Assembly (NCBI RefSeq): GCF_030297155.1
Contig: NZ_AP028067.1
Location: 1,178,001-1,242,000, forward strand
Source of the DNA: Vibrio sp. FE10
GTDB taxonomy: Bacteria; Pseudomonadota; Gammaproteobacteria; Enterobacterales; Vibrionaceae
Direction: 5' to 3'
Length of the DNA: 64,000 nt
The notes beneath the pieces are model-generated. The model was not told the DNA's origin, ran no database searches, and was given only the letters and a program-made list of their open reading frames with translations. Below, in pieces: positions 1 to 64,000 of this stretch (its first letter is position 1; the number at the start of each line of letters is the position of its first letter). Made by a program: the position numbers and the translations under genes.

Positions 1-349
1 TCAGGAAGAAGAATACGAACGTATTCACATGCCGAAGAATACACCGACAGGCATTTATGTGTCTGCATGGGCGTTGGCATTTGGCTTCGCAATGATTTGG
101 TACATCTGGTGGCTAGCGGCGGCAAGCCTAGTGGGCATCGTGGTGACGTGTATTCAACACAGCTACAACGACGATGTGGACTACTACGTGGAAGTTGAAG
201 AGATCAAAGCGATTGAAGCGGCTCGACGTGCACAGCTTGAAGAAGCGAAGAAACAGTCAGTGAAAGGCGACAACTCTGGTCGTGGTAACAGCGCTGACGG
301 TGATAACAACAAAAATAAAGATGATTTGGAGACGACGTATGCAAGCTAA
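1..349 (+). CDS. cyoB: cytochrome bo3 ubiquinol oxidase subunit I, C-terminal part
   Basis: This is the last ~115 residues of the haem-copper quinol oxidase core subunit, which reduces O2 and pumps protons in the inner membrane. The start lies outside the window; the open frame runs from base 2. The visible part has the conserved tail beginning [10 protein letters not shown], one last transmembrane helix ([24 protein letters not shown]) and the DVDYYV motif. A charged Lys/Glu/Asn-rich cytoplasmic tail follows and is longer than the E. coli tail. It overlaps cyoC by 11 bases, as expected for the cyo operon. Haem and copper ligands are upstream of the window and cannot be checked. Confidence 0.93.
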
Positions 350-956
350 TACTCCGTCACACACTTATGATCTTGCACATTCGCATGATCATCACCACGA
401 AGCTGCGGGCAACAAGTTGTTTGGCTTCTGGGTTTACTTGATGAGTGACTGTGTCCTGTTTGCCACGCTTTTCGCGACTTATGCCGTGCTTGAGAGTGGC
501 TCTATTGCTGGGCCTACAGGCAAAGACATCTTTGAACTGCCGTTCGTGTTTGTCGAAACCATGATGCTGCTGTTCAGTAGTATCACCTTTGGCTTTGGCA
601 TGATTGCAATGAAGCGCAAAGACGTTACTGGACTGAAGCGATGGATAAAAGTTACGTTCGTATTGGGCTTAGCCTTTATCTGTATGGAAGTGTATGAGTT
701 TCATCATTTGATTGCAGAAGGCTATGGCCCTCAAGAGAGTGCATTCCTTTCGGCGTTCTTTACCTTGGTCGGCACACACGGTTTGCACGTAACGTTCGGT
801 CTGATTTGGATGGCGGTGGCATATCACCAGCTTTCAACTAAAGGTTTGAACGACAACATGTCGATGCGTTTCCAGTGCCTGAGCTTATTTTGGCACTTCC
901 TTGATATCGTTTGGATTTGTGTATTTACCATCGTGTACTTAATGGGGGTGATGTAA
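339..956 (+). CDS. cyoC: cytochrome bo3 ubiquinol oxidase subunit III
   Basis: Haem-copper oxidase subunit III, 205 residues (E. coli CyoC 204). The His-rich N-terminus (HSHDHHH) is followed by five hydrophobic helices and the conserved [14 protein letters not shown] and FHHL segments. The frame is open upstream to 282, but the ATG at 339 was chosen because it has GGAG at 328-331 and gives the family length. It stabilises the core subunit rather than carrying cofactors. It overlaps cyoB by 11 bases and shares TAATG with cyoD, so the genes are translationally coupled. Confidence 0.95.
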
Positions 957-1267
957 TGGAACAGCATCTAGACAGCGGTGCAACGGATTACGTGAAAGGC
1001 TTTATTGCGTCACTGATTCTAACCATTATTCCGTTCTACATTGTGTGGGCACATGCGCTGCCAAGCACTGAAACTTACGTGATCTTGTTCGGTTGTGCGT
1101 TGGTACAGATCTTTGTGCACTTTAAGTACTTCTTGCACATGGAAGCGAAATCGTCCGATGGGCGTTGGAACTTGGTCTCACTGATGTTTACCGCCATTGT
1201 TGTATTGATTCTTATCGCTGGCTCGGTATGGATCATCTACAACATGAACGTCAACATGAAGTTGTAG
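956..1267 (+). CDS. cyoD: cytochrome bo3 ubiquinol oxidase subunit IV
   Basis: Small accessory subunit of the bo3 oxidase, 103 residues, with three predicted transmembrane helices and the conserved FVHFKYFLHM segment between helices 2 and 3. The start at 956 overlaps the cyoC stop by one base (TAATG); an upstream in-frame start at 911 would lie deep in cyoC and is rejected. In E. coli this subunit helps assemble the CuB site in subunit I. It sits between cyoC and cyoE. Confidence 0.94.
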   Translation: MEQHLDSGATDYVKGFIASLILTIIPFYIVWAHALPSTETYVILFGCALVQIFVHFKYFLHMEAKSSDGRWNLVSLMFTAIVVLILIAGSVWIIYNMNVNMKL

Positions 1268-1275
1268 GCTAGGGT

Positions 1276-2145
1276 ATGCTGAAAAGTTATTTGTCTATTA
1301 CCAAGCCGGGCATCATTTTCGGCAACCTGATTTCTGTTGCGGCGGGGTTCTTCCTCGCCGCGAAAACAGAACCAGCCAGTGCGATGTTGTTACTGACAAC
1401 GTTAGCGGGTGTAGGGTTTGTGATTGCATCAGGTTGTGTGGTGAACAACATCTTTGATCGAGATATCGACCAGAAAATGAAACGAACCCAGAACCGTGAA
1501 TTGGTTCAGGGCAATATCAACACAGACGTCGCATTTATCTATGCGTTAGTCATGTTGTTGGCTGGCACGGCGTTGCTGTTTCAATTCGTTAATCCTATGT
1601 CTGCGGTGGTGGTGTTGCTTGGCTATGTGTTTTACGTCTTTTTCTACACCATGTGGTACAAGCGTAATTCCGTTTACGGCACCTTAGTGGGCAGTATTTC
1701 TGGCGCGGTTCCGCCGCTAGTTGGCTACCTTGGTGTCACGAACTACCTGAGCTTAGAAGCCGTTCTATTGTTCATCATGTTCTGTTTATGGCAGATGCCA
1801 CACTCGTATGCAATTGCGATGTTCCGCATTCAAGACTACCGCGATGCAGGCATTCCTGTGTTACCAGTCAAAGAGGGTGTCGACAAAGCACATCAGCATA
1901 TGAAAGCGTATGTGGTTGCTTTTGGCGCAGTTGCTCTGGCGTTGTTCTTACTCGGAGAAGCGGGTTATGAATACTTAGTGGTGTCGGCGGCGGTTTGCTT
2001 TATGTGGACCAAAGTGACATTTCGCAAAGTCGATTGCCTCAACTACATTCAGTGGTCAAAGACCGTCTTCAAGGTCTCTCTGCTGGTGGTGATGAGCATC
2101 AGTGGCGTCCTCGGGCTAGAACTGATTCCACTGCCTTTTTTGTGA
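1276..2145 (+). CDS. cyoE: protohaem IX farnesyltransferase (haem O synthase)
   Basis: UbiA-family prenyltransferase, 289 residues. It joins a farnesyl group to haem B, making the haem O needed by the bo3 oxidase. The N-terminus SITKPGIIFGN is typical. The first metal/diphosphate motif is NxxxDxxxD at N57-D61-D65, and a second Asp-rich loop (RIQDYRDAGIPVLPV) lies near residues 183-198. About eight to nine transmembrane helices are visible. The start is 8 bases after the cyoD stop with AGGG very close upstream, so translation probably depends on coupling. It is the last gene of the operon, followed by a terminator. Confidence 0.95.
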   Translation: MLKSYLSITKPGIIFGNLISVAAGFFLAAKTEPASAMLLLTTLAGVGFVIASGCVVNNIFDRDIDQKMKRTQNRELVQGNINTDVAFIYALVMLLAGTALLFQFVNPMSAVVVLLGYVFYVFFYTMWYKRNSVYGTLVGSISGAVPPLVGYLGVTNYLSLEAVLLFIMFCLWQMPHSYAIAMFRIQDYRDAGIPVLPVKEGVDKAHQHMKAYVVAFGAVALALFLLGEAGYEYLVVSAAVCFMWTKVTFRKVDCLNYIQWSKTVFKVSLLVVMSISGVLGLELIPLPFL

Positions 2146-2166
2146 GGTAAATCGAGCGCAAGCCAA

Positions 2167-2200
2167 AAACCGAGCCATGTTGAATAGCTCGGTTTTTTTT
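2167..2200 (+). terminator. Rho-independent terminator of the cyo operon
   Basis: Inverted repeat AAACCGAGC (2167-2175) and GCTCGGTTT (2187-2195) with an 11-base loop, followed by a T-run. It lies 22 bases after the cyoE stop. Confidence 0.9.
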
Positions 2201-2212
2201 GCTTATTTTTGA

Positions 2213-2233
2213 AAGCTCAAAGCTCAAAGCTCA
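2213..2233. repeat. 7-bp tandem repeat AAGCTCA x3
   Basis: Three perfect head-to-tail copies of AAGCTCA lie just after the cyo terminator and before the converging 3' end of the signal peptidase-like gene. They resemble the other short repeats near gene ends at 12294, 14081 and 36542. Confidence 0.8.
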
Positions 2234-2281
2234 TAACTTATAGATTATGGCTTTGGTTGAGAATTGATAGCAGGGAGCTTT

Positions 2282-2929
2282 CTAACATGTCCTGTGGAAA
2301 GGCGTATAGCTAGTTGCCATTGTTAATGAACAATTGAACTTACGATTGCCATTAGCGACGTTGAGTAAAACTTTGTTATATACACCATTGACGCTGTTAA
2401 TATCGACATAACCAAAACTCTCATAGGTTGAGTCGTATGAGTAGTCTCGGTTATCGCCTAAAACAATTAATTTTCCTTCAGGCACATGCCAAGTAATACT
2501 GTTTTCAAGTATGTTCGAATCTTCTTTGAGATACCTAACATTATATTGGCTATTACCTATTTGTTCTTTTATATAAACGTATCCATTCTCTTTTTTAGTC
2601 ACTCCATGTGATACCTTAGTATGATTAATATAAAGTTCGCCATTGTCTAATGTGATGGTATCTCCAGGTATTCCAATAACTCTTTTTCTAAAGGTTATAC
2701 TTTCACTTCGGTGTTTAGGTGGGTGTTGAAATCTAATGACATCGCCATACTCTGGTGTATATCGACCAGGTCGAACGCCACTTACTGTTGTCCAGTATTT
2801 TCCCTCAAAGGTAGGCGCCATACTTAATCCAGTATTGGTATTGATCGAGCTAGAAAAAAAATAAAATAGCACGAATATCCAGAACGCAAGCGAAGTCGAT
2901 ACCGAAAGAAGGACCTTAAAGCTCTTCAT
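2282..2929 (-). CDS. signal peptidase I-like S26 serine protease
   Basis: A 215-residue S26 (LepB-type) protease expected to cut signal peptides at the outer face of the inner membrane. It has one N-terminal membrane anchor (about residues 5-28). The catalytic Ser is probably Ser36 (GLSMAPTF) and the general-base Lys is Lys82 in FRKRVIGIPGD. The box D/E region LGDNRDYSYDST is present. The ATG at 2929 is preferred over the one at 2962 because GGAG lies upstream of it. It overlaps the upstream small gene by 14 bases. It is not beside lepA/rnc as the housekeeping lepB is, so it is probably a second, accessory peptidase. AT-rich context suggests acquisition; the substrate is unknown. Confidence 0.8.
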   Translation of the reverse strand: MKSFKVLLSVSTSLAFWIFVLFYFFSSSINTNTGLSMAPTFEGKYWTTVSGVRPGRYTPEYGDVIRFQHPPKHRSESITFRKRVIGIPGDTITLDNGELYINHTKVSHGVTKKENGYVYIKEQIGNSQYNVRYLKEDSNILENSITWHVPEGKLIVLGDNRDYSYDSTYESFGYVDINSVNGVYNKVLLNVANGNRKFNCSLTMATSYTPFHRTC

Positions 2930-3158
2930 AACGGTTTCTCCGACTGCAATATCTTTCAGCAAGCATGGTGATACTGTAGTTTGCTATAACAAATGAGCAA
3001 TAAAATAGCCCTAAAACTACAATGATTTCAATGATGTCATTGAATCCACCAGAGAATAGATTTTTACAGAGTGAGTAGTAGAGAAACAAGCTGAAGCCTA
3101 GAAAAGTCGCAGCTATTGCCAGCAGAATCCATTCTACCTTTGATAAATTACGGTTCAT
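2916..3158 (-). CDS. small two-helix membrane protein, unknown function
   Basis: An 80-residue protein with two clear hydrophobic helices (about residues 10-28 and 41-62) and a basic, Cys-containing C-terminus (RYCSRRNRY). I do not recognise the family. Its 3' end overlaps the start of the signal peptidase-like gene by 14 bases, so the two are almost certainly cotranscribed and may work together, for example as a membrane partner or substrate. That role is inference from position only. Confidence 0.6.
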   Translation of the reverse strand: MNRNLSKVEWILLAIAATFLGFSLFLYYSLCKNLFSGGFNDIIEIIVVLGLFYCSFVIANYSITMLAERYCSRRNRYEEL

Positions 3159-3547
3159 TACTTTTACACCAAGAAAAATAAAATTACAGGTAAAGCAAGC
3201 AGTCGGCTAAATATTTTTAAAGGTCGATACCAATAAAAAGGAAGACGATGTACTAAGCTGTTTGATTTATAATTTAGGTGATAAAGCTCATCAATAAATG
3301 ATCTTTTTATATTGTCTATCACAGTTAAGCCTAATTGTTTTTTATTTAGAATGGTATTGTGGCAACAAAACCTGACATTTTCTGTCTAAATCAAAGAAAT
3401 CACTAAATTTAATATATTTGTAATAATGTAAAAGTATTATTTATCTTGATTATGTTTTTCGTTTTAACATAACTAACAATAGTTATTTTTTATTGAATTA
3501 ATATTGGATGAGCCAATATTGAACTTCATATGTGGTGATGTTTAAAT
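3159..3547. other. AT-rich intergenic region, 389 bp
   Basis: No convincing gene on either strand. It is strikingly AT-rich, with long A/T runs near 3390-3510. It should hold the promoter for the two-gene minus-strand unit ending at 2282 and the 3' end signals of the WYL gene, but I could not pick a clear -35/-10 pair or a GC-rich terminator hairpin. Confidence 0.5.
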
Positions 3548-4621
3548 CTAATGGGCATAAACGTTCATTGCGTGTTTAATGTCGTGTATTACATCCGTAC
3601 GTAGTTTGAGCGGCTTTAAAATTTCAACGCAATCGGCGTTGTTAATGAGCCATCTTTTGAAATCTACGCTATCACGAGCTTGAGCCTTTACAATGTAATG
3701 ACTATGAGCGGTCTCTTCTATACTCTGACATTCACTGAGTTTGTACTCGTCGACAAACCGGTTGTTCCCATCTGTGTCTCTTGTCATTTTTAACAGCACT
3801 TCATAGGTTTCACCACCATTGACCATTTTTCCATTACTTGTCGAAAGGTAAGTTGTAAGGCAAAAGCTTTCTTGGTTACCCATTGAAAAACTCTGACCTG
3901 GATGAATTTCAACATGATCAATATTATGAACTGTGTACGTCCGATATTCGCTGAGCATCGAACTGCTCTCAGCATTTTTTCTATAGCGCTCTCGGCCGAC
4001 AAGATAGAAGGCTTTTTGGTACACAAATGATGCATAAGGGTCGACTTCACATCGGCTTCCTTCATATTCAAAAGAGATCACTTGACGGCTTTCTAACGCA
4101 CTTTCGAGCTCACATAACACTGTGTAATCGGCTATAGGCGCAACGACATCATAACCGCTGACTTGCATTTTAAAAGGTGCGGTATTTGACACGTTTTTGG
4201 CTCTAGAGAGCAGAGTTAACGCTTCGCTTAACTTGGCGCCTGCCGACGGAAGAACACGTTCAAGTACTTGGTTCCCTATGGTGTTTAGGATTGAGATAGA
4301 TTCATTCAATCCGGGATTCACGTTGAAATCTGCATCCGCCTTTACTTTATAGCGAGCTTTTGATGCGATCCCTTCTCGTATCAAGAGATCATTATGTCCA
4401 TTTGGCCCGTCTCCTTGAATGCCGTGATATTTGTAGACTGAATCCAAGATGCGCTCTGCCCACTTTTGTTGTGCTTCTTTAGAAGAACCGCCACGATAGT
4501 AAAAAGGCTCTTTTCGAACATCATTAAGATACTCTTTGGGGGTTAATCCCTGTTCTTTGATTGAAAGTAAATTGAGGCAGTGTAAGTAACAATAAAAGTC
4601 ACCGAATGCTTTTGCAGACAC
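3548..4621 (-). CDS. WYL-domain protein, probable transcriptional regulator
   Basis: A 357-residue protein with a WYL-type domain at about residues 172-240: RQVISFEYEGSRCEVDPYASFV, then FYLVGRERY (205-213) and EYRTYTVHNIDHVEI. Phe replaces the first letter of the W-Y-L triad. A C-terminal region after about 250 resembles the WCX extension of WYL regulators. The N-terminal ~170 residues are mostly helical and could hold a DNA-binding helix-turn-helix, but no canonical one is obvious. WYL proteins are ligand-responsive regulators often found near defence genes. A dyad 69-91 bases upstream may be its operator. It stands alone between AT-rich spacers. Confidence 0.75.
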   Translation of the reverse strand: MSAKAFGDFYCYLHCLNLLSIKEQGLTPKEYLNDVRKEPFYYRGGSSKEAQQKWAERILDSVYKYHGIQGDGPNGHNDLLIREGIASKARYKVKADADFNVNPGLNESISILNTIGNQVLERVLPSAGAKLSEALTLLSRAKNVSNTAPFKMQVSGYDVVAPIADYTVLCELESALESRQVISFEYEGSRCEVDPYASFVYQKAFYLVGRERYRKNAESSSMLSEYRTYTVHNIDHVEIHPGQSFSMGNQESFCLTTYLSTSNGKMVNGGETYEVLLKMTRDTDGNNRFVDEYKLSECQSIEETAHSHYIVKAQARDSVDFKRWLINNADCVEILKPLKLRTDVIHDIKHAMNVYAH

Positions 4622-4689
4622 GTTATCCCTCCATCTCTAATTGATATTTATCGTATTTAAGCATAAATTTTTTTCGAAGAATGGCAGAG

Positions 4690-4712
4690 AATCACACTTT
4701 TCGTGTGTGATT
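4690..4712. promoter_or_regulatory. inverted repeat upstream of the WYL gene
   Basis: AATCACAC (4690-4697) and its exact complement GTGTGATT (4705-4712) are separated by 7 bases, 69-91 bases upstream of the WYL gene start. A candidate autoregulatory operator; there is no experimental or family-specific consensus to compare it with. Confidence 0.4.
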
Positions 4713-4929
4713 AGATTAAACAGGTTGTTTTTAAATCAATTTTATAGCGAATTTTGTAACCATTTGTAATTAGTGTGTTTTTTGAACGAAAACAGATGTC
4801 TTATTGTTAGAATTAAAACATTGCTCCCATAAATACCTCGCCATTTTGGTTGTTATAATTGTTTGTCTGTGATTTATGTTTAGGTGTTTTAAGCTAGATG
4901 CAAATAGGGTTTAGTTAATACTGTCTTTT

Positions 4930-5046
4930 TATACTGAGGAAGGAACCGGTGGGCTGTTTCTTTTGAGGACTTTTATCCGGAGTGTAGGGCTTTATGAGGA
5001 TATGTGCGCACAAGAAAAATACCCCGACCAGCGGGGTATTTTTGTT
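4930..5046 (+). ncRNA. candidate AGGA-rich small RNA
   Basis: A gene-free stretch begins with a TATACT (-10-like) at 4930-4935 and ends in a strong terminator at 5016-5045. TGAGGA occurs three times at 4935-4940, 4964-4969 and 4995-5000 (spacing 29 and 31), with further AGGA/GGA motifs between them. Multiple GGA motifs plus a terminator are the hallmark of CsrA-sequestering RNAs (CsrB/RsmY class). No good -35 is visible and the GGA motifs are not clearly in stable loops, so this is speculative. The terminator alone could simply serve the adaptor gene on the other strand. Confidence 0.25.
5016..5045. terminator. bidirectional Rho-independent terminator
   Basis: ATACCCCG and CGGGGTAT arms flank a short loop, with T-runs on the 3' side of both strands. 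It ends the minus-strand adaptor operon (stop at 5080) and could also end a plus-strand transcript. Confidence 0.85.
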
Positions 5047-5079
5047 TGTCTTTTATTTAACTGTTAGTGAGTAACTTGT

Positions 5080-6069
5080 TTACCAAGCGCCCAGGTAAGA
5101 CTTGTACGATTGTAGGCGAACGGTTGCTGCGCCAATTACGTCAATGAAGCCCCAGAATGGATGCGGCTTCTCAGCTGAAATCCAAGCTGATCCTGCTGCG
5201 CCAATTGGGATGTTGTAACCTTCTGGCTCGAAGATTTCGAGTACGATAGTACGGCCTAGGCCATTACCATTTTGCACAACGTGTTGGCCAACGCTTTGTG
5301 GTCCTTGAAGTGGAGAAATACTCGACTCACCTGTACCTGTGGTAAAGCTATGAACTTTGGCTCTGAATACGTGACCAGGGTAAGCATCCACAAAGAACTC
5401 TGCAAAATCACCTACTTGAACATAGCCGTAAGTTTGATCTGAGATACGCATTTCTAGGAACTTTTTGCTGGTGTTGTAAAGGTGCATGTTACCCATCACA
5501 GAGCCTTCAGCAATGTTAACTATCGATACTTGACCGTCAAATTCTGCTTTGATGGTTTTCTTCTCTTGCGCCCAGTTTACTTTCTGTAGATCGGCTTTTA
5601 ATGATGTCAGTTCAGCATGCATCACGCGAAGGTCTGAGTTGTATTTTTCCACGTCACGCATGTTGAAGATCTCAGGCGATGTTTCTGCACGATCTAAATC
5701 GCGAGACATCTGTTTGATCTCTTCTTCTTTTTGCACGATCTCAGACTCAATCTTCGCTTTGTCTGCGGCTGAGTCGATATCGACTAAGGTGTAAATGACA
5801 TCGCCTTTCTTAACGATTTGGTTGTGATCAACAAACACTTCATCAATTTGCTGGCCAAAGATTGGAGACATCACAGCGTGTGGCGCTTTAACCGTTGTCG
5901 AATTGGTCATATCGACCGGAGCCCATAGGCGAGACACGATAGCCAATAAACCTAGAATCACGGCACCGCCAATCGCAGCCCACGTGTAGTTCTTAATGCT
6001 CTTTTTTAATGCGCCAGTCGCGAACAGGGACCATACAATCAGAATGTATGGGATCATCATCTCTTTCAT
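5080..6069 (-). CDS. HlyD-family periplasmic adaptor (membrane fusion) protein
   Basis: A 329-residue adaptor of the HlyD/EmrA type that would bridge an inner membrane partner to the outer membrane. Two hydrophobic stretches lie at about residues 4-20 and 30-50. A biotinyl-lipoyl half follows (61-97, HAVMSPIFGQQIDEVFV). A coiled coil lies at about 100-165, then the second lipoyl half (IKAEFDGQVSIVNIAEGSVMG) and a beta-barrel domain. It overlaps the upstream membrane protein gene by one base (TAATG). No ABC, MFS or RND transporter lies in the operon, so the partner may be the 210-residue membrane protein. The substrate is unknown. Confidence 0.8.
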   Translation of the reverse strand: MKEMMIPYILIVWSLFATGALKKSIKNYTWAAIGGAVILGLLAIVSRLWAPVDMTNSTTVKAPHAVMSPIFGQQIDEVFVDHNQIVKKGDVIYTLVDIDSAADKAKIESEIVQKEEEIKQMSRDLDRAETSPEIFNMRDVEKYNSDLRVMHAELTSLKADLQKVNWAQEKKTIKAEFDGQVSIVNIAEGSVMGNMHLYNTSKKFLEMRISDQTYGYVQVGDFAEFFVDAYPGHVFRAKVHSFTTGTGESSISPLQGPQSVGQHVVQNGNGLGRTIVLEIFEPEGYNIPIGAAGSAWISAEKPHPFWGFIDVIGAATVRLQSYKSYLGAW

Positions 6070-6701
6070 TATGCGGCCTCTTTTCCAGTGGGTGTCTGTT
6101 CAGACTCTGCTTTTTCTGTTGCTTGTTCGGCGGTTACTTTGCTGTCGTCGCTTGTCTTGTTCTCGTCTTTGGTTGGAGCTGTATCTGTTTTAGCAGACTC
6201 ATTTCCAGCAGACTCATTCTCAACAGACTCGCTCCTAACTGATTTAGGTTGAACACCGCGACGAATCACATCACTGATCGATTGACCGATGTGTTTCCAG
6301 TTAGCGAGTGCAATAACCAGTGCGATTACCCAGAAGGTTTTGCTAATGAACAAGCCACAAAGAGAGAGTGCGAAGACAATTTGTACGTGAGCACTTTTGT
6401 GTTCTTTCGCTTTATGGACACCGACTTCGTGTACCTGCCACATGCCGTATATCGCAGCAAGAACTACAGCCATCGTTACGGAAAATAGATAACCGGAGAA
6501 GAACTCAGTTTGGAAGAACGTCATCATCATTTCGTTCGGATGGTTATTGAACTGAGAAAGATCGATGTCTTTAGAGTGGATTTTACCCATCGGAGCGAGC
6601 ACCCAAGCGCCTGCAAACATGAGTGCCATAAATAGACAGAACTTGATGAGAACCATCACCACAGCCCAGACTTTCTGCAGAACAATTTTAAGGAATTTCA
6701 T
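6069..6701 (-). CDS. inner membrane protein of the adaptor operon, unknown function
   Basis: A 210-residue protein with about four transmembrane helices in the first 140 residues (near 11-35, 67-85, 105-120 and 122-135). A long hydrophilic, Glu/Ser/Thr-rich tail follows, containing degenerate SVENESAGNESA repeats. I do not recognise a characterised family. It is translationally coupled (TAATG) to the HlyD-like gene downstream, so the two probably form one membrane complex. The low-complexity tail may be poorly conserved between species. Confidence 0.7.
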   Translation of the reverse strand: MKFLKIVLQKVWAVVMVLIKFCLFMALMFAGAWVLAPMGKIHSKDIDLSQFNNHPNEMMMTFFQTEFFSGYLFSVTMAVVLAAIYGMWQVHEVGVHKAKEHKSAHVQIVFALSLCGLFISKTFWVIALVIALANWKHIGQSISDVIRRGVQPKSVRSESVENESAGNESAKTDTAPTKDENKTSDDSKVTAEQATEKAESEQTPTGKEAA

Positions 6702-7263
6702 ATCTCAACCTAAAAAGTAAGGAGAGAGAACGTGCAGCCGAGAGGCAAGACTTTTAGATGGCATCTGAAAGGGTGTTGAATATCGGTCAAAGCGATGACG
6801 TTGTGATAAACAAAAGTAATAGATAACAATTAAAAATCGATTCGCCACAACTGGCCACGAATTCTCAAAAATACAGGGCTAATTAGACCTGAAGAAATCA
6901 TTCTTAAAGTAACGTTAACCATTGTGAGAATAGGTTTGCATTGGTTTTTGGAACATCCTCCGTGATGCGCGCAACGCGATTTATCTACACATTTATAGGT
7001 GTGCTGTTTAGGTTAAGAATTGATTTGTTGGCCGAATGATAGAAAGTGTTATAGGTGGTATCTACCGGAGAATCCGATTTTGAATTATCGTAATTACGAT
7101 AGATGGGTGGGGGATTGGATGAATAGACACGTTTATTTGAATAGGCTCAAACTAGGGAGGTAAATTTCGTTGATTAAATTGGCTTGGATCATAGAAGTGA
7201 GTAAAAAAATCGTCAGGAAGACTGGCCAAAAAATATGAAAAAATTTGACCAGCGTCAGGGGTG
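6702..7263. other. intergenic region, 562 bp, with several dyads
   Basis: No gene supported. It should contain the promoter of the adaptor operon (start 6701) and the 3' end of the outer membrane gene (stop at 7264). Visible structures are the palindrome AGATGGCATCT near 6753, the perfect 16-bp palindrome at 7086-7101, and an imperfect hairpin at 7222-7252 (CTGGCCAAA / TTTGACCAG) followed on the minus strand by a T-run near 7203. That last hairpin may end the outer membrane gene. Confidence 0.5.
7086..7101. promoter_or_regulatory. perfect 16-bp palindrome, possible operator
   Basis: TATCGTAATTACGATA is fully self-complementary with no spacer. It sits in the 562-bp spacer, about 385 bases upstream of the adaptor operon start. 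It does not fit the CRP, FNR, Fur or LuxR/HapR consensus. It may bind a dimeric regulator. Confidence 0.35.
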
Positions 7264-8229
7264 TTATTTGAATGGGTTCAGCGTAACTGGAGCAACGAAG
7301 AACTTTAGATTCCAATCTGGCGAGTAGGGAACGTATTCTGATGGGTTCGTTGCGCCAACATTCGCATCTGGCTTCATGACGTAGTATTGAAGTTCAATCC
7401 CCCAACGCACAGGCATTGGGCCAACTTTAAACATGTCGATGTAACCAAGGCCGACTGGCACAGTGAATCGGTCTGAGCCGTCCTTTTCCCAATCGATTTG
7501 AATGTTGGGTGTCATGCCGATCAATGCTGTGTTGCTCACTCGATAGTTTAAGAAGTATTGGATATCCGCTTGGTTGGTTGATTCGGTTACGCTGTCGCTG
7601 CCACCCACATCCCACCATTGCTGAGCAAGAATACCGACGTTCCAACTATCAATGTTCATTGGTTGTCCAGTTTCTTTACCTAACCTTGCCACTAGAGCAG
7701 CAGGGCCTACTTGCCATTTATCTTGAGTTAAGCCATCAGTGCCGGTTGGTGCAATCATGGTCGGACCCACACCCCAGATAAAGCCATCGTCACGGTTTGG
7801 AGCTGCAAGAGATAGGAATACTGTATCGCCCATACCGTTTGTACGACCTTCAAAGAAGTCACCGTCTTCGCGATCACCTGGTGCACTGTAATGGTTAGCG
7901 ACGATTCTGTTCACCAAGTTCCATTCACCATCCATAATAGGGACAGGCATTACCGGTTGAAAGCTGAAGCGGTTCTGCATCTCATGGTGGCCATCTTCTT
8001 TCTCTAGGAAGGTGTAGTCATTTTGAGTGATCAGCATCCACACATCCGATACTGGATTTGCCGATTTCTTTGCGGCTTCTTCAACGGATAGTTTTTCTTT
8101 AACGGGCCGTTTTTCTGTAATAGATAGCTTTTCTGTAACAGATAGATTTTCGGCTTCAGCAAGAGCCGAACCTGAGTAAGCCACTGCCGCGCAACTAAGA
8201 AGTAACGGGAGTATTTTATTGTTTTTCAT
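7264..8229 (-). CDS. outer membrane beta-barrel protein, unknown substrate
   Basis: A 321-residue exported protein. The signal peptide is residues 1-24 (cleavage after SALA). A short repeated linker follows (LSVTEK, LSITEK, RPVKEK, LSVEEA, residues 29-52). The rest is a series of amphipathic, aromatic-rich strands (FSFQPVMPVPI, DGFIWGVGPTMIAPTG, WNVGILAQQWW) typical of transporter-like outer membrane barrels, ending in a hydrophobic C-terminal strand that finishes Pro-Phe-Lys. It lies upstream of the adaptor operon on the same strand but is separated by 562 bases, so joint function with the HlyD-like protein is only a suggestion. Confidence 0.7.
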   Translation of the reverse strand: MKNNKILPLLLSCAAVAYSGSALAEAENLSVTEKLSITEKRPVKEKLSVEEAAKKSANPVSDVWMLITQNDYTFLEKEDGHHEMQNRFSFQPVMPVPIMDGEWNLVNRIVANHYSAPGDREDGDFFEGRTNGMGDTVFLSLAAPNRDDGFIWGVGPTMIAPTGTDGLTQDKWQVGPAALVARLGKETGQPMNIDSWNVGILAQQWWDVGGSDSVTESTNQADIQYFLNYRVSNTALIGMTPNIQIDWEKDGSDRFTVPVGLGYIDMFKVGPMPVRWGIELQYYVMKPDANVGATNPSEYVPYSPDWNLKFFVAPVTLNPFK

Positions 8230-8626
8230 TTTCTATACCGTGGGTCGTTTTAATGTCCCGCTATTGTAGAGTTCAAAATGGGAATGTATATAAACCGTAC
8301 GGGGACACAGTGTCACGATAAGTGAGACAATTTGAGCGATGTTGTGTTGAATCGGTCGTTAAATGTCGTGAAAATCTGACGGAGAGTAAAAGCGATTTAA
8401 GAATTGTCTCAAGATACGATATTGGCGTTCGTCATGAGTCCTGTTCATACGGTTGGCCACGATAGCCGCGAGGTGTTTAAGTGGTATTTTACTCATCAAA
8501 TGGAAGCGCTCTACTGTACCGCATGCTGTTTCCTTCTCAGTTTTGTTTCTCGATGGGCGTCGGTTGTTTCATTCTATCGGTTTTACGATAAGATAATTAA
8601 ATCTATCGCCTAATGAGTACAGAATC
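8230..8626. promoter_or_regulatory. divergent promoter region between barrel gene and LysR gene
   Basis: A 397-bp region between divergent genes. The palindrome GACACAGTGTC (8304-8314) overlaps a second dyad, GTGTCAC-N5-GTGAGAC (8310-8328, one mismatch). Such nested dyads between a LysR gene and its divergent neighbour are a common LysR binding arrangement, but no consensus match was made. A 69-codon frame at 8404-8613 lacks any family features and is treated as chance. Confidence 0.4.
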
Positions 8627-9562
8627 ATGAGTAATGACATTCCGAACTTTAACTTATTAGCTGTATTTTGTGCGGTGATGGAGCAAGGCAGTTTGAGTAA
8701 AGCCGCTGATCATCTTGGCACCAATCAGTCGACCATTAGTACGGCATTGGCACGTTTGAAGGCAGAAATAGGACAAGAGTTATTTGTTCGTAAGGGAAGA
8801 GGAGTGGTGCCTACCGCCTATTCTCAAAGTTTGTATGAACAAGTTAAAACACCGATCCAAGAGCTTAACGGCGTGTTTCAAGGCATGACATTGTTTGATG
8901 AAGCCTCTACAGAGCGCAGGTTTGTGGCTTCGGTTCCAGAGCATTTGCAGTGGCTGTTGCTCAACCGGTTTTCTCAGTTGCCTAACCAAGGACTCTCCCT
9001 AGAGGTCTATGATCAACCGGATACTGATGATCAAGTTCACGAAGATCTCCTGACTCAAAAGTTTGATGTGATGATCGACATTGTGTTGCCTGAGCATCCC
9101 AGCACGGTTAGCGAAAAGCTCTATGACAGTGAGTTTGTGATTGTTTGTCGAAATGGACACCCGAGAATCAAAGGCGAGATCACCGAAGCGCAGTATTTGA
9201 GTGAGCAACATGCAGTCTTGGCTAGGACGCGTCGCCAAGTGAGAAGCTTGAGCCACTACACCTCATTAGACTTATCTCGACGTAAGATTGTGATTCACGG
9301 CAGTTCTTTGTTCAATAATTTACTGCTGTGCAGTCAGTCTGATTACATCACGGTTGCGCCGCTGTCATTGGCGATTCAGTTTAAGGATCGTTTTGATTTA
9401 CAGTTATTCAAACCACCTTTCGATTACCAACCGATCTCTCATTACCTCATCTGGTTGAAAAAGCAGAATAACGATCCGGCACATAAGTGGTTCAGAGAGC
9501 AGGTCATCAATACCACGAATGACATGTCTAAAGCGCTCAACAGTTGGCGTTCCGCTTTCTGA
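8627..9562 (+). CDS. LysR-family transcriptional regulator
   Basis: A 311-residue regulator. The N-terminal winged helix-turn-helix (about 6-65) has the typical pattern LLAVFCAVMEQGSLSKAADHL and QSTISTALARLKAEIGQELFVRKGRG. A substrate-binding-like effector domain follows (about 90-300). The ATG at 8627 fits the family start. It lies divergent to the barrel gene and 204 bases upstream of gloA-nemA on the same strand, so either unit could be its target. The effector is unknown. Confidence 0.9.
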   Translation: MSNDIPNFNLLAVFCAVMEQGSLSKAADHLGTNQSTISTALARLKAEIGQELFVRKGRGVVPTAYSQSLYEQVKTPIQELNGVFQGMTLFDEASTERRFVASVPEHLQWLLLNRFSQLPNQGLSLEVYDQPDTDDQVHEDLLTQKFDVMIDIVLPEHPSTVSEKLYDSEFVIVCRNGHPRIKGEITEAQYLSEQHAVLARTRRQVRSLSHYTSLDLSRRKIVIHGSSLFNNLLLCSQSDYITVAPLSLAIQFKDRFDLQLFKPPFDYQPISHYLIWLKKQNNDPAHKWFREQVINTTNDMSKALNSWRSAF

Positions 9563-9633
9563 TTGCACCCCTGCCTTTCGCTTGTCAAATACCACCCATA
9601 GCAAATCATCTGTATTAAGTTCGTCATAACAAA

Positions 9634-9664
9634 AAATTATCACAATGAGAATTTTTGATAATTT
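9634..9664. promoter_or_regulatory. inverted repeat upstream of gloA
   Basis: AAATTATCA (9634-9642) and the exact complement TGATAATTT (9656-9664) flank 13 bases that contain AATGAGAAT, a good half-site of the Fur box. It ends about 100 bases before gloA. It could be an operator for gloA-nemA; iron control is only suggested by the half-site. Confidence 0.35.
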
Positions 9665-9766
9665 CATTTATTTGCTGTCAGTCCGTATATTAACCCTAAG
9701 AAAGAAGTGGATAACCTCCGCTCACGATTATATCGGCTCACGTTGCTGGGCTAAAAAGGGTGAAAT

Positions 9767-10144
9767 ATGAAATTCCTACACACAATGATTCGAGTTGCTG
9801 ATCTAGATAAGTCTATTGAGTTCTACACCAAGGTATTGGGTATGAAAGAACTTGAGCGCCATGACAATAACGATTACCGCTACACCTTAGTTTTTGTTGG
9901 TTACGAGCAAGGCGGCACAACCATCGAACTGACTCATAACTGGGATACCAACGAATACGAAATGGGTAACGCTTTTGGCCATTTAGCATTGGGTGTGGAA
10001 GACATTTACGCGGCGTGTGACAAGATTAAATCGCTGGGTGGCAATGTGACTCGCGAAGCGGGTCCAGTAAAAGGCGGTTCAACACACATCGCTTTTATCA
10101 CTGACCCAGACGGCTACCAAATCGAACTGATTCAACTAGGTTAA
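9767..10144 (+). CDS. gloA: lactoylglutathione lyase (glyoxalase I)
   Basis: A 125-residue glyoxalase I that isomerises the hemithioacetal of methylglyoxal and glutathione to lactoylglutathione in the cytoplasm. Two beta-alpha-beta-beta-beta modules are visible. The metal ligands expected from the E. coli Ni enzyme are in place: His5, Glu54, His72 and Glu120. The signature [14 protein letters not shown] is conserved. It lies 14 bases upstream of nemA, forming an electrophile detoxification pair; E. coli keeps the same two genes together with nemR, which is absent here. Confidence 0.95.
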
Positions 10145-10158
10145 TCGAGGAAATGACA

Positions 10159-11256
10159 ATGACAAACGCACTATTTCAACCAATTCAACTTGGTAACATC
10201 GAACTAAAAAACCGTATTGTTATGCCTCCGATGACTCGCTCTCGTGCAACGCAACCTGGTAATTCAGCAAACGAAATGATGGCGGCTTACTACGCTCAAC
10301 GCGCTTCTGCGGGTTTGATTGTGGCAGAAGGCACACAGATTTCACCATTGGGTCAAGGTTACGCTTGGACACCAGGTATCTACTCTGAAGAGCAAATCGC
10401 GGGTTGGAAAAAAGTAACCGATGCAGTACATGAAAAAGAGGGCGTTATTTTCGCTCAACTTTGGCATGTAGGCCGTGTAACACACCCAGATAATATCGGT
10501 GGTGAACAGCCAATCTCGTCTTCTGCGATGAAAGCGGAAAACGTAAAAGTCTTCATCGATAACGGCACTGATGAGCCGGGCTTTGTTGATGTGGTTGAAC
10601 CTCGTGAAATGACCAAAGAAGACATCAAAGAAGTGGTTGAGCAATATCGCCAAGCGGCGCTTAATGCAATCGAAGCTGGCTTTGATGGCATTGAACTTCA
10701 CGCGGCAAATGGCTACCTGATTAACCAATTCATTGATTCTGAAGCAAACAACCGTACCGATGAATACGGTGGTTCAACTGAAAACCGCCTACGTTTCCTC
10801 GGTGAGGTGGTTGAAGCTATGGTTGAAGCGATTGGCGCTGAGCGTGTTGGTGTTCGTCTTGCTCCGTTTACTTCGCTAAATGGCACGGTTGATGCGACGC
10901 CTGTAGAAACTTACACAGCAGCGGCAGCATTCCTAAATCTGTACAAGATCGTTTACCTGCATATCGCAGAAGTAGACTGGGACGACGCGCCTGAAACGCC
11001 AAAAGCATTCAAAGCCGCCGTTCGTGAAGCGTTCAAAGGTGTTCTGATTTATGCAGGCAAATACGATAGCGAACGTGGCGAGCAAGCAGTTGCTGAAGGC
11101 GTAACAGACATGGTTGGCTTTGGTCGCCCGTTCGTTGCGAACCCTGATTTACCCGCTCGTATTCAAAATGGTTTTCCGCTGGCTCCGCACGATCCAAACA
11201 CCTTGTTTGGTGGTGCTGAAAAAGGCTTAACTGATTACCCTGAATACGCAGGCTAA
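10159..11256 (+). CDS. nemA: Old Yellow Enzyme-family alkene reductase (N-ethylmaleimide reductase type)
   Basis: A 365-residue FMN-dependent TIM barrel that reduces activated C=C bonds, quinones and nitro-compounds with NAD(P)H. Family motifs: NRIVMPPMTRSRA near the N-terminus, the His/Asn substrate pair in GFDGIELHAANGYLINQFID, and the C-terminal FMN phosphate region VGFGRPFVANPDLP. The ATG at 10159 was chosen over 10153 because GAGG at 10147-10150 is correctly spaced only for the later codon, which also gives the E. coli NemA length. It is cotranscribed with gloA and ends at a strong terminator. Confidence 0.93.
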   Translation: MTNALFQPIQLGNIELKNRIVMPPMTRSRATQPGNSANEMMAAYYAQRASAGLIVAEGTQISPLGQGYAWTPGIYSEEQIAGWKKVTDAVHEKEGVIFAQLWHVGRVTHPDNIGGEQPISSSAMKAENVKVFIDNGTDEPGFVDVVEPREMTKEDIKEVVEQYRQAALNAIEAGFDGIELHAANGYLINQFIDSEANNRTDEYGGSTENRLRFLGEVVEAMVEAIGAERVGVRLAPFTSLNGTVDATPVETYTAAAAFLNLYKIVYLHIAEVDWDDAPETPKAFKAAVREAFKGVLIYAGKYDSERGEQAVAEGVTDMVGFGRPFVANPDLPARIQNGFPLAPHDPNTLFGGAEKGLTDYPEYAG

Positions 11257-11313
11257 AAACTGCTGCCTGAAACAGAGTATTGAGATAGTATCTCGATCCT
11301 GTTAAGAGTTTAT

Positions 11314-11348
11314 AAAAAGCAACCTTGCAGAGTCAGGTTGCTTTTTTT
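11314..11348 (+). terminator. Rho-independent terminator of gloA-nemA
   Basis: AAAAAGCAACCT (11314-11325) pairs with AGGTTGCTTTTT (11335-11346), followed by more T. It lies about 60 bases after the nemA stop and overlaps a rejected TTG start of the next gene. Confidence 0.9.
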
Positions 11349-11367
11349 GTTATTGGATCGAGTAAAA

Positions 11368-12234
11368 ATGATGAACGTAAAAGCAATGCGTGGCGAGCTT
11401 TACCTCTTGTGTGCCACTTTGCTGGCGGGTGTTGGGTGGATTGCCTCTAAGCTAGTGGTTATGGAAATGCCTGGGCCAGTGTTCATTGGTGTACGATTTT
11501 TCGTGGCGAGCCTGATTTTACTGCCATTCTGTATTCATCATATTCGCAAGCTAGCTCTCAAGCAGATCCTGTCGCTTTGTGGCGTTGGTTTATTGTTGTC
11601 AGCCTCATTGCAGGTATGGGTGTTTGCGGTCTCAGTGACAGAAAGCTTGTCGGAAGGGGCATTCATCATGAGCTTGGCGATGATCATTGCGCCATTTGTC
11701 TCTTGGATTCTGTTCCGAGTTAAGCCTAATCGTGCATTTTGGAAATCATTTCCTATCGCGATCATGGGTATGTTACTGCTTACCCTAACCAACGGTTGGC
11801 ACGTTGAACAAAGTCAGATTTACTTCCTATTGGCTTCAATGTTGCTCTCTGTCCATTTTGTGATGAATAAGCGCGTTATTACTAACATCAAGCCAATTGC
11901 TTCGATTTGCGTACAGCTTTTTGTGGTGGGTATCAGTGGGATGGCGTTTGCGTCTATGACCGCTCAACCGGAGTTTGAAATCACCAAAACGCTCATCTTC
12001 TGGTTTATTGTGTCTGCTGTTATCGCGACTTCTATTCGTTACTTATTGCAAACGGTAGGGCAGCACTCAGTGAACATGGAAGTGGCGGCGCTTATCATGA
12101 TTCTAGAGCCAGTCTGGACACTATTACTCAGTGTCAGCATGTTGGGAGAAACGGTAGAAATGCAGAAATTGTTGGGTGGGGCCGTGATTATCGGTTCACT
12201 GTTTTGCTATATCAAATGGTCGCGAAGAAAATAA
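11368..12234 (+). CDS. EamA/DMT-family transporter
   Basis: A drug/metabolite exporter of the EamA type, 288 residues, with ten hydrophobic helices arranged as two five-helix repeats. The C-terminal repeat ends with the typical LEPVWTLLLSVSMLGE and GGAVIIGSL segments. The longest frame starts with a TTG at 11338 inside the nemA terminator. The ATG pair at 11368/11371, preceded by GAG at 11360, is the realistic start. The substrate cannot be predicted. It is single, on the same strand as gloA-nemA. Confidence 0.87.
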   Translation: MMNVKAMRGELYLLCATLLAGVGWIASKLVVMEMPGPVFIGVRFFVASLILLPFCIHHIRKLALKQILSLCGVGLLLSASLQVWVFAVSVTESLSEGAFIMSLAMIIAPFVSWILFRVKPNRAFWKSFPIAIMGMLLLTLTNGWHVEQSQIYFLLASMLLSVHFVMNKRVITNIKPIASICVQLFVVGISGMAFASMTAQPEFEITKTLIFWFIVSAVIATSIRYLLQTVGQHSVNMEVAALIMILEPVWTLLLSVSMLGETVEMQKLLGGAVIIGSLFCYIKWSRRK

Positions 12235-12236
12235 AA

Positions 12237-12256
12237 CCCTCGTTTAAGGCGAGGGT
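12237..12256. terminator. weak hairpin between convergent genes
   Basis: ACCCTCG (12237-12243) and CGAGGGT (12250-12256) form a stem 3 bases after the DMT transporter stop. There is no long T-run on the plus strand; on the minus strand TTTTA follows. It may end either convergent gene. Confidence 0.45.
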
Positions 12257-12293
12257 CTATTGATGTCTAGTTTCTAAGTGCTTTCATCTGCGT

Positions 12294-12349
12294 GAGCTAA
12301 TGAGCTAATGAGCTAATGAGCTAATGAGCTATTGAGCTATTAAGTTATT
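12294..12349. repeat. 8-bp tandem repeat, 7 copies
   Basis: Four perfect copies of GAGCTAAT (12294-12325), two of GAGCTATT and one diverged AAGTTATT lie in a row. They end 3 bases before the stop codon of the MarR gene on the minus strand. Copy number is likely unstable between strains. Confidence 0.9.
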
Positions 12350-12352
12350 GAA

Positions 12353-12781
12353 CTAGACAGCGGCGACCATTTTCTTAAGTAAGCCGATCATCTGTTGTTG
12401 CTCTTGTGCATCAAGCGCTGCCATCAGTTCTTCATTCAACCTAACTGGGATGGGTATTAACACTTCTTCAAGTGCTTTACCTTTCTCTGTTAGGTAGATT
12501 CTAAAAGAGCGTCGGCTGTGTGGGTCAGCTCTACGTTCTACCAGTTCAAGCTTTTCCAACTTATCTAATGTTCGTGTTGTCGTTGAGTTTTCTACTTTAG
12601 ACTTCGCCGCAATATCACGCTGGGTAACCCCTTCTTCTTCCCATAAACACATCAAGGTTGGCCACAATGCGATGCTTAAGCCGTGTTTCTTTAACTCAAG
12701 GTCGAAATCTTTGGTCGCTTTGTTGGCGATCACATTGATCATCCATCCAAAACTATTCTGTCTATCAAACTCTTCTGGCAT
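12353..12781 (-). CDS. MarR-family transcriptional regulator
   Basis: A 142-residue winged-helix dimer. The recognition region GVTQRDIAAKSKVENSTTTRTLDKLEKLELVERRADPHSRR is typical, with the Asp/Arg pair at the wing tip (ADPHSRRSFRIYLTEKG). MarR proteins usually repress efflux or stress genes and respond to phenolic or oxidising ligands. It lies 17 bases downstream of the cytochrome b561 gene on the same strand, so the two may be cotranscribed. The convergent DMT transporter is a second candidate target. Confidence 0.92.
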   Translation of the reverse strand: MPEEFDRQNSFGWMINVIANKATKDFDLELKKHGLSIALWPTLMCLWEEEGVTQRDIAAKSKVENSTTTRTLDKLEKLELVERRADPHSRRSFRIYLTEKGKALEEVLIPIPVRLNEELMAALDAQEQQQMIGLLKKMVAAV

Positions 12782-12798
12782 TCGTTAGTCCCTAATTT

Positions 12799-13440
12799 TT
12801 ATGACATAACAACTATTGCCATCGTAACTAATACCGACGCAATTAGCACCAACAACGCTTTTCTATTTGATGAAAAAGCCAATTGAGTGCCATTTCCGAA
12901 ATGAGCGGTGGATAACGATTGATTTTGTTTGCCTGTGATCATAGCGAGAACCAAAGGCTTTGAGCGCAGTTTGTAGGTCAAGATAGCCAATAAATGCAGC
13001 ACGACAAAAGCGATTAACATACGTGCGGCAATGGCATGAAGCGTGACGAATAGGTCAAAGACATCGTCTGTGATGATGACTTCTGAATACGGCAATGTGT
13101 CGAAGAAACCCGCCATCCCGAGGCCAGTCATGCATTGGACGAACAACGTAGTGATCATGCCTACAACCATCCAAGCACCTAGAGGATTGTGCCCCGGTTT
13201 AGGTTGAACTCGGCCTCGTAAGTACTGCCAAGCAGAGCGAGGAGAACTAACAAATTGCGAAAAACGGCTGGTATCACTGCCAATCATTCCCCAGATCAAG
13301 CGCCACAGAATCAAACTAAACAGTGCTAACCCTAAATATATGTGCGGGCCATTGCCACTAAAGCCAGATACAGCAAGGCCAATAAACAGAGCGGCTTGCA
13401 GCCAGTGATAGAGTCGAGTCGGTAGATCCCAAATTTTCAT
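12799..13440 (-). CDS. cytochrome b561-family dihaem membrane protein
   Basis: A 213-residue inner membrane cytochrome b (COG3658 / Ni-hydrogenase b-type subunit family). The diagnostic start is KIWDLPTRLYHWLQA, whose His12 is a likely haem ligand. Further helices carry His residues (GPHIYLGLAL and LHAIAARMLIAFVVLHLLAIL). Four core helices plus one C-terminal helix are visible. It would pass electrons from quinols to a periplasmic acceptor, and the divergent neighbour encodes exactly such a cytochrome c. The shared 150-bp spacer carries a large near-palindrome. Confidence 0.87.
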   Translation of the reverse strand: MKIWDLPTRLYHWLQAALFIGLAVSGFSGNGPHIYLGLALFSLILWRLIWGMIGSDTSRFSQFVSSPRSAWQYLRGRVQPKPGHNPLGAWMVVGMITTLFVQCMTGLGMAGFFDTLPYSEVIITDDVFDLFVTLHAIAARMLIAFVVLHLLAILTYKLRSKPLVLAMITGKQNQSLSTAHFGNGTQLAFSSNRKALLVLIASVLVTMAIVVMS

Positions 13441-13480
13441 TGTTCAGTTTCCTGCTTGTCATTTTCAAAGTGAGGTTAAT

Positions 13481-13520
13481 TTACAAGACAACAGTTGCGC
13501 ACGCAACAGTTGTTGTGTAA
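13481..13520. promoter_or_regulatory. 19-bp imperfect inverted repeat in the cytochrome divergent promoter
   Basis: The left arm TTACAAGACAACAGTTGCG (13481-13499) and the right arm at 13502-13520 match at 16 of 19 positions, with a 2-base centre. It lies 41 bases from the b561 start and 71 from the cytochrome c start, a sensible place for an operator controlling both genes. Confidence 0.5.
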
Positions 13521-13590
13521 ATTAAATGCATCTCATCGATTACGATTGAAAACTCAACAAATCAACCGACCAATGAACAGGAATGACACT

Positions 13591-14013
13591 ATGAAAAAAC
13601 TGACTATCGCTTTACTTATCGCCGTGCCAGTAATGGCTGTTGCTGCAACTGAAGCCGTGAACAATCGCCAGCAGGCTTTTAGCTCAATTGAAAAGCTCAA
13701 TAAACAAGTGTCTTCAGAATTAGGAAACCGCAATGCAGATTGGAAGAAGGTTGAGGAGTTAAGCCAGAGTTTGGTTGAGCACGGAATCGTATTGAGTAAC
13801 AGTTTTGCGCTGAGTGACACGGGCGGTAAGGCAACAGAAGCGGTGTGGAGTAAGCCTGAGAAATTCAATCAACTGATGTTACAGATGAACCAAGGTTTTA
13901 CAGAGTTAAAGCAAGCGAGTGTCGAACAGAACCTTAGCAAGGCTGAGCGTGGGTTAGATGCGGCCAATAACACATGCCGAGCATGTCATCGTACTTATCG
14001 TTCACGTTGGTAA
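13591..14013 (+). CDS. cytochrome c-prime family periplasmic protein
   Basis: A 140-residue secreted c-type cytochrome. A signal peptide (about 1-19, ending AVAA) is followed by a helical bundle with one C-terminal haem motif, CRACH at 129-133, in the position typical of cytochrome c-prime. The longest frame starts at 13495, but the ATG at 13591 has AGGA at 13579 and starts directly with the signal peptide. It pairs with the divergent cytochrome b561 gene, a combination seen in many proteobacteria and thought to handle electrons or NO stress. Confidence 0.87.
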   Translation: MKKLTIALLIAVPVMAVAATEAVNNRQQAFSSIEKLNKQVSSELGNRNADWKKVEELSQSLVEHGIVLSNSFALSDTGGKATEAVWSKPEKFNQLMLQMNQGFTELKQASVEQNLSKAERGLDAANNTCRACHRTYRSRW

Positions 14014-14040
14014 GTCATTTTGAGGTGCTTAAAAACAACA

Positions 14041-14071
14041 AAGCCTGTGCGAATCGAATCGCGACAGGCTT
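14041..14071 (-). terminator. terminator between convergent genes
   Basis: AAGCCTGT (14041-14048) and ACAGGCTT (14064-14071). Read on the minus strand it is followed by a T-rich TTTGTTGTTTTT, so it ends the barrel gene and possibly helps end the cytochrome c gene. Confidence 0.7.
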
Positions 14072-14080
14072 GATGCTGTA

Positions 14081-14104
14081 AGTAAATAAGTAAATAAGTA
14101 AATA
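14081..14104. repeat. 8-bp tandem repeat AGTAAATA x3
   Basis: Three perfect copies between the terminator and the 3' end of the barrel gene; same class as the repeats at 12294 and 36542. Confidence 0.8.
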
Positions 14105-14133
14105 AGCTAGAGCTTAGCTGAAATTTGGTTAAA

Positions 14134-15276
14134 TTATATGTTTTCACCCAAACTAAAATACGCCAGAACTTCATCTTCGTTGTTGTAGGTGAAGTCCATG
14201 CGCACGTTGATACGTTCTTGGCGCAATAGTCGATAACGTAATCCGAGGCCAACCATGGTCAGAAGATCGCCATCATCAAAGCTATGATAAGGGTCTTTCG
14301 GGTTGAGCCTTTCACCAAACACCTTGCCCACACCAGTTAAACCAACGACGGCTACGTTATTCAAGAAGTTAATCGATGAGCCAGAAATAGAGTAGCGGTA
14401 TTCCATCTCAAGGTTGGTCATGTGCGAGGCGATATGATCCCCTGCGACAAAACCCCGTTGAACGTTTCGCCCTTGTCGACCATAAGTACTGTATGCGCTG
14501 CTTGGTGCATTTTCTGCATCGAGTAGGTATCGAGTCACCCATCGGCTTGCGATGATGTGATTGTCGTTGTGCGTCAAGCTGTAGAAAAAACGGTAGTCAG
14601 AAAACAGCGAAGAGTAGGTGGCATCTTCATCATTGCCTAACCAAGCGCCATGATCTTCATAAGTCAGTTCAAACAAGAAGCCGTGATACGGATAGTAGTA
14701 ATGCTCTCTTTCGTCCCATAAGAATGAAAGTTTTGCTCCCATGTCTGCTTCATACTCTTCATTAAACCCTGTGAGTTTAAGCAAAAGATCATCGCGAGGC
14801 GTCTCCCCTAGATAGCGAGCGGTAGAGTAATTTAACCCAGTGCCCAGATAAATGTTGTCGTAAACCTTAAAATAAAAATCACCATCGAAAGCGTATTCTT
14901 GATGGTTGGTATCGACAAGATCAACCAGTGTTATGTTGGTGCTAGAGAAGCCTATTTCACCAGTGAACCGCAAGGAATCACCGTTTAATAACAGGTCAGC
15001 ATTACCTTTTATGTAGTAGCTGTCGTTCTGGGTATAAGTCAGGGTTGCCGATAAGGTTGATGCGTTTTTGGTTTCACCATCTGCGTAAAAATTGTAGATA
15101 GGAACAACTGAAATCCCAGTATCGACGCTTGGATCGTAGAAGGGGATAGCAATGACACGAAATTGGTCATCCAGTTTAGGTTCTTGTGACTCTCGCGTAT
15201 CAACTTCAATAGCTGAACTGGAGAAACTGGCAACAGTCGAAAGAATGGCTGTTGTCAAAAAAGGGTGTCGAGTCAT
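14134..15276 (-). CDS. BamA/TamA-like outer membrane beta-barrel (surface antigen domain)
   Basis: About 380 residues. A signal peptide-like N-terminus (TTAILSTVASFSSSAIEV) is followed by a 16-strand-type barrel similar to the bacterial surface antigen (Omp85) C-terminal domain. The loop-6 motif appears as VQRGFVAGD. No POTRA repeats are present, so it is a barrel-only member. The frame opens with a TTG at 15315. The ATG at 15276 gives a normal signal peptide, but neither start has a strong ribosome binding site. The function is unknown; an autotransporter-free Omp85 such as a patatin-less or lipid-related channel is possible. Confidence 0.75.
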   Translation of the reverse strand: MTRHPFLTTAILSTVASFSSSAIEVDTRESQEPKLDDQFRVIAIPFYDPSVDTGISVVPIYNFYADGETKNASTLSATLTYTQNDSYYIKGNADLLLNGDSLRFTGEIGFSSTNITLVDLVDTNHQEYAFDGDFYFKVYDNIYLGTGLNYSTARYLGETPRDDLLLKLTGFNEEYEADMGAKLSFLWDEREHYYYPYHGFLFELTYEDHGAWLGNDEDATYSSLFSDYRFFYSLTHNDNHIIASRWVTRYLLDAENAPSSAYSTYGRQGRNVQRGFVAGDHIASHMTNLEMEYRYSISGSSINFLNNVAVVGLTGVGKVFGERLNPKDPYHSFDDGDLLTMVGLGLRYRLLRQERINVRMDFTYNNEDEVLAYFSLGENI

Positions 15277-15435
15277 GTATGGTGTTACGTCCAATGTATA
15301 GTGAATCGCATTCAACTTTCATAGTCGGCGAGCGGCGATAATAACACGTCACGAATACTGATTAATAGCAGGAGAACGGTAGGTATTGGAAATATACCGT
15401 ACAAAAATAAGTGCAATTGATAACATGGACATTAA

Positions 15436-15462
15436 AAATGGTGAGAGGGGATCTCACCATTT
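15436..15462 (-). terminator. Rho-independent terminator downstream of ppiB
   Basis: A perfect 11-bp stem AAATGGTGAGA / TCTCACCATTT with a 5-base loop. On the minus strand TTTTTAAT follows. It lies about 110 bases after the ppiB stop. Confidence 0.8.
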
Positions 15463-15553
15463 GAGGTTGTTTCTTGGTGGCCGATTGTGGCGGCTTAGTC
15501 GCTAGATCTATAGTTAAACCGTTAGCTATAAAGCTCAGTCGTCAGTCATACCA

Positions 15554-15593
15554 TTTAGTCGTTAATAGTAGCTTTTAGTCGTTAATAGTGACT
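15554..15593. repeat. 20-bp tandem duplication covering the ppiB stop codon
   Basis: Copies at 15554-15573 and 15574-15593 match at 18 of 20 bases. The second copy encodes the last residues (VTIND) and the stop of ppiB; the first is the same sequence repeated in the 3' untranslated region. Confidence 0.8.
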
Positions 15594-16069
15594 TTTGAAA
15601 TCACGATATCTTCGCACGGCACATCTTCGTGTCCCCAGCGAGTGGTCGTTGGAGCGACAGCAATCTTGTTAACCACGTCCATGCCTGCCGATACTTTACC
15701 GAACACTGCGTAACCCCAACCTGCGTTGCTGGTCGCGGTATGATCAAGAAAATCATTGTCGTCAAGGTTGATAAAGAATTGGGCTGTTGCTGAGTGCGGT
15801 GCGTCAGTGCGAGCCATTGCCACAGAGCCAATCACGTTCTTTAATCCACGGTTTGCTTCATTGACGATAGGTGCGTGAGTTGGTTTCTCTGTCATGTCGA
15901 TAGTGTGTCCACCACCTTGAATCATAAAGCCTTCAATCACGCGGTGAAACGTGGTGCCTTCATAGAAGCCTTCTTGGCAGTATTTAAGGAAGTTTTTTGA
16001 ACTTACTGGCGCTTTTTCAAGGTTGAGTTCGATTTCGATGTCGCCAAAGTTAGTGGTAAGAGTAATCAT
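15575..16069 (-). CDS. ppiB: peptidyl-prolyl cis-trans isomerase B (cyclophilin)
   Basis: A 164-residue cytoplasmic cyclophilin, the same length as E. coli PpiB. Conserved active-site segments: [46 protein letters not shown] and [10 protein letters not shown]. The frame is open to 16201, but the ATG at 16069 has AGGT upstream and matches the family start ([13 protein letters not shown]). A 20-bp tandem duplication covers its stop codon. Confidence 0.95.
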
Positions 16070-16239
16070 AAAGTTACCTAATGTTGAAGTACTGCTGAGT
16101 CGTGAATGACCAAATATGGTTGCAGTATATGAGAAATAACAGCGGATGCCAGTGCACAGTGATTCTGATGTGTATTCAAGGGTGATTTGAGTGATCTTCA
16201 AACATCTGTTCTCAAGCTCACTTCACACATATAGACAAG

Positions 16240-16266
16240 AAAGCCAGCGAACAGGTCGCTGGCTTT
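16240..16266 (-). terminator. terminator of dsbA
   Basis: AAAGCCAGCGA (16240-16250) and TCGCTGGCTTT (16256-16266). The minus-strand 3' side reads TCTTGTCTAT, only moderately T-rich. It is positioned 27 bases after the dsbA stop. Confidence 0.7.
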
Positions 16267-16292
16267 TGAGGTTTAAAGTCTTTCGCTTTTGA

Positions 16293-16892
16293 TTAAAGCG
16301 TCAGAAGATAGTTCACCAGCTGGTTGTACTCTTCATAGCTGGTGATTTTTTCTGGTTTTACGATGTACTTGTTGTTAACCAGTACGCCAGGAACCCCTGT
16401 TAATGTGCTCGCATCAAACTCTTTATCAAAACGTTTTTGCATTGAATTCACTGCAAAGCCGTTGTAAGCCGCATCGAACTTCTTCGCATCAATGCCATTA
16501 TTGATGAACACTTGGCGCAGTTCTGATTCATCTTTTGGCGTTTGTCTCATCTCGTGGATTTGAGCAAACATTGCCGGAATCATGCTTTCTTCTGCACCCA
16601 AAGCAACCATGGTGGCGTAGGCTTTCGCCATAGGTACTGCCATGTCGTTACCCATAAAGGCAACGTGTACTTTTTGGAATTCTGCCGATTCTGGAAGGTC
16701 TTGTTTAAGGTATTTGATTACCCCTTCAAACTTGTAACAGTGCGGGCAGTAAAACGAGAAAAACTCAGTCACGACGGGCTTGTCGGCTTTTGCTACATCA
16801 AGAATCTTATAGTGAGTGCCTTCTTCAAATTGAGCGGCATTAATAGAAGCGCTCATCATCAGAGCTGCGAATAGGCTAAATAGCTTTTTCAT
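16293..16892 (-). CDS. dsbA: periplasmic thiol:disulfide oxidoreductase
   Basis: A 199-residue DsbA that puts disulfide bonds into exported proteins. The signal peptide is residues 1-19 and the mature start AQFEEG matches the family. The thioredoxin-fold active site is CPHC at 49-52 ([12 protein letters not shown]), and the cis-Pro loop is [13 protein letters not shown]. An inserted helical domain lies between. It appears monocistronic, with its own terminator. In Vibrio it matters for toxins, pili and the competence machinery. Confidence 0.95.
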
Positions 16893-16979
16893 TGGGTAAT
16901 TTCCTAAATTCGGATGTCATTGTGTACAGCGATAACGCCGTTTATTGTGGTGGCAGGTTGTGCCAAAAAGGACAAACGA

Positions 16980-17312
16980 TTAAGAAATAGGAGGGCGGTA
17001 TGGCGCTTTTGGCGACATGATCGCTTTGTGTGAGGGTTCTTTTTCGATTAAAGCCAACGACTCGATTTGAGTGTCGAATGTCTCAGAAACGATGAGTGGT
17101 GGCATTTTTAACAAGCAGACTGAACCGCAACAATGATGTTCAATGTTGGGTTGTGCTGTTGAATAAGGTGTTGAGGTGCTTATGGACGTTGATAGATTTT
17201 GAGATGCCAGCGCAACATTGTTACTCGCGATGCTATCCACACTGATGGAGGCCATTAACATAGCGAATAGCATGAAAGCGTGTACCCAAATTTTACTGAT
17301 CAACTTTGGCAT
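16980..17312 (-). CDS. small exported protein with a His/Cys motif, unknown function
   Basis: A 110-residue protein with an N-terminal hydrophobic segment (about 9-25) that could be a signal peptide or anchor. A Ser/Thr-rich linker, the motif HHCCGSVCLLKMPP at about residues 68-81 and a Pro-rich C-terminus follow. The clustered His and Cys suggest metal or haem binding, reminiscent of small metal-response lipoproteins, but I do not recognise the family. It lies between dsbA and a TetR-type gene on the same strand. Confidence 0.55.
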   Translation of the reverse strand: MPKLISKIWVHAFMLFAMLMASISVDSIASNNVALASQNLSTSISTSTPYSTAQPNIEHHCCGSVCLLKMPPLIVSETFDTQIESLALIEKEPSHKAIMSPKAPYRPPIS

Positions 17313-17414
17313 GAATTCTTAGTCTTGGTAAACGAGTAAAGCAAGCGAATCATACCTCACTCGTTTGTGCATCTCTAATCAAACCCAACAAAACTTAGCC
17401 GAGCTCAACATTTA

Positions 17415-18023
17415 TTACGCTTGATACTGTTTCAGGAACATCTCGACACTGGAACTGATGATTACTTGTTTATGTTGTGCATCGGGTGAGGGCGCATGAC
17501 CAATGATCTGTGGCCAAAAGGCAAACGACTTGAGCAGAGCAATAAACTGAGTCGAGGCAAACAATGGATCGAGCTCCACTAAGCGGCCATCCGCCAATGC
17601 GGCTTTTATCCAGATAGTTAGGCCACTTTCAGCTTGGGAATATTTCTCCATTGCCTGACTTGCCAGTTCTGCGTTGTGGAAGTATTCCGAAAACAGCACT
17701 CGAGATAAGTCGATGAAGCCTTCTGATTCTAAAAGCTCAAGTTCTTGATTGGCAATTGAAGCGAGTTGTTCAGCAAGTGGTTGTTCCGCTTGATATGGGA
17801 AGTGGGTCGCCGCGAGCGTTTTGCTCCAAATACTGTCGAGAATCTCATCTAGCAACAGCTCCTTACTGGCGAAATGATTGTAAACCGTGCGCTTAGAAAC
17901 TTCTGCTCGGCTAGAGATCTTATCCATGCTAGTGGCTTTGTAGCCATGCTCGGTAAACTCTGCGATGGCAGCGGCCACGATAGATTCGCGTTTTCTTTGG
18001 CTCAGTGTTTTTTTTACAGTCAT
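17415..18023 (-). CDS. TetR/AcrR-family transcriptional regulator
   Basis: About 202 residues. The N-terminal helix-turn-helix (about 10-57) reads IVAAAIAEFTEHGYKATSMDKISSRAEVSKRTVYNHFASKELLL, with the conserved KRTVYNHF recognition segment. The ligand domain resembles the AefR/C-terminal TetR group. The frame opens at a TTG (18038); the ATG at 18023 is more likely. A run of eight A residues early in the coding strand (around 18007-18014) could slip and produce frameshift variants. It is divergent from the ybiB homologue. Confidence 0.9.
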   Translation of the reverse strand: MTVKKTLSQRKRESIVAAAIAEFTEHGYKATSMDKISSRAEVSKRTVYNHFASKELLLDEILDSIWSKTLAATHFPYQAEQPLAEQLASIANQELELLESEGFIDLSRVLFSEYFHNAELASQAMEKYSQAESGLTIWIKAALADGRLVELDPLFASTQFIALLKSFAFWPQIIGHAPSPDAQHKQVIISSSVEMFLKQYQA

Positions 18024-18165
18024 CTGGATACTACTCAATATGTGCGGTTAGCATTGCTTACGCCAATTTTACACCACGAAGTTTACTTTTAGAACACCAG
18101 TGAGTTTCCTTTTCGAATTCCGTTACCTTAACGGTTGCGTTAACTATTAGCTCGGATAAGGGAAA

Positions 18166-18224
18166 TGGATAGCTTTGAGAGTAGGGTGGATAGCTATGAG
18201 AGTAGGGTGGATAGCTATGAGAGT
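18166..18224. repeat. 21-bp tandem repeat, 2.8 copies
   Basis: Units at 18166-18186 and 18187-18207 differ at one base (TGGATAGCT[T/A]TGAGAGTAGGG); a partial third copy runs to 18224. They lie in the divergent spacer between the TetR gene and the ybiB homologue, 92 bases upstream of the latter. Confidence 0.85.
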
Positions 18225-18315
18225 GATTGAATCGCTTTTCAACGCGCTATGGGTGTCATAGAATCGAAGAAGGATTGAATTTTTATTGTTATCGACGGAA
18301 GAGAATTAACAGTCA

Positions 18316-19272
18316 ATGAGTAGTATTTTAGAGTGTATTCGTACTGTTGGACGAGGGGAAAGAGGGCGTAAGCCTTTATCGTTCGAACAAGCCTATCGCA
18401 TCATGGATGAGTATTTAAGCGGAGAGGTCGGAGACGACCAAATGGCTATGCTACTGATGTTAATTCGTGTGCAAAATGAAACCAATGAAGAGATCGCAGG
18501 CTTTGTAAAAGCTTTCCAATCTCGCGTGCCTGATTTGGGTGCGGATATTGATTGGCCTTGCTACGCCGGTAAGCGTAATGATACCGCGAGTGGTAAGCCT
18601 TGGAATTTGCTGGCGGCAAAAATCTTAGCTGACAATGGCTACAAGGTATTGATGCATGGCTATATGGATAAGCCAAGCGGTCGCACACACGCAGAGACTC
18701 ATTTGGAGTTAGTGGGTGTTCGTCGTGCGGAAGACCCACAAGATGCAAAACAGATACTAGAAGCGGATGGTATTGCTTATTTGCCTTTGGCGAATTTCGC
18801 ACCTGAAGCTCAAACCATGATTGGCTGGAAGCACCGCTATGGTCTACGTACTCCAATCAATACTGTGGTTCGTGCATTGAATCCAGGCGGTGGCCGTTTA
18901 GGTTTGCGTGGCAGTTTCCACCCAGGTTTCCCACAACTTCATGCAGAAGTTGAGAATGTGATTGGCAATAAATCCCACTCGGTGATTTCATTCAAAGGCA
19001 TGAACGGCGAGTCGGAATACAACCCTAAGGTTAGCCAAACGGTGTGGATGAGTTCTCCTGATAAGGTTGAATCCTTCTATTGGGAAGAGATGATGAACTC
19101 TGATATTTCATTGCCGAGTGAGTGTGTTCTAGGTACGCCGGAAGATGAGATGGAATTGATGGCAAACACTGTTGTCGACAGCATGACGGCGATTCTTTTC
19201 GCTGAAACGCACGATAAAACCGAAGCCTACACAAAAGCCATCCGCCTTTGGGATGCGTATTGTGCTCGCTAG
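18316..19272 (+). CDS. ybiB: YbiB-like (anthranilate phosphoribosyltransferase-fold) protein
   Basis: A 318-residue protein of the TrpD2/YbiB family, which has the fold of anthranilate phosphoribosyltransferase but binds nucleic acid in E. coli rather than making tryptophan. Visible landmarks: helical N-domain (LSFEQAYRIMDEYLSGEVGDDQMAMLLMLIRVQNETNEEIAGF), KRNDTASGKPWNLLAAKILADNGYKVLMHG, and GLRTPINTVVRALNPGGGRLGLRGSFHPGF. It is single, with no trp genes around it. A tandem repeat sits in its upstream region. Confidence 0.87.
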   Translation: MSSILECIRTVGRGERGRKPLSFEQAYRIMDEYLSGEVGDDQMAMLLMLIRVQNETNEEIAGFVKAFQSRVPDLGADIDWPCYAGKRNDTASGKPWNLLAAKILADNGYKVLMHGYMDKPSGRTHAETHLELVGVRRAEDPQDAKQILEADGIAYLPLANFAPEAQTMIGWKHRYGLRTPINTVVRALNPGGGRLGLRGSFHPGFPQLHAEVENVIGNKSHSVISFKGMNGESEYNPKVSQTVWMSSPDKVESFYWEEMMNSDISLPSECVLGTPEDEMELMANTVVDSMTAILFAETHDKTEAYTKAIRLWDAYCAR

Positions 19273-19379
19273 CACTTGGTCATAAGTGTATAGCGGTTCT
19301 GAGAGTTATTTAGAGAAGGTCAGCGATTGCTGGCCTTTTTTGTGTCTGGCTGCTTCTACTCGTGGGCAAGTAATAAACG

Positions 19380-19676
19380 CTACTTTACTCGCATCAGTCG
19401 ATGCATTTTGTCTTCAAATTTCAATTCAATCACTTGTGATATCTTCATCTTTTCTACACGTTCTAACATCGAAGGCTGATAGTGGCGTTTCTTCATCCAT
19501 TCTAGCGGCTCACTGAAACCATCTTCATTAATCACAAATGACTGATCGGTAATGGAGTCTTCAAAGATGTGTATTACCCAGATGCGGGACTGGAAATCCA
19601 ATAGATCGCCAAAGTAGCTTTTTAGCTTAGATAAAGAGTGAGCGAGATAGGTTTGAGATGAACGAAGCAAAGTCAT
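19380..19676 (-). CDS. hypothetical protein
   Basis: A 98-residue soluble protein with no family I recognise. It is rich in charged residues, with a central WVIHIFEDSITDQSFVINEDGF segment and a basic C-terminus. The frame extends upstream to a GTG at 19754, but the extra residues look like read-through of repeated GGTAACC sequence, so the ATG at 19676 is preferred despite lacking a clear ribosome binding site. It is convergent with the ybiB homologue. Confidence 0.5.
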   Translation of the reverse strand: MTLLRSSQTYLAHSLSKLKSYFGDLLDFQSRIWVIHIFEDSITDQSFVINEDGFSEPLEWMKKRHYQPSMLERVEKMKISQVIELKFEDKMHRLMRVK

Positions 19677-19840
19677 AGTGGGCCGTTTGGATAAGAGTAA
19701 AGCGGGTAACCAAAGTCGGTAACCTTGGCTACTCGGCATTACTTGGGTTACCACTCAATAACTGCTCATAAAATACGGTATTCATGTGTCATTGACAATA
19801 CTCCGCAACCTTATCGACGGTGGCATGAGTGATGAGTCGG

Positions 19841-20134
19841 CTATTTAACGAATAATCCGAAGTCGATCTCTTGTTCTCTTTGGTATTTGACCAGCTTCAC
19901 TTTCAAGTTGTGTTTTGAGGCCAGATCAATAGCCAAGCTAGACATTCGTTTTATCTCATCAGCGCAACAAGAGATCAGTGGTTTCTCTTCATTATTGATG
20001 GTTGCAACCAATGTGTTCTCGGTTCCGTCTTTTCCTGAATAGATGTACGCGTACATGCTCTTGTTGTGTTGCATAAAAGGCCCAATTGTAACTTTTAAAT
20101 TATTTATTTGGTGCAGGTTACAGGATTGGTTCAT
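19841..20134 (-). CDS. hypothetical protein
   Basis: A 97-residue cytoplasmic protein of unknown function. Visible: YAYIYSGKDGTENTLVATINNEEKPLISCCADEI, then an amphipathic helix (about 60-75) and a basic strand KLKVKLVKYQ-like end. An internal ATG at 20074 is a possible shorter start. It lies alone between another small hypothetical gene and the divergent CBS protein gene. Confidence 0.55.
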   Translation of the reverse strand: MNQSCNLHQINNLKVTIGPFMQHNKSMYAYIYSGKDGTENTLVATINNEEKPLISCCADEIKRMSSLAIDLASKHNLKVKLVKYQREQEIDFGLFVK

Positions 20135-20375
20135 TCAGGCTAGTGCTCTTAAGTAAGGTTAAGAAAGAATAAGTAAGGCTTTGTAAGGGCTCTTTTTTTC
20201 TTTTTTTTGACTCATAAAAACACGCTCGAGCCTTTTACCGTCTCGTTTTAGGGGCTTGTAAGGTTTTACCTATCAATAAAATTGTTGAAATCCATTTAGT
20301 AAAATCAAGATTTTAGACAACAATTAAGTTAACGAGATAGAAAAGAACTATCGGAAAGTATTTAGGGAGAACGCA

Positions 20376-20792
20376 ATGCATTCAATAAAAGTGAAAGATT
20401 ACATGACGCAGCAGGTTGTGACATTCACTCCTGATATGCCGTTAAGCCTAGCGTTAGATCGAGTGATGAAGAGTCACCATATGGGTGGCCCTGTTATCGA
20501 TGAAACAGAACAAGTGATTGGGTTTTTATCTGAGCAAGATCTACTAGAGAAGTTGGTTAAGGTGAGTTACTTCTGTCAGGACACACACATTGTAGGTGAC
20601 TGCATGTACCAAGAGGTACTGTCCGTGTCACCTGAGCTATCCATTATTGAGTTGGCTGACATGATGCAAGTAGGTAAACCAAAAGCTTACCCGGTTATCG
20701 ATAATAGAAAGCTGGTTGGGATCATCACTCGAACCGATGTTTTAAGAGCAATCGGCAAGAACCTGGATGAATGTTTCAAACATCCTGTATAG
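20376..20792 (+). CDS. CBS-domain pair protein
   Basis: A 138-residue protein consisting of two CBS motifs (about 5-60 and 75-132): KVKDYMTQQVVTFTPDMPLSLALDRVMKSHHMGGPVIDE and CMYQEVLSVSPELSIIELADMMQVGKPKAYPVID, each followed by a GIITRTDVL-like strand. CBS pairs bind adenine nucleotides and act as energy or ligand sensors. There is no fused effector, so the target is unknown. A strong terminator follows. Confidence 0.9.
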   Translation: MHSIKVKDYMTQQVVTFTPDMPLSLALDRVMKSHHMGGPVIDETEQVIGFLSEQDLLEKLVKVSYFCQDTHIVGDCMYQEVLSVSPELSIIELADMMQVGKPKAYPVIDNRKLVGIITRTDVLRAIGKNLDECFKHPV

Positions 20793-20834
20793 TAGTGATA
20801 AGAACGATTATTTTTCTCAACACCAACAATTGAC

Positions 20835-20858
20835 AAAAGGCGCACTAGCGCCTTTTTT
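20835..20858 (+). terminator. Rho-independent terminator of the CBS gene
   Basis: AAAAGGCGC (20835-20843), loop ACTA, GCGCCTTTT (20848-20856), then more T. Confidence 0.9.
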
Positions 20859-20989
20859 CTGTGTAGAGCTTTTCTGGGTAGGTCAGGTTTTGTAAGTAAG
20901 CTTTTATAGACCTGTTTTTGTAGATCGGCATTTGTCTATCCCAAGCCTATTGAGCTCTAGTGTGTGGTGTTTCAGCTTTTGGAGGTTTC

Positions 20990-22453
20990 ATGTCAAATCA
21001 AACTGCAAAGTTTGTAGAAGGTTCAACGATGCGCCACATATTGGTGATGTCGGGAGCTGGCTCTGTCGGTTTGATGGCGTTGTTTGTCGTCGATTTACTC
21101 GACATGCTGTTTATCAGTATGCTCGGTCAAGTCGAATTGGCGGCGGCAGTGGGTTTTGCAGGTACCTTAACTTTCTTCTCAACCTCAGTGTCGATTGGTA
21201 CCTCTATTGCAATGGGAGCCTTGGTTTCTAAAGCGATTGGCTCAAAAAATAGAGACCAAGCCCGAAACTTAAGCACCAGTATCATGCTGACCGCATTTGT
21301 GATTAGTTCAACGGTTACCGCGATCATGTTTGCGCATATCCCAGAGCTATTGGCCGCGATTGGAGCCAAAGGTGTGGCTGCCGAACGTGCACAGGCCTAT
21401 CTGCAAATCTTGTTGCCGAGTGGGCCACTGTTAGCGTTGGCCATGGCTGCGGGGGCAGGTTTGAGAGCTGCTGGGGATGCCAAGCGTTCGATGTGGGCAA
21501 CCTTGTCTGGTGGTATTGTTAACGCAATCTTAGACCCTCTCTTCATTTTTGGTTTTGGCTGGAATATCGAAGGGGCTGCGATTGCTTCTGTTATTGCGCG
21601 TTTCTCAGTTCTCTTTTTCTCACTGTATCCGTTAATACGCAGCCATCAGCTAGTGGCTCCGCCCTCGATGGTGCAGTGGCGTCTTAATATTCGTCCGATT
21701 CTTGCGATTGCTATTCCTGCAATTATTACCAATACCGCTACACCTATTGGTAATGCGATTGTTACCACGGGTATTGCCCAATATGGCGAAGATTTCGTTG
21801 CTGGTTTCGCGGTGATTGGCCGTCTGACTCCAGTGTGTTTCGCGGTGATATTTGCGCTTTCTGGCGCTGTTGGCCCAATCATCGGGCAGAACTTTGGTGC
21901 TGATCGAGTCGACAGAGTGAAAGAGACGCTGAATAACTCCTTGTTGGTGACCACGGTTTATACCATCGCTGTTTGTATTCTTTTGTACTTGGTTCAAGAC
22001 TACATCATTCAAGGTTTCAGCCTACAAGGTGATGCGGCCATTATTGTCGAGGCTTTCTGTACCTATGTTGCTTTGACCTTCACATTCAATGGCGCACTCT
22101 TTGTCGCTAATACGTCGTTTAATAACTTAGGTAAACCGCTGTATTCAACGGCGTTGAACTTAGGCAAAGCGACATTAGGGACTCTGCCATTTGTTTATTT
22201 AGGATCGCAGTGGTATGGCGCTCTGGGCGTATTGTATGGTCAGGCGTTAGGTAACATCGTATTTGGTCTGCTTGGTATTTTGGTATTGCGTTATCATGTT
22301 GCTGAACTGATGGCGGGATCTCAAATCGACCCAGTCGAAGACGATGTATCGATTGTCAGCTTGAACACTCAACCTTTCTGTTCGCATGATGCGGTTCTGA
22401 TTGATGATGTATCAGCGAATAGAGAAGAGGCTACTGAGCTTAAGCCGCAGTAA
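20990..22453 (+). CDS. MATE-family multidrug efflux protein
   Basis: A 487-residue exporter with twelve hydrophobic helices in two similar halves (MATE fold), resembling Vibrio VmrA/NorM-type Na+- or H+-coupled drug exporters. Conserved parts: LFVVDLLDMLFISMLGQVELAAAVGFAGTL and SGAVGPIIGQNFGADRVDRV. The ATG at 20990 is preceded by GGAGG (20981-20985); the longer frame from 20960 is rejected. A C-terminal hydrophilic tail of about 40 residues is extra. The substrate is not predictable. Confidence 0.9.
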   Translation: MSNQTAKFVEGSTMRHILVMSGAGSVGLMALFVVDLLDMLFISMLGQVELAAAVGFAGTLTFFSTSVSIGTSIAMGALVSKAIGSKNRDQARNLSTSIMLTAFVISSTVTAIMFAHIPELLAAIGAKGVAAERAQAYLQILLPSGPLLALAMAAGAGLRAAGDAKRSMWATLSGGIVNAILDPLFIFGFGWNIEGAAIASVIARFSVLFFSLYPLIRSHQLVAPPSMVQWRLNIRPILAIAIPAIITNTATPIGNAIVTTGIAQYGEDFVAGFAVIGRLTPVCFAVIFALSGAVGPIIGQNFGADRVDRVKETLNNSLLVTTVYTIAVCILLYLVQDYIIQGFSLQGDAAIIVEAFCTYVALTFTFNGALFVANTSFNNLGKPLYSTALNLGKATLGTLPFVYLGSQWYGALGVLYGQALGNIVFGLLGILVLRYHVAELMAGSQIDPVEDDVSIVSLNTQPFCSHDAVLIDDVSANREEATELKPQ

Positions 22454-22512
22454 CACTATGTAAGAACATCAATGGCTTTCGATAAAAAATCGAAGAGATT
22501 GATAACTTCTTC

Positions 22513-22544
22513 TTGACCTTGGAGTTACCTCCAAGGTTTATACT
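22513..22544 (+). promoter_or_regulatory. MerR/ZntR-type promoter and operator of zntA
   Basis: A -35 TTGACC (22513-22518) and -10 TATACT (22539-22544) are separated by an over-long 20-bp spacer. The spacer region carries the dyad CCTTGGAG-TTAC-CTCCAAGG (22517-22536). A long spacer with a centred dyad is diagnostic of MerR-family activators, and the pattern closely parallels the E. coli ZntR site of zntA. The regulator gene is not in the window. Confidence 0.85.
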
Positions 22545-22621
22545 TTTAAGGAACTTAAGGTTTGGTTGCTCATTCTACTGGCAACCACCTTAAGGCTTTT
22601 TGAGTATTAAGGAGATACATT

Positions 22622-24970
22622 ATGTGCGCAAAACATGCAGCGTGCCGCTCAACAAAAGTGGACGTTCAACCGCAAGCGACTGGGGTGACCTGTTCTAGTC
22701 CTAAAATTACCAGCATTACCGCCGCAGGCTCGTCATCATCATGCTGCAGTTCTACAACGGCTTCTGCATCAGCAGATGGTTGTTGTGGTTCAGACAGTGG
22801 AGAAGAAGACCGGCTACCCTTAACTGAGTCTCTTAACGCCCAATTTTCCAAAAGTTGGTTGGTCTCGGGAATGGACTGTCCAGCTTGTGCTCGAAAAATA
22901 GAAAAAGCAGTCAGTAACATCGAAGGTGTTATTGAAGCTAAAGTTTTATTCGCTACCGAAAAGCTTGTTGTTAAATTCGATAGTGAAAATCTTGCTGAAA
23001 CCATCGAACAAGTCTCTATCAAAACGGGCTTCCCATTGACGGAAGTGGGTTCCAAGAAACAAAAACAACAACCAGAGACCTTTTGGCAAGCTCATATCCA
23101 ACCTAATTGGCAGATTATAGCGATTGCAGTCTCTATGCTGATCGCCGCCTTACTTAAAAGTTCACAGCCTCAACTGAGCGAAGGCTTATTCGTCGCTACC
23201 TGTTTACTTGGGCTTTATCCTGTTGCTAAAAAAGCGGTTCAACTTGCCCGTTCAGGGACACCTTTTGCAATCGAAACACTAATGAGTGTCGCAGCTCTTG
23301 GCGCTCTATATCTTGGTGAAACCGCAGAAGCCGCGATGGTTTTATTATTGTTCTTGATCGGTGAACGTTTAGAAGCTTTTGCGTCGTCGAGAGCAAGAAG
23401 TGGTGTTCAAGCCTTAATGGCACTCGTCCCGGAGAATGCGACCAAGATTATTAACGGCGAACGTGTTGAAGTAGAAGTTAGCGATCTTGTTCCTGGCGAT
23501 GTCATCGAAGTTGCAGCTGGCTCTCGCCTGCCTGCTGATGGCCAGTTAATCACCGATGCTGCAAGCTTTGATGAAAGTGCTTTAACGGGCGAATCTATCC
23601 CAGTTGAACACATCGAAGGTAACAACATCATGGCTGGCGCCGTGGTGGTTGATAAAGTCGTGCGTATTATGATTACTTCAAAGCAGGGCGAGAATGCGAT
23701 TGACCGTATTCTACACCTGATAGAAGAAGCCGAATCTCGCAAGGCACCACTGGAGCGCTTCTTAGATAAATTCAGCCGTTGGTACACCCCATTGATGATG
23801 GTTGTTGCGCTGTTGGTGATCATCACGCCGCCACTGTTGTTTGCTCAACCTTGGGAAACGTGGGTTTATCGTGGCCTAGCCTTATTACTGATTGCTTGTC
23901 CTTGTGCATTGGTTATCTCTACGCCAGCAGCAATTACTTCTGGTTTGGCAGCAGCCGCAAAACGCGGTGCGCTGATCAAAGGCGGAGCGGCACTAGAACA
24001 GCTTGGTAAAATTCAAACTATTGCTTTTGATAAAACGGGCACATTGACGGAGGGTAAGCCTCAGGTTACCGATATTCAGCCTCTATCTGATTGGCAGCAA
24101 GACGCAATGCTACGCGTAGTGGGTGCAATTGAAGTGGGTTCTACTCATCCATTGGCGCAGTCACTGGTTGCCAAGGTCAAAGAGTTGAACATTGAAATTC
24201 CAGAATCTCAAAATAAGAAGGCGTTGATCGGCAGTGGTGTTGAAGGCGATGTTGATGGTGTTAAATACCAAGTTCTCGCACCGTCTAAAGTCTCGTTTGA
24301 CCTCGCTTCTGAAGTAGTGGCAAAAGTTGAAGCCCTTGAAGGCGAAGGAAAGACGGTGGTTCTTGCTCTAGAGGTTACACATCAAGAAGAGCTTCAAGAG
24401 CAAGCGACAGTGATTGGTCTGATTGCTTGGCAAGATACCTTGCGTAGTGATGCGAAAGTTGCGATTGAACGACTGAACGATCTGGGCATTCAATCTATCA
24501 TGCTGACGGGTGATAACCCGCGCAGTGCGGCAGCGATCAGTCGCAAAATTGGTATGCAATACAAAGCGAGCCTACTGCCAAGCGACAAGGTGACCTATGT
24601 TGAAGAGTTATCTCAACAGTCGCATGTTGCAATGGTCGGTGACGGCATCAACGATGCGCCAGCGATGAAAACCGCTAACGTGGGTATCGCTATGGGTGGT
24701 GGTACTGATGTTGCGCTTGAAACGGCAGATTCAGCACTAACTCACAACCGTTTAACTGAGCTACCCGCGATGATTGAACTGTCGCAAGCGACCATGAATA
24801 ACATTCGCCAAAACGTCGCACTTGCACTTGGTTTGAAAGGTGTGTTCTTGGTGACCAGCTTACTGGGTATTACCGGTTTGTGGGTTGCGGTATTAGCCGA
24901 TAGTGGTGCGACGGCATTGGTCACATTGAACGCACTGCGATTGCTGCGATTCAAATCTAAAGCGGATTAA
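22622..24970 (+). CDS. zntA: Zn/Cd/Pb-exporting P1B-type ATPase
   Basis: A 782-residue heavy-metal pump of the inner membrane. An unusual Cys/Ser-rich N-terminal tail (residues 1-62, with Cys pairs at 41-42 and 54-55) is followed by a heavy-metal-associated domain with GMDCPAC (C86, C89). Then come the membrane domain with CPC (C426-P-C428), the phosphorylation site Asp470 in DKTGT, TGES actuator, STHPLA, and GDGINDAPAM. CPC plus the Asp in the HMA motif fits Zn/Cd/Pb rather than Cu. A MerR-type promoter lies 78 bases upstream. Confidence 0.94.
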   Translation: MCAKHAACRSTKVDVQPQATGVTCSSPKITSITAAGSSSSCCSSTTASASADGCCGSDSGEEDRLPLTESLNAQFSKSWLVSGMDCPACARKIEKAVSNIEGVIEAKVLFATEKLVVKFDSENLAETIEQVSIKTGFPLTEVGSKKQKQQPETFWQAHIQPNWQIIAIAVSMLIAALLKSSQPQLSEGLFVATCLLGLYPVAKKAVQLARSGTPFAIETLMSVAALGALYLGETAEAAMVLLLFLIGERLEAFASSRARSGVQALMALVPENATKIINGERVEVEVSDLVPGDVIEVAAGSRLPADGQLITDAASFDESALTGESIPVEHIEGNNIMAGAVVVDKVVRIMITSKQGENAIDRILHLIEEAESRKAPLERFLDKFSRWYTPLMMVVALLVIITPPLLFAQPWETWVYRGLALLLIACPCALVISTPAAITSGLAAAAKRGALIKGGAALEQLGKIQTIAFDKTGTLTEGKPQVTDIQPLSDWQQDAMLRVVGAIEVGSTHPLAQSLVAKVKELNIEIPESQNKKALIGSGVEGDVDGVKYQVLAPSKVSFDLASEVVAKVEALEGEGKTVVLALEVTHQEELQEQATVIGLIAWQDTLRSDAKVAIERLNDLGIQSIMLTGDNPRSAAAISRKIGMQYKASLLPSDKVTYVEELSQQSHVAMVGDGINDAPAMKTANVGIAMGGGTDVALETADSALTHNRLTELPAMIELSQATMNNIRQNVALALGLKGVFLVTSLLGITGLWVAVLADSGATALVTLNALRLLRFKSKAD

Positions 24971-25006
24971 GCACTTCTAGCTCATATCCACTATTTTGAT
25001 GCCAAT

Positions 25007-25044
25007 AAACGCCTTTAGTCTTAATAAGCTAAAGGCGTTTTTTG
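25007..25044 (+). terminator. Rho-independent terminator of zntA
   Basis: AAACGCCTTTAG (25007-25018) and CTAAAGGCGTTT (25029-25040), then TTTTG. Confidence 0.92.
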
Positions 25045-25137
25045 TCTCATTAGTATGCAACGTAGGCGTATGGATTGCTTATTTTTGTGATGCCAATCGG
25101 TTTTTCGTGAAACTTGAAATCTTGTTGCGATCATTGG

Positions 25138-25153
25138 TGTGACGCGCGTCACT
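25138..25153 (+). promoter_or_regulatory. CRP-like site upstream of udp
   Basis: TGTGA-CGCGCG-TCACT matches the cAMP-CRP consensus TGTGA-N6-TCACA in nine of ten positions, centred about 108 bases upstream of the udp start. In E. coli udp is CRP/CytR controlled, which makes the site plausible. Confidence 0.7.
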
Positions 25154-25253
25154 TCATTTTGTAATGAGCTTGGTTAGAGTGTGTTCGTACCCCACGAATT
25201 TACTATGAGCTTAAATAAGGGTAAAAAGCCCAATAAGCCAAAAGGAGCGAACT

Positions 25254-26012
25254 ATGTCTCAAGCTGTTTTCCATTTAGGTGTTACTGAAGCAGATCTTAA
25301 CGGTGCTACTCTTGCGATCATCCCTGGTGATCCTGCTCGTGTACAAAAAATTGCAGAAGAGATGGAGAATCCAGTATTTCTTGCTAGCCATCGTGAATAC
25401 ACACTTTACCGCGCAGAACTAGGCGGCAAGCCAGTTGTTGTATGTTCAACAGGTATCGGTGGTCCATCAACGTCTATCGCTGTAGAAGAGTTAGCTCAAC
25501 TGGGTGTTCGCACTTTCCTTCGTGTTGGTACTACTGGTGCTATCCAACCACACGTAAACGTGGGTGACATGATCGTTTCTACTGGTTCTGTTCGTCTAGA
25601 CGGCGCTAGCCTGCACTTTGCTCCAATGGAGTTCCCAGCAGTTGCTGACTTTGAAGTAGCAACAGCAATGAAAGCGGCAGTTGACGAATCAGGTGCAACA
25701 GTTCACATGGGTGTAACGGCATCAAGCGATACGTTCTACCCAGGTCAAGAGCGTTACGACACGTTCTCTGGTCGCGTTGTTAAGCGTTTCCAAGGTTCTA
25801 TGCAAGAATGGCAAGACATGGGCGTTCTAAACTTCGAGATGGAATCTGCAACACTGCTAACTATGTGTGCAAGTTCTGGTCTGAAAGCAGGTTGTGTTGC
25901 TGGTGTAATCATCAACCGTACTCAAAAAGAGACGCCTGATCACGAAACGCTAAAAGTAACAGAAGCTCGTTCAATCAAAGTGGTTGTAGAAGCTGCTCGT
26001 AAAATGCTTTAA
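25254..26012 (+). CDS. udp: uridine phosphorylase
   Basis: A 252-residue cytoplasmic enzyme splitting uridine with phosphate into uracil and ribose-1-phosphate (pyrimidine salvage). It is nearly collinear with the E. coli enzyme: [24 protein letters not shown], the signature [48 protein letters not shown] and [19 protein letters not shown] precedes the ATG. It is monocistronic with its own promoter region and terminator. Confidence 0.97.
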
Positions 26013-26046
26013 GTTTTAAAATGCATTAAGTCTGTTTCCAAGATTT

Positions 26047-26080
26047 AAAAATGGCCGCATCGAATGATGCGGCCATTTTT
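26047..26080 (+). terminator. Rho-independent terminator of udp
   Basis: A 15-bp perfect stem, AAAAATGGCCGCATC and its complement, with a 4-base loop and a final T-run. Confidence 0.93.
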
Positions 26081-26155
26081 TATGGGGCAAAGAAATCAGA
26101 AACATAAATAGTTAAAAGATGAAAACCGATCGAAACCGATAAATAGCTAGAGAAC

Positions 26156-26192
26156 AAAAAAGGCGAGTGACTTAATCGTCATTCGCCTTTTT
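26156..26192. terminator. bidirectional terminator, mainly for the CARF nuclease gene
   Basis: AAAAAGGCGAGTGAC-like arm (from 26156) and GTCATTCGCCTTTTT (26178-26192), one G-T mismatch. T-runs lie on both strands. It sits 44 bases after the minus-strand CARF gene stop. Confidence 0.85.
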
Positions 26193-26235
26193 AGATTTAC
26201 TTAAGAGCGTTCAGCTCTCAAGAGTCTATTGGTTG

Positions 26236-27402
26236 TTAGCACTCTAAATCTTCATCACCACCGGCTGCGGTAAACCATGCCGTTAGGTGTGTTTTCAGAT
26301 CCTTCAATTCGTCAGGACCAATCAACGCAAGGCCAAGGTCTTCAGCTCGTGTGATGTCATTATGACGAAGAGGGCGGAAGCTCACCAGCATAGCACGTGC
26401 TTGTAGGCCACCTAATAGGTCTCTCAACGACTCCAGCTTGTACAAGGTGTCATCACCATCATCACGCATGCCTTTGGTCTTACATTCGATGATGTGGAGC
26501 TTATTGTTCACGACAGAAGCAACATCAAGCTCATTACGAACTTCACGCTCACCTAATTGGCGGTAAACTTGAACATTCAAAGAGCGATCTTGAATGGTCG
26601 GCATGTCATCTTGGATTTGTTTAACTGTGCTGTGAACCAGAGTCTCTAGCCATTCGCCGTTAGAGAAACGTCGTGCATCTTCATTGGCAAACGTCAAAAT
26701 ACCATTGTCATAAGTGGCAATCTTCGCTTCAACTAAATCACTCAATAACATGTTGAGCTCTCGGTAACCTTGTTGTTTTTCAGACAAGCCAACATCGAGC
26801 TTCTGTTCTTTACGGCAGGTTGTTGCAAGGTAGTTCAATGTTGCGAGGCCTGGGCCTAACTCTAATGCGTTACTTGCCCAACGTTCGCCCAGTTCATACA
26901 GTTTCTGATCAAGTTGCGGAGACAGTTGTACATCGCTGAATTCACCACGAGCACCAAACACTGTTAGGTAGTCGTCGATGGTAATACGGTCTTGTACTTG
27001 TGCGTCTTCTTTGCCACTTGGGTATAACCAGCACAGCTTGTCACTGTTCGGTTCAACCACAAAGATTGGCCAGTGGTAAGTGCGGAACACTTCGTACACA
27101 GAAAGTAGGCGGTGACGAAGGCCACAACTCGCGTTGAGTTTCACTTCTTCACCACGAGCTTTGAGGTCTTCGGCAAGGGTTTGGATAGAGGCTTTAATCG
27201 CAGATGTATTTACGAGGGTTGGAATCTCGAAAAACTCACTGGTAATGTCGCGCTTCTGCAAAACGCTGTCTAAGCGTTGGTACATACTGACTTGATTCTT
27301 GTCGCCGATAAACACGATATGAGTGCTGATCGTTCGGTTATCGAGTAGTGGAGTGATCAAGCGAATGGGGTCTTGATCGATAATGCCAACATGAACAGCC
27401 AT
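26236..27402 (-). CDS. CARF-domain PD-(D/E)XK protein (DUF1887, VC1899/Card1-like)
   Basis: A 388-residue protein. The N-terminal ~145 residues form a CARF-like Rossmann domain (VGIIDQDPIRLITPLL, THIVFIGDKNQ, LNASCGLRHRLLSVYEVF). A middle helical/winged-helix part spans about 160-245. The C-terminal PD-(D/E)XK nuclease core has D293 in NELDVASVV and the E306-C-K308 motif in HIIECKTKG. This matches the DUF1887 family that includes V. cholerae VC1899 and the cA4-activated nuclease Card1/Can2. Residues 90-97 (NASCGLRH) replace the usual N-x-TGGTK ring-nucleotide loop. No cas gene or CRISPR array is nearby. It is single, between an upstream chemoreceptor and its own terminator. Confidence 0.88.
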   Translation of the reverse strand: MAVHVGIIDQDPIRLITPLLDNRTISTHIVFIGDKNQVSMYQRLDSVLQKRDITSEFFEIPTLVNTSAIKASIQTLAEDLKARGEEVKLNASCGLRHRLLSVYEVFRTYHWPIFVVEPNSDKLCWLYPSGKEDAQVQDRITIDDYLTVFGARGEFSDVQLSPQLDQKLYELGERWASNALELGPGLATLNYLATTCRKEQKLDVGLSEKQQGYRELNMLLSDLVEAKIATYDNGILTFANEDARRFSNGEWLETLVHSTVKQIQDDMPTIQDRSLNVQVYRQLGEREVRNELDVASVVNNKLHIIECKTKGMRDDGDDTLYKLESLRDLLGGLQARAMLVSFRPLRHNDITRAEDLGLALIGPDELKDLKTHLTAWFTAAGGDEDLEC

Positions 27403-27491
27403 ATAAATTCCTTAATAGCGGCTCGCTCATAAAGGTGAAAGAAAAAAACGGGAAGCAGCAAGCCTTAATAATCATATAATGACAAAGATCA

Positions 27492-27530
27492 TAAAAAACA
27501 AGGGCAACCCTTGATAAAAGTTGCCCTTGT
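27492..27530 (-). terminator. Rho-independent terminator of the chemoreceptor gene
   Basis: ACAAGGGCAAC (27498-27508) and GTTGCCCTTGT (27520-27530); on the minus strand TTTTTTAT follows. Confidence 0.9.
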
Positions 27531-27600
27531 TCAAATAGTTACCACTATTGGGTAATAAGTCCCAATATTTTCACTAAATATCTATCAATTTCTCAGCTAC

Positions 27601-29592
27601 CTATAGCTTGAATTGATGAACTAAATCACCTTGCTGATTTGCCAGAATCGTTAGGTTTTGGCTCGCTTCTGCAATCGATGACATTGCTTGATAACTTGCA
27701 TCTGCAATGTGGTTGATGTCTTCGATGTTGCGCGCTATATCGCCAGAAGTTTCACTCTGCTCAGCGGCTGCTTGAGAGATATGTGTACTCATATGGCTGA
27801 TTTCTAGAATCAATGCTTGGATTTCTTCCATGGCACTGTTTGCGCTTGAAGCTTGTTGAACCGACATGTCCATATCGCTCATACAACTTTCAATGACGTT
27901 GCTTGCCGTTTTCGAACTTGATTGCAGGTTACTGATCATCGTCTCGATTTCAGACGTTGATTGTGTCGTCTTCTGTGCAAGCACTCGAACTTCATCGGCA
28001 ACCACGGCAAAACCACGACCTTGTTCACCGGCACGCGCCGCTTCGATCGCTGCATTTAGTGCGAGTAGGTTGGTTTGCTCGGCAATCCCGCGGATAACAT
28101 CGAGAATAGAACCAATCTGGCTACTCATCTGTTGTAGTTCGCCTACCGCACCTACAGATTCGGTCAAGCGGGCCTCAAGTTGGTTAATGGTACTGATGTT
28201 GGTGTTCATGATTTGACGACCAGATTCAGAAGCTGATTCCACTTGTTGAACCATGGTTAATGAGCTTTGCGCACTGTTTGCCACTTCTTGTACTGAATGA
28301 GACATTTCTGTCATCGCAGTCGCGACAGTTGCCGTTTGTTCGCGTTGGCTGTTCAGTTGAGCCTGCGTTTCTGTAGAGGTTTTTTGGTTTACGCTGGCAG
28401 TCTTAGTTAAGTCATCGGAAGCGTCATTCAGCTTCACCAGAATATTGCGTAGATTGTCGGCTAAGGTGTTGATGTGACGGCTCACTCGGCTGAATTCGTT
28501 GTCATAACGAATATCGATACGCTGAGTCATATCGCCTTCAGTCAGGCCTTCTAATGTGCCTAGAATGCGAGTTAATGGCTCTCTTACACTGTGTGCAATG
28601 TGGTAACCAATCGCGGCTGCAAATACGGTAACAACAATACCAATCGCAATTGCGTTGAAGAGGCCTTTGTCGTAGATGCTACTTGCGTCAGCTAAAGATG
28701 CGTTGAGTTGCTCTTCAGCAGTCACGTTGAATGAATCCAACACCGCCATCGCTTGGTCAACTTCAACGGCTAGGTTTGCGATGTTGACGTACAGCGCTTG
28801 TTTCGCTTGCAGGTAGTTGTTGTGTTTATCTAGTACGCCGCCTTTCTGGCCAACGTCTTTGGTGAATTTCTGAACCGATTCATCGAAGACATTTTTAAGC
28901 GCAGGCAGTTGTGTCGCTAAACCACGGTATGCGTAGTTTAGGTGAGTCACGGCCTTCTTGTTTTGGTTTACGGCTTTTTGCACGAATGCCACATCAGAGC
29001 TTGCTAGCGCATCTGAAGTGATTACTTCAGCGTCTTGTAGTTTGATGAAGTAGCTTTTCGCCATAACTTTTACAGAGATGCTTTTTTGGTCGGCAACGTA
29101 CTCTTTCATTCCGACTGTTAATTCAGAATGTAAGCGCTGGAAATCACGCGATGCTTTTTGTACTTGTTCTTGTGCTTCGAACATTGCCACATAGTTGGTC
29201 ATCGCTTCTGCGGCTTCAGTAAAGTAGCGCTCTTCCATGGCTCTTAACTGAGTAATACGCTCAACGAGAGTGATGTTGTCTTCACTCGCGGCTTCTAATC
29301 TTCCTAATACTTCAGAGAAAGCGTCTTGTGATTCGGCAAATGTTGAACGCATTGCAGCCATACGTTCAGCGTTTTGTGTGGTTAAGAAGTCTTTGAATGA
29401 CTTATCAGCAGAGAGCAATTGGACACTTGTTTGATTTGAAAGCGCAACAAGCGGTAATGAGGTTTCTGAGACACTCTCAAAATTGCTGTGTATCTGATTC
29501 ATGCTGTTCATCATGATGGTTATCGTGACTGCGAACATGATGATGATCAGTGCGAAACCAGCGTACATACGCTTGATCACAGATCCCTTCAT
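27601..29592 (-). CDS. methyl-accepting chemotaxis protein
   Basis: A 663-residue transmembrane chemoreceptor. TM1 lies near residues 9-29. A large helical periplasmic sensor (about 30-305) with no PAS/Cache motif is followed by TM2 near 310-332, a HAMP domain ([22 protein letters not shown]) and the signalling hairpin tip [32 protein letters not shown]. There is no C-terminal NWETF-type CheR tether. The helical sensor resembles four-helix-bundle (HBM/TarH-like) receptors; the ligand is unknown. It is monocistronic with a terminator, upstream of the CARF nuclease gene. Confidence 0.93.
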
Positions 29593-29868
29593 GGCTTTCT
29601 CCCTAATAAAAATGCAGACCTAATGTCAGGTCAAAGTAAAACTAACAAAATTGTCAGCATTCTATTGAGCTCCGCTTACGCATTTTATGACGCACTCGTC
29701 AAAAATAACGCTCGGTTATAACCAATATGCCATTCTTGAGAGCTAAGACTCGTTTTCTTTGATTTGAACGGTGTTTTTTATTATGCTTTAGAGCAGATTT
29801 ATTGTGGTTTGATGCGGCATAGCGCATACTCAAAGCATTAAAAATTCAATGTTTTATCGGAGAGAAAC

Positions 29869-30219
29869 ATGGCTGAAGAAACCATTTTTAGTAAGATCAT
29901 CAATAAAGAAATCCCAGCAGATCTGCTATACCAAGACGACTTAGTAACGGCATTCCGTGATATTAATCCTCGCGCTCCTAGCCATATCCTAATTATCCCT
30001 AACAAGCTGATTCCAACAACCAACGATGTTGAAGTGGAAGATGAAGCAATGATGGGACGTATGTTTACTGTTGCCCGTAAGTTAGCGAAAGAAGAAGGCA
30101 TCGCAGAAGATGGTTACCGTCTTATCGTGAACTGTAATTCTCACGGTGGCCAAGAGGTTTACCATATTCACATGCACTTAGTGGGTGGCCGTCCGCTTGG
30201 CCCTCTTTTAATGAGCTAA
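29869..30219 (+). CDS. hinT: HIT-family purine nucleoside phosphoramidase
   Basis: A 116-residue HINT protein hydrolysing adenosine 5'-phosphoramidates. The histidine triad is HIHMH (99-103) in [16 protein letters not shown], and the N-terminal [22 protein letters not shown] strand pair is typical. In E. coli it heads the ycfL-lpoB-thiK-ycfP-ndh neighbourhood, and the same order follows here, which supports the identification. Confidence 0.95.
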
Positions 30220-30494
30220 TTAAAAGGCTAATGCGCTAACGAAAAAGTTAATGAGCTCGTTAATACAAGTTAATGGGTTAACTAACATAAACAGCCAGTT
30301 GGAAAATTTGTTGTTTGTATGCCAACTTTAAGTTTTATCTGTTGTCTGAATATCGGCATCACCTAGGCAGAGCTAAATTAAGCAGGTAACAACTTGCCTG
30401 AGATCCTTTTAACAACACGTTTCGTTTTGATAATGAGACTACGGTCAACAGACCCTAACAAAGTTGGCATTTTAAACATGCACGGAGACGATAA

Positions 30495-31886
30495 GTGAAG
30501 CAACAGTTAAGATTCGCTTCCATTGCCCTATTATCGGCGTTGACCGCGGGTTGTGCGAGTATGTCTGCAGGTAGCCTGTTCAGTCATTACAGCGCGCAAA
30601 ACAAAGATATCTATCAAGCAGTGAAATCTGGGGATTATTCAGAGGCTCAACAAGAGTTACCAGATTACGTAGCAGGCGATATCCTTGATAACTTTGAAAG
30701 AGGCAGAATTAATCTGCTGGATCAAAAATACCCTGAGAGTAAGTCTTCGTTTGAATTGGCTGATCAGGCAGTAAAAGATCAACAAAGCAAAGCCGTGATT
30801 TCTATTTCAGACAGTGCAACCAGTGTGGGTGCGTTGGCTGTGAACGATAATATTACCGAGTATGTACCGCCTGATTACGAGTTAGGCTTTCTTCATCTCT
30901 ATCTCGGTTTAAATTATCTCAAGAAGAACGACTTAGAAGGTGCGGTGATCGAAATGCGTCGCGCCAACCAAGTTCAAGAACAAGCGAAGAAGCAACGTGA
31001 AGCTGAATTAGAAAGTGCAGCCAACGATGCGAAGAAGCAGGGTTTGTCTGCCAATGTGGGTAGTATCCTTGCGAATTACCCAGACGCGGGTAAAAAGCTG
31101 CAGTCAGTACAAAACGCGTATCTGATGTTTTTATCGGGTCTGCTTTATGAAGCTTCAAACGACTTAAACAGCGCTTATGTAGACTATCGACGTGCTTTGG
31201 CTGTGATGCCAGAGAACCAAGAAATTATTGATAGAACGATGGCAACAGCCGCTCGTTTAGGAATGCGACAAGATTTAGCGACACTTGAAAAACGCTACAA
31301 ACAATCTTCTAAGATTGGCAGCGGTCAAGGCCGTGTGATTGTGCTTCAAGAGCAGAGCGCTGTTCAAGCCATGGACAGTTGGCGTTTAGATTTACCTATT
31401 TATGACAGTCGCGATCAAGGTGCAATATATTCTCTGGCGCTGCCATATTACCCGAGCCAAAACGTAGAGCGTTTTTCTGCCTTACGAATCAGTGGGCAGC
31501 CGTTACAAGAACACTTGATCACGGATGTAAACGCGATGGCTCAAAACGATTTATCTGAGCGCATGACGAGTATTGTTATTCGCCAAGCACTGCGTGTCGT
31601 CGCGAAAGATCGCATTCGTAAAGAAGCGACCCAAGGCAACGATGTGGGTAACATTCTGTTCAATGTCTGGAATACCTTTACGGAGCAACCAGACACGCGC
31701 AGCTGGCAATCTTTACCTGCAGAGATCAAGAGCAGCACGTTTGTAGCAAACAGCGGTCAATATACGTTAGAAGCGGGTGCTAAAACGTATGACTTTGATA
31801 TTAGAGAAGGGCAGACCACCTTGGTTTGGATTTCTCGACAAGGCAATAACGCAACAATGTGGCATAAACAGCTAGGGAGGCTGTAA
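30495..31886 (+). CDS. COG3014-family outer membrane lipoprotein
   Basis: A 463-residue predicted lipoprotein (lipobox LTAGC, Cys20). It has TPR-like helical repeats (LGFLHLYLGLNYLKKNDLEGAVIEMRRANQV; LMFLSGLLYEASNDLNSAYVDYRRALAVMPEN) and a C-terminal beta-rich domain. The start is a GTG at 30495 with GGAG at 30484-30487. It shares TAATG with ycfL, and lpoB follows, so it is presumed to act with the PBP1b activator in peptidoglycan or envelope assembly. The exact role is not known. Confidence 0.85.
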   Translation: MKQQLRFASIALLSALTAGCASMSAGSLFSHYSAQNKDIYQAVKSGDYSEAQQELPDYVAGDILDNFERGRINLLDQKYPESKSSFELADQAVKDQQSKAVISISDSATSVGALAVNDNITEYVPPDYELGFLHLYLGLNYLKKNDLEGAVIEMRRANQVQEQAKKQREAELESAANDAKKQGLSANVGSILANYPDAGKKLQSVQNAYLMFLSGLLYEASNDLNSAYVDYRRALAVMPENQEIIDRTMATAARLGMRQDLATLEKRYKQSSKIGSGQGRVIVLQEQSAVQAMDSWRLDLPIYDSRDQGAIYSLALPYYPSQNVERFSALRISGQPLQEHLITDVNAMAQNDLSERMTSIVIRQALRVVAKDRIRKEATQGNDVGNILFNVWNTFTEQPDTRSWQSLPAEIKSSTFVANSGQYTLEAGAKTYDFDIREGQTTLVWISRQGNNATMWHKQLGRL

Positions 31887-32269
31887 TGAAAAAGTGGTTA
31901 GTGAGCGTAGCAGCGGTCATCGCTCTGGCTGGTTGTGCTGATAACACAGCAGGCGTAAGGGTTGATAGCCTAACTCAAAACGTATTCTTTGGTGACAACG
32001 TGCTAGGCAGTCGACTTGTAGTTGATGATATCCGCACTGATCAAATTGATGGTCACACAAGAGGTATTGTTCGTTTAAACAGTAACTATAAAGGCGATCA
32101 ACATATCCTTTATCGTTTCTACTGGTACGACGATGCTGGGCTTGAGGTCAACCTAAAGCAAGGCCCTTGGAAGCAAGCGATTGTTCGTGGCTTTGAAAGT
32201 ATTTCGTTGTCGGAAGTGTCGGTAAACCCGAAAGCAACTCAGTTCCGAGTCCAGTTCCGAGAGCAGTAA
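31886..32269 (+). CDS. ycfL: YcfL-family lipoprotein
   Basis: A 127-residue lipoprotein (lipobox LAGC at 14-17) with a beta-sandwich-like body (RGIVRLNSNYKGDQHILYRFYWYDDAGLEV). It belongs to the YcfL/COG5633 family always found next to lpoB. Its start overlaps the stop of the preceding lipoprotein gene by one base. The function is undefined; context points to the periplasmic side of the outer membrane. Confidence 0.88.
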   Translation: MKKWLVSVAAVIALAGCADNTAGVRVDSLTQNVFFGDNVLGSRLVVDDIRTDQIDGHTRGIVRLNSNYKGDQHILYRFYWYDDAGLEVNLKQGPWKQAIVRGFESISLSEVSVNPKATQFRVQFREQ

Positions 32270-32407
32270 GCTCTACGAGAATAGATATAGTTAAAGTGAG
32301 CTCGAGTTAATATCGATTCGGGCTGCAGTAAGCGGATTTATTGATTCGCTAACATAAGAATTTAAGAGTGAGGGTAACCCCGCTCAGTGATAAGTTGAGG
32401 AAACAAA

Positions 32408-32998
32408 ATGAAAAAGAGTGTCATTGCGCTACTAGGTTTAGCGGTTATTTTAGGCGGTTGTTCAAACAAGGTAAGCTACGGTGATGCACAAGCAGTAGAA
32501 ACCACAACAATCGATTTCGGTTCAACAGATCTTCAAACGATTGCTGGCGAAATGGTCGATAGCATGATGGCTTCTGGTTCTGTTTCTTACATCACACGTG
32601 AGCAGCGTCCAATCGTATTCGTAGAACGCATCAAGAACAAAACCAGTGAGCACATCGATACTGAGTCAATCACTGACACGATCAGTACTAAAATGCTGAA
32701 CTCTGGTAAGTTCCGTTTCGTTGATATGGACCGTGTAGAGTCTGTTCGTGACCAACTGAACTTCCAAAACAATGATGAGCTAGTAAACCAAAGCTCAGCA
32801 ATCCAGTTTGGTAAAATGGTTGGCGCTCAGTACATGTTGTACGGCAACCTATCAAGCATCGTGAAGAAAGACGGTAGCGATGAAGACGTATACTACAAAA
32901 TGACCATGCGTCTAATGGATCTTGAGTCTGGCTTAATTGAATGGGCTGATGAGACTGAAATCCGTAAGCAACAATCTAAGAGCCTACTGGGTCTTTAA
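32408..32998 (+). CDS. lpoB: penicillin-binding protein activator LpoB
   Basis: A 196-residue outer membrane lipoprotein (lipobox LGGC, Cys18) that reaches through the peptidoglycan to stimulate PBP1b in E. coli. The conserved core includes IVFVERIKNKTSEHIDTESITDTISTKMLNSGKFRFVD and QFGKMVGAQYMLYGNLSSI. It is shorter in the disordered linker than the E. coli protein. It lies 138 bases after ycfL, so it may have its own promoter, and is followed by a terminator. Confidence 0.93.
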   Translation: MKKSVIALLGLAVILGGCSNKVSYGDAQAVETTTIDFGSTDLQTIAGEMVDSMMASGSVSYITREQRPIVFVERIKNKTSEHIDTESITDTISTKMLNSGKFRFVDMDRVESVRDQLNFQNNDELVNQSSAIQFGKMVGAQYMLYGNLSSIVKKDGSDEDVYYKMTMRLMDLESGLIEWADETEIRKQQSKSLLGL

Positions 32999-33086
32999 TC
33001 TCGCTTACTTGCCAACCAAACGCAGCCGGTAAAGACAGCGTTTGATTTGGTCACACGCCAATGCAGTACATGATGTGCTGTTAATA

Positions 33087-33119
33087 AAAGACACTGGCTT
33101 TTGGTCAGTGTCTTTTTTG
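33087..33119 (+). terminator. Rho-independent terminator of lpoB
   Basis: AAAGACACTG and CAGTGTCTTT arms around a GCTTTTGGT loop, followed by TTT. Confidence 0.92.
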
Positions 33120-33152
33120 TAGGGAAATGGAAACGTTTATAGGGAATGAGCA

Positions 33153-34007
33153 ATGGCAATTTTTTCTTGGCCTGAGGCTAAGCATCTTGATACCAGTTTG
33201 AGTTCGCTGGATGGTTACTTTTCTGAGCCACCGGTTAGAGCACAGACGCTGACAGGCGGTTTGACCAATCGATGTTGGAAGTTGGTGTTAGCCGATGGCA
33301 CTGCGTATGTTTGGCGTCCAATCACACCGATCACCAAAGCCTTCTTTATCTCTCGTCATGAAGAGTATCAAGTGCTTTCCGCAATTGAGCGTCTAGGTAT
33401 TGGACCAAGTCCAATAGTGGTTAATGAGCAAGGCTTATTGGTTGAATGGATTGCGGGTGAGACTCTTTACGAAGGCTTAGAGCTTGATGATTTGTTGAAG
33501 ACTCTGATCTCGGTGCATTTGGTTAATACCGCGCGATTGCCGCTCCAACCGTTCAGTTTCACAGCGCGAGTCGATCATTACTGGCTCCAACTTGATGCGA
33601 TTCATAAGACTGAAACCTGCACCAAGATTTATCAAGAGTGGCGCGTGGCTCCAAGTATCCCAAGTGTTGACCTGTCTTTGTGTCATTTTGATCTCGGTGG
33701 CTATAACCTTGTGAAGAACCAAGATGGGATTAAGATCATTGACTGGGAATACGCGGCGCTAGCAGACCCGAGGCTCGACTTGACCTTAACGATTGCGGTT
33801 GCTGAGGTGCCAGTTATCGAAGCGGTCAATAAGTACTGTCAGCTAAGAGGTATTCATGATGTTCAGCCTTGGCTTGATGGCGTAGAGGCTTGGTTGCCAC
33901 GAAGTCGAATGATGGCCATGTTGTGGTATTTACTGGCACATCAACTCTGGGGAGATGAAAGTTATCTGCGCGAAGCTGAGTTATTGAGTCACACTTTCTG
34001 TCGCTAG
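33153..34007 (+). CDS. thiK: thiamine kinase / choline kinase-fold phosphotransferase
   Basis: A 284-residue protein of the aminoglycoside phosphotransferase/choline kinase fold. Catalytic loop LSLCHFDLGGYNLV (HxDxxxxN) and metal-binding DWEYAALADPRLDL are both present. The start region LTGGLTNRCWKL is the nucleotide loop. In E. coli the gene in this position is thiK (ycfN), a thiamine salvage kinase; the assignment to thiamine here rests on synteny between lpoB and ycfP. Confidence 0.85.
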   Translation: MAIFSWPEAKHLDTSLSSLDGYFSEPPVRAQTLTGGLTNRCWKLVLADGTAYVWRPITPITKAFFISRHEEYQVLSAIERLGIGPSPIVVNEQGLLVEWIAGETLYEGLELDDLLKTLISVHLVNTARLPLQPFSFTARVDHYWLQLDAIHKTETCTKIYQEWRVAPSIPSVDLSLCHFDLGGYNLVKNQDGIKIIDWEYAALADPRLDLTLTIAVAEVPVIEAVNKYCQLRGIHDVQPWLDGVEAWLPRSRMMAMLWYLLAHQLWGDESYLREAELLSHTFCR

Positions 34008-34115
34008 GATCACGTTTAGGAAGTGAAAAATATAATTTCGTTGGTGTTCCCTTTAAAACCTTATTTTTCATGTTAGATTAATTAAAACGTACCAATATTC
34101 AACAGGGAGGTACTA

Positions 34116-34655
34116 ATGATTATTTATCTACATGGCTTCGACTCAACTAGCCCGGGCAATCACGAAAAAATACTGCAGTTGCAATTCATTGATGATGACG
34201 TTCGTTTCATCAACTACAGTACTTTGCATCCAAAGCACGATATGCAGCATCTTCTTAAAGAAGTGCATAAAGTGATAGAACAATCTGATGATCCACATCC
34301 CATTATCTGTGGTGTTGGTTTAGGGGGGTTTTGGTCAGAGCGTATTGGTTTCTTATGTGGGATTAAGCAGGTGGTTTTCAACCCTAATCTGCAACCAGAG
34401 AACAATATGGTGGGTCGAATTGACCGTCCTGAAGAGTATGAAGATATTGCGACTAAGTGTGTCGCTCAGTATCGTATGAAAAACAAGGGACGCTGTTTGG
34501 TTGTGTTGTCTCGTGAAGATGAAATTCACGACAATTCGCGAACGGAAGCTGAACTCGGGGATTACTACGAGGTAATCTGGGATGAAAAAGAGAGTCATAA
34601 ATTTAAAAAGATCTCTCAACATCTTCAAGCAATGAAAGCGTTTAAAAACGCCTAA
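34116..34655 (+). CDS. ycfP: YcfP-family (UPF0227) alpha/beta-hydrolase-fold protein
   Basis: A 179-residue predicted esterase-like protein. It opens [17 protein letters not shown]. The nucleophile-elbow region reads [17 protein letters not shown], where the usual GxSxGG serine is replaced by Gly/Leu, so classical hydrolase activity is doubtful. The Asp/His end ([15 protein letters not shown]) is kept. E. coli has nagZ between thiK and ycfP; here the two are only 108 bases apart. Confidence 0.9.
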
Positions 34656-34673
34656 TTTACCCTTCTATTTTAT

Positions 34674-34706
34674 AAAAGCAGCACTCATTTGAGTGCTGCT
34701 TTTTTA
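34674..34706 (+). terminator. Rho-independent terminator of ycfP
   Basis: AAAAGCAGCACTCA and its complement form a 14-bp stem with a 2-base centre, followed by TTTTT. Confidence 0.93.
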
Positions 34707-35166
34707 CATCTGAATCCTAGAAACTGGCATTGATAAAACAGTTGTATATGTTTTATCGATGAGTTTACGCATTTATCGATAAGCTTGCGCAAACGTTAAC
34801 TAATTATCCCCGAATCCTCATTGAGGGTAAGGATTTTTGTTGCGGTCATCTTATTGCTATATATAATGTTCCCAAGCAAAATATTTTGATAAATATCAAG
34901 AAAAATTGAGAGCGAGTGATAAAACTTGCCCATTATTTGTGCTCTACCTCTCAGGTAGTCACCTTTTTTATCCACGTGAGCAAAGCGACAAGCCAATGTT
35001 TGTTGCTTGTAATCCCTCTCACTACTCGGTGAGCTGTCGTTATTCTTTTTCGCGGTTATCCAATTTATAACAGCCTTCGCATTTAAGGCCGAGTAGATAC
35101 ATAGAATTTATCGGTTGGAGTAATCGAGCCGAACCCCATTTATTCATTTTGTAGAGGATTGTCATT
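34707..35166 (+). promoter_or_regulatory. ndh upstream region, 460 bp
   Basis: No gene supported; a 66-codon minus-strand frame at 34796-34996 has no family features. The region is AT-rich around 34840-34900 and carries a consensus FNR box. GAGG at 35154-35157 is the ndh ribosome binding site. Confidence 0.6.
34886..34899 (+). promoter_or_regulatory. FNR box upstream of ndh
   Basis: TTGATAAATATCAA is an exact match to the FNR consensus TTGAT-N4-ATCAA. In E. coli ndh is repressed by FNR without oxygen. It lies 268 bases before the start codon, so it would repress only if the promoter is equally far upstream. Confidence 0.75.
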
Positions 35167-36456
35167 GTGACAAAAATTATCGTAGTAGGCGGTGGTGCTG
35201 GTGGTTTAGAACTAGCAACTAAGCTAGGCCGCACTTTAGGTCGTAAAAAACGTGCCCAGATTACTCTGGTTGACCGTAAAGCAAGCCACCTATGGAAACC
35301 ATTACTTCATGAAGTAGCAACAGGTTCATTGGACGAAGGTGTTGATGCATTAAGCTACCGCGCACATGCAAAAAACCATTACTTCGATTTCCAAATGGGC
35401 AGCCTGAACGACATCGATCGTGAGCGTAAAGTGATTGCACTGAGCGAACTGAAAGATGACCACGGTGAATTGCTGATGCCAAGCCGTGAACTGGAATATG
35501 ACATTCTAGTAATGGCAATTGGTTCAACGTCAAACGACTTCAACACTCCTGGCGTTCGTGACAACTGTATTTTCCTTGATAGCCCAGAACAAGCTCACCG
35601 TTTCCGTACGGAAATGAACAACCAGTTCTTAAAACTTCACGCTAAAAACGGTCAAGGCACCGTTGATATCGCGATTGTTGGTGCTGGCGCAACAGGTGTA
35701 GAGCTGTCTGCTGAGCTTCACAACGCTGTGAAAGAGCTTCGTACTTACGGTTTTGGTGATCTAGATTCAAGCAAGCTGAACGTTAACCTTGTTGAAGCGG
35801 GTGAGCGAATTCTTCCAGCTTTACCACCTCGTATTTCGAGCGCAGCGCATTCTGAGCTAACTAAGCTTGGTGTTAACGTGCGTACTAACACTATGGTGAC
35901 TCAGGCTGATTCTGAAGGCCTAACAACCAAAGATGGCGATAAAATTCCAGCGCAAATCATGGTTTGGGCTGCGGGTATCAAAGCACCAGATTTCCTGAAA
36001 GATATTGGTGGTCTTGAGACTAACCGTATTAACCAATTGGTTGTGAAAAACACACTGCAAACCACGCTTGATGACAACATCTTTGCTATCGGTGACTTGG
36101 CACAATGTACACAAGCGGATGGTTCATTTGTTCCACCTCGTGCACAAGCGGCTCACCAAATGGCAAGCTGCGCATTCAGCAACATCATTGCTAAACTGAA
36201 CGGCCGTGACTTGAAAGATTATGTCTACAAAGACAAAGGCTCGCTTGTTTCACTAAGCCGTTTCTCTACGGTAGGTAGCCTGATGGGTAACCTGACTAAA
36301 GGCTCAATGATGGTCGAAGGTCGTATTGCTCGCGTGGTTTACATCTCTTTGTATCGCATGCACCAAGTCGCGCTTCACGGCATCATCAAAACGTCATTAA
36401 TGATGTTGGTAGGCCGAATCAACCGTGTGTTGCGTCCAAATCTAAAGCTGCACTAA
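35167..36456 (+). CDS. ndh: type II NADH:quinone oxidoreductase
   Basis: A 429-residue FAD-dependent, non-proton-pumping NADH dehydrogenase on the inner face of the membrane. The FAD dinucleotide fold is [13 protein letters not shown] near the N-terminus and the NADH fold is [16 protein letters not shown] near 170-185. C-terminal amphipathic helices ([27 protein letters not shown]) bind the membrane. It is closely collinear with E. coli Ndh. The start is a GTG at 35167 with GAGG 9 bases upstream. It is monocistronic with a strong terminator. Confidence 0.96.
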
Positions 36457-36478
36457 TTAATTGGTGATTTTCAGCGAA

Positions 36479-36509
36479 TAAAAAAGAGCTCTTCGGAGCT
36501 CTTTTTTGA
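36479..36509 (+). terminator. Rho-independent terminator of ndh
   Basis: AAAAAAGAGCTC-TTCG-GAGCTCTTTTTT: a perfect stem with a UUCG-type tetraloop, which is exceptionally stable. Confidence 0.94.
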
Positions 36510-36541
36510 TCGTGTCGATGACGTGCTGTTTTAGGCTTACT

Positions 36542-36573
36542 AAAGAACTAAAGAACTAAAGAACTAAAGAACT
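36542..36573. repeat. 8-bp tandem repeat AAAGAACT x4
   Basis: Four perfect copies; the last base is the first base of the stop codon of the minus-strand acetyltransferase gene. Same arrangement as the MarR-gene repeat at 12294. Confidence 0.9.
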
Positions 36574-37118
36574 TAAGAGGTTGGAGGTAACACGGAATAA
36601 ACCACGCCGTCTTTTGGCTTGCCGTTAAAGATAAAGCGGTTCTTGGCAATGGTTTCACGTTCTGCGCCACACTTCTCAATCAGCCTTTGGCTTGGTAGGT
36701 TTTCTGTATCGCAAACAATCTCTAAACGCGTTAGTTTGAGTTGTGCAAAGCAGAATTCAAATAAGGTCAACATTGCTTCTTTCGCGATCCCTTTCCGTTG
36801 AAATTCGTCGCCAACCCAATAGCCTAAACTGGCCATATTGAAGGTATGGTAAAGCTCATTGATTGCCACCATTCCAACCAGTTGATTGCTGTGGCGTTCA
36901 AAAATACCAAACCCAAACGCGTCTGCTTTTACCCAATTTAAGCGGGTAGCCAGAATGAATTTCTCGGCTTCTACAATAGAGAACGCATCGTGGCACCAGT
37001 CTACCCAGGGAAATAAGCTAGGAGATGTTTGGATCAACCGAGAAAACTCTGGAGCGTCTGTCGCTTCAATAATTTTGAGGCTGAGGTGTTGAGTATTTAT
37101 CTGGAAGTCAGGGCTCAT
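36573..37118 (-). CDS. GNAT N-acetyltransferase, RimL/RimJ type
   Basis: A 181-residue GNAT enzyme similar to RimL-type ribosomal-protein serine acetyltransferases. It has LVGMVAINELYHTFNMASLGYWVGDEFQRKGIAKEAM, in which Q/R-x-x-G-I-A is the acetyl-CoA loop, and then RLEIVCDTENLPSQRLIEKCGAERE. The real substrate (L7/L12 or another amine) cannot be decided from sequence. An 8-bp tandem repeat abuts its stop codon and a perfect 9-bp inverted repeat lies in its 5' region. Confidence 0.85.
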   Translation of the reverse strand: MSPDFQINTQHLSLKIIEATDAPEFSRLIQTSPSLFPWVDWCHDAFSIVEAEKFILATRLNWVKADAFGFGIFERHSNQLVGMVAINELYHTFNMASLGYWVGDEFQRKGIAKEAMLTLFEFCFAQLKLTRLEIVCDTENLPSQRLIEKCGAERETIAKNRFIFNGKPKDGVVYSVLPPTS

Positions 37119-37141
37119 AAGAAATACCGAATTACATGTAA

Positions 37142-37164
37142 GTACTGAATAAAAGATTCAGTAC
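37142..37164. promoter_or_regulatory. perfect 9-bp inverted repeat upstream of the acetyltransferase
   Basis: GTACTGAAT (37142-37150), 5-base loop, ATTCAGTAC (37156-37164), 24-46 bases before the minus-strand start codon. It could be an operator or a leader hairpin; there is no T-run after it. Confidence 0.4.
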
Positions 37165-37189
37165 AAAATAAAGAGAGATAGCACTTAAT

Positions 37190-37215
37190 AAAACGCCCTC
37201 ACTAGGAGGGCGGAT
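37190..37215 (-). terminator. terminator of the csiV unit
   Basis: CGCCCTC (37194-37200) and GAGGGCG (37206-37212); on the minus strand TTTTATT follows. It is 43 bases after the csiV stop. Confidence 0.75.
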
Positions 37216-37254
37216 TGAATTGTTTGTGTAATTATAGCCGAATCGGCAAGTAAC

Positions 37255-38022
37255 TTACTGAGCTACACGTCTAACTTGAATCACCATGCCCAGAAGTGGG
37301 TGATCAAGGTAGTGAGTTTCTGTACTACGCATACGACGCTTTTGATCCATGCGGTAGCTCTTAAGGAATTCTTCTACCTGCACTGTCGGTGAGATCTCAG
37401 TTAAGTTGCCCACTTGAACATTGCTGTCTGCACCGCTTACTGGTGTGTCTAACTCAATAGGCTGTTCTTTCAGAGTCACTTCACGAACGCTTGGCGCTTT
37501 TAAATCTAGTGTGGTTTCAGCGTATAGGTAATGCTGCACGTAGATCTGTAGCTTGCCGTCTAGTTCGTAGAGTGGCTTATCAATGGTCTCTTCTTTGAAT
37601 CCATCGGCACTGCCTGCAGTGATAACACCTTTCTCAGAACCATCTGCATTGAAATCTTTAGAGAAGTCTTTGCCTGCTTGAATATGGAAAACAGGTGCCG
37701 AGCTCTTACCTTGGTCGCCTTGACGCCAAGCGGTATGCATCAGAACTTCAAAGCCCGCGTGCTTACGCAGTTTATCTTTCTGAGGCGTTAGCTTGTACTC
37801 TGAGTAAGGCAGCATTTGTACGCCTTTCTTTGAGCGGTATTGGGTATCTTGAAATGAACCAACGCGCTCAAGTGAAATCTTCGGCTGAGTGTTCGGCCAA
37901 GACTCGTTGACTTTTTCTGCATCAACTGCGCGCTTGAAAATGATCACTTCTATATCAAATTGTCTCTGAGCCAAACTTGGCAGTGAGACGAACAATAGTA
38001 GCAGTGGGATCAGTCTTTTCAT
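37255..38022 (-). CDS. csiV: periplasmic cell-wall factor CsiV
   Basis: A 255-residue exported protein. The signal peptide is residues 1-18 (LLLLFVSLPSLA), then QRQFDIEVIIFKR, the diagnostic start of the CsiV family (DUF-type peptidoglycan-binding protein). In V. cholerae CsiV is needed for LpoA activation of PBP1a. A conserved HYLDHPLLGMVIQVRRV end is present. GGAG lies before the ATG. It is downstream of mfd on the same strand with 62 bases between, and a hairpin in the gap. Confidence 0.9.
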   Translation of the reverse strand: MKRLIPLLLLFVSLPSLAQRQFDIEVIIFKRAVDAEKVNESWPNTQPKISLERVGSFQDTQYRSKKGVQMLPYSEYKLTPQKDKLRKHAGFEVLMHTAWRQGDQGKSSAPVFHIQAGKDFSKDFNADGSEKGVITAGSADGFKEETIDKPLYELDGKLQIYVQHYLYAETTLDLKAPSVREVTLKEQPIELDTPVSGADSNVQVGNLTEISPTVQVEEFLKSYRMDQKRRMRSTETHYLDHPLLGMVIQVRRVAQ

Positions 38023-38036
38023 TTTTACTCCGTCTT

Positions 38037-38056
38037 CCAGCCGCTGTTACGGCTGG
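38037..38056 (-). other. intercistronic hairpin between mfd and csiV
   Basis: CCAGCCG-CTGTTA-CGGCTGG without a T-run, lying between the mfd stop and the csiV ribosome binding site. It may partly attenuate or stabilise the csiV message. Confidence 0.5.
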
Positions 38057-38084
38057 ATAATTTATATGTGCAGTGGATTGGGTT

Positions 38085-41000
38085 TTATGCCGAAGGCAGC
38101 AAGTTCTGTCTGAATTCGCCCAATAAATCACTAACAAATTGAATTCGTTTCCGTCTGTCTACCAATGGTATCGTAAACTTGAACTTTGTTGGTCCTTCCA
38201 TTGAAAACTTTTGCGGTTGGGATTGCAATAGTTTAACAAGGTAGGCCGGGTTTATGTCAGCATCTGGGTAGAATTCTAAGAATCCGCCCTTGTCGTGAGC
38301 TTCAATTTTCTTCGCCTTAATCGACGCTGCGGCTAATTTTAGCTCGGAAACTGATAATAAGTTCTTGGTTGCATCAGGAAGACTACCAAAGCGGTCGATA
38401 AGCTCAACTTTCAGCTCTGCCAGCTCATCAGTGTCACTGACGCTCGCAATACGTTTATAGGTCGATAATCGAGTATTGATGTCTGGGATATAGTCATCTG
38501 GCAATAACGCAGGTAGGCGCATTTCTATCTCAGTTTGCTCACGCAACAGATCATCAAGAGAAGGTTCTCGACCTTCTTTCAATGCTTCAACGGCCTGCTC
38601 AAGCATTTCCATATACAGCGTAAAACCAACCGATTGGATCTGACCACTCTGCTCATCACCCAACAGTTCACCCGCGCCACGAATTTCTAAATCGTGAGTC
38701 GCTAGGGTAAAGCCAGCGCCCAGATCTTCCAAAGAGGCAATCGCGTCTAATCGCTTAATGGCATCTTTGCTCATCGCTTTCGGGTGCGGTGTTAGCATGT
38801 AGGCGTATGCTTGGTGATGCGAACGACCCACACGACCACGTAACTGGTGCAGTTGCGCTAAACCGAGATTGTCGGCTCTATCCATCAAGATGGTATTGGC
38901 TGTCGGAACATCGATACCGGTTTCGATGATGGTGGTACATACCAACAGATTAAAACGCTGATGATAGAAGTCGTTCATGATGCGTTCTAATTCGCGCTCT
39001 CGCATTTGACCATGAGCGACCGTTACACGCGCTTCCGGTATCAGCTTTTGTAATGACTCTGCGGTTTTCTCAATCGTATCAACTTGGTTGTGTAGGAAGT
39101 AAACCTGACCACCACGCATGATTTCACGCAGTACCGCTTCTCTTACTACCGCATCGTCACTCTCGCGAACGAAGGTTTTTATCGCTAGGCGTCGTGCTGG
39201 TGGCGTTGCTATGATCGACAGATCGCGCATGCCACTCATCGCCATATTCAGTGTTCGTGGAATAGGCGTTGCGGTTAGCGTTAGGATATCAACATCGGCA
39301 CGCATCGCTTTCACTTTCTCTTTCTGACGTACACCAAAGCGGTGTTCCTCATCGACAACCAGCAAACCAAGGTCTTGGAATTTAATTTCACTCGAAAGCA
39401 GTTTGTGAGTACCCACCAAGATATCAACCTTACCGTCAGCGACATCTTGCATGATTAACTTCTGCTCTTTGGCTGATTTGAATCGAGACAGAACCTCAAC
39501 ACGGATCGGCAAGTTGGCGAAACGGTCTCGGAAGTTTTCGAAGTGCTGTTGAGCAAGTAGGGTAGTCGGTACTAATACTGCGACTTGTTTGTCGTTATCG
39601 GTACACACGAACGCGGCACGCATTGCGACTTCTGTTTTACCAAAGCCCACATCACCACACACCAAGCGGTCCATGGCTTTTGCTTGGCACATGTCAGACA
39701 TTACAGCATTGATTGCCATCGCTTGGTCGTCGGTTTCTTCAAATGGGAAGCCCGATTTGAAGGTCGCATATTGACCGCGGTCCAATACAAATTTGTAGCC
39801 AGGTTTGAGCTCACGCTTAGCGTAAACATCAAGTAATTCTGCGGCAACATCACGGACCTTTTCAGCGGCGCGTTTACGAGCTTTCTGCCATGCTTCGCCA
39901 CCGAGTTTGTGCAGTGGTGCAGAATCTTCAGCACCACCTGAATAACGGCCAATCAAGTTCAGAGAAGCAACCGGCACGTATAACTTGGCATCGTTTTGAT
40001 ACTCAAGTGTCACGTATTCGGTTTTCATGCCACCGGCTTCAAGTGTTTGCAAGCCGATATAGCGGCCAATACCGTGGTCGATGTGAACAACCGGTTGACC
40101 CGGTTTAAGTTCCGCTAAGTGACGGATTACGGTATCGCTGTTAACGCTTTTCTTGTCTTTCTTGCGACGCTGTACAACGCGGTCGCCTAATAAATCACTT
40201 TCACAGATAAGAGCGATGCTTTGCTCTTTCTGGATAAAGCCGTGTTCAGCCGAACCTAATATGAGGCTGAACTTGTCTTTGGCTTTAATGGCCGCATCCA
40301 GGTTTTCAACTTCACTTGGTCGTACTTTAATGCCACTGAGTAATTCACTCAGGGCTTCACGACGACCTTCAGACTCAACCGAGAAAACCACTTTACCTGC
40401 GAAGGCTTCCGTGAATTTTCTGAGATTGGCCAGAGGCTCTTTGTTTTGATGCTGAACACTCAAGTCTGGCAGTGATGCAACCGGTAGGTTGATGCGGCCA
40501 GCTTTTTCTTCAATCGTGTCTAAGCTCAGATTCACTTGTGGTTTTTGCTTAAAGTGAGCGAATAGCTCATCTTTTTTTAGCCACAATTGCTCTGGACTCA
40601 ATAAAGGTCTTAATGGATCAACGCCACGCTGTTCGTATCGGTGAGCAACGTCGGTAAGGAAAGCATCAACAGCTGTTTCTACGTCACCAAGAACCAAGAG
40701 TTGCGCTTCATCGGCAACGTAATCGAATAAGGTTTCGGTGTGGTCAAAAAACAGCGGTTGCCAATATTCAATACCTGCAGGCCAGGTACCTTTAGAAACT
40801 TGCATGTAGACAGATTCTGGTTCACGACGCGCATCGAATTGCTGACGCCAGCGAATTCGGAAATCTTCGATTGCGCTTTCTGAGGTTGGAAACTCGTGTG
40901 CTGGCAGTAATCGGATCTCAGAGATGTCTTCGATAGAGCGCTGATTTTCAGGATCGAAAGTACGGATCGTGTCGATCTCGTCATCGAAAAAGTCGATACG

Positions 41001-41546
41001 ATATGGGTCTTTGCTGCCCATCGGGAACAAGTCGAGAATGGAACCTCGGCTCGCATATTCACCCGGGCCAAACACTTGGTCTACGTAGCGATAGCCTGAT
41101 TTTTCGAGTTGAAGGCGCAGCTTCTCTAACGAGTAGAGGTCGCCGGTTTTTACCATTAAGGTATGCTGCAACAAGAAGTCACGCGGCGACTGACGTTGTA
41201 GTAGTGTGCTGATCGGAACGATCGTGATGCCATCTTTTAACGTTGGCAGTGCATAAAGTCGCGCTATACGGTCAGAAATTATCTCTTGGTGTGGTGAGAA
41301 GCTGTCATATGGCAGTGTCTCCCAATCAGGAAAGAGCGCCACTTCATGTGACGTAAACTGCTCAATTTCTGATTGAAGCTTGAGTGCGATCTGAGGATCG
41401 GGCACCGCAAGTAAAGTATGGCTGTTATGTTGCTCCGCGAGTTTAGCAATAGCAAGCGCGAGAGATGAACCAACTAGGTTACCGATGTGTTTTTTATCAC
41501 CGGCGCCTTTGAGCTTAGGTAGTGTAAAAATGGATTGTTTTGTCAT
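38085..41546 (-). CDS. mfd: transcription-repair coupling factor
   Basis: A 1153-residue ATP-driven DNA translocase that removes stalled RNA polymerase and recruits UvrA. The N-terminal UvrB-like region spans about 1-330. A CarD-like RNA polymerase interaction domain follows (about 470-540, PVVHIDHGIGRYIGL). The superfamily 2 helicase core has Walker A GDVGFGKTEVAMRAAF near 630 and DEEHRFG near 731, then the TRG motif region GRVGRSHHQAYAYML and a C-terminal UvrA-masking domain. Full length for the family. It lies 6 bases downstream of the PilZ gene and upstream of csiV, all one strand. Confidence 0.97.
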   Translation of the reverse strand: MTKQSIFTLPKLKGAGDKKHIGNLVGSSLALAIAKLAEQHNSHTLLAVPDPQIALKLQSEIEQFTSHEVALFPDWETLPYDSFSPHQEIISDRIARLYALPTLKDGITIVPISTLLQRQSPRDFLLQHTLMVKTGDLYSLEKLRLQLEKSGYRYVDQVFGPGEYASRGSILDLFPMGSKDPYRIDFFDDEIDTIRTFDPENQRSIEDISEIRLLPAHEFPTSESAIEDFRIRWRQQFDARREPESVYMQVSKGTWPAGIEYWQPLFFDHTETLFDYVADEAQLLVLGDVETAVDAFLTDVAHRYEQRGVDPLRPLLSPEQLWLKKDELFAHFKQKPQVNLSLDTIEEKAGRINLPVASLPDLSVQHQNKEPLANLRKFTEAFAGKVVFSVESEGRREALSELLSGIKVRPSEVENLDAAIKAKDKFSLILGSAEHGFIQKEQSIALICESDLLGDRVVQRRKKDKKSVNSDTVIRHLAELKPGQPVVHIDHGIGRYIGLQTLEAGGMKTEYVTLEYQNDAKLYVPVASLNLIGRYSGGAEDSAPLHKLGGEAWQKARKRAAEKVRDVAAELLDVYAKRELKPGYKFVLDRGQYATFKSGFPFEETDDQAMAINAVMSDMCQAKAMDRLVCGDVGFGKTEVAMRAAFVCTDNDKQVAVLVPTTLLAQQHFENFRDRFANLPIRVEVLSRFKSAKEQKLIMQDVADGKVDILVGTHKLLSSEIKFQDLGLLVVDEEHRFGVRQKEKVKAMRADVDILTLTATPIPRTLNMAMSGMRDLSIIATPPARRLAIKTFVRESDDAVVREAVLREIMRGGQVYFLHNQVDTIEKTAESLQKLIPEARVTVAHGQMRERELERIMNDFYHQRFNLLVCTTIIETGIDVPTANTILMDRADNLGLAQLHQLRGRVGRSHHQAYAYMLTPHPKAMSKDAIKRLDAIASLEDLGAGFTLATHDLEIRGAGELLGDEQSGQIQSVGFTLYMEMLEQAVEALKEGREPSLDDLLREQTEIEMRLPALLPDDYIPDINTRLSTYKRIASVSDTDELAELKVELIDRFGSLPDATKNLLSVSELKLAAASIKAKKIEAHDKGGFLEFYPDADINPAYLVKLLQSQPQKFSMEGPTKFKFTIPLVDRRKRIQFVSDLLGEFRQNLLPSA

Positions 41547-41552
41547 GTCTAT

Positions 41553-42122
41553 TTACTTGTTATCTCGTTCTAGAGAGCGTTGACGTAAGAGCTTTTGTTG
41601 TTGATGAAGTGCAGCCTTGATCAGCAAGTCTTGGTCAGTATCACGAAGATGAGCATATTTGAATTTGATTTCGAAGCCTGAATCTTTAGGTTCGCTAGCG
41701 AAGACTTCCGCGTAGCAATAGATAGCGGCGGCAGGGTGCTCGATGAAGAGCTTGGCTTTAACTAAGCGACCCGCTTCGATATCTGTTTTTGAAAAACAAG
41801 AGAACTGACTCGCACCAAATGAATACGTGTGGGTACGAAATTGTTCATCATCTTGTTGCGACAACATAAAGCTCAACAAGAGGTTTAATTTAGAGTTCTG
41901 TGCATCCAATAAACTGATGACATTCTTCAAGTCGCTGTTTTTCAGTTCGTTGCGAGCACTGTCGGCTAATAGGTCCAATTGGCTAAACTCACTTGCCACA
42001 ACAAAAGGGGCAGGAATCTCCGATTCGAACTGAATCTGAGAAGGTAAAGCGAAGTTGCTGTCCATTGGCTCAATATTAGCGGTAAGGCTGTGGTGAACGG
42101 TGAAAAACTCTTGTTCTGTCAT
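41553..42122 (-). CDS. PilZ-like protein (PlzB position)
   Basis: A 189-residue protein. The C-terminal half (about 95-175) has the beta-barrel pattern of PilZ domains (FSCFSKTDIEAGRLVKAKLFIEHP, YCYAEVFASEPKDSGFEIKFKYAHL). The N-terminus is helical/variable. The usual c-di-GMP signature (RxxxR and D/NxSxxG) is not evident, so nucleotide binding is uncertain. Its location between mfd and lolC matches V. cholerae plzB as I remember it. It is probably cotranscribed with mfd (6-base gap) and divergent from lolC. Confidence 0.7.
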   Translation of the reverse strand: MTEQEFFTVHHSLTANIEPMDSNFALPSQIQFESEIPAPFVVASEFSQLDLLADSARNELKNSDLKNVISLLDAQNSKLNLLLSFMLSQQDDEQFRTHTYSFGASQFSCFSKTDIEAGRLVKAKLFIEHPAAAIYCYAEVFASEPKDSGFEIKFKYAHLRDTDQDLLIKAALHQQQKLLRQRSLERDNK

Positions 42123-42349
42123 GCGTTAGTTCCTTGAAGTGATCTATTGATTATCGCTATGTGGCCGCAGTAATCAAGGTCAGTTAATTGAAAGTCTCAA
42201 ATAGTTGTTTGAAAGTTGGCTATTTGACAAGGTTCTGTTTTTCAAGCCTAACTAATTGAGTTAATTCACTCTATATTTTCAATTAACCCCTACACAGTAA
42301 CGGCAATACCCGTTACATTAACCCGCATCTCCTTTAGATGGTTCAAAGT

Positions 42350-43558
42350 ATGTTTCATCCTATTTCATTGTTTGTTGGCCTGCGTTATTTGAAAGGCCGT
42401 TCAGGTGATCGCTTTAGCCGTTTTGTTTCTTATATGTCGACGGCCGGAATCACCATTGGTGTGCTGTCTTTGGTTACTGTTTTATCGGTAATGAATGGAT
42501 TCGAAGCGCAGTTAAAAGACCGAATTCTTGGTGTACTTCCTCAAGCCGTTGTTTACGAGCAAGGAGGCACAACGTCACTTTCTGCTCAAGCGCCTAGCTT
42601 TGCGGAGCAAATGTCGCTCAATGACCACGTTGAACCTATTGTTCGTAGTGAAGCGGTGATCCAAAGTCCTGCTCAGTTATCTGCGGGCCTGTTAATCGGT
42701 ATTGAGCCCAATTCCGATGACCCTCTTCAGAATCATTTAATTGCTGGCAGACTGTCTTCACTCCAAGCTGGTCAGTATCAGCTTTTCCTTGGTCATACCT
42801 TGGCAAGAAACTTGAAAGTGTCTATGGGTGACAAAGTTCGCTTAATGGTCACCAGTGCCAGCCAATACACACCACTAGGTCGCATACCTAGCCAGCGAAA
42901 TTTCACCGTAGCCGGTATTTTTAATACGGGTTCGGATATTGATGCTCAGTTGATGGTCACACACATTCAAGATGTAGGACGTTTGATGCGTTATAAGCCT
43001 GATACGATTTCAGGCTGGCGACTGTTTTTTGATGACCCGTTTGAAGTCGCAGATTTATCGAACACCCCGTTACCGGAAGGTTGGGTGTGGAGTGATTGGC
43101 GTGACCAACGTGGCGAGCTTTTCCAAGCTGTTCGTATGGAAAAAAATATGATGGGCTTGATGCTGGGGCTGATCATCGGTGTTGCGGCGTTTAATATCAT
43201 TTCTGCGCTGATCATGGTGGTGATGGAGAAACAATCAGAAGTCGCCATCTTAAAAACGCAAGGCATGCGTGATGGTCAAGTCATGGGTATCTTCATGGTT
43301 CAAGGTGCAAGTAGCGGTGTGATCGGCGCGTTATCTGGTGGCATTCTTGGCGTGATCTTAGCTTCGAACCTCAATACTATTTTAGAGGCGATGGGTGTTG
43401 CTCTGTTCTCATTTGGTGGACAACTGCCAATATTGATTAACCCAATCCAAATTGCGGTTGTTGTGGTTTTGGCTATTGCACTTAGCCTTGTTGCGACTGT
43501 ATTTCCTTCTTATCGTGCATCTTCTGTGAAACCTGCTGAGGCCCTTCGTTATGAGTAA
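42350..43558 (+). CDS. lolC: lipoprotein-releasing ABC permease LolC
   Basis: A 402-residue inner membrane subunit of the LolCDE complex that extracts outer membrane lipoproteins and hands them to LolA. TM1 lies near 25-45 ([22 protein letters not shown]), then a large periplasmic MacB-like domain, then three C-terminal helices from about 265. The ATG at 42350 ([17 protein letters not shown]) matches E. coli LolC better than the one at 42338; neither has a strong ribosome binding site. It overlaps lolD by 8 bases. Confidence 0.94.
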
Positions 43559-44243
43559 TTTTCTTCAATGTAATGATATCCGTAAAACGTACCGCGAGGG
43601 TTCGTTGGATACCGAAGTCCTCAAAGGTGTCAGCTTCGAAATCGAAAAAGGTGAGCTGGTTGCAATCATTGGTACCTCTGGTTCTGGTAAAAGTACGCTA
43701 TTGCATATTTTAGGGGCATTGGATGATGCTTCCGACGGCAGCGTGAGTTTTCTCGGGCAGGACTTAGCGTCTTTGAGCTCGAATAAGCAGGCGAAGCTTC
43801 GTAATCAACACCTTGGTTTTGTATATCAATTCCATCATCTTCTTTCGGATTTCTCGGCGCTTGAAAACGTAGCGATGCCGTTGCTAATTGGTGGTGAAAA
43901 GCCTGCTAAAGCAAAAGAAGAAGCACAACGTTTGTTGGATAAAGTCGGGCTAAGTCATCGTGTTGATCACCGACCTTCGGAGCTTTCTGGTGGTGAGAGA
44001 CAACGTGTGGCGATTGCTCGAGCTTTAGTTAATAAACCGGCTTTGGTGTTGGCGGATGAACCGACAGGTAACCTTGACCACAACACAGCGCTGTCTATTT
44101 ACGATTTAATGCGTGAATTGAACCGCGAATACGATACCGCTTTCTTGGTTGTAACCCATGATGGTGAACTTGCGGGCAAGATGGATCGCCAACTGCACAT
44201 GCAAGACGGTTTGCTGGTTAACGTAGAAAAAGAGGAGAGTTAA
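43551..44243 (+). CDS. lolD: lipoprotein-releasing ABC ATPase LolD
   Basis: A 230-residue ATP-binding subunit of LolCDE. Walker A is GTSGSGKST (41-49), the Q-loop region is VYQFHHLL, the ABC signature is [15 protein letters not shown], Walker B is [12 protein letters not shown] and the switch is VVTHD. It overlaps lolC by 8 bases and abuts lolE directly, so the three are made in fixed ratio. Confidence 0.97.
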
Positions 44244-45488
44244 GTGTTTTCTTCTTTATCTCTATTGATAGGCGGCCGATTTAGTCGGGCGAAACAACGA
44301 GACAAGATGGTTTCGTTTATCTCTCTGTCTTCTACGATCGGTATCGCTGTCGGCGTCGCGGTGATCATCATTGGTTTATCTGCGATGAATGGCTTTGAGC
44401 GTGAACTGCAGTCACGAGTACTTTCTGTTATCCCGCATGGAGAATTCGAGGGAGTCAATGAACCTGTGACACGTTGGGAGCATGTGATCGAACAAGCGAC
44501 CCAACATGATGATGTTGTAGCGGCGGCACCTTATGTGAAGATTACCGCGCTTGCCGAAAAGGGCAAAGAGTTAAAGGCGATTGAAGTTCGAGGCGTTGAC
44601 CCACAACTTGAGCAACAAGTATCTAGCCTATCGAGTTTTATCGATAAGCAAGCTTGGAGCGAGTTTAAGGCAGGGCAACAACAAATCATTTTGGGCTCTG
44701 GCGTGGCCAATGTACTCGGCGCGAAAGTCGGTGATTACCTGACTCTGATGATCCCGACGGTGAATGGGTCGGTGAAGGTTCAAGCACCTAAGCGTGTTCG
44801 AGTCAAAGTAGTTGGTTTGCTGACTCTTAATGGCCAAATAGACCACAGCTTGGCTCTTATCCCTATTGGTGATGCGCAAGTTTACGCAAACCTAGGCGAC
44901 GCAGTGACAGGGGTTTCTTTAAAAGTGACCGATGTTCTGAACGCAAACTCGATTGTGCGTGAAGTTGGCAACCAGCTTGATGTGTACGTGTACCTGCGTA
45001 GCTGGCAACAGAAGTTTGGTTTCTTGTATCGAGATATCCAGTTGGTTCGCACCATCATGTATCTAGTGATGGTACTGGTTATTGGTGTGGCTTGTTTCAA
45101 TATTGTTTCGACTCTAATGATGGCAGTAAAAGACCGAGCATCAGAGATCGCAATATTAAGAACCATGGGCGCATCGGACGGCCTTGTGAAACGCATTTTT
45201 GTTTGGCAGGGCGTATTCTCAGGCGTGTTAGGTAGTTTGGTGGGCAGTGCAATAGGCGTGTTAGTCGCGCTTAACCTAACCACGATTATCAAAGGGCTTG
45301 AGAAGCTTATTGATCACCAATTTTTGTCCGGTGATATTTATTTTGTCGACTTCTTGCCTTCGCAACTCGATATGACAGATGTGGTTGTCGTTTCTGGTAC
45401 TGCTATTGTTCTGAGCCTAATGGCTACGTGGTACCCAGCATCACGAGCGGCCAAGCTCAACCCAGCAGCGGTGCTTAGTTCGAAGTAA
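44244..45488 (+). CDS. lolE: lipoprotein-releasing ABC permease LolE
   Basis: A 414-residue paralogue of LolC with the same TM - periplasmic domain - three TM layout (ISLSSTIGIAVGVAVIIIGLSAMNGFE at the start; IVSTLMMAVKDRASEIAILRTMGAS coupling helix). It starts with GTG at 44244, immediately after the lolD stop, with AGGAGAG at 44232-44238. LolE is the subunit that binds the lipoprotein. A strong bidirectional terminator follows. Confidence 0.96.
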   Translation: MFSSLSLLIGGRFSRAKQRDKMVSFISLSSTIGIAVGVAVIIIGLSAMNGFERELQSRVLSVIPHGEFEGVNEPVTRWEHVIEQATQHDDVVAAAPYVKITALAEKGKELKAIEVRGVDPQLEQQVSSLSSFIDKQAWSEFKAGQQQIILGSGVANVLGAKVGDYLTLMIPTVNGSVKVQAPKRVRVKVVGLLTLNGQIDHSLALIPIGDAQVYANLGDAVTGVSLKVTDVLNANSIVREVGNQLDVYVYLRSWQQKFGFLYRDIQLVRTIMYLVMVLVIGVACFNIVSTLMMAVKDRASEIAILRTMGASDGLVKRIFVWQGVFSGVLGSLVGSAIGVLVALNLTTIIKGLEKLIDHQFLSGDIYFVDFLPSQLDMTDVVVVSGTAIVLSLMATWYPASRAAKLNPAAVLSSK

Positions 45489-45539
45489 TGCTCTGAGTAA
45501 TACGTCATGGCATGATTTGCTATGTACAACTGACACAAA

Positions 45540-45571
45540 CAAAAAAGGATCCCTGATGGGATCCTTTTTTA
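45540..45571. terminator. bidirectional terminator between lolE and the DUF2062 gene
   Basis: AAAAAAGGATCCC-TGAT-GGGATCCTTTTTT, a perfect 13-bp stem with T-runs on both strands. It serves lolE (plus) and the DUF2062 gene (minus). Confidence 0.93.
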
Positions 45572-45686
45572 TTGAATTCAAACTGCATTTCTTACGACTT
45601 TGGTTACATACCAATATTGCAGAGAGCCGATGTTGTTCTGATTTCTCATAGTGTGAGTTTCAATTCACCCACGCCTAACGATAGCT

Positions 45687-46199
45687 TCAGTACCTTGCTT
45701 GTCGTTTCTTCCAACTTCTTACGACTGAATAACGCCATAACCCGCGAATACCAAAGTAGCCAATCATCGCAGAGATAACACCACAAATCAGACAACCTAA
45801 TAGGAATGGAGGTCCGATGGTGCTCATTTGCGCCAAGATGAAATCCCAAGACAATTCAAAGTGGAAAGCTTGAGGCGGCACATGCATAACAAATGCGCCT
45901 ACTTTATAAGCAAAGTAGAACAGCACAGGCATAGTCACGGGATTACTGATCCAAACCAGTGCGACAGACAGCGGTAGGTTAACACCACATGCAACCGCAA
46001 GGCCTGCAGACATAATCATTTGACTTGGTAAAGGGACAAACGCCATGAATAACCCAACAGCGAACGCGCCCGCCGCAGAGCGACGATTAAGGCACCATAA
46101 GTTGGGGTTGTACAAAACATTGCCAAAAATTTTCAATGCTTTCTGACGCTTGATGAGCTCATGGTCAGGCATAAATCTTTTGATAAACTTTCTTGGCAT
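45687..46199 (-). CDS. DUF2062 membrane protein
   Basis: A 170-residue inner membrane protein of the DUF2062 family. The conserved block is LWCLNRRSAAGAFAVGLFMAFVPLPSQMIMSAGLAVACGVNLPLSVALVWISNPVTMPVLFYFAY. Three to four helices and a basic C-terminus (RSWKKRQARY) are visible. The function is unknown. Its start is only 17 bases from the start of comEC on the other strand, so each gene's promoter must lie inside the other's coding region. Confidence 0.88.
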   Translation of the reverse strand: MPRKFIKRFMPDHELIKRQKALKIFGNVLYNPNLWCLNRRSAAGAFAVGLFMAFVPLPSQMIMSAGLAVACGVNLPLSVALVWISNPVTMPVLFYFAYKVGAFVMHVPPQAFHFELSWDFILAQMSTIGPPFLLGCLICGVISAMIGYFGIRGLWRYSVVRSWKKRQARY

Positions 46200-46216
46200 A
46201 GGAGGAAGCTACTCTC

Positions 46217-48526
46217 TTGTTTAACACTTGGTTCTTAATTTCATTTGCTGCGACAGTTGTGTCTGCCAGCTTTTGGCCTGTGATGCCACATTGGGTTTGG
46301 GCATCATTAATGCTGTTGTTACTTTTCGCATTAATAAAGTATAGCGTTTTCCGGTGTGCAAGAGGTCCAGTAACTGCATTGATACTAGTTATCTGCCTTG
46401 GAAATGCAATCGAAATACAAACGAGTCAGTTATTTCAATCTGGCCAGAATATTACCATAAATGCTTCGGTTGTTAGCCTTTTTAGTGAAAATAGCCATGG
46501 TTTTGAAAGCGTAATAGTAGTTAGATCAATTGGCGGCGAAAAATTAATCTTTCCACAATTGATAAAATTGCGGCTGTTTACCCCTTTCAAGCTAACGCTT
46601 GGAGATAAGGTTCATCTCTCGGTGTCAATGAAGCCGGTTTTTGGAAAACTCAACGAGGCCGGGTTTGATTTAGAAAAGTATCTGTTCAGTGAAAGAATCG
46701 TTGCTAATGCTACCTATCAAGCCGGAACAGGCTTTAGCATTCATTCTAGTACAAACTTACGCGCTCGATGGTTTGAAAGGACGCTTACAACGATCAGTCA
46801 GCTGGATAACTCTGATCTGATTGTGGCGTTGAGCTTTGGTTATAGAGAATTCATTCAATCACAGCGCTGGGATTTGCTTAAGAGCAGTGGGCTTGTTCAC
46901 TTAATGGCGATCTCAGGGTTACACATTGGCATTGCTTTTGGAATCGGTTACCAGCTTGGGAGAGTCGTTAGGTTAGGGGCATCGTATTTAATTTGGCTTC
47001 CGACTGTTTTTGGTCTTGGGCTCGCGTATTTTTATAGTTGGTTTGCAGGGTTTACTTTGCCAACGCTTAGGGCGCTAACCATGTGCATCATTGGGAGCTA
47101 TTTCCTTTGGCGAGGTCAAAATATCAATTTGATTCGATATGTGGCCTTGAGTCTCTGTGTCGTGTTGTTAATTTGGCCATTTTCGGTACTTTCAAGTAGC
47201 TTCTGGCTCTCATTTGGAGCGTTGGCAGCCGTTCTTTATATTGCTTCCAATACTCATCTTTCTTCTTACAAAAGCCCTCTACTCACAAAATTCTTCAAGC
47301 TATTTAAAATCCAGTTAATGCTGACGTTGTTACTGGCTCCTTTTTCAATGCTGTTCTTTCAAGGGTTCAGTTTGGTCTCGGTGTTATACAACTTTTTCCT
47401 CTTACCTTGGGTTTCGATAGTGACGATTCCTTTGCTGTTCTTAGCGATGTTTATCAGCTTAATCTTTGAATTAATTTGGGCTGAGAACAATATCATTGGT
47501 TATTTGTGGGCTCTGGTGGATTTATCGCTCACACCCGTTGTTTTCGCTCTCCCTTTTTCTGAACGTTTTTGGCTCACGGTTGATGATGAACTTGCTGCTT
47601 TGTTCGTGTTTTTCATTTTTCTATTGGGTATTTTACGTCATTACTTCCATCGTAGAATGATGTTTTTTGTCAGTGCTGTATTTGTTTTGTGGTGGGAATT
47701 TGGAAAGCTTAAACCAGAAGTGATGAGAGTCGATGTTTTAGATGTTGGACATGGCTTGTCGGTTGTTCTTCAAAAAAATAACCGGATTGTTGTTTATGAT
47801 CTTGGTAATGCTTGGCCGGGCGGCTCTGTAGTCGAGTCGCTATTGATACCTACGGTAGAAAGAAGGGGAATCAAGGAAATTGATGGGGTGATTGTCAGTC
47901 ATTTTGATTCTGACCATGCTGGTGGATATCAGGCATTACTTTCTTACTATAACCCTAAATGGATACGCGCTAGCCAAAGACTTAAACCTCCAGTCTCGCT
48001 CAGTAGTCAGTCTACGTTTAATTATCAAGCTTGTGTTATTGGAGAGTCTTGGCGTTGGCAAGATGTTGAGTTTGAGGTGTTGTGGCCGCCCAAAAGTGTT
48101 GAAAGAGCATATAACCCTCATTCATGTGTTGTGCGCATCTATGAGCCAGGCACGGAGTTTTCTATGCTTCTTACCGGAGATATTGAATTGGTCAGTGAGT
48201 GGTTACTTGCACGCGAAGCTACGCGGCTCAAAAGTGATGTGATGTTGGTTCCCCATCATGGTAGTTCAACCTCTTCCATTGCTCGATTTATCGAGGCTGT
48301 TTCTTCACAGTTAGCTATCGCTTCATTGTCTAAAGGAAACCAGTGGGGGATGCCTAGCCAATCTGTCGTCGACCGCTATCGAGAGGCTGATAGTACATGG
48401 TTAGATACGGGCGAAAGTGGACAAATAACCATCACAATCAGTAAGGAAGGTTGGAAATATCATACGATTAGAGAACATCAGGGGAGGCAGTGGTATAGGC
48501 AGATGCTCCGTAAGGGAGTAGAATAG
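46217..48526 (+). CDS. comEC: DNA internalisation channel ComEC/Rec2
   Basis: A 769-residue inner membrane protein that carries single-stranded DNA into the cytoplasm during natural transformation. An N-terminal OB-like region is followed by the competence membrane domain with GLVHLMAISGLHIG and WLSFGALAAVLYI. The C-terminal metallo-beta-lactamase-like nuclease domain has VLDVGHGLSVVL, VSHFDSDHAGG (HxDxDH) and LVPHHGSSTSS. The start is a TTG at 46217 with GGAGG at 46201-46205, a weak initiation consistent with low expression. It is upstream of msbA-lpxK-kdsB on the same strand. Confidence 0.93.
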   Translation: MFNTWFLISFAATVVSASFWPVMPHWVWASLMLLLLFALIKYSVFRCARGPVTALILVICLGNAIEIQTSQLFQSGQNITINASVVSLFSENSHGFESVIVVRSIGGEKLIFPQLIKLRLFTPFKLTLGDKVHLSVSMKPVFGKLNEAGFDLEKYLFSERIVANATYQAGTGFSIHSSTNLRARWFERTLTTISQLDNSDLIVALSFGYREFIQSQRWDLLKSSGLVHLMAISGLHIGIAFGIGYQLGRVVRLGASYLIWLPTVFGLGLAYFYSWFAGFTLPTLRALTMCIIGSYFLWRGQNINLIRYVALSLCVVLLIWPFSVLSSSFWLSFGALAAVLYIASNTHLSSYKSPLLTKFFKLFKIQLMLTLLLAPFSMLFFQGFSLVSVLYNFFLLPWVSIVTIPLLFLAMFISLIFELIWAENNIIGYLWALVDLSLTPVVFALPFSERFWLTVDDELAALFVFFIFLLGILRHYFHRRMMFFVSAVFVLWWEFGKLKPEVMRVDVLDVGHGLSVVLQKNNRIVVYDLGNAWPGGSVVESLLIPTVERRGIKEIDGVIVSHFDSDHAGGYQALLSYYNPKWIRASQRLKPPVSLSSQSTFNYQACVIGESWRWQDVEFEVLWPPKSVERAYNPHSCVVRIYEPGTEFSMLLTGDIELVSEWLLAREATRLKSDVMLVPHHGSSTSSIARFIEAVSSQLAIASLSKGNQWGMPSQSVVDRYREADSTWLDTGESGQITITISKEGWKYHTIREHQGRQWYRQMLRKGVE

Positions 48527-48557
48527 ATAGATTATTGTGAGAAAATTAAGCGATTCT

Positions 48558-50306
48558 ATGTCAACAGAAACAGATGAAACCACTTGGGTCACATTTAAAA
48601 GACTTTGGACTTATATTCGACTGTATAAGGCTGGCCTTGGTGTTGCGGTTATTGCGCTTATTATAAATGCCGTCTCTGATACTTATATGATTTCATTACT
48701 AAAGCCATTACTTGATGAAGGCTTTGGTAACGCTGAATCTGACTTTTTACGCACGCTCCCTATTATTATCTTTGCCATGATGTTCATTCGTGGTGTGAGT
48801 GGCTTCGTATCAACCTATTGCTTGAGTTGGGTCTCTGGCAACGTGGTGATGGAGATTCGACGTAAAATTTTCAGTCATTTCATGCACATGCCTGTGTCTT
48901 TCTTTGATAAAGAGCAAACGGGCGCACTGCTATCTCGAATTACTTACGATTCAGAGCAAGTCTCTGCTGCAACCAGTAAGGCTTTGGTCAGTATTGTTCG
49001 TGAAGGTGCCAGTATCATTGGCCTGTTGACGCTGATGTTCTGGAATAGTTGGCAGTTGTCTTTGGTGTTGTTTGCGGTTGCACCAGTTGTCGCTTGGGCT
49101 ATTACTGTCGTCTCTAAGCGATTTCGAAAGATCTCTAAAAACATGCAAACCAGCATGGGTCACGTGGCTTCTTCAGCAGAGCAAATGTTGAAAGGTCACA
49201 AGGTGGTACTAACTTATGGTGGTCAAGACCTAGAAAAAGGTCGTTTCGATTCTGTTAGTAATCAGATGCGTCAGCAAAGTATGAAGTTGGTAACAGCTCA
49301 AGCGGCTGCAAATCCGATAATTCAAATGATAGCGTCTATTGCAGTTGTGACAGTGTTGGTCCTAGCTAGTTTTGATTCTATTCGTGCTGAGCTTACTCCC
49401 GGTACATTTACAGTTATCTTCTCTGCGATGTTCGGTTTAATGCGCCCATTAAAAGCATTAACTAGTGTGACATCTCAGTTCCAACGCGGTATGGCGGCGA
49501 GCACCACTCTATTTGGTTTGATGGATCTCGAGACAGAACAAGACAAGGGTACATTGAAACCTGCAACCGTAAGCGGTGAAGTTGCTGTAAAAGATGTGAC
49601 GTTTACTTACGAGGGCGCAGAGAAACCAGCACTTGATAAGGTGAGTTTCAATATACCGAAAGGTAAGACGGTAGCGCTGGTCGGGCGTTCTGGTTCTGGT
49701 AAGAGTACCATTGCCAACCTATTTACTCGTTTTTATGATGTGGATTCAGGAACCATTGAACTTGATGGGCACGATATCCGAGATTATGAGCTGAAAAATC
49801 TTCGTGAACATTTTGCTCTTGTTTCTCAAAATGTCCATCTGTTCAACGATACGGTCGCCAATAACATTGCGTATGCAGCCGGTGAAGTTTACTCACGCGA
49901 ACAAATTGAACACGCAGCAAAACTTGCTCACGCCACTGAATTTATCAAAGATATGGAAAATGGCATCGATACGATTGTTGGTGAGAACGGTGGTAATTTA
50001 TCTGGCGGTCAAAGACAACGCATTGCGATTGCACGAGCGTTGTTAAGAGAAGCGCCAGTTCTGATCCTAGATGAAGCAACATCGGCTTTGGATACAGAAT
50101 CAGAAAGAGCTATTCAATCTGCTTTAGATGAGCTACAAAAAGATAAAACGGTACTGGTTATTGCACACCGACTATCAACGATTGAGCAAGCTGACGAAAT
50201 TTTGGTTGTAGACGATGGGCATATTGTTGAACGAGGTCCGCATGCTGAGTTAATCGCACATGACGGTGCTTATGCTCAATTACACCGAATCCAGTTTGGC
50301 GAATAA
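48558..50306 (+). CDS. msbA: lipid A flippase MsbA
   Basis: A 582-residue homodimeric ABC exporter (exactly the E. coli length) that flips lipid A-core across the inner membrane. Six helices lie in the first 310 residues (e.g. [46 protein letters not shown]). The nucleotide-binding domain has Walker [10 protein letters not shown], signature [16 protein letters not shown] and Walker [11 protein letters not shown]. The frame opens with GTG at 48537, but the ATG at 48558 fits the family. The 31-base gap after comEC suggests one transcript. Confidence 0.96.
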
Positions 50307-50320
50307 AATTAGGCTTCGTT

Positions 50321-51328
50321 TTGATCGAAAAAATTTGGTTTAACAATCACCCGTTAAAATACCTTCTATGGCCACTGTTGTGGCCGTTGAGTCTGTTGTT
50401 CAAAATGATCAGCGGTCAACGTCGCGAAGCGTATCTCTCTGGGAAAAAAGAAACCTATCGCCCACCTTTGCCTGTGATCGTTGTTGGTAATATTACCGCG
50501 GGTGGCAATGGTAAAACTCCAGTGGTTATTTGGTTGGTTGAGATACTCCAAGCCAATGGTTTCAAACCTGGTGTGGTTTCTCGAGGGTATGGCGCGAAAG
50601 CCCCTAGTTATCCGTTAGTGTTGGACGAGAACACACCTGCCGAACATTCAGGTGATGAACCACGGTTGATTCGAAAGCGAACGGGTGCGCCTGTAGCGGT
50701 TGACCCTATCCGTGCAAATGCAGTGAAGGCTTTGCTGAACGAAGGTGTTAATGTCATTATTACTGATGACGGCCTTCAGCATTATGCCCTTGAACGCGAT
50801 ATTGAATTTGCGGTTATCGATGGTGCGAGACGCTTTGGTAGTGAATGTCTCATTCCTTTAGGGCCATTAAGAGAGCCTATATCACGCTTAGATACCGTGG
50901 ATTTTTTGGTTAACAATGGCGGTAAACCTCAAGGCCGTGAATTCTCGATGTCTCTACTACCAAGCCAAGCTGTTAATCTTAAAACTGGTCAGAAAATGCC
51001 AGTAGAAAAATTACAGAAGCTGGTGGCTTTTGCTGGTATTGGTCATCCACCGCGCTTTTTTAAAACATTAGAAGATCTTGATGGTGATGTGGTTTTCACA
51101 CAGGGTTTCGCCGACCATCAAGATTTTGATAAAGATGAACTTCATGCCTTAGCAAAGAAAGGTATGAACATGATTATGACAGAAAAAGACGCTGTTAAAT
51201 GCGAAGACTATGCGCAAGAAAACTGGTGGTATCTTCCAGTTTCTGCACAGTTTGATGAAGATTCGCAACAGCAAATTTTAAAAAGAATAAAAGAGGTTAT
51301 GGAATACTATGGATCACCGTCTGCTTGA
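50321..51328 (+). CDS. lpxK: tetraacyldisaccharide 4'-kinase
   Basis: A 335-residue membrane-associated kinase that adds the 4'-phosphate to the lipid A precursor. The P-loop is [20 protein letters not shown] (about 57-75), followed by [15 protein letters not shown], the Asp/His motif [12 protein letters not shown] and PLGPLREP. The start is a TTG at 50321 giving MIEKIW, which matches E. coli exactly, with AGG 7 bases before it. It follows msbA by 14 bases and overlaps ycaR by 20. Confidence 0.95.
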
Positions 51329-51488
51329 GATCGTTGCTTGTCCTGTATGTAAAGGTAAACTAACTTTTGACAAGGATAAGCAAGAGCTTGTTTGTAAAAT
51401 TGACCGCCTAGCTTACCCAATCAAAGAGGGGATTCCTGTTCTTCTGGAGCCTGAAGCTCGCACCGTTTCAATGGATGAGGGTAAGTAA
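51309..51488 (+). CDS. ycaR: YcaR/Trm112-family small zinc-ribbon-like protein
   Basis: A 59-residue protein found by reading the lpxK-kdsB junction. It begins [18 protein letters not shown] and contains [20 protein letters not shown], the UPF0434/Trm112 pattern with CPVC and one further Cys. It overlaps the lpxK end by 20 bases and shares TAATG with kdsB, exactly the E. coli lpxK-ycaR-kdsB order. The function in bacteria is unclear; Trm112 relatives activate methyltransferases. Confidence 0.93.
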
Positions 51489-52234
51489 TGTCGTTTACGG
51501 TTGTCATTCCGGCAAGATACCAATCGAGTCGTTTGCCAGGGAAACCATTGGCTGATATTGGTGGAAAGCCGATGATCCAATGGGTTTACGAACAGTCAAT
51601 GAAGGCGGGCGCTGATAAAGTTATTATCGCTACCGATGATGCTAGAGTTGAGAAAGCGGCTAAAGCATTTGGTGCAACCGTTTGTATGACATCTCCGAAT
51701 CACGAATCAGGTACAGAGCGTTTAGCTGAAGTGATTGAAGTGATGAACATTCCCGATGACCATATTATCGTGAATGTTCAGGGTGATGAGCCTCTTATCC
51801 CACCTGCGATCATTAATCAGGTTGCAAATAACCTGGCGAATAGCACAGCACCAATGGCAACGCTAGGTGTAGAAATTACTCACGCTGATGAAGTGTTTAA
51901 TCCTAACGCTGTGAAAGTAGTAACGGATAAAGAAGGTTACGCACTGTATTTTAGCCGAGCAACGATTCCCTGGGATCGAGATGCTTACGCGAACAATGGT
52001 ACAGCCGCGGAATCGCCTTTGCTGCGTCATATTGGTATCTATGCTTACCGTGCGGGTTTTATCAATACTTACATCAATTGGGAACCAAGTACCCTTGAGC
52101 GTATTGAGTGCCTAGAGCAACTACGAGTGCTGTGGTACGGAGAGAAAATCCATGTAGACGTTGCAGCTGAAGCACCTGCTGCTGGAGTTGACACGCCAGA
52201 AGACCTAGAAGCCGTTCGCGCCATTATTGGTTAA
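51488..52234 (+). CDS. kdsB: CMP-KDO synthetase
   Basis: A 248-residue cytidylyltransferase activating KDO for the LPS inner core. Nucleotide-binding start [33 protein letters not shown], metal Asp in [12 protein letters not shown], then [14 protein letters not shown] and [11 protein letters not shown]. It shares TAATG with ycaR and is the last gene of the comEC-msbA-lpxK-ycaR-kdsB run, followed by a terminator. Confidence 0.96.
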
Positions 52235-52283
52235 GCTTTTTTGAGCGACGACTTCTTTGCCCTACAAAAATACAAAATTACAG

Positions 52284-52310
52284 AGCCTCGCTTATTGCGG
52301 GGCTTTTTTA
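52284..52310 (+). terminator. Rho-independent terminator of kdsB
   Basis: AGCCTCGC (52284-52291) and GCGGGGCT (52297-52304) with one G-T pair, then TTTTTT. Confidence 0.9.
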
Positions 52311-52512
52311 CGTCTACAGAACGTATATGTGTGTTTTATTGAACTAAGCGAGGGGATATTGAGTCGGTTGCATTCCCCTATGCATCATCAACTCTGAATT
52401 ATCTGAGAATTACCTCGCTCGACTTTCAATTTTTCTTTATAATATGCCGCCTATAAAGTAGTGGCGATCTGCTAGTACAGAATACAACTTACGACAAAAC
52501 GTGGAGTAAAAG

Positions 52513-53193
52513 ATGCCTTCTCAAAGCCCAGTGATTACGGTTGATGGACCAAGTGGTGCAGGTAAAGGTACCCTGTGTATGTTACTAGCAGACAAGCTAG
52601 GTTTTCATCTTCTAGACTCAGGTGCGATCTATCGCGTACTGGCTTTAGCGGCAATTCACCACGGTGTAGATACTGAATCGGAGGATGCTTTGGTACCGCT
52701 TGCTACTCACCTCGATGTACAGTTTATTGCTGAGGGTGACTTGGTTAAGGTTATCTTGGAAGGCGAAGATGTTTCTGGTGAACTTCGTAAAGAAGAAACT
52801 GGCATGGCTGCTTCAAAAGTAGCGGCTTTACCTCGCGTTCGTGAAGCACTACTACGTCGTCAGCGTGCTTTTAGCGCTGCTCCTGGTTTAGTTGCAGACG
52901 GTCGTGACATGGGAACCGTTGTATTTGTTGAAGCTGAAGCGAAAATATTTTTAGATGCAAGTGCTGAAGAGCGTGCGAACCGCCGCCTTAAACAGTTGCA
53001 AGAGAAGGGGTTAGATGTTAAATTTGACGACCTTTTGAGCGAGATCCAAGAGCGAGACGACCGAGATCGTAATCGCCCAGTTGCGCCATTACGCCCAGCT
53101 GAGGATGCGCTTGTGCTTGATTCTACTTCGATGAACATCGAACAAGTAGTAGAAAAAGCACTACACTATATTGAATCGAAACTGGCTGGGTAA
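52513..53193 (+). CDS. cmk: cytidylate kinase
   Basis: A 226-residue CMP/dCMP kinase. The P-loop is [17 protein letters not shown] near the N-terminus. The CMP-binding and lid segments are [27 protein letters not shown] and [32 protein letters not shown] at 52438-52443 is a likely -10 element. In E. coli and here it precedes rpsA. Confidence 0.96.
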
Positions 53194-53217
53194 TTTCGCC
53201 GAGCTAGTACGAACGTT

Positions 53218-53274
53218 GGTCGCAAGGATGATGACCGGCGAATTTATCAACCCCATGCGGTAGGATACCCATGG
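53218..53274 (+). promoter_or_regulatory. rpsA leader hairpins with GGA loops
   Basis: Hairpin 1: GGTC (53218-53221) and GACC (53232-53235) enclose AAGGATGAT. Hairpin 2: CCATG-c-GGTA (53253-53262), apical loop GGA (53263-53265), TACC-CATGG (53266-53274). The rpsA start has no good Shine-Dalgarno (only GAAG). Known gamma-proteobacterial rpsA leaders use GGA-loop hairpins for S1-dependent initiation and autoregulation, and this fits. Confidence 0.65.
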
Positions 53275-53299
53275 ACGTTTAATTATTGAAGATTAAATA

Positions 53300-54970
53300 A
53301 TGACTGAATCTTTTGCTCAACTCTTTGAAGAGTTTCTATCTGAAACTGAATTCCAACAAGGCAGCATCGTTAAAGGTACTGTAGTAGCTATCGAGAACGG
53401 TTTCGTTCTTGTAGATGCTGGTCTTAAGTCTGAATCTGCTATCCCTGCTGAACAATTCAAGAACGCTGCTGGCGAACTTGAAGTTGAAGTTGGTGCTGAA
53501 GTAGACGTAGCTCTAGACGCTGTTGAAGATGGTTTCGGTGAGACTCAACTTTCTCGTGAGAAAGCTAAGCGTCACGAAGCTTGGATCGTACTTGAGAAAG
53601 CTTGTGAAGAAGCTGAAACTGTTGTTGGTATCATCAACGGTAAAGTTAAAGGCGGTTTCACTGTTGAACTTAACGGTATCCGTGCTTTCCTTCCAGGTTC
53701 TCTAGTAGACGTACGTCCTATCCGTGACACTGCTCACCTAGAAAACAAAGAGCTAGAGTTCAAAGTAATCAAGCTAGACCAGAAGCGTAACAACGTTGTT
53801 GTTTCTCGTCGTGCTGTTATCGAATCTGAAAACAGTGTTGAGCGTGACGAACTTCTTGAAACTCTACAAGAAGGTACTGAAGTTAAAGGTATCGTTAAGA
53901 ACCTTACTGACTACGGTGCATTCGTTGATCTTGGCGGTGTTGACGGTCTTCTACATATCACAGATATGGCTTGGAAGCGTGTTAAGCACCCATCAGAGAT
54001 CGTTAACGTTGGTGACGAAATCCTAGTTAAAGTTCTTAAGTTCGATCGTGAGCGCACTCGTGTTTCACTAGGTCTTAAGCAACTAGGCGAAGATCCATGG
54101 GTAGCAATCGCTAAGCGTTACCCAGAAGGTCACAAGCTTTCTGGTCGTGTTACGAACCTAACTGACTACGGCTGCTTCGTTGAAATCGAAGAAGGCGTTG
54201 AAGGTCTAGTACACGTTTCTGAAATGGATTGGACTAACAAGAACATCCACCCTTCTAAAGTTGTTAATGTTGGCGACGAAGTTGAGGTTATGGTTCTTGA
54301 TATCGACGAAGAACGTCGTCGTATCTCTCTAGGTCTGAAACAGTGTAAAGCTAACCCATGGCAGTCATTTGCAGAAATGCAAGCTAAGGGCGACAAAGTT
54401 ACTGGTAAGATCAAGTCTATCACTGACTTTGGTATCTTCATCGGTCTAGAAGGCGGTATCGACGGTCTTGTACACCTATCTGACATTTCTTGGAACGCTG
54501 CCGGCGAAGAAGCTGTACGTGAATACAAGAAAGGCGACGAAATCTCTGCTGTTGTTCTAGCAGTAGATGCAGAGCGTGAGCGTATTTCTCTTGGCGTTAA
54601 GCAAATGGAAAACGACCCGTTCAACGCATACGTTGCTGACAACAAGAAAGGTGTTCTTGTAAACGGTACTGTAACTGCAGTTGACGCTAAAGGCGCTACT
54701 ATCGAGCTAATCGAAGGCGTTGAAGGCTACCTACGTGCTTCTGAAGTTTCTCGTGACCGTATCGAAGATGCATCTCTAATCCTAAGCGTTGGCGACAGCG
54801 TTGAAGCGAAGTTCACTGGTGTAGACCGTAAGAACCGCGTAATCAACCTATCTATCAAAGCTAAAGATGAAGCTGATGAGCAAGAAGCAATGGCTTCACT
54901 GAACAAGTCTGATGAAGGCGCGTTCGGTAACGCAATGGCAGACGCATTCAAAGCTGCTAAAGGCGAATAA
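53300..54970 (+). CDS. rpsA: 30S ribosomal protein S1
   Basis: A 556-residue S1 with six S1 (OB-fold) repeats beginning near 21, 105, 192, 277, 364 and 451. Repeats 3-6 show the usual G-x-V-x-x-x-x-x-[YF]-G-x-F-V/I-x-L/I pattern ([57 protein letters not shown]). It binds mRNA and the 30S subunit. Codon use is strongly biased, as expected of a very highly expressed gene. A probable structured leader lies upstream. Confidence 0.98.
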
Positions 54971-55008
54971 TAGCTTCTCGTTAAGAGAATTATAGCTATC
55001 TAGCCAAG

Positions 55009-55036
55009 AAAGGAGCCGTAAGGCTCCTTTTTTTTT
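55009..55036 (+). terminator. Rho-independent terminator of rpsA
   Basis: AAAGGAGCC-GTAA-GGCTCCTTT followed by TTTTTTTG. Confidence 0.93.
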
Positions 55037-55062
55037 GCTTATTTTTCCGATAGGTCTATAAT
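55035..55062 (+). promoter_or_regulatory. ihfB promoter
   Basis: -35 TTGCTT (55035-55040) and a perfect -10 TATAAT (55057-55062), 16-bp spacer, 30 bases before the ihfB start. The -35 element begins in the T-tract of the rpsA terminator. Confidence 0.65.
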
Positions 55063-55091
55063 TTCTAAAAAGAAAACCAACGAGGGTAACT

Positions 55092-55376
55092 ATGACTAAG
55101 TCTGAATTGATTGAAAGACTGTGCGCTGAGCAAACGCACCTTTCTGCAAAAGAAATTGAAGACGCTGTAAAAGACATTTTAGAGCATATGGCTTCAACAC
55201 TAGAAAGTGGTGACCGAATCGAAATTCGCGGTTTTGGTAGCTTCTCTCTTCACTACCGTGAGCCTCGTGTTGGACGTAATCCAAAGACTGGCGACAAGGT
55301 AGAGTTGGAAGGTAAATACGTTCCTCACTTTAAACCAGGTAAAGAGCTACGTGAACGAGTAAATTCAGGATTGTAG
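55092..55376 (+). CDS. ihfB: integration host factor beta subunit
   Basis: A 94-residue DNA-bending protein of the HU/IHF family. The N-terminal helices are [33 protein letters not shown]. The DNA-binding arm is [26 protein letters not shown], with the intercalating proline in GRNPKTG. It forms a dimer with IhfA. Its position after rpsA is the standard one. Confidence 0.97.
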
Positions 55377-55395
55377 TCTACTTATCGGAATTAAG

Positions 55396-55431
55396 AAAAG
55401 CGGCATACTATAATGTATGCCGCTTTTTTAT
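55396..55431 (+). terminator. Rho-independent terminator of ihfB
   Basis: AAAAGCGGCATAC and GTATGCCGCTTTT with a 6-base loop and a T-run. Confidence 0.93.
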
Positions 55432-55505
55432 GACCATAATATGGTGGTCTGATTAGTAATTTTCCTGCATAATCGTACAGCTAACCAACCAATGAGTGAT
55501 GAACT

Positions 55506-55778
55506 ATGAAAATTATAAAAATAGTCGCCGTTATCGCACTTTTCCTAATTGCACTGGCTTTAGGCTCTCAGAACCAAACCACTGTGAATTTCAATTATCT
55601 GCTAGCACAAGGTGACTTCCACTTATCAAGCTTATTAGGTGTTGTCTTCGTTTCAGGCTTTGGCCTTGCTTGGTTGGTCTTCGGTAATATGCACATGCGA
55701 TCTCAGCTGAAAATTCATCGCTTGAAAAAACAACTCAATAAGCAATCAAAGCAGGTAGCTGCTGCTACTAAAGCTTAA
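55506..55778 (+). CDS. lapA: LPS assembly protein A (LapA)
   Basis: A 90-residue inner membrane protein with two transmembrane helices (about 1-19 and 40-60) and a basic coiled tail (KIHRLKKQLNKQSKQV), DUF1049 family. The motif GSQNQTTVNFNYLLAQGDFHLSSLL is typical. It is 12 bases upstream of lapB and acts with it. Confidence 0.93.
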   Translation: MKIIKIVAVIALFLIALALGSQNQTTVNFNYLLAQGDFHLSSLLGVVFVSGFGLAWLVFGNMHMRSQLKIHRLKKQLNKQSKQVAAATKA

Positions 55779-55790
55779 AGGCTATATTTG

Positions 55791-56966
55791 ATGTTAGAGT
55801 TACTGTTCTTACTTTTACCTATTGCAGCCGCTTACGGCTGGTATATGGGTAATCGTAATGCTCAGCAAGAAAAACAAAAGCAATCACACCAGATCTCCCG
55901 CCAGTATGTGACGGGTTTGAACCTATTGTTGTCGGACCAATCTGACAAAGCGGTCGATCACTTTATCGAACTGCTTCAAGTAGACAATGAAACCATTGAT
56001 ACTCACTTGGCCTTGGGTAACCTATTTCGCTCAAGAGGCGAGGTAGATCGAGCTATTCGAATTCACCAAAACCTTATCTCTCGTTCGGGGCTAACCCTCG
56101 ATCAAAAAAACCTCGCACTGCAACAACTCGCAAAAGACTATATGGTCTCTGGTTTCCTCGATCGCGCTGAAAAAATCTTTGAACAGCTTGTAGAAGAACC
56201 TGACCATAAAGAGGGTGCTTTGCAACAGCTGGTCGCTATTTATCAGCAAACTCGAGAGTGGAACAAGGCGATCCATTACGGCAATATTCTCGTTAAGCTT
56301 GGTAAGAAAAAAAGAAAGATGCGTGCAACTGTTGCGCACTTTTGGTGTGAGCTTGCAATGCAAGAGCAAGCTGAGGGTAATCGCTCTAAGGCACTTCAGC
56401 ATTTTAAAAAAGCGCTCTCTGAAGACCCTAAGTGTGTTCGAGCTAGTATTGCTCTAGGTAAGTTCCATCTAGCGAATGAAGATTACCAGAAGACGATTAC
56501 CTGTCTTGAGTCTGTACTTGAACAAGATATCGATTTTATCAGTGAGGTGCTTCCAACCCTTGCTGAGTGTTACCACAAGCTTGGCCAAGAGGCTGAACTT
56601 GTTGAATTCCTAAAAGCCTGTATTCAGAAGAAAGCCGGTGTTTCGGCTGAATTGATGCTTGCTCAGTTGGTGGCTCATCACGAAGATGTTGGCTCAGCTC
56701 AAGAGCTGCTGACCAAGCAACTGGTTAAAAATCCAACCATGAAAGGCTTCTATCGATTAATCGATTACCATCTTGCTGAAGCAGAAGAAGGTCGTGCGAA
56801 AGACAGTCTGACCACTCTTCAATCTATGGTTGGTGAACAACTTAAAGTTAAGCCTCATTACCGCTGTCGTCAGTGTGGTTTCTCGACACACTCGATGTAT
56901 TGGCACTGCCCTTCATGTAAAGGGTGGGGGACGATCAAGCCTATTCGTGGGCTAGATGGTGAATAG
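55791..56966 (+). CDS. lapB: LPS assembly protein B (LapB/YciM)
   Basis: A 391-residue regulator of LpxC degradation by FtsH. One N-terminal anchor (LELLFLLLPIAAAYGWYMG) is followed by about nine TPR units (e.g. AVDHFIELLQVDNETIDTHLALGNLFRSRGEVDRAI). The C-terminal rubredoxin-like metal site has four cysteines, CRQC and CPSC. The ATG at 55791 is used instead of the TTG at 55788 and matches the E. coli N-terminus. lapA-lapB-pyrF order is the same as in E. coli. Confidence 0.96.
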   Translation: MLELLFLLLPIAAAYGWYMGNRNAQQEKQKQSHQISRQYVTGLNLLLSDQSDKAVDHFIELLQVDNETIDTHLALGNLFRSRGEVDRAIRIHQNLISRSGLTLDQKNLALQQLAKDYMVSGFLDRAEKIFEQLVEEPDHKEGALQQLVAIYQQTREWNKAIHYGNILVKLGKKKRKMRATVAHFWCELAMQEQAEGNRSKALQHFKKALSEDPKCVRASIALGKFHLANEDYQKTITCLESVLEQDIDFISEVLPTLAECYHKLGQEAELVEFLKACIQKKAGVSAELMLAQLVAHHEDVGSAQELLTKQLVKNPTMKGFYRLIDYHLAEAEEGRAKDSLTTLQSMVGEQLKVKPHYRCRQCGFSTHSMYWHCPSCKGWGTIKPIRGLDGE

Positions 56967-56998
56967 ATTTGTGGTCATTGTTAGACCAAATTAATAAT

Positions 56999-57022
56999 TG
57001 CAGCTTTCGGGCTGCATTTTTA
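56999..57022 (+). terminator. short terminator after lapB
   Basis: TGCAGC-TTTCGG-GCTGCA followed by TTTTTAT. A short stem, so read-through into pyrF is possible. Confidence 0.65.
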
Positions 57023-57089
57023 TGACTGTTATTTGTCGCTATTACTTGTAGTGATTATTTAAAGAAAGTTAACTGCGTTAGGAGATGAA

Positions 57090-57785
57090 ATGAACGACCA
57101 AAAAATCATTGTAGCATTGGATTATGACAACCAAGCGGATGCATTAGCCTTTGTTGATCGTATTGATCCAGCATCTTGCCGCTTAAAAGTCGGTAAAGAG
57201 ATGTTTACCCTGTTTGGCCCTGAATTTGTCCGTGAATTACATAAACGTGGTTTTTCAGTATTCTTAGACCTTAAGTTCCACGACATTCCAAACACATGTT
57301 CAAAAGCGGTACGTGCTGCTGCTGAGATGGGCGTGTGGATGGTGAACGTACATGCGAGCGGTGGCGAACGCATGATGACGGCTTCTCGCGAAATTCTAGA
57401 ACCTTACGGTAAAGACCGTCCATTACTTATCGGCGTGACCGTGTTAACCAGCATGGAACAATCTGATTTGGCAGGCATTGGTTTGAACATTCAACCACAA
57501 GAGCAAGTAATGCGCTTAGCGTCTTTGACTAAAAACTCAGGCCTAGATGGCGTTGTATGTTCTGCTCAAGAAGCTTCATTGTTGAAAGGTGAGTTGGGCA
57601 AAGAGTTCAAGCTTGTGACTCCTGGTATTCGCCCTTTAGGCGCTGATGTTGGCGACCAGAAGCGTATTATGACGCCAGTTCAAGCGATTCAAGCAGGCTC
57701 AGATTACCTAGTTATCGGTCGTCCAATTACTCAAGCTGCAGACCCTGCAGCAGTACTTGCTGAAATCAACGGCACACTAGTATAA
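57090..57785 (+). CDS. pyrF: orotidine 5'-phosphate decarboxylase
   Basis: A 231-residue TIM-barrel enzyme making UMP. Catalytic Lys-Asp-Lys-Asp network in [12 protein letters not shown], substrate motifs [13 protein letters not shown] and [11 protein letters not shown], and the phosphate loop ending [20 protein letters not shown] precedes the ATG. It lies downstream of lapB with a weak terminator between them. Confidence 0.97.
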
Positions 57786-57820
57786 GTTTATCTGTAGATA
57801 GCGATACTGCGACACGAATG

Positions 57821-57853
57821 AAGAAGGCCAGCAATTTGCTGGCCTTCTTATTT
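57821..57853 (+). terminator. Rho-independent terminator of pyrF
   Basis: AAGAAGGCCAGCA and TGCTGGCCTTCTT around a 3-base centre, then ATTTATT. T-rich on the minus strand too, so it may also serve miaE. Confidence 0.85.
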
Positions 57854-57903
57854 ATTGACGGGATATAAATTGGTTCGGAGCAGTTTGGCTTCCAATGCTG
57901 AGC

Positions 57904-58659
57904 TTAAACCGGAGCGCCGCTATGGAATTTGAAGTCACTGTCTTCTGACGTGATTAGGTCAGCTTCTACCTGCGCAAAGTGAGCAATACGCTCAGAAATA
58001 TCTTTCCCTGCGATTTGCTCTGCTAGCTCAAGGTAATCTTGATAGTGACGCGCTTCTGAGCGAAGTAGAGAGACGTAAAATTTCTCCATGTCTTCTTCCA
58101 AGAAAGGAGCAAGCTTAGCAAAGCGTTCACAAGAGCGAGCTTCAATAAAGGCGCCGATGATCAGCTTATCAACCAGAGCGTCTGGCTCGTAAGTTTTCAC
58201 TTGCTTGATTAAACCTTTAGCATAGCGACCCGCTTCAATCGGTTGATACGTCACGCCTTTCTTTACCATCAACTCCATAACTTGATAAAAGTGATGCAGT
58301 TCTTCTTTAATTAGCAGTACCATTTTATCAATCAGGTCAGCACCGTAATTACAGCCTTCTTTTGCTGTGATTTGCTTAGATACGTTACTTTTACCACGTA
58401 GAGACTCCAAGTCTCCGATACGACGATAAGCAAATTGCTCGTATGGCAAAATCCACTCATTCAGTTGCTTCGCGCTTTCTTTATCTACCGCATACTTACG
58501 GATAAGGAACAAAGCACTTTGAGCAGCCTTGAGCTCACAAAGCATGTGATCGCGTAAAATAATATGAAGGTTTTCAGGCTTCTTGGCTTCATCTATCCAT
58601 GAATCCGGCGTTTCAGCTTTAAGAAAAGAGTGTATTGGGGCTAATAATTCTTGATACAT
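57904..58659 (-). CDS. miaE: tRNA-(ms2io6A)-hydroxylase
   Basis: A 251-residue non-haem diiron monooxygenase that hydroxylates ms2i6A37 in tRNA. The four-helix bundle has iron-ligand pairs in KEELHHFYQVME and EARSCERF, EARHYQDYLEL. The frame is open to 58746, but the ATG at 58659 gives the length of the Salmonella enzyme. No strong Shine-Dalgarno is visible. Oxygen is needed for the reaction, so it fits an aerobic lifestyle. Confidence 0.94.
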   Translation of the reverse strand: MYQELLAPIHSFLKAETPDSWIDEAKKPENLHIILRDHMLCELKAAQSALFLIRKYAVDKESAKQLNEWILPYEQFAYRRIGDLESLRGKSNVSKQITAKEGCNYGADLIDKMVLLIKEELHHFYQVMELMVKKGVTYQPIEAGRYAKGLIKQVKTYEPDALVDKLIIGAFIEARSCERFAKLAPFLEEDMEKFYVSLLRSEARHYQDYLELAEQIAGKDISERIAHFAQVEADLITSEDSDFKFHSGAPV

Positions 58660-58746
58660 GGTCGGGGCAAGTTTGTTGATAATGCGCGATTTTATCACAG
58701 CTCGTGAGATCTCCCTATACGGAGAAAGGAAATTCACTAGGCACAA

Positions 58747-58784
58747 AAAAGGCCGCCTATTTAATGTAAATGAGGCGGCCTTTT
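58747..58784 (-). terminator. terminator of the coiled-coil protein gene
   Basis: AAAAGGCCGCCT (58747-58758) and AGGCGGCCTTTT (58773-58784); minus-strand T-run follows. It lies between the unknown gene and miaE. Confidence 0.88.
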
Positions 58785-58802
58785 CGTGTTTGAGTTAGAC
58801 GG

Positions 58803-59567
58803 TTACCATTTCTTCTTCTGACCGAAGAGGGCATCCATATCGTCGTCACGCTCTTTAGATTCCATTTGCTGTAAGTCTTGAGCATTTTTGTCTTGGCGTT
58901 TCTGATCAAGATCGTTCAACATCTGCTGAAGTTTTTCTTTTGCTTGATTAGAGTACGCATCGTTCTTAGTCGCTAAAGCATCAATGCCTTTGCGTAATAG
59001 CTGAATCGCCGTACCTGGTTGTCCGCGAGAAATCGAATCGTTAGCACGTTTGATCACGTTTTCAATATTGATACGAATCTGGATCGTTTCTAGGCGAGCA
59101 TTTTCAACCACGTAAGCTTGAGTATCAAAGCGGCCTTTATTGTGTTCGTTACGAACCGTATCGCGAAGGCGTTTAACCAGTTTAAGCATCATGATTGCTT
59201 GTTTATCACTGCTAGGAACACGGAAAGTAGTACTTTCACCACCTTGGTAGTTCTCTTTTAGCTGTGTGATCTGCTGTTTTACGCTTTCGATTCGTTGCAG
59301 AAGCTGCTTATTTTTAGGGTCAAGTTGATACATGTTTTCAAGTGCATCAAGGATTCGGTTATTTAAGCATATAAGAAGGTCTTGGCTAAAAGGCATGTGA
59401 TGAGCATTACCAATCAACTCTTCAGTTCCGTCAATAATGGTCAGATAACGAGAAGCTTCCTGTTTCTTCGCTGTTTCTACCTTAACTTTGTATTGAAGCA
59501 TGATGTTGTAGCCTAAAACCAACACCAAAAGAACGGCGACTAAGGCGATTATTAAACCAATATTCAT
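58803..59567 (-). CDS. membrane-anchored coiled-coil protein, unknown function
   Basis: A 254-residue protein with a single N-terminal transmembrane helix (about 3-23) and a long, charged, mostly helical cytoplasmic or periplasmic body with coiled-coil stretches (QLLQRIESVKQQITQLKEN; QAKEKLQQMLNDLDQKRQDKNAQDLQQM). It ends DDDMDALFGQKKKW, a pattern seen in some membrane adaptor tails. I recognise it only as a conserved gene found beside cysB in Vibrio and relatives, sometimes labelled a DNA repair protein without basis. Confidence 0.75.
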   Translation of the reverse strand: MNIGLIIALVAVLLVLVLGYNIMLQYKVKVETAKKQEASRYLTIIDGTEELIGNAHHMPFSQDLLICLNNRILDALENMYQLDPKNKQLLQRIESVKQQITQLKENYQGGESTTFRVPSSDKQAIMMLKLVKRLRDTVRNEHNKGRFDTQAYVVENARLETIQIRINIENVIKRANDSISRGQPGTAIQLLRKGIDALATKNDAYSNQAKEKLQQMLNDLDQKRQDKNAQDLQQMESKERDDDMDALFGQKKKW

Positions 59568-60864
<1,297 letters not shown>

Positions 60865-60894
60865 GTCCCAACCTTGTTTACCTAGATTTCTATT

Positions 60895-60925
60895 CGGTCT
60901 GTTATCAATTAACAGGCCGTTTTTC
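60895..60925 (+). terminator. Rho-independent terminator of cysB
   Basis: CGGTCTGTTA and TAACAGGCCG (one G-T pair) with a 5-base loop, followed by TTTTTCGTTTT. Confidence 0.88.
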
Positions 60926-61074
60926 GTTTTAGCTTGGCCTGATGATAACGCTCCTTGAGAGTCCGCTGTTTTTTAGTGCTCCTTTTATATAACACCTTTT
61001 TATACAGCTTCTTTCTATGCTTCCTTTCTATTTATGTCTCTTGGCCCTACAATCCACGCATCATAGGGGGAAGC

Positions 61075-62277
61075 ATGCATTCACGATTTACAATTCTCGA
61101 CTCATTTTTGTTAGAGCACCAAGTCTATTGGCGTTCAGAGCCTTTTCACCTATGTCAAACTCAGCAACAGCCATGGGCTGATGTGAATCGTCCTCTTGTT
61201 GATTGGTTGGATAGTTTGAGTATCGAGAGAATTCAGACTCTCAAAGAACAACCGCAAGACTTGCTAGCTGAGCTTACGCGTTTCCTTCCTCAACTAGAGA
61301 AAGCCAACCAAAATATCCAGTTCAACCATACTGCGCTTGTTGGGCTCGATCTTCCGCGCGGAACTGCCGATGGTATTCCCGGTAGAAAGCTACAACAAAT
61401 TGTTGCGATGGGAGAGGCTTCTCTTGAGCATCACCAAGGGCAAGAGTGGCTGGAGTGGTGTTCAGGCAAAGGTTTTCTCGGTCGAATCTTGGCTCAACAA
61501 TCGCATCAAAAAGTCACCAGCTTTGAGTGGCAACAGTCACTATGTGATAGCGGTCAACAGATTGCAGATGCTCAAAAACTAGAAATGAGCTTTGTTCAAG
61601 GCGATGCTTTTTCAGCAAGCGCAGAGGCCGTGTTCAATTCAACTCAACACGCTGTCGCTCTCCATGCTTGTGGCGACCTTCATGTCGAGTTAGTGAAAAA
61701 GTCTGTTTCACATGGGCTTCCAGCAGTGACCATTTCTCCATGTTGCTACCATCTTATTCGCGATGAAACCTACCAAGCGATGTCATCTGTCGCGAGAAGC
61801 TCGGCATTAGTATTGAGCAAGAGTGATTTAAGAATTCCACTTCAAGAAACGGTCACTGGCGGTGAAAGAGTCAAGAGACATCGTCAATCAGAGATGAGTT
61901 ATCGCTTGGGCTTCAGCCAATTGCTGAAAGCCGAACTTAATATCGATGAATACATCCCAGTACCGAGCATCAAAAAATCAGAATTATCTGAGGGTTTTAG
62001 ATCCTTCTGCCTGTGGGCATCTGAAGCGAAAGAGTTACCACTTAGTGCGGATATCGACTTTGAATCCTATTTTGCTCAAGGCGAGACGCTCTTCTGGGAA
62101 ATGGAGAAGTTGAGTTTAGTCCAACAAGTATTTAGACGACCATTAGAGATATGGTTGGCCTTAGATCGTGCTATCTATCTGCAAGAACAAGGTTATGAAG
62201 CTTCGATAGAAGAGTTTTGTGAGCGCAGTGCTACCCCTCGAAACCTGCTGATTCATGGTGTTAAGAGCAAACGTTAG
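61075..62277 (+). CDS. SAM-dependent methyltransferase, METTL25/GSTCD-like (Methyltransf_32)
   Basis: A 400-residue protein. The SAM-binding core lies at about 120-260: LEWCSGKGFLGRILAQQ (motif I), TSFEWQQSLC (motif II), HAVALHACGDLHVELV (motif IV) and TISPCCYHLI, the pattern shared with eukaryotic METTL25 and GSTCD. N- and C-terminal helical parts are unassigned. The frame is open to 60955, but the ATG at 61075 has AGGGGGAAG directly upstream. The substrate is unknown (rRNA or protein are possible). Confidence 0.85.
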   Translation: MHSRFTILDSFLLEHQVYWRSEPFHLCQTQQQPWADVNRPLVDWLDSLSIERIQTLKEQPQDLLAELTRFLPQLEKANQNIQFNHTALVGLDLPRGTADGIPGRKLQQIVAMGEASLEHHQGQEWLEWCSGKGFLGRILAQQSHQKVTSFEWQQSLCDSGQQIADAQKLEMSFVQGDAFSASAEAVFNSTQHAVALHACGDLHVELVKKSVSHGLPAVTISPCCYHLIRDETYQAMSSVARSSALVLSKSDLRIPLQETVTGGERVKRHRQSEMSYRLGFSQLLKAELNIDEYIPVPSIKKSELSEGFRSFCLWASEAKELPLSADIDFESYFAQGETLFWEMEKLSLVQQVFRRPLEIWLALDRAIYLQEQGYEASIEEFCERSATPRNLLIHGVKSKR

Positions 62278-62365
62278 ATCAACGTTGACGAGCGTATAAG
62301 AAAGCTCGTTACCTACCTCTATTGAACAATAGGTATATGTCTCGTCCTAAAATACGTTGACGATT

Positions 62366-63181
62366 TTAGTAAGCCAGTAACGCAAGTTGCTGGCTTTTTT
62401 CATGCATCTTATTTGGCGTATTCATACCTAGGCTGAGATGTGGCCTCATTTCGTTGTACGTATATATTGACTCTTCAACAAGTGTTTTCAACTCGCGAAG
62501 ATCTTTGCACTGAGTAAGCAAGAACTCTTGCTTGAGGATACCATTGACCCGCTCAGCTAACGCGTTTTGGTAGCAGTCATAACCATCAGTCATTGATGGA
62601 GTTATACCATGCTTTTTAAGTTTCTCTTGATAGAGGTTTGAGCAATACTGAAGCCCTCTATCTGAGTGATGGATTGTCGCATGACAATAACATCGAGTTT
62701 TTACCGTCATATCTAAAGCCTTCACAACATCGCTCGCTTTCATTTCATTGCTAACTTCATACCCCATGATTTTACGGCTGAAGGCATCGGTAACCAATGA
62801 CAAGTAGTGAACGCCCTCGTTTGACTGAACATAAGTGATGTCGCTCACCAGAACTTCTTCTGGTTTTGACGGAACGACTTCTTTTAGCAAGTTCGGATGT
62901 TTTTTCATCCAGTGTCTGCTGTTCGTTGTTTTGGTGTAACTTCGTTTCGGCTTAACGAGTAAGCGCTCTTCTCTGAGGTAATTAAACAAAGCATCACGGC
63001 CAAGTTTTATTCCCTTAGCTATCAACTTCGGCTTCAGTAAGAAATAGAGCTTACGAGCTCCCAGCCGAGGCATGAATCGTCTTATCTCAAGCACCATCCC
63101 TTTCACAGGAGCAAGCACAGCCTGACGAGTGGTCTCACGCTTTTCTCTCTGATAGACACACTGACGAGATATATTGAGCAA
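62366..63181 (-). CDS. IS3-family transposase OrfB (DDE integrase core)
   Basis: 271 residues from the TTG at 63181, but really the second half of a frameshift product. DDE catalytic core: SDITYVQSNEGVHYLSLVTDAFSRKIMGYEV (first Asp), HHSDRGLQYCS (second Asp) and CYQNALAERVNGILKQE (Glu). The -1 frame is open upstream past 63181 into the end of OrfA, encoding an extra helix-turn-helix stretch (VSLSKACSLLNISRQCVYQ), which supports an OrfAB fusion by -1 slippage. A hairpin overlaps its 3' end. Confidence 0.93.
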   Translation of the reverse strand: MLNISRQCVYQREKRETTRQAVLAPVKGMVLEIRRFMPRLGARKLYFLLKPKLIAKGIKLGRDALFNYLREERLLVKPKRSYTKTTNSRHWMKKHPNLLKEVVPSKPEEVLVSDITYVQSNEGVHYLSLVTDAFSRKIMGYEVSNEMKASDVVKALDMTVKTRCYCHATIHHSDRGLQYCSNLYQEKLKKHGITPSMTDGYDCYQNALAERVNGILKQEFLLTQCKDLRELKTLVEESIYTYNEMRPHLSLGMNTPNKMHEKSQQLALLAY

Positions 63182-63201
63182 TGAACAAGCTTTACTTAAG
63201 C

Positions 63202-63609
63202 TTACTTTCTTCTCTTTTTGAAGGCTTCTTGCTCCTTCGCTATATACTTTTTTCTTAGCGACATCCCGTGCTCAGCATCAAGAATATCAACAACCCTATT
63301 GAGAAGAAGGCATCTGAGACGTTCATCTTCGAGTTCTTGTTCAAGTCGTTTTATTTTTTGGGCAGGCGTTTCATTCGCTCTCGGTGATTTAGGCATCGTG
63401 TTCTTCCTTGGGTTGGTAGTCCAATCCATTTTGCCATGCTTTCTTAACCAAGTAAGAACAGTCGAACGACCTTGTATGCCGTAAATTGATTGGGCTTGTT
63501 TATAGGTCATGTCGCCCTTTTCGATGGCGTCTACAACCTGTAATTTAAAGCCTAGTGTGTAATCACGCTGAGTGCGCTTAACGTGGTGTTTATTTGGAAT
63601 GGTCATCAT
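63202..63609 (-). CDS. IS3-family transposase OrfA (helix-turn-helix)
   Basis: A 135-residue DNA-binding subunit. Helix-turn-helix at about 17-60 (DYTLGFKLQVVDAIEKGDMTYKQAQSIYGIQGRSTVLTWLRKHG) and a C-terminal leucine-zipper-like coiled coil (QKIKRLEQELEDERLRCLLLNRVVDIL). Near the end, CAAAAAG followed by AGAAGAAAG precedes the stop, a likely site for the -1 frameshift into OrfB. Confidence 0.92.
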   Translation of the reverse strand: MMTIPNKHHVKRTQRDYTLGFKLQVVDAIEKGDMTYKQAQSIYGIQGRSTVLTWLRKHGKMDWTTNPRKNTMPKSPRANETPAQKIKRLEQELEDERLRCLLLNRVVDILDAEHGMSLRKKYIAKEQEAFKKRRK

Positions 63610-63655
63610 TAGTCCTCAATGTGTAAACACATTTCAGGACGGGACAATAGATACA

Positions 63656-63690
63656 AAAAAGCCAGTTCGACGATGTCGGACTGGCTTTTT
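63656..63690 (-). terminator. Rho-independent terminator of ald
   Basis: A 15-bp stem (one G-T pair), AAAAAGCCAGTTCGA and TCGGACTGGCTTTTT, 5-base loop, with T-runs on both strands. It sits 63 bases after the ald stop. Confidence 0.92.
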
Positions 63691-63752
63691 AATGTGTGTT
63701 GTAACTGAACGCTTCAACGAGAAAATTTTACGCTCAGTTAGTCACTACATCA

Positions 63753-64000
63753 CTAGTTAAACATTGCGATTGCTTCAGCGGGTGCTACGTATTCTAGGTC
63801 AAAGCTCTCTGCAACTTCTTTGCAAGTCACTTTACCGTGGATTACGTTTAGACCTTCTAGGAAACCTTCATCAGATAGAAGTGCTTCGCGGTAGCCTTTG
63901 TTCGCTAGCTTAACAATGTAAGGAAGTGTTGCATTGTTTAGTGCGTAAGTAGAAGTACGAGCAACGGCACCTGGCATGTTAGCAACACAGTAGTGAACTA
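63753..64000 (-). CDS. ald: alanine dehydrogenase, C-terminal part
   Basis: The last ~82 residues of an NAD-dependent alanine dehydrogenase (alanine to pyruvate plus ammonia); the gene continues beyond the window. The visible [36 protein letters not shown] block is the family signature near the C-terminus. The end, [18 protein letters not shown], is normal. It is followed by its own terminator and then by the insertion sequence, which does not touch the gene. Confidence 0.93.

Follow-up and report, generated by a model that had tools for sequence, protein, structure and literature searches.

The 64,000-nucleotide stretch of the Vibrio sp. FE10 genome analysed here (the window) contains a gene for a protein that joins a CARF domain to a PD-(D/E)XK nuclease and lies outside any CRISPR locus. 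It raises the question of which signal, if any, such an orphan nuclease answers to, and why vibrios keep it. A preliminary description had assigned to the protein the architecture of Can2/Card1 effectors, an intact nuclease core (D293, E306, K308), a loop reading NASCGLRH at residues 90–97 and a relationship to VC1899, and all four assignments stood, E291 being added to the core. The gene and its relevant parts are as follows.

26236..27402, minus strand: gene for a CARF and PD-(D/E)XK nuclease, VC1899 orthologue, 388 aa (open reading frame, profiles, structure model)
26479..26532, minus strand: codons 291–308, PD-(D/E)XK active site E291-L-D293 ... E306-C-K308, invariant in 134 rows
27112..27135, minus strand: codons 90–97, loop NASCGLRH, replacing the N-x-T-G-G-T-K of cA4-binding Can2 (alignment)
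27361..27378, minus strand: codons 9–14, acidic strand-1 loop D-Q-D-P-I-R, replacing S-x-Q-P-x-P (alignment)

The open reading frame (27402..26236, minus strand) starts with ATG and specifies a product of 388 aa, in which a CARF domain is followed by a PD-(D/E)XK nuclease as in the Can2/Card1 family (DUF1887, PF09002). Card1_endonuc (PF09002) was matched at 5e-64 over residues 240–379, and CARF_Card1 (PF23400) at 2.4e-5 over residues 15–145, with 24.8 bits against a cut-off of 24.6. Domain boundaries were set by us at about 1–140 for CARF, 141–240 for the middle (winged-helix) part and 241–383 for the nuclease. The PADLOC model CARF4-PD-(D/E)XK scored the protein at 1e-146 and the model ‘Csx1, CAS-III associated signaling’ at E 2.9e-148, the latter still scoring the most divergent family copy at 4e-75, while NCBIfam profiles gave no match to the 388-aa protein. 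Searching solved structures with phmmer returned 1XMX (8e-226), Can2 7BDV (3e-27), Cdn1 8Z4I (6e-6) and Card1 6WXW (7e-6). The AlphaFold2 model, built from a 29-row alignment with a mean pLDDT of 92.0 and a pTM of 0.88, superimposed on the 1XMX crystal with an rmsd of 0.9 Å across 378 residues and aligned with Can2, Cdn1 and Card1 along almost the full length; against the viral structure library, TMq never exceeded 0.27 among the matches listed.

1XMX is VC1899 of Vibrio cholerae, an orthologue with 85–86% identity in which no difference of substance was seen, and the closest named record among the best 80 of 148 places is Vibrio lentus, with 100% protein identity. Can2 of Sulfobacillus thermosulfidooxidans (7BDV), a cA4-activated DNA nickase/RNase, is 21–23% identical; unlike Can2, the orphan protein has the cA4-binding signature replaced and its gene is not beside type III genes. 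Card1 (6WXW, 6XL1; 15–18% identity) occurs in a genomic setting other than that of the orphan gene, and Csx15 is not known to have the nuclease domain of Can2. The likeness to ring nucleases (Crn1-type) appears to be one of fold only. According to the available text of PMC12825302, Cdn1 (9U49, 8Z4I), unlike the orphan, is encoded in a type III-B cluster and responds to both cA4 and cA6 as activators; orphan Csx15, as the available text of PMC13148439 has it, is CARF-like and partly outside CRISPR loci as the orphan is, and unlike it is a ring-nuclease-type protein that binds cA4.

That vibrios possess an orphan CARF nuclease had been known before. In the available parts of the respective papers, the three domains of VC1899 were described in 2006 (PMC1462988), and its CARF domain served as the reference structure, with family members outside CRISPR noted (PMC4012209). 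In the available text of a 2021 paper (PMC7969007), VC1899 is classed as an orphan CARF protein without a link to type III CRISPR. The cloned protein did not nick plasmid at 37 or 50 °C and showed no DNase activity; its RNase activity was very low and did not depend on cA4, which failed to activate it. That text names no other cyclic oligonucleotide in connection with VC1899. None of the cA4 contacts was conserved except the basic character of R96, and VC1899 was suggested to be a degenerate enzyme, ‘cast adrift’; the resemblance of its nuclease pair to EndoMS was noted there too. The prediction that the activator is probably not cA4 had therefore already been reported by experiment. An earlier superposition, in the available text of PMC6981274, had indicated that VC1899 could hold cA4, with main-chain contacts likely kept. 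No paper assigning a function to VC1899 was found in the openly licensed literature. What is new here is the core status of the gene, its synteny, the purifying selection on it, the strictly kept non-cA4 pocket signature and a covarying leader stem.

The preliminary description had taken the gene for a resident one in a core-gene neighbourhood, and its distribution supports this. Among 247 Vibrionaceae genomes, drawn evenly, 241 from 12 of 13 genera contain a match, as do 234 of 240 when completeness of 90% or more and contamination of 5% or less are required. The six of the 247 without one (G169, G193, G194, G002, G003, G021) include five small genomes of 1.0–3.1 Mb. Across the order, matches were obtained in 32 of 295 genomes, of which 23 are Vibrionaceae and the other nine match at 28–37% identity, two only partially; at class level 23 of 369 genomes besides the source genome match, with full-length identity of at most 36%. 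Two of 30 genomes hold copies that appear interrupted (L173 in G057, L176 in G016), each matching as two pieces, through either a pseudogene or an assembly fault. Phage records gave no match to the orphan, and one of 72,556 plasmid records did so weakly (Aeromonas media, 30% over half of the query). Separately, one genome (G129, contig C7) has a second core-gene copy (L182), 63% identical to the query, besides another there.

The gene is syntenic. Its neighbours include genes that we take to be udp, hinT and a COG3014 gene, together with a gene for a methyl-accepting chemotaxis protein (MCP). Named loci are the best 80 of 148 places and are thus biased to close Vibrio; udp, MCP or hinT, where MCP matches might be paralogues, accompanied the gene in all 74 named core loci and in 53 of 59 four-kb loci (exceptions L151, L155, L159, L162, L174 and L182), and hinT occurred in 71 of the 74, mostly 17-kb loci. 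Three features flank the coding region.

26157..26192, strand not assigned: terminator-like inverted repeat between udp and the orphan gene (plus-strand scan)
27420..27464, minus strand: leader stem-loop of the orphan mRNA, GGCUUGCU ... AGCGAGCC around a variable loop (covariation)
27496..27532, minus strand: terminator-like site of the upstream MCP gene (scan)

The first repeat has 15 pairs with A/T tracts and lies 43 bp beyond the stop codon; it was scored on the plus strand only, the T tracts on both strands being identified by reading, and it fits the terminator previously ascribed to the gene. Since the MCP gene also has its own terminator-like site, the orphan gene looks monocistronic. 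The T tract of that site abuts what is probably the orphan-gene promoter, a placement deduced from sequence, and a promoter scan returned two sites against 3.3 expected from shuffling. Consensus patterns for LexA, CRP and sigma-54 were found before the gene in 1, 10 and 0 of 80 leaders, those of the best 80 of 148 places. A very loose sigma-32-like pattern, present in 54 of the same 80 leaders, had no control and was dropped.

The leader stem lies 17 nt ahead of the start codon, between the probable -10 box and the ribosome-binding site; in the closer Vibrio leaders, arms GGCUUGC and GCAAGCC flank a variable, pyrimidine-rich loop. In 44 leaders, all seven pairs vary, six with changes on both sides (7 cells), and 97.7% of cells pair, the outermost pair failing in 7 of 44. 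None of 500 shuffles, which ignore relatedness, reached the observed values; with partners slid by 1–3 columns at most 43% of cells pair, and RNAalifold recovered six of the seven pairs unprompted. The model built from these 44 leaders matched 15 of 16 (not L088) and 20 of 20 further named loci, a total of 79 of the best 80 of 148 with 44 by construction; long insertions were needed for the fit in L078, L082, L086, L087, L091, L094, L104 and L108. It matches once in the window (27400–27472) and once in the whole genome. Among other sources only L150 matches (1 of 38; 1 of 11 from the same genus), so the stem is confined to closer Vibrio species; leaders elsewhere show, by eye, unrelated hairpins and fold mildly more strongly than shuffled ones (mean z -0.95, 22 leaders). 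Strong folding is not special to the orphan gene (mean z -1.96, 72 named leaders from the best 80 of 148), as udp leaders reach -1.60, those of lpoB, MCP and hinT giving -0.93, -0.52 and -0.28. In relaxed mode over 26100–27620, Rfam gave nine matches, none at gathering score and the best with E 0.051. The leader is read as a 5′-terminal mRNA stem that may govern stability or translation, with a transcription start predicted from the letters.

Selection on the gene was estimated by the Nei–Gojobori method on pairs with dS of 0.1–0.9 (51 pairs for the orphan, 42–48 for each neighbour), excluding loci with a gapped tblastn alignment or one of less than 90% coverage; from the best 80 of 148 this left 69 loci for the orphan, 31 for udp, 70 for MCP, 77 for hinT, 34 for the TPR lipoprotein and 76 for lpoB. 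The orphan gene is under strong purifying selection, like its neighbours: dN/dS is 0.019, against 0.017 (udp), 0.022 (MCP), 0.009 (hinT), 0.016 (lpoB) and 0.035 (TPR lipoprotein). By part, the same set of loci gave 0.034 for CARF, the fastest, 0.012 for the middle and 0.010 for the nuclease.

Residue conservation was assessed on 134 rows of at least 55% identity, that is 133 distinct proteins and the query, which repeats one of them. The protein set omitted L001 (duplicate), L145 (reading frame shortened in picking) and the interrupted L173 and L176; the most divergent copy, L177 (41%), was excluded from the conservation rows. Of the aligned positions, 128 are invariant. These include E253, E291, D293, E306 and K308, the catalytic residues of Can2/Card1, in 134 of 134 rows, and, in the sensor domain, D9, D11, R14, N90, A91, S92, G94, R96, H97 and V115. 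CARF is overall the least conserved part of the protein, yet 10 of 15 pocket residues, a set partly picked after inspection of the alignment, are invariant against 3.1 expected (p 0.00015, 20,000 draws); restricted to the CARF residues given in the 2021 paper, the figures are 5 of 9 against 1.9 (p 0.02). The cA4-binding signature, a strand-1 Ser loop and N-x-T-G-G-T-K, is absent, D-x-D-P-x-R and NASCGLRH standing in its place. Two residues placed around the modelled cA4 by the 2021 paper do vary, D34 (D in 83 of 134 rows) and, moderately, Q10 (Q in 117 of 134), and L177 has K, Y and D in place of H97, V115 and E117. Q334 of the nuclease domain, placed next to the modelled ligand in the available text of PMC7969007, is kept in 133 of 134 rows, which fits a coupling of pocket and nuclease.

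An intact active site together with a strictly kept, altered pocket suggests that the protein answers to a different signal. The explanation preferred here, with moderate confidence, is a core Vibrionaceae CARF nuclease with a re-specified pocket, gated by a small molecule other than cA4 that comes from the core cell. A vertically inherited core gene would have kept its Can2/Card1-type nuclease while the CARF pocket was re-specified, probably after departure from a CRISPR locus, if the descent suggested by the tree below is correct. By analogy with Can2 as described in the available text of PMC7969007, the protein would most likely be a dimer, silent until the ligand binds across the CARF dimer in the acidic D9/D11/R14–R96/H97 pocket; once occupied, the pocket would bring the PD-(D/E)XK domains together on their predicted substrate, DNA or RNA. 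The ligand would be supplied by the core cell, not by Cas10 or CBASS: a gene present in nearly every genome calls for a ligand that nearly every cell can supply, which favours a core metabolite or signal over the product of a mobile defence cyclase. As a speculation, the acidity of the pocket would favour a ligand that bears a cationic group, for example a SAM-adduct or an aminoacyl-type nucleotide. Against this explanation stand the weak published activity of VC1899, the fast evolution of CARF, the variation at D34 and Q10, the substitutions in L177 and, in its available text, the superposition of PMC6981274; the direction ‘out of CRISPR’, moreover, hangs on a tree with caveats.

The data argue against degeneration; they favour a resident nuclease whose pocket has been re-tuned to a ligand other than cA4, or else one with a housekeeping task. 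The latter would process DNA or RNA, its CARF domain serving dimerisation or the binding of a nucleic-acid end or a protein, with no diffusible signal; it would suit a core gene that is most tightly constrained in its nuclease and middle parts, the scarcity of mobile carriage (no phage match, one weak plasmid match) and the EndoMS resemblance of the nuclease pair noted in the available text of PMC7969007. The excess of invariant residues in the pocket loops (10 of 15 against 3.1 expected) speaks against a housekeeping nuclease, which we regard as rather unlikely.

Genes of CRISPR and CBASS systems were searched for in whole genomes of vibrios. No direct-repeat array was detected in the window (seed 16, length at least 23, copies within 120 bases) and no type III RAMP (PF03787, the type III marker used) was matched in the whole source genome, in agreement with the placement outside CRISPR made beforehand. 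In the Vibrionaceae sample no tight correlation with type III systems was seen: RAMP matches occur in 16 of 247 genomes, all 16 with the orphan gene, and 225 of its 241 carriers have none. SMODS cyclases were matched in 24 of 247 genomes, the source genome not among them (PF18144, which to our knowledge does not span every CD-NTase clade), and at least 217 of the 241 carriers are without such a match; with the SMODS model no CD-NTase was found adjacent to the gene, its flanking genes being of other families. The Cas10 palm model PF22335 was rejected as a type III marker, with matches in 209 of 247 genomes against RAMPs in 16; it is above its cut-off in 160 of 247 and is a likely source of false Cas10 calls, the better of its two matches in the source genome, the one that was checked, being a GGDEF diguanylate cyclase.

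Relatives outside Vibrionaceae present another picture, as 24 of the 32 genomes holding them have a RAMP match (exceptions G275, G385, G491, G519, G550, G741, G786 and G833). They mostly carry S-x-Q-P-x-P-N, N-A/V-T-G-G-T-K and, after strand 5, Y-V-H-P; the Vibrionaceae clade, with D-x-D-P-x-R, N-A-S-C-G-L/I-R-H and V/I-E after strand 5, differs from most of them as a block. Can2-type proteins near RAMPs within Vibrionaceae vary (NLSEGRPG, NATCGTKP, NVSEGRAG, NVTQGNIG, NASGGTKP). A tree of 56 rows, 27 of which represent Vibrionaceae proteins besides the query (L202 and the too short or too long L207, L210 and L212–L215 being left out), supported the Vibrionaceae clade at 100/100, a sister group of L178 to L181 at 94/91 and both together at 98/92; the next branch out (94/90) includes L184, L188 and L189, all near RAMPs. 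The tree has ten long end branches and a root set by us on two rows. L181 was dropped from the structure alignment.

The sister group has part of the altered pocket signature. Its member in genome G340 (L178:9269–10411; LDNEP, NASTGSHH) lies 31 bp from the gene of a second, membrane-CARF effector, which ends a type III locus; one gene of this locus is Cas7-IIId-like, and further on, genes named by reading of the open reading frames encode a Cas10 (motif GGDD) and a protein resembling reverse-transcriptase-Cas1.

L220:746–2569 (genome G340): noted together with L178 for this type III locus, a side observation

This locus lends itself to a search for the altered ligand, and the same ligand may still be made there by its Cas10. 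The pattern fits, without proof, a CRISPR effector that altered its pocket and then left CRISPR. Around L179, L180 and L181 no cas-like genes were seen by eye among the listed reading frames, and their genomes have no RAMP match. As separate observations, L179 (L179:9322–10485, G385) lies, by reading, between coupling-protein-like and transposase-like frames, as if borne by a mobile element, and L181 (L181:8821–9957, G015, contig C2) is a second CARF nuclease, 36% identical, with NASCGPRH, in a genome that also has the core copy.

The fold, the relatives, the presence of the orphan in all RAMP genomes and the position of L178 beside a Cas10-encoding locus would also suit an effector that serves in trans such type III CRISPR or CBASS systems as vibrios sporadically carry. 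This is very unlikely in view of the many carriers without a RAMP match (225 of 241) or without a SMODS match (at least 217 of 241), and four of the 16 genomes with RAMPs encode, no more than 7 kb from these, another and distinct Can2-type protein (L183, L184, L188, L189, L190). Extremely unlikely is a protein that binds signal molecules as a sink or cuts them in the manner of a ring nuclease, its own nuclease being secondary: constraint is strongest in the nuclease domain, and the available text of PMC7969007 judged the pocket hostile to cA4. Scarcely credible, finally, is the degenerate enzyme suggested there, for although the lost cA4 contacts, the near absence of activity in vitro and of activation by cA4 (PMC7969007, available text), the two interrupted copies and the six genomes without the gene point that way, a dN/dS of 0.019, invariant residues and near-universal retention are not expected of one.

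The consequences of these findings are of unequal certainty. The published proposal of VC1899 as a degenerate leftover is contradicted by the data. Judging from the PADLOC ‘Csx1’ scores, annotation with defence-gene models would probably report a CRISPR effector for the majority of Vibrio genomes. The invariant pocket names residues for a metabolite screen, by which a crystal structure of 2004 without a function becomes testable. More tentatively, a CRISPR alarm pocket may have become a receptor for an endogenous ligand other than a cyclic oligoadenylate before or in the Vibrionaceae ancestor, leaving almost every vibrio with a ligand-gated nuclease; no signalling pathway of such a nuclease was found described in the openly licensed literature. 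If true, a whole bacterial family would have domesticated a CRISPR second-messenger receptor as part of its core genome, and the ligand of the orphan would bring to light a signalling pathway separate from CRISPR and CBASS.
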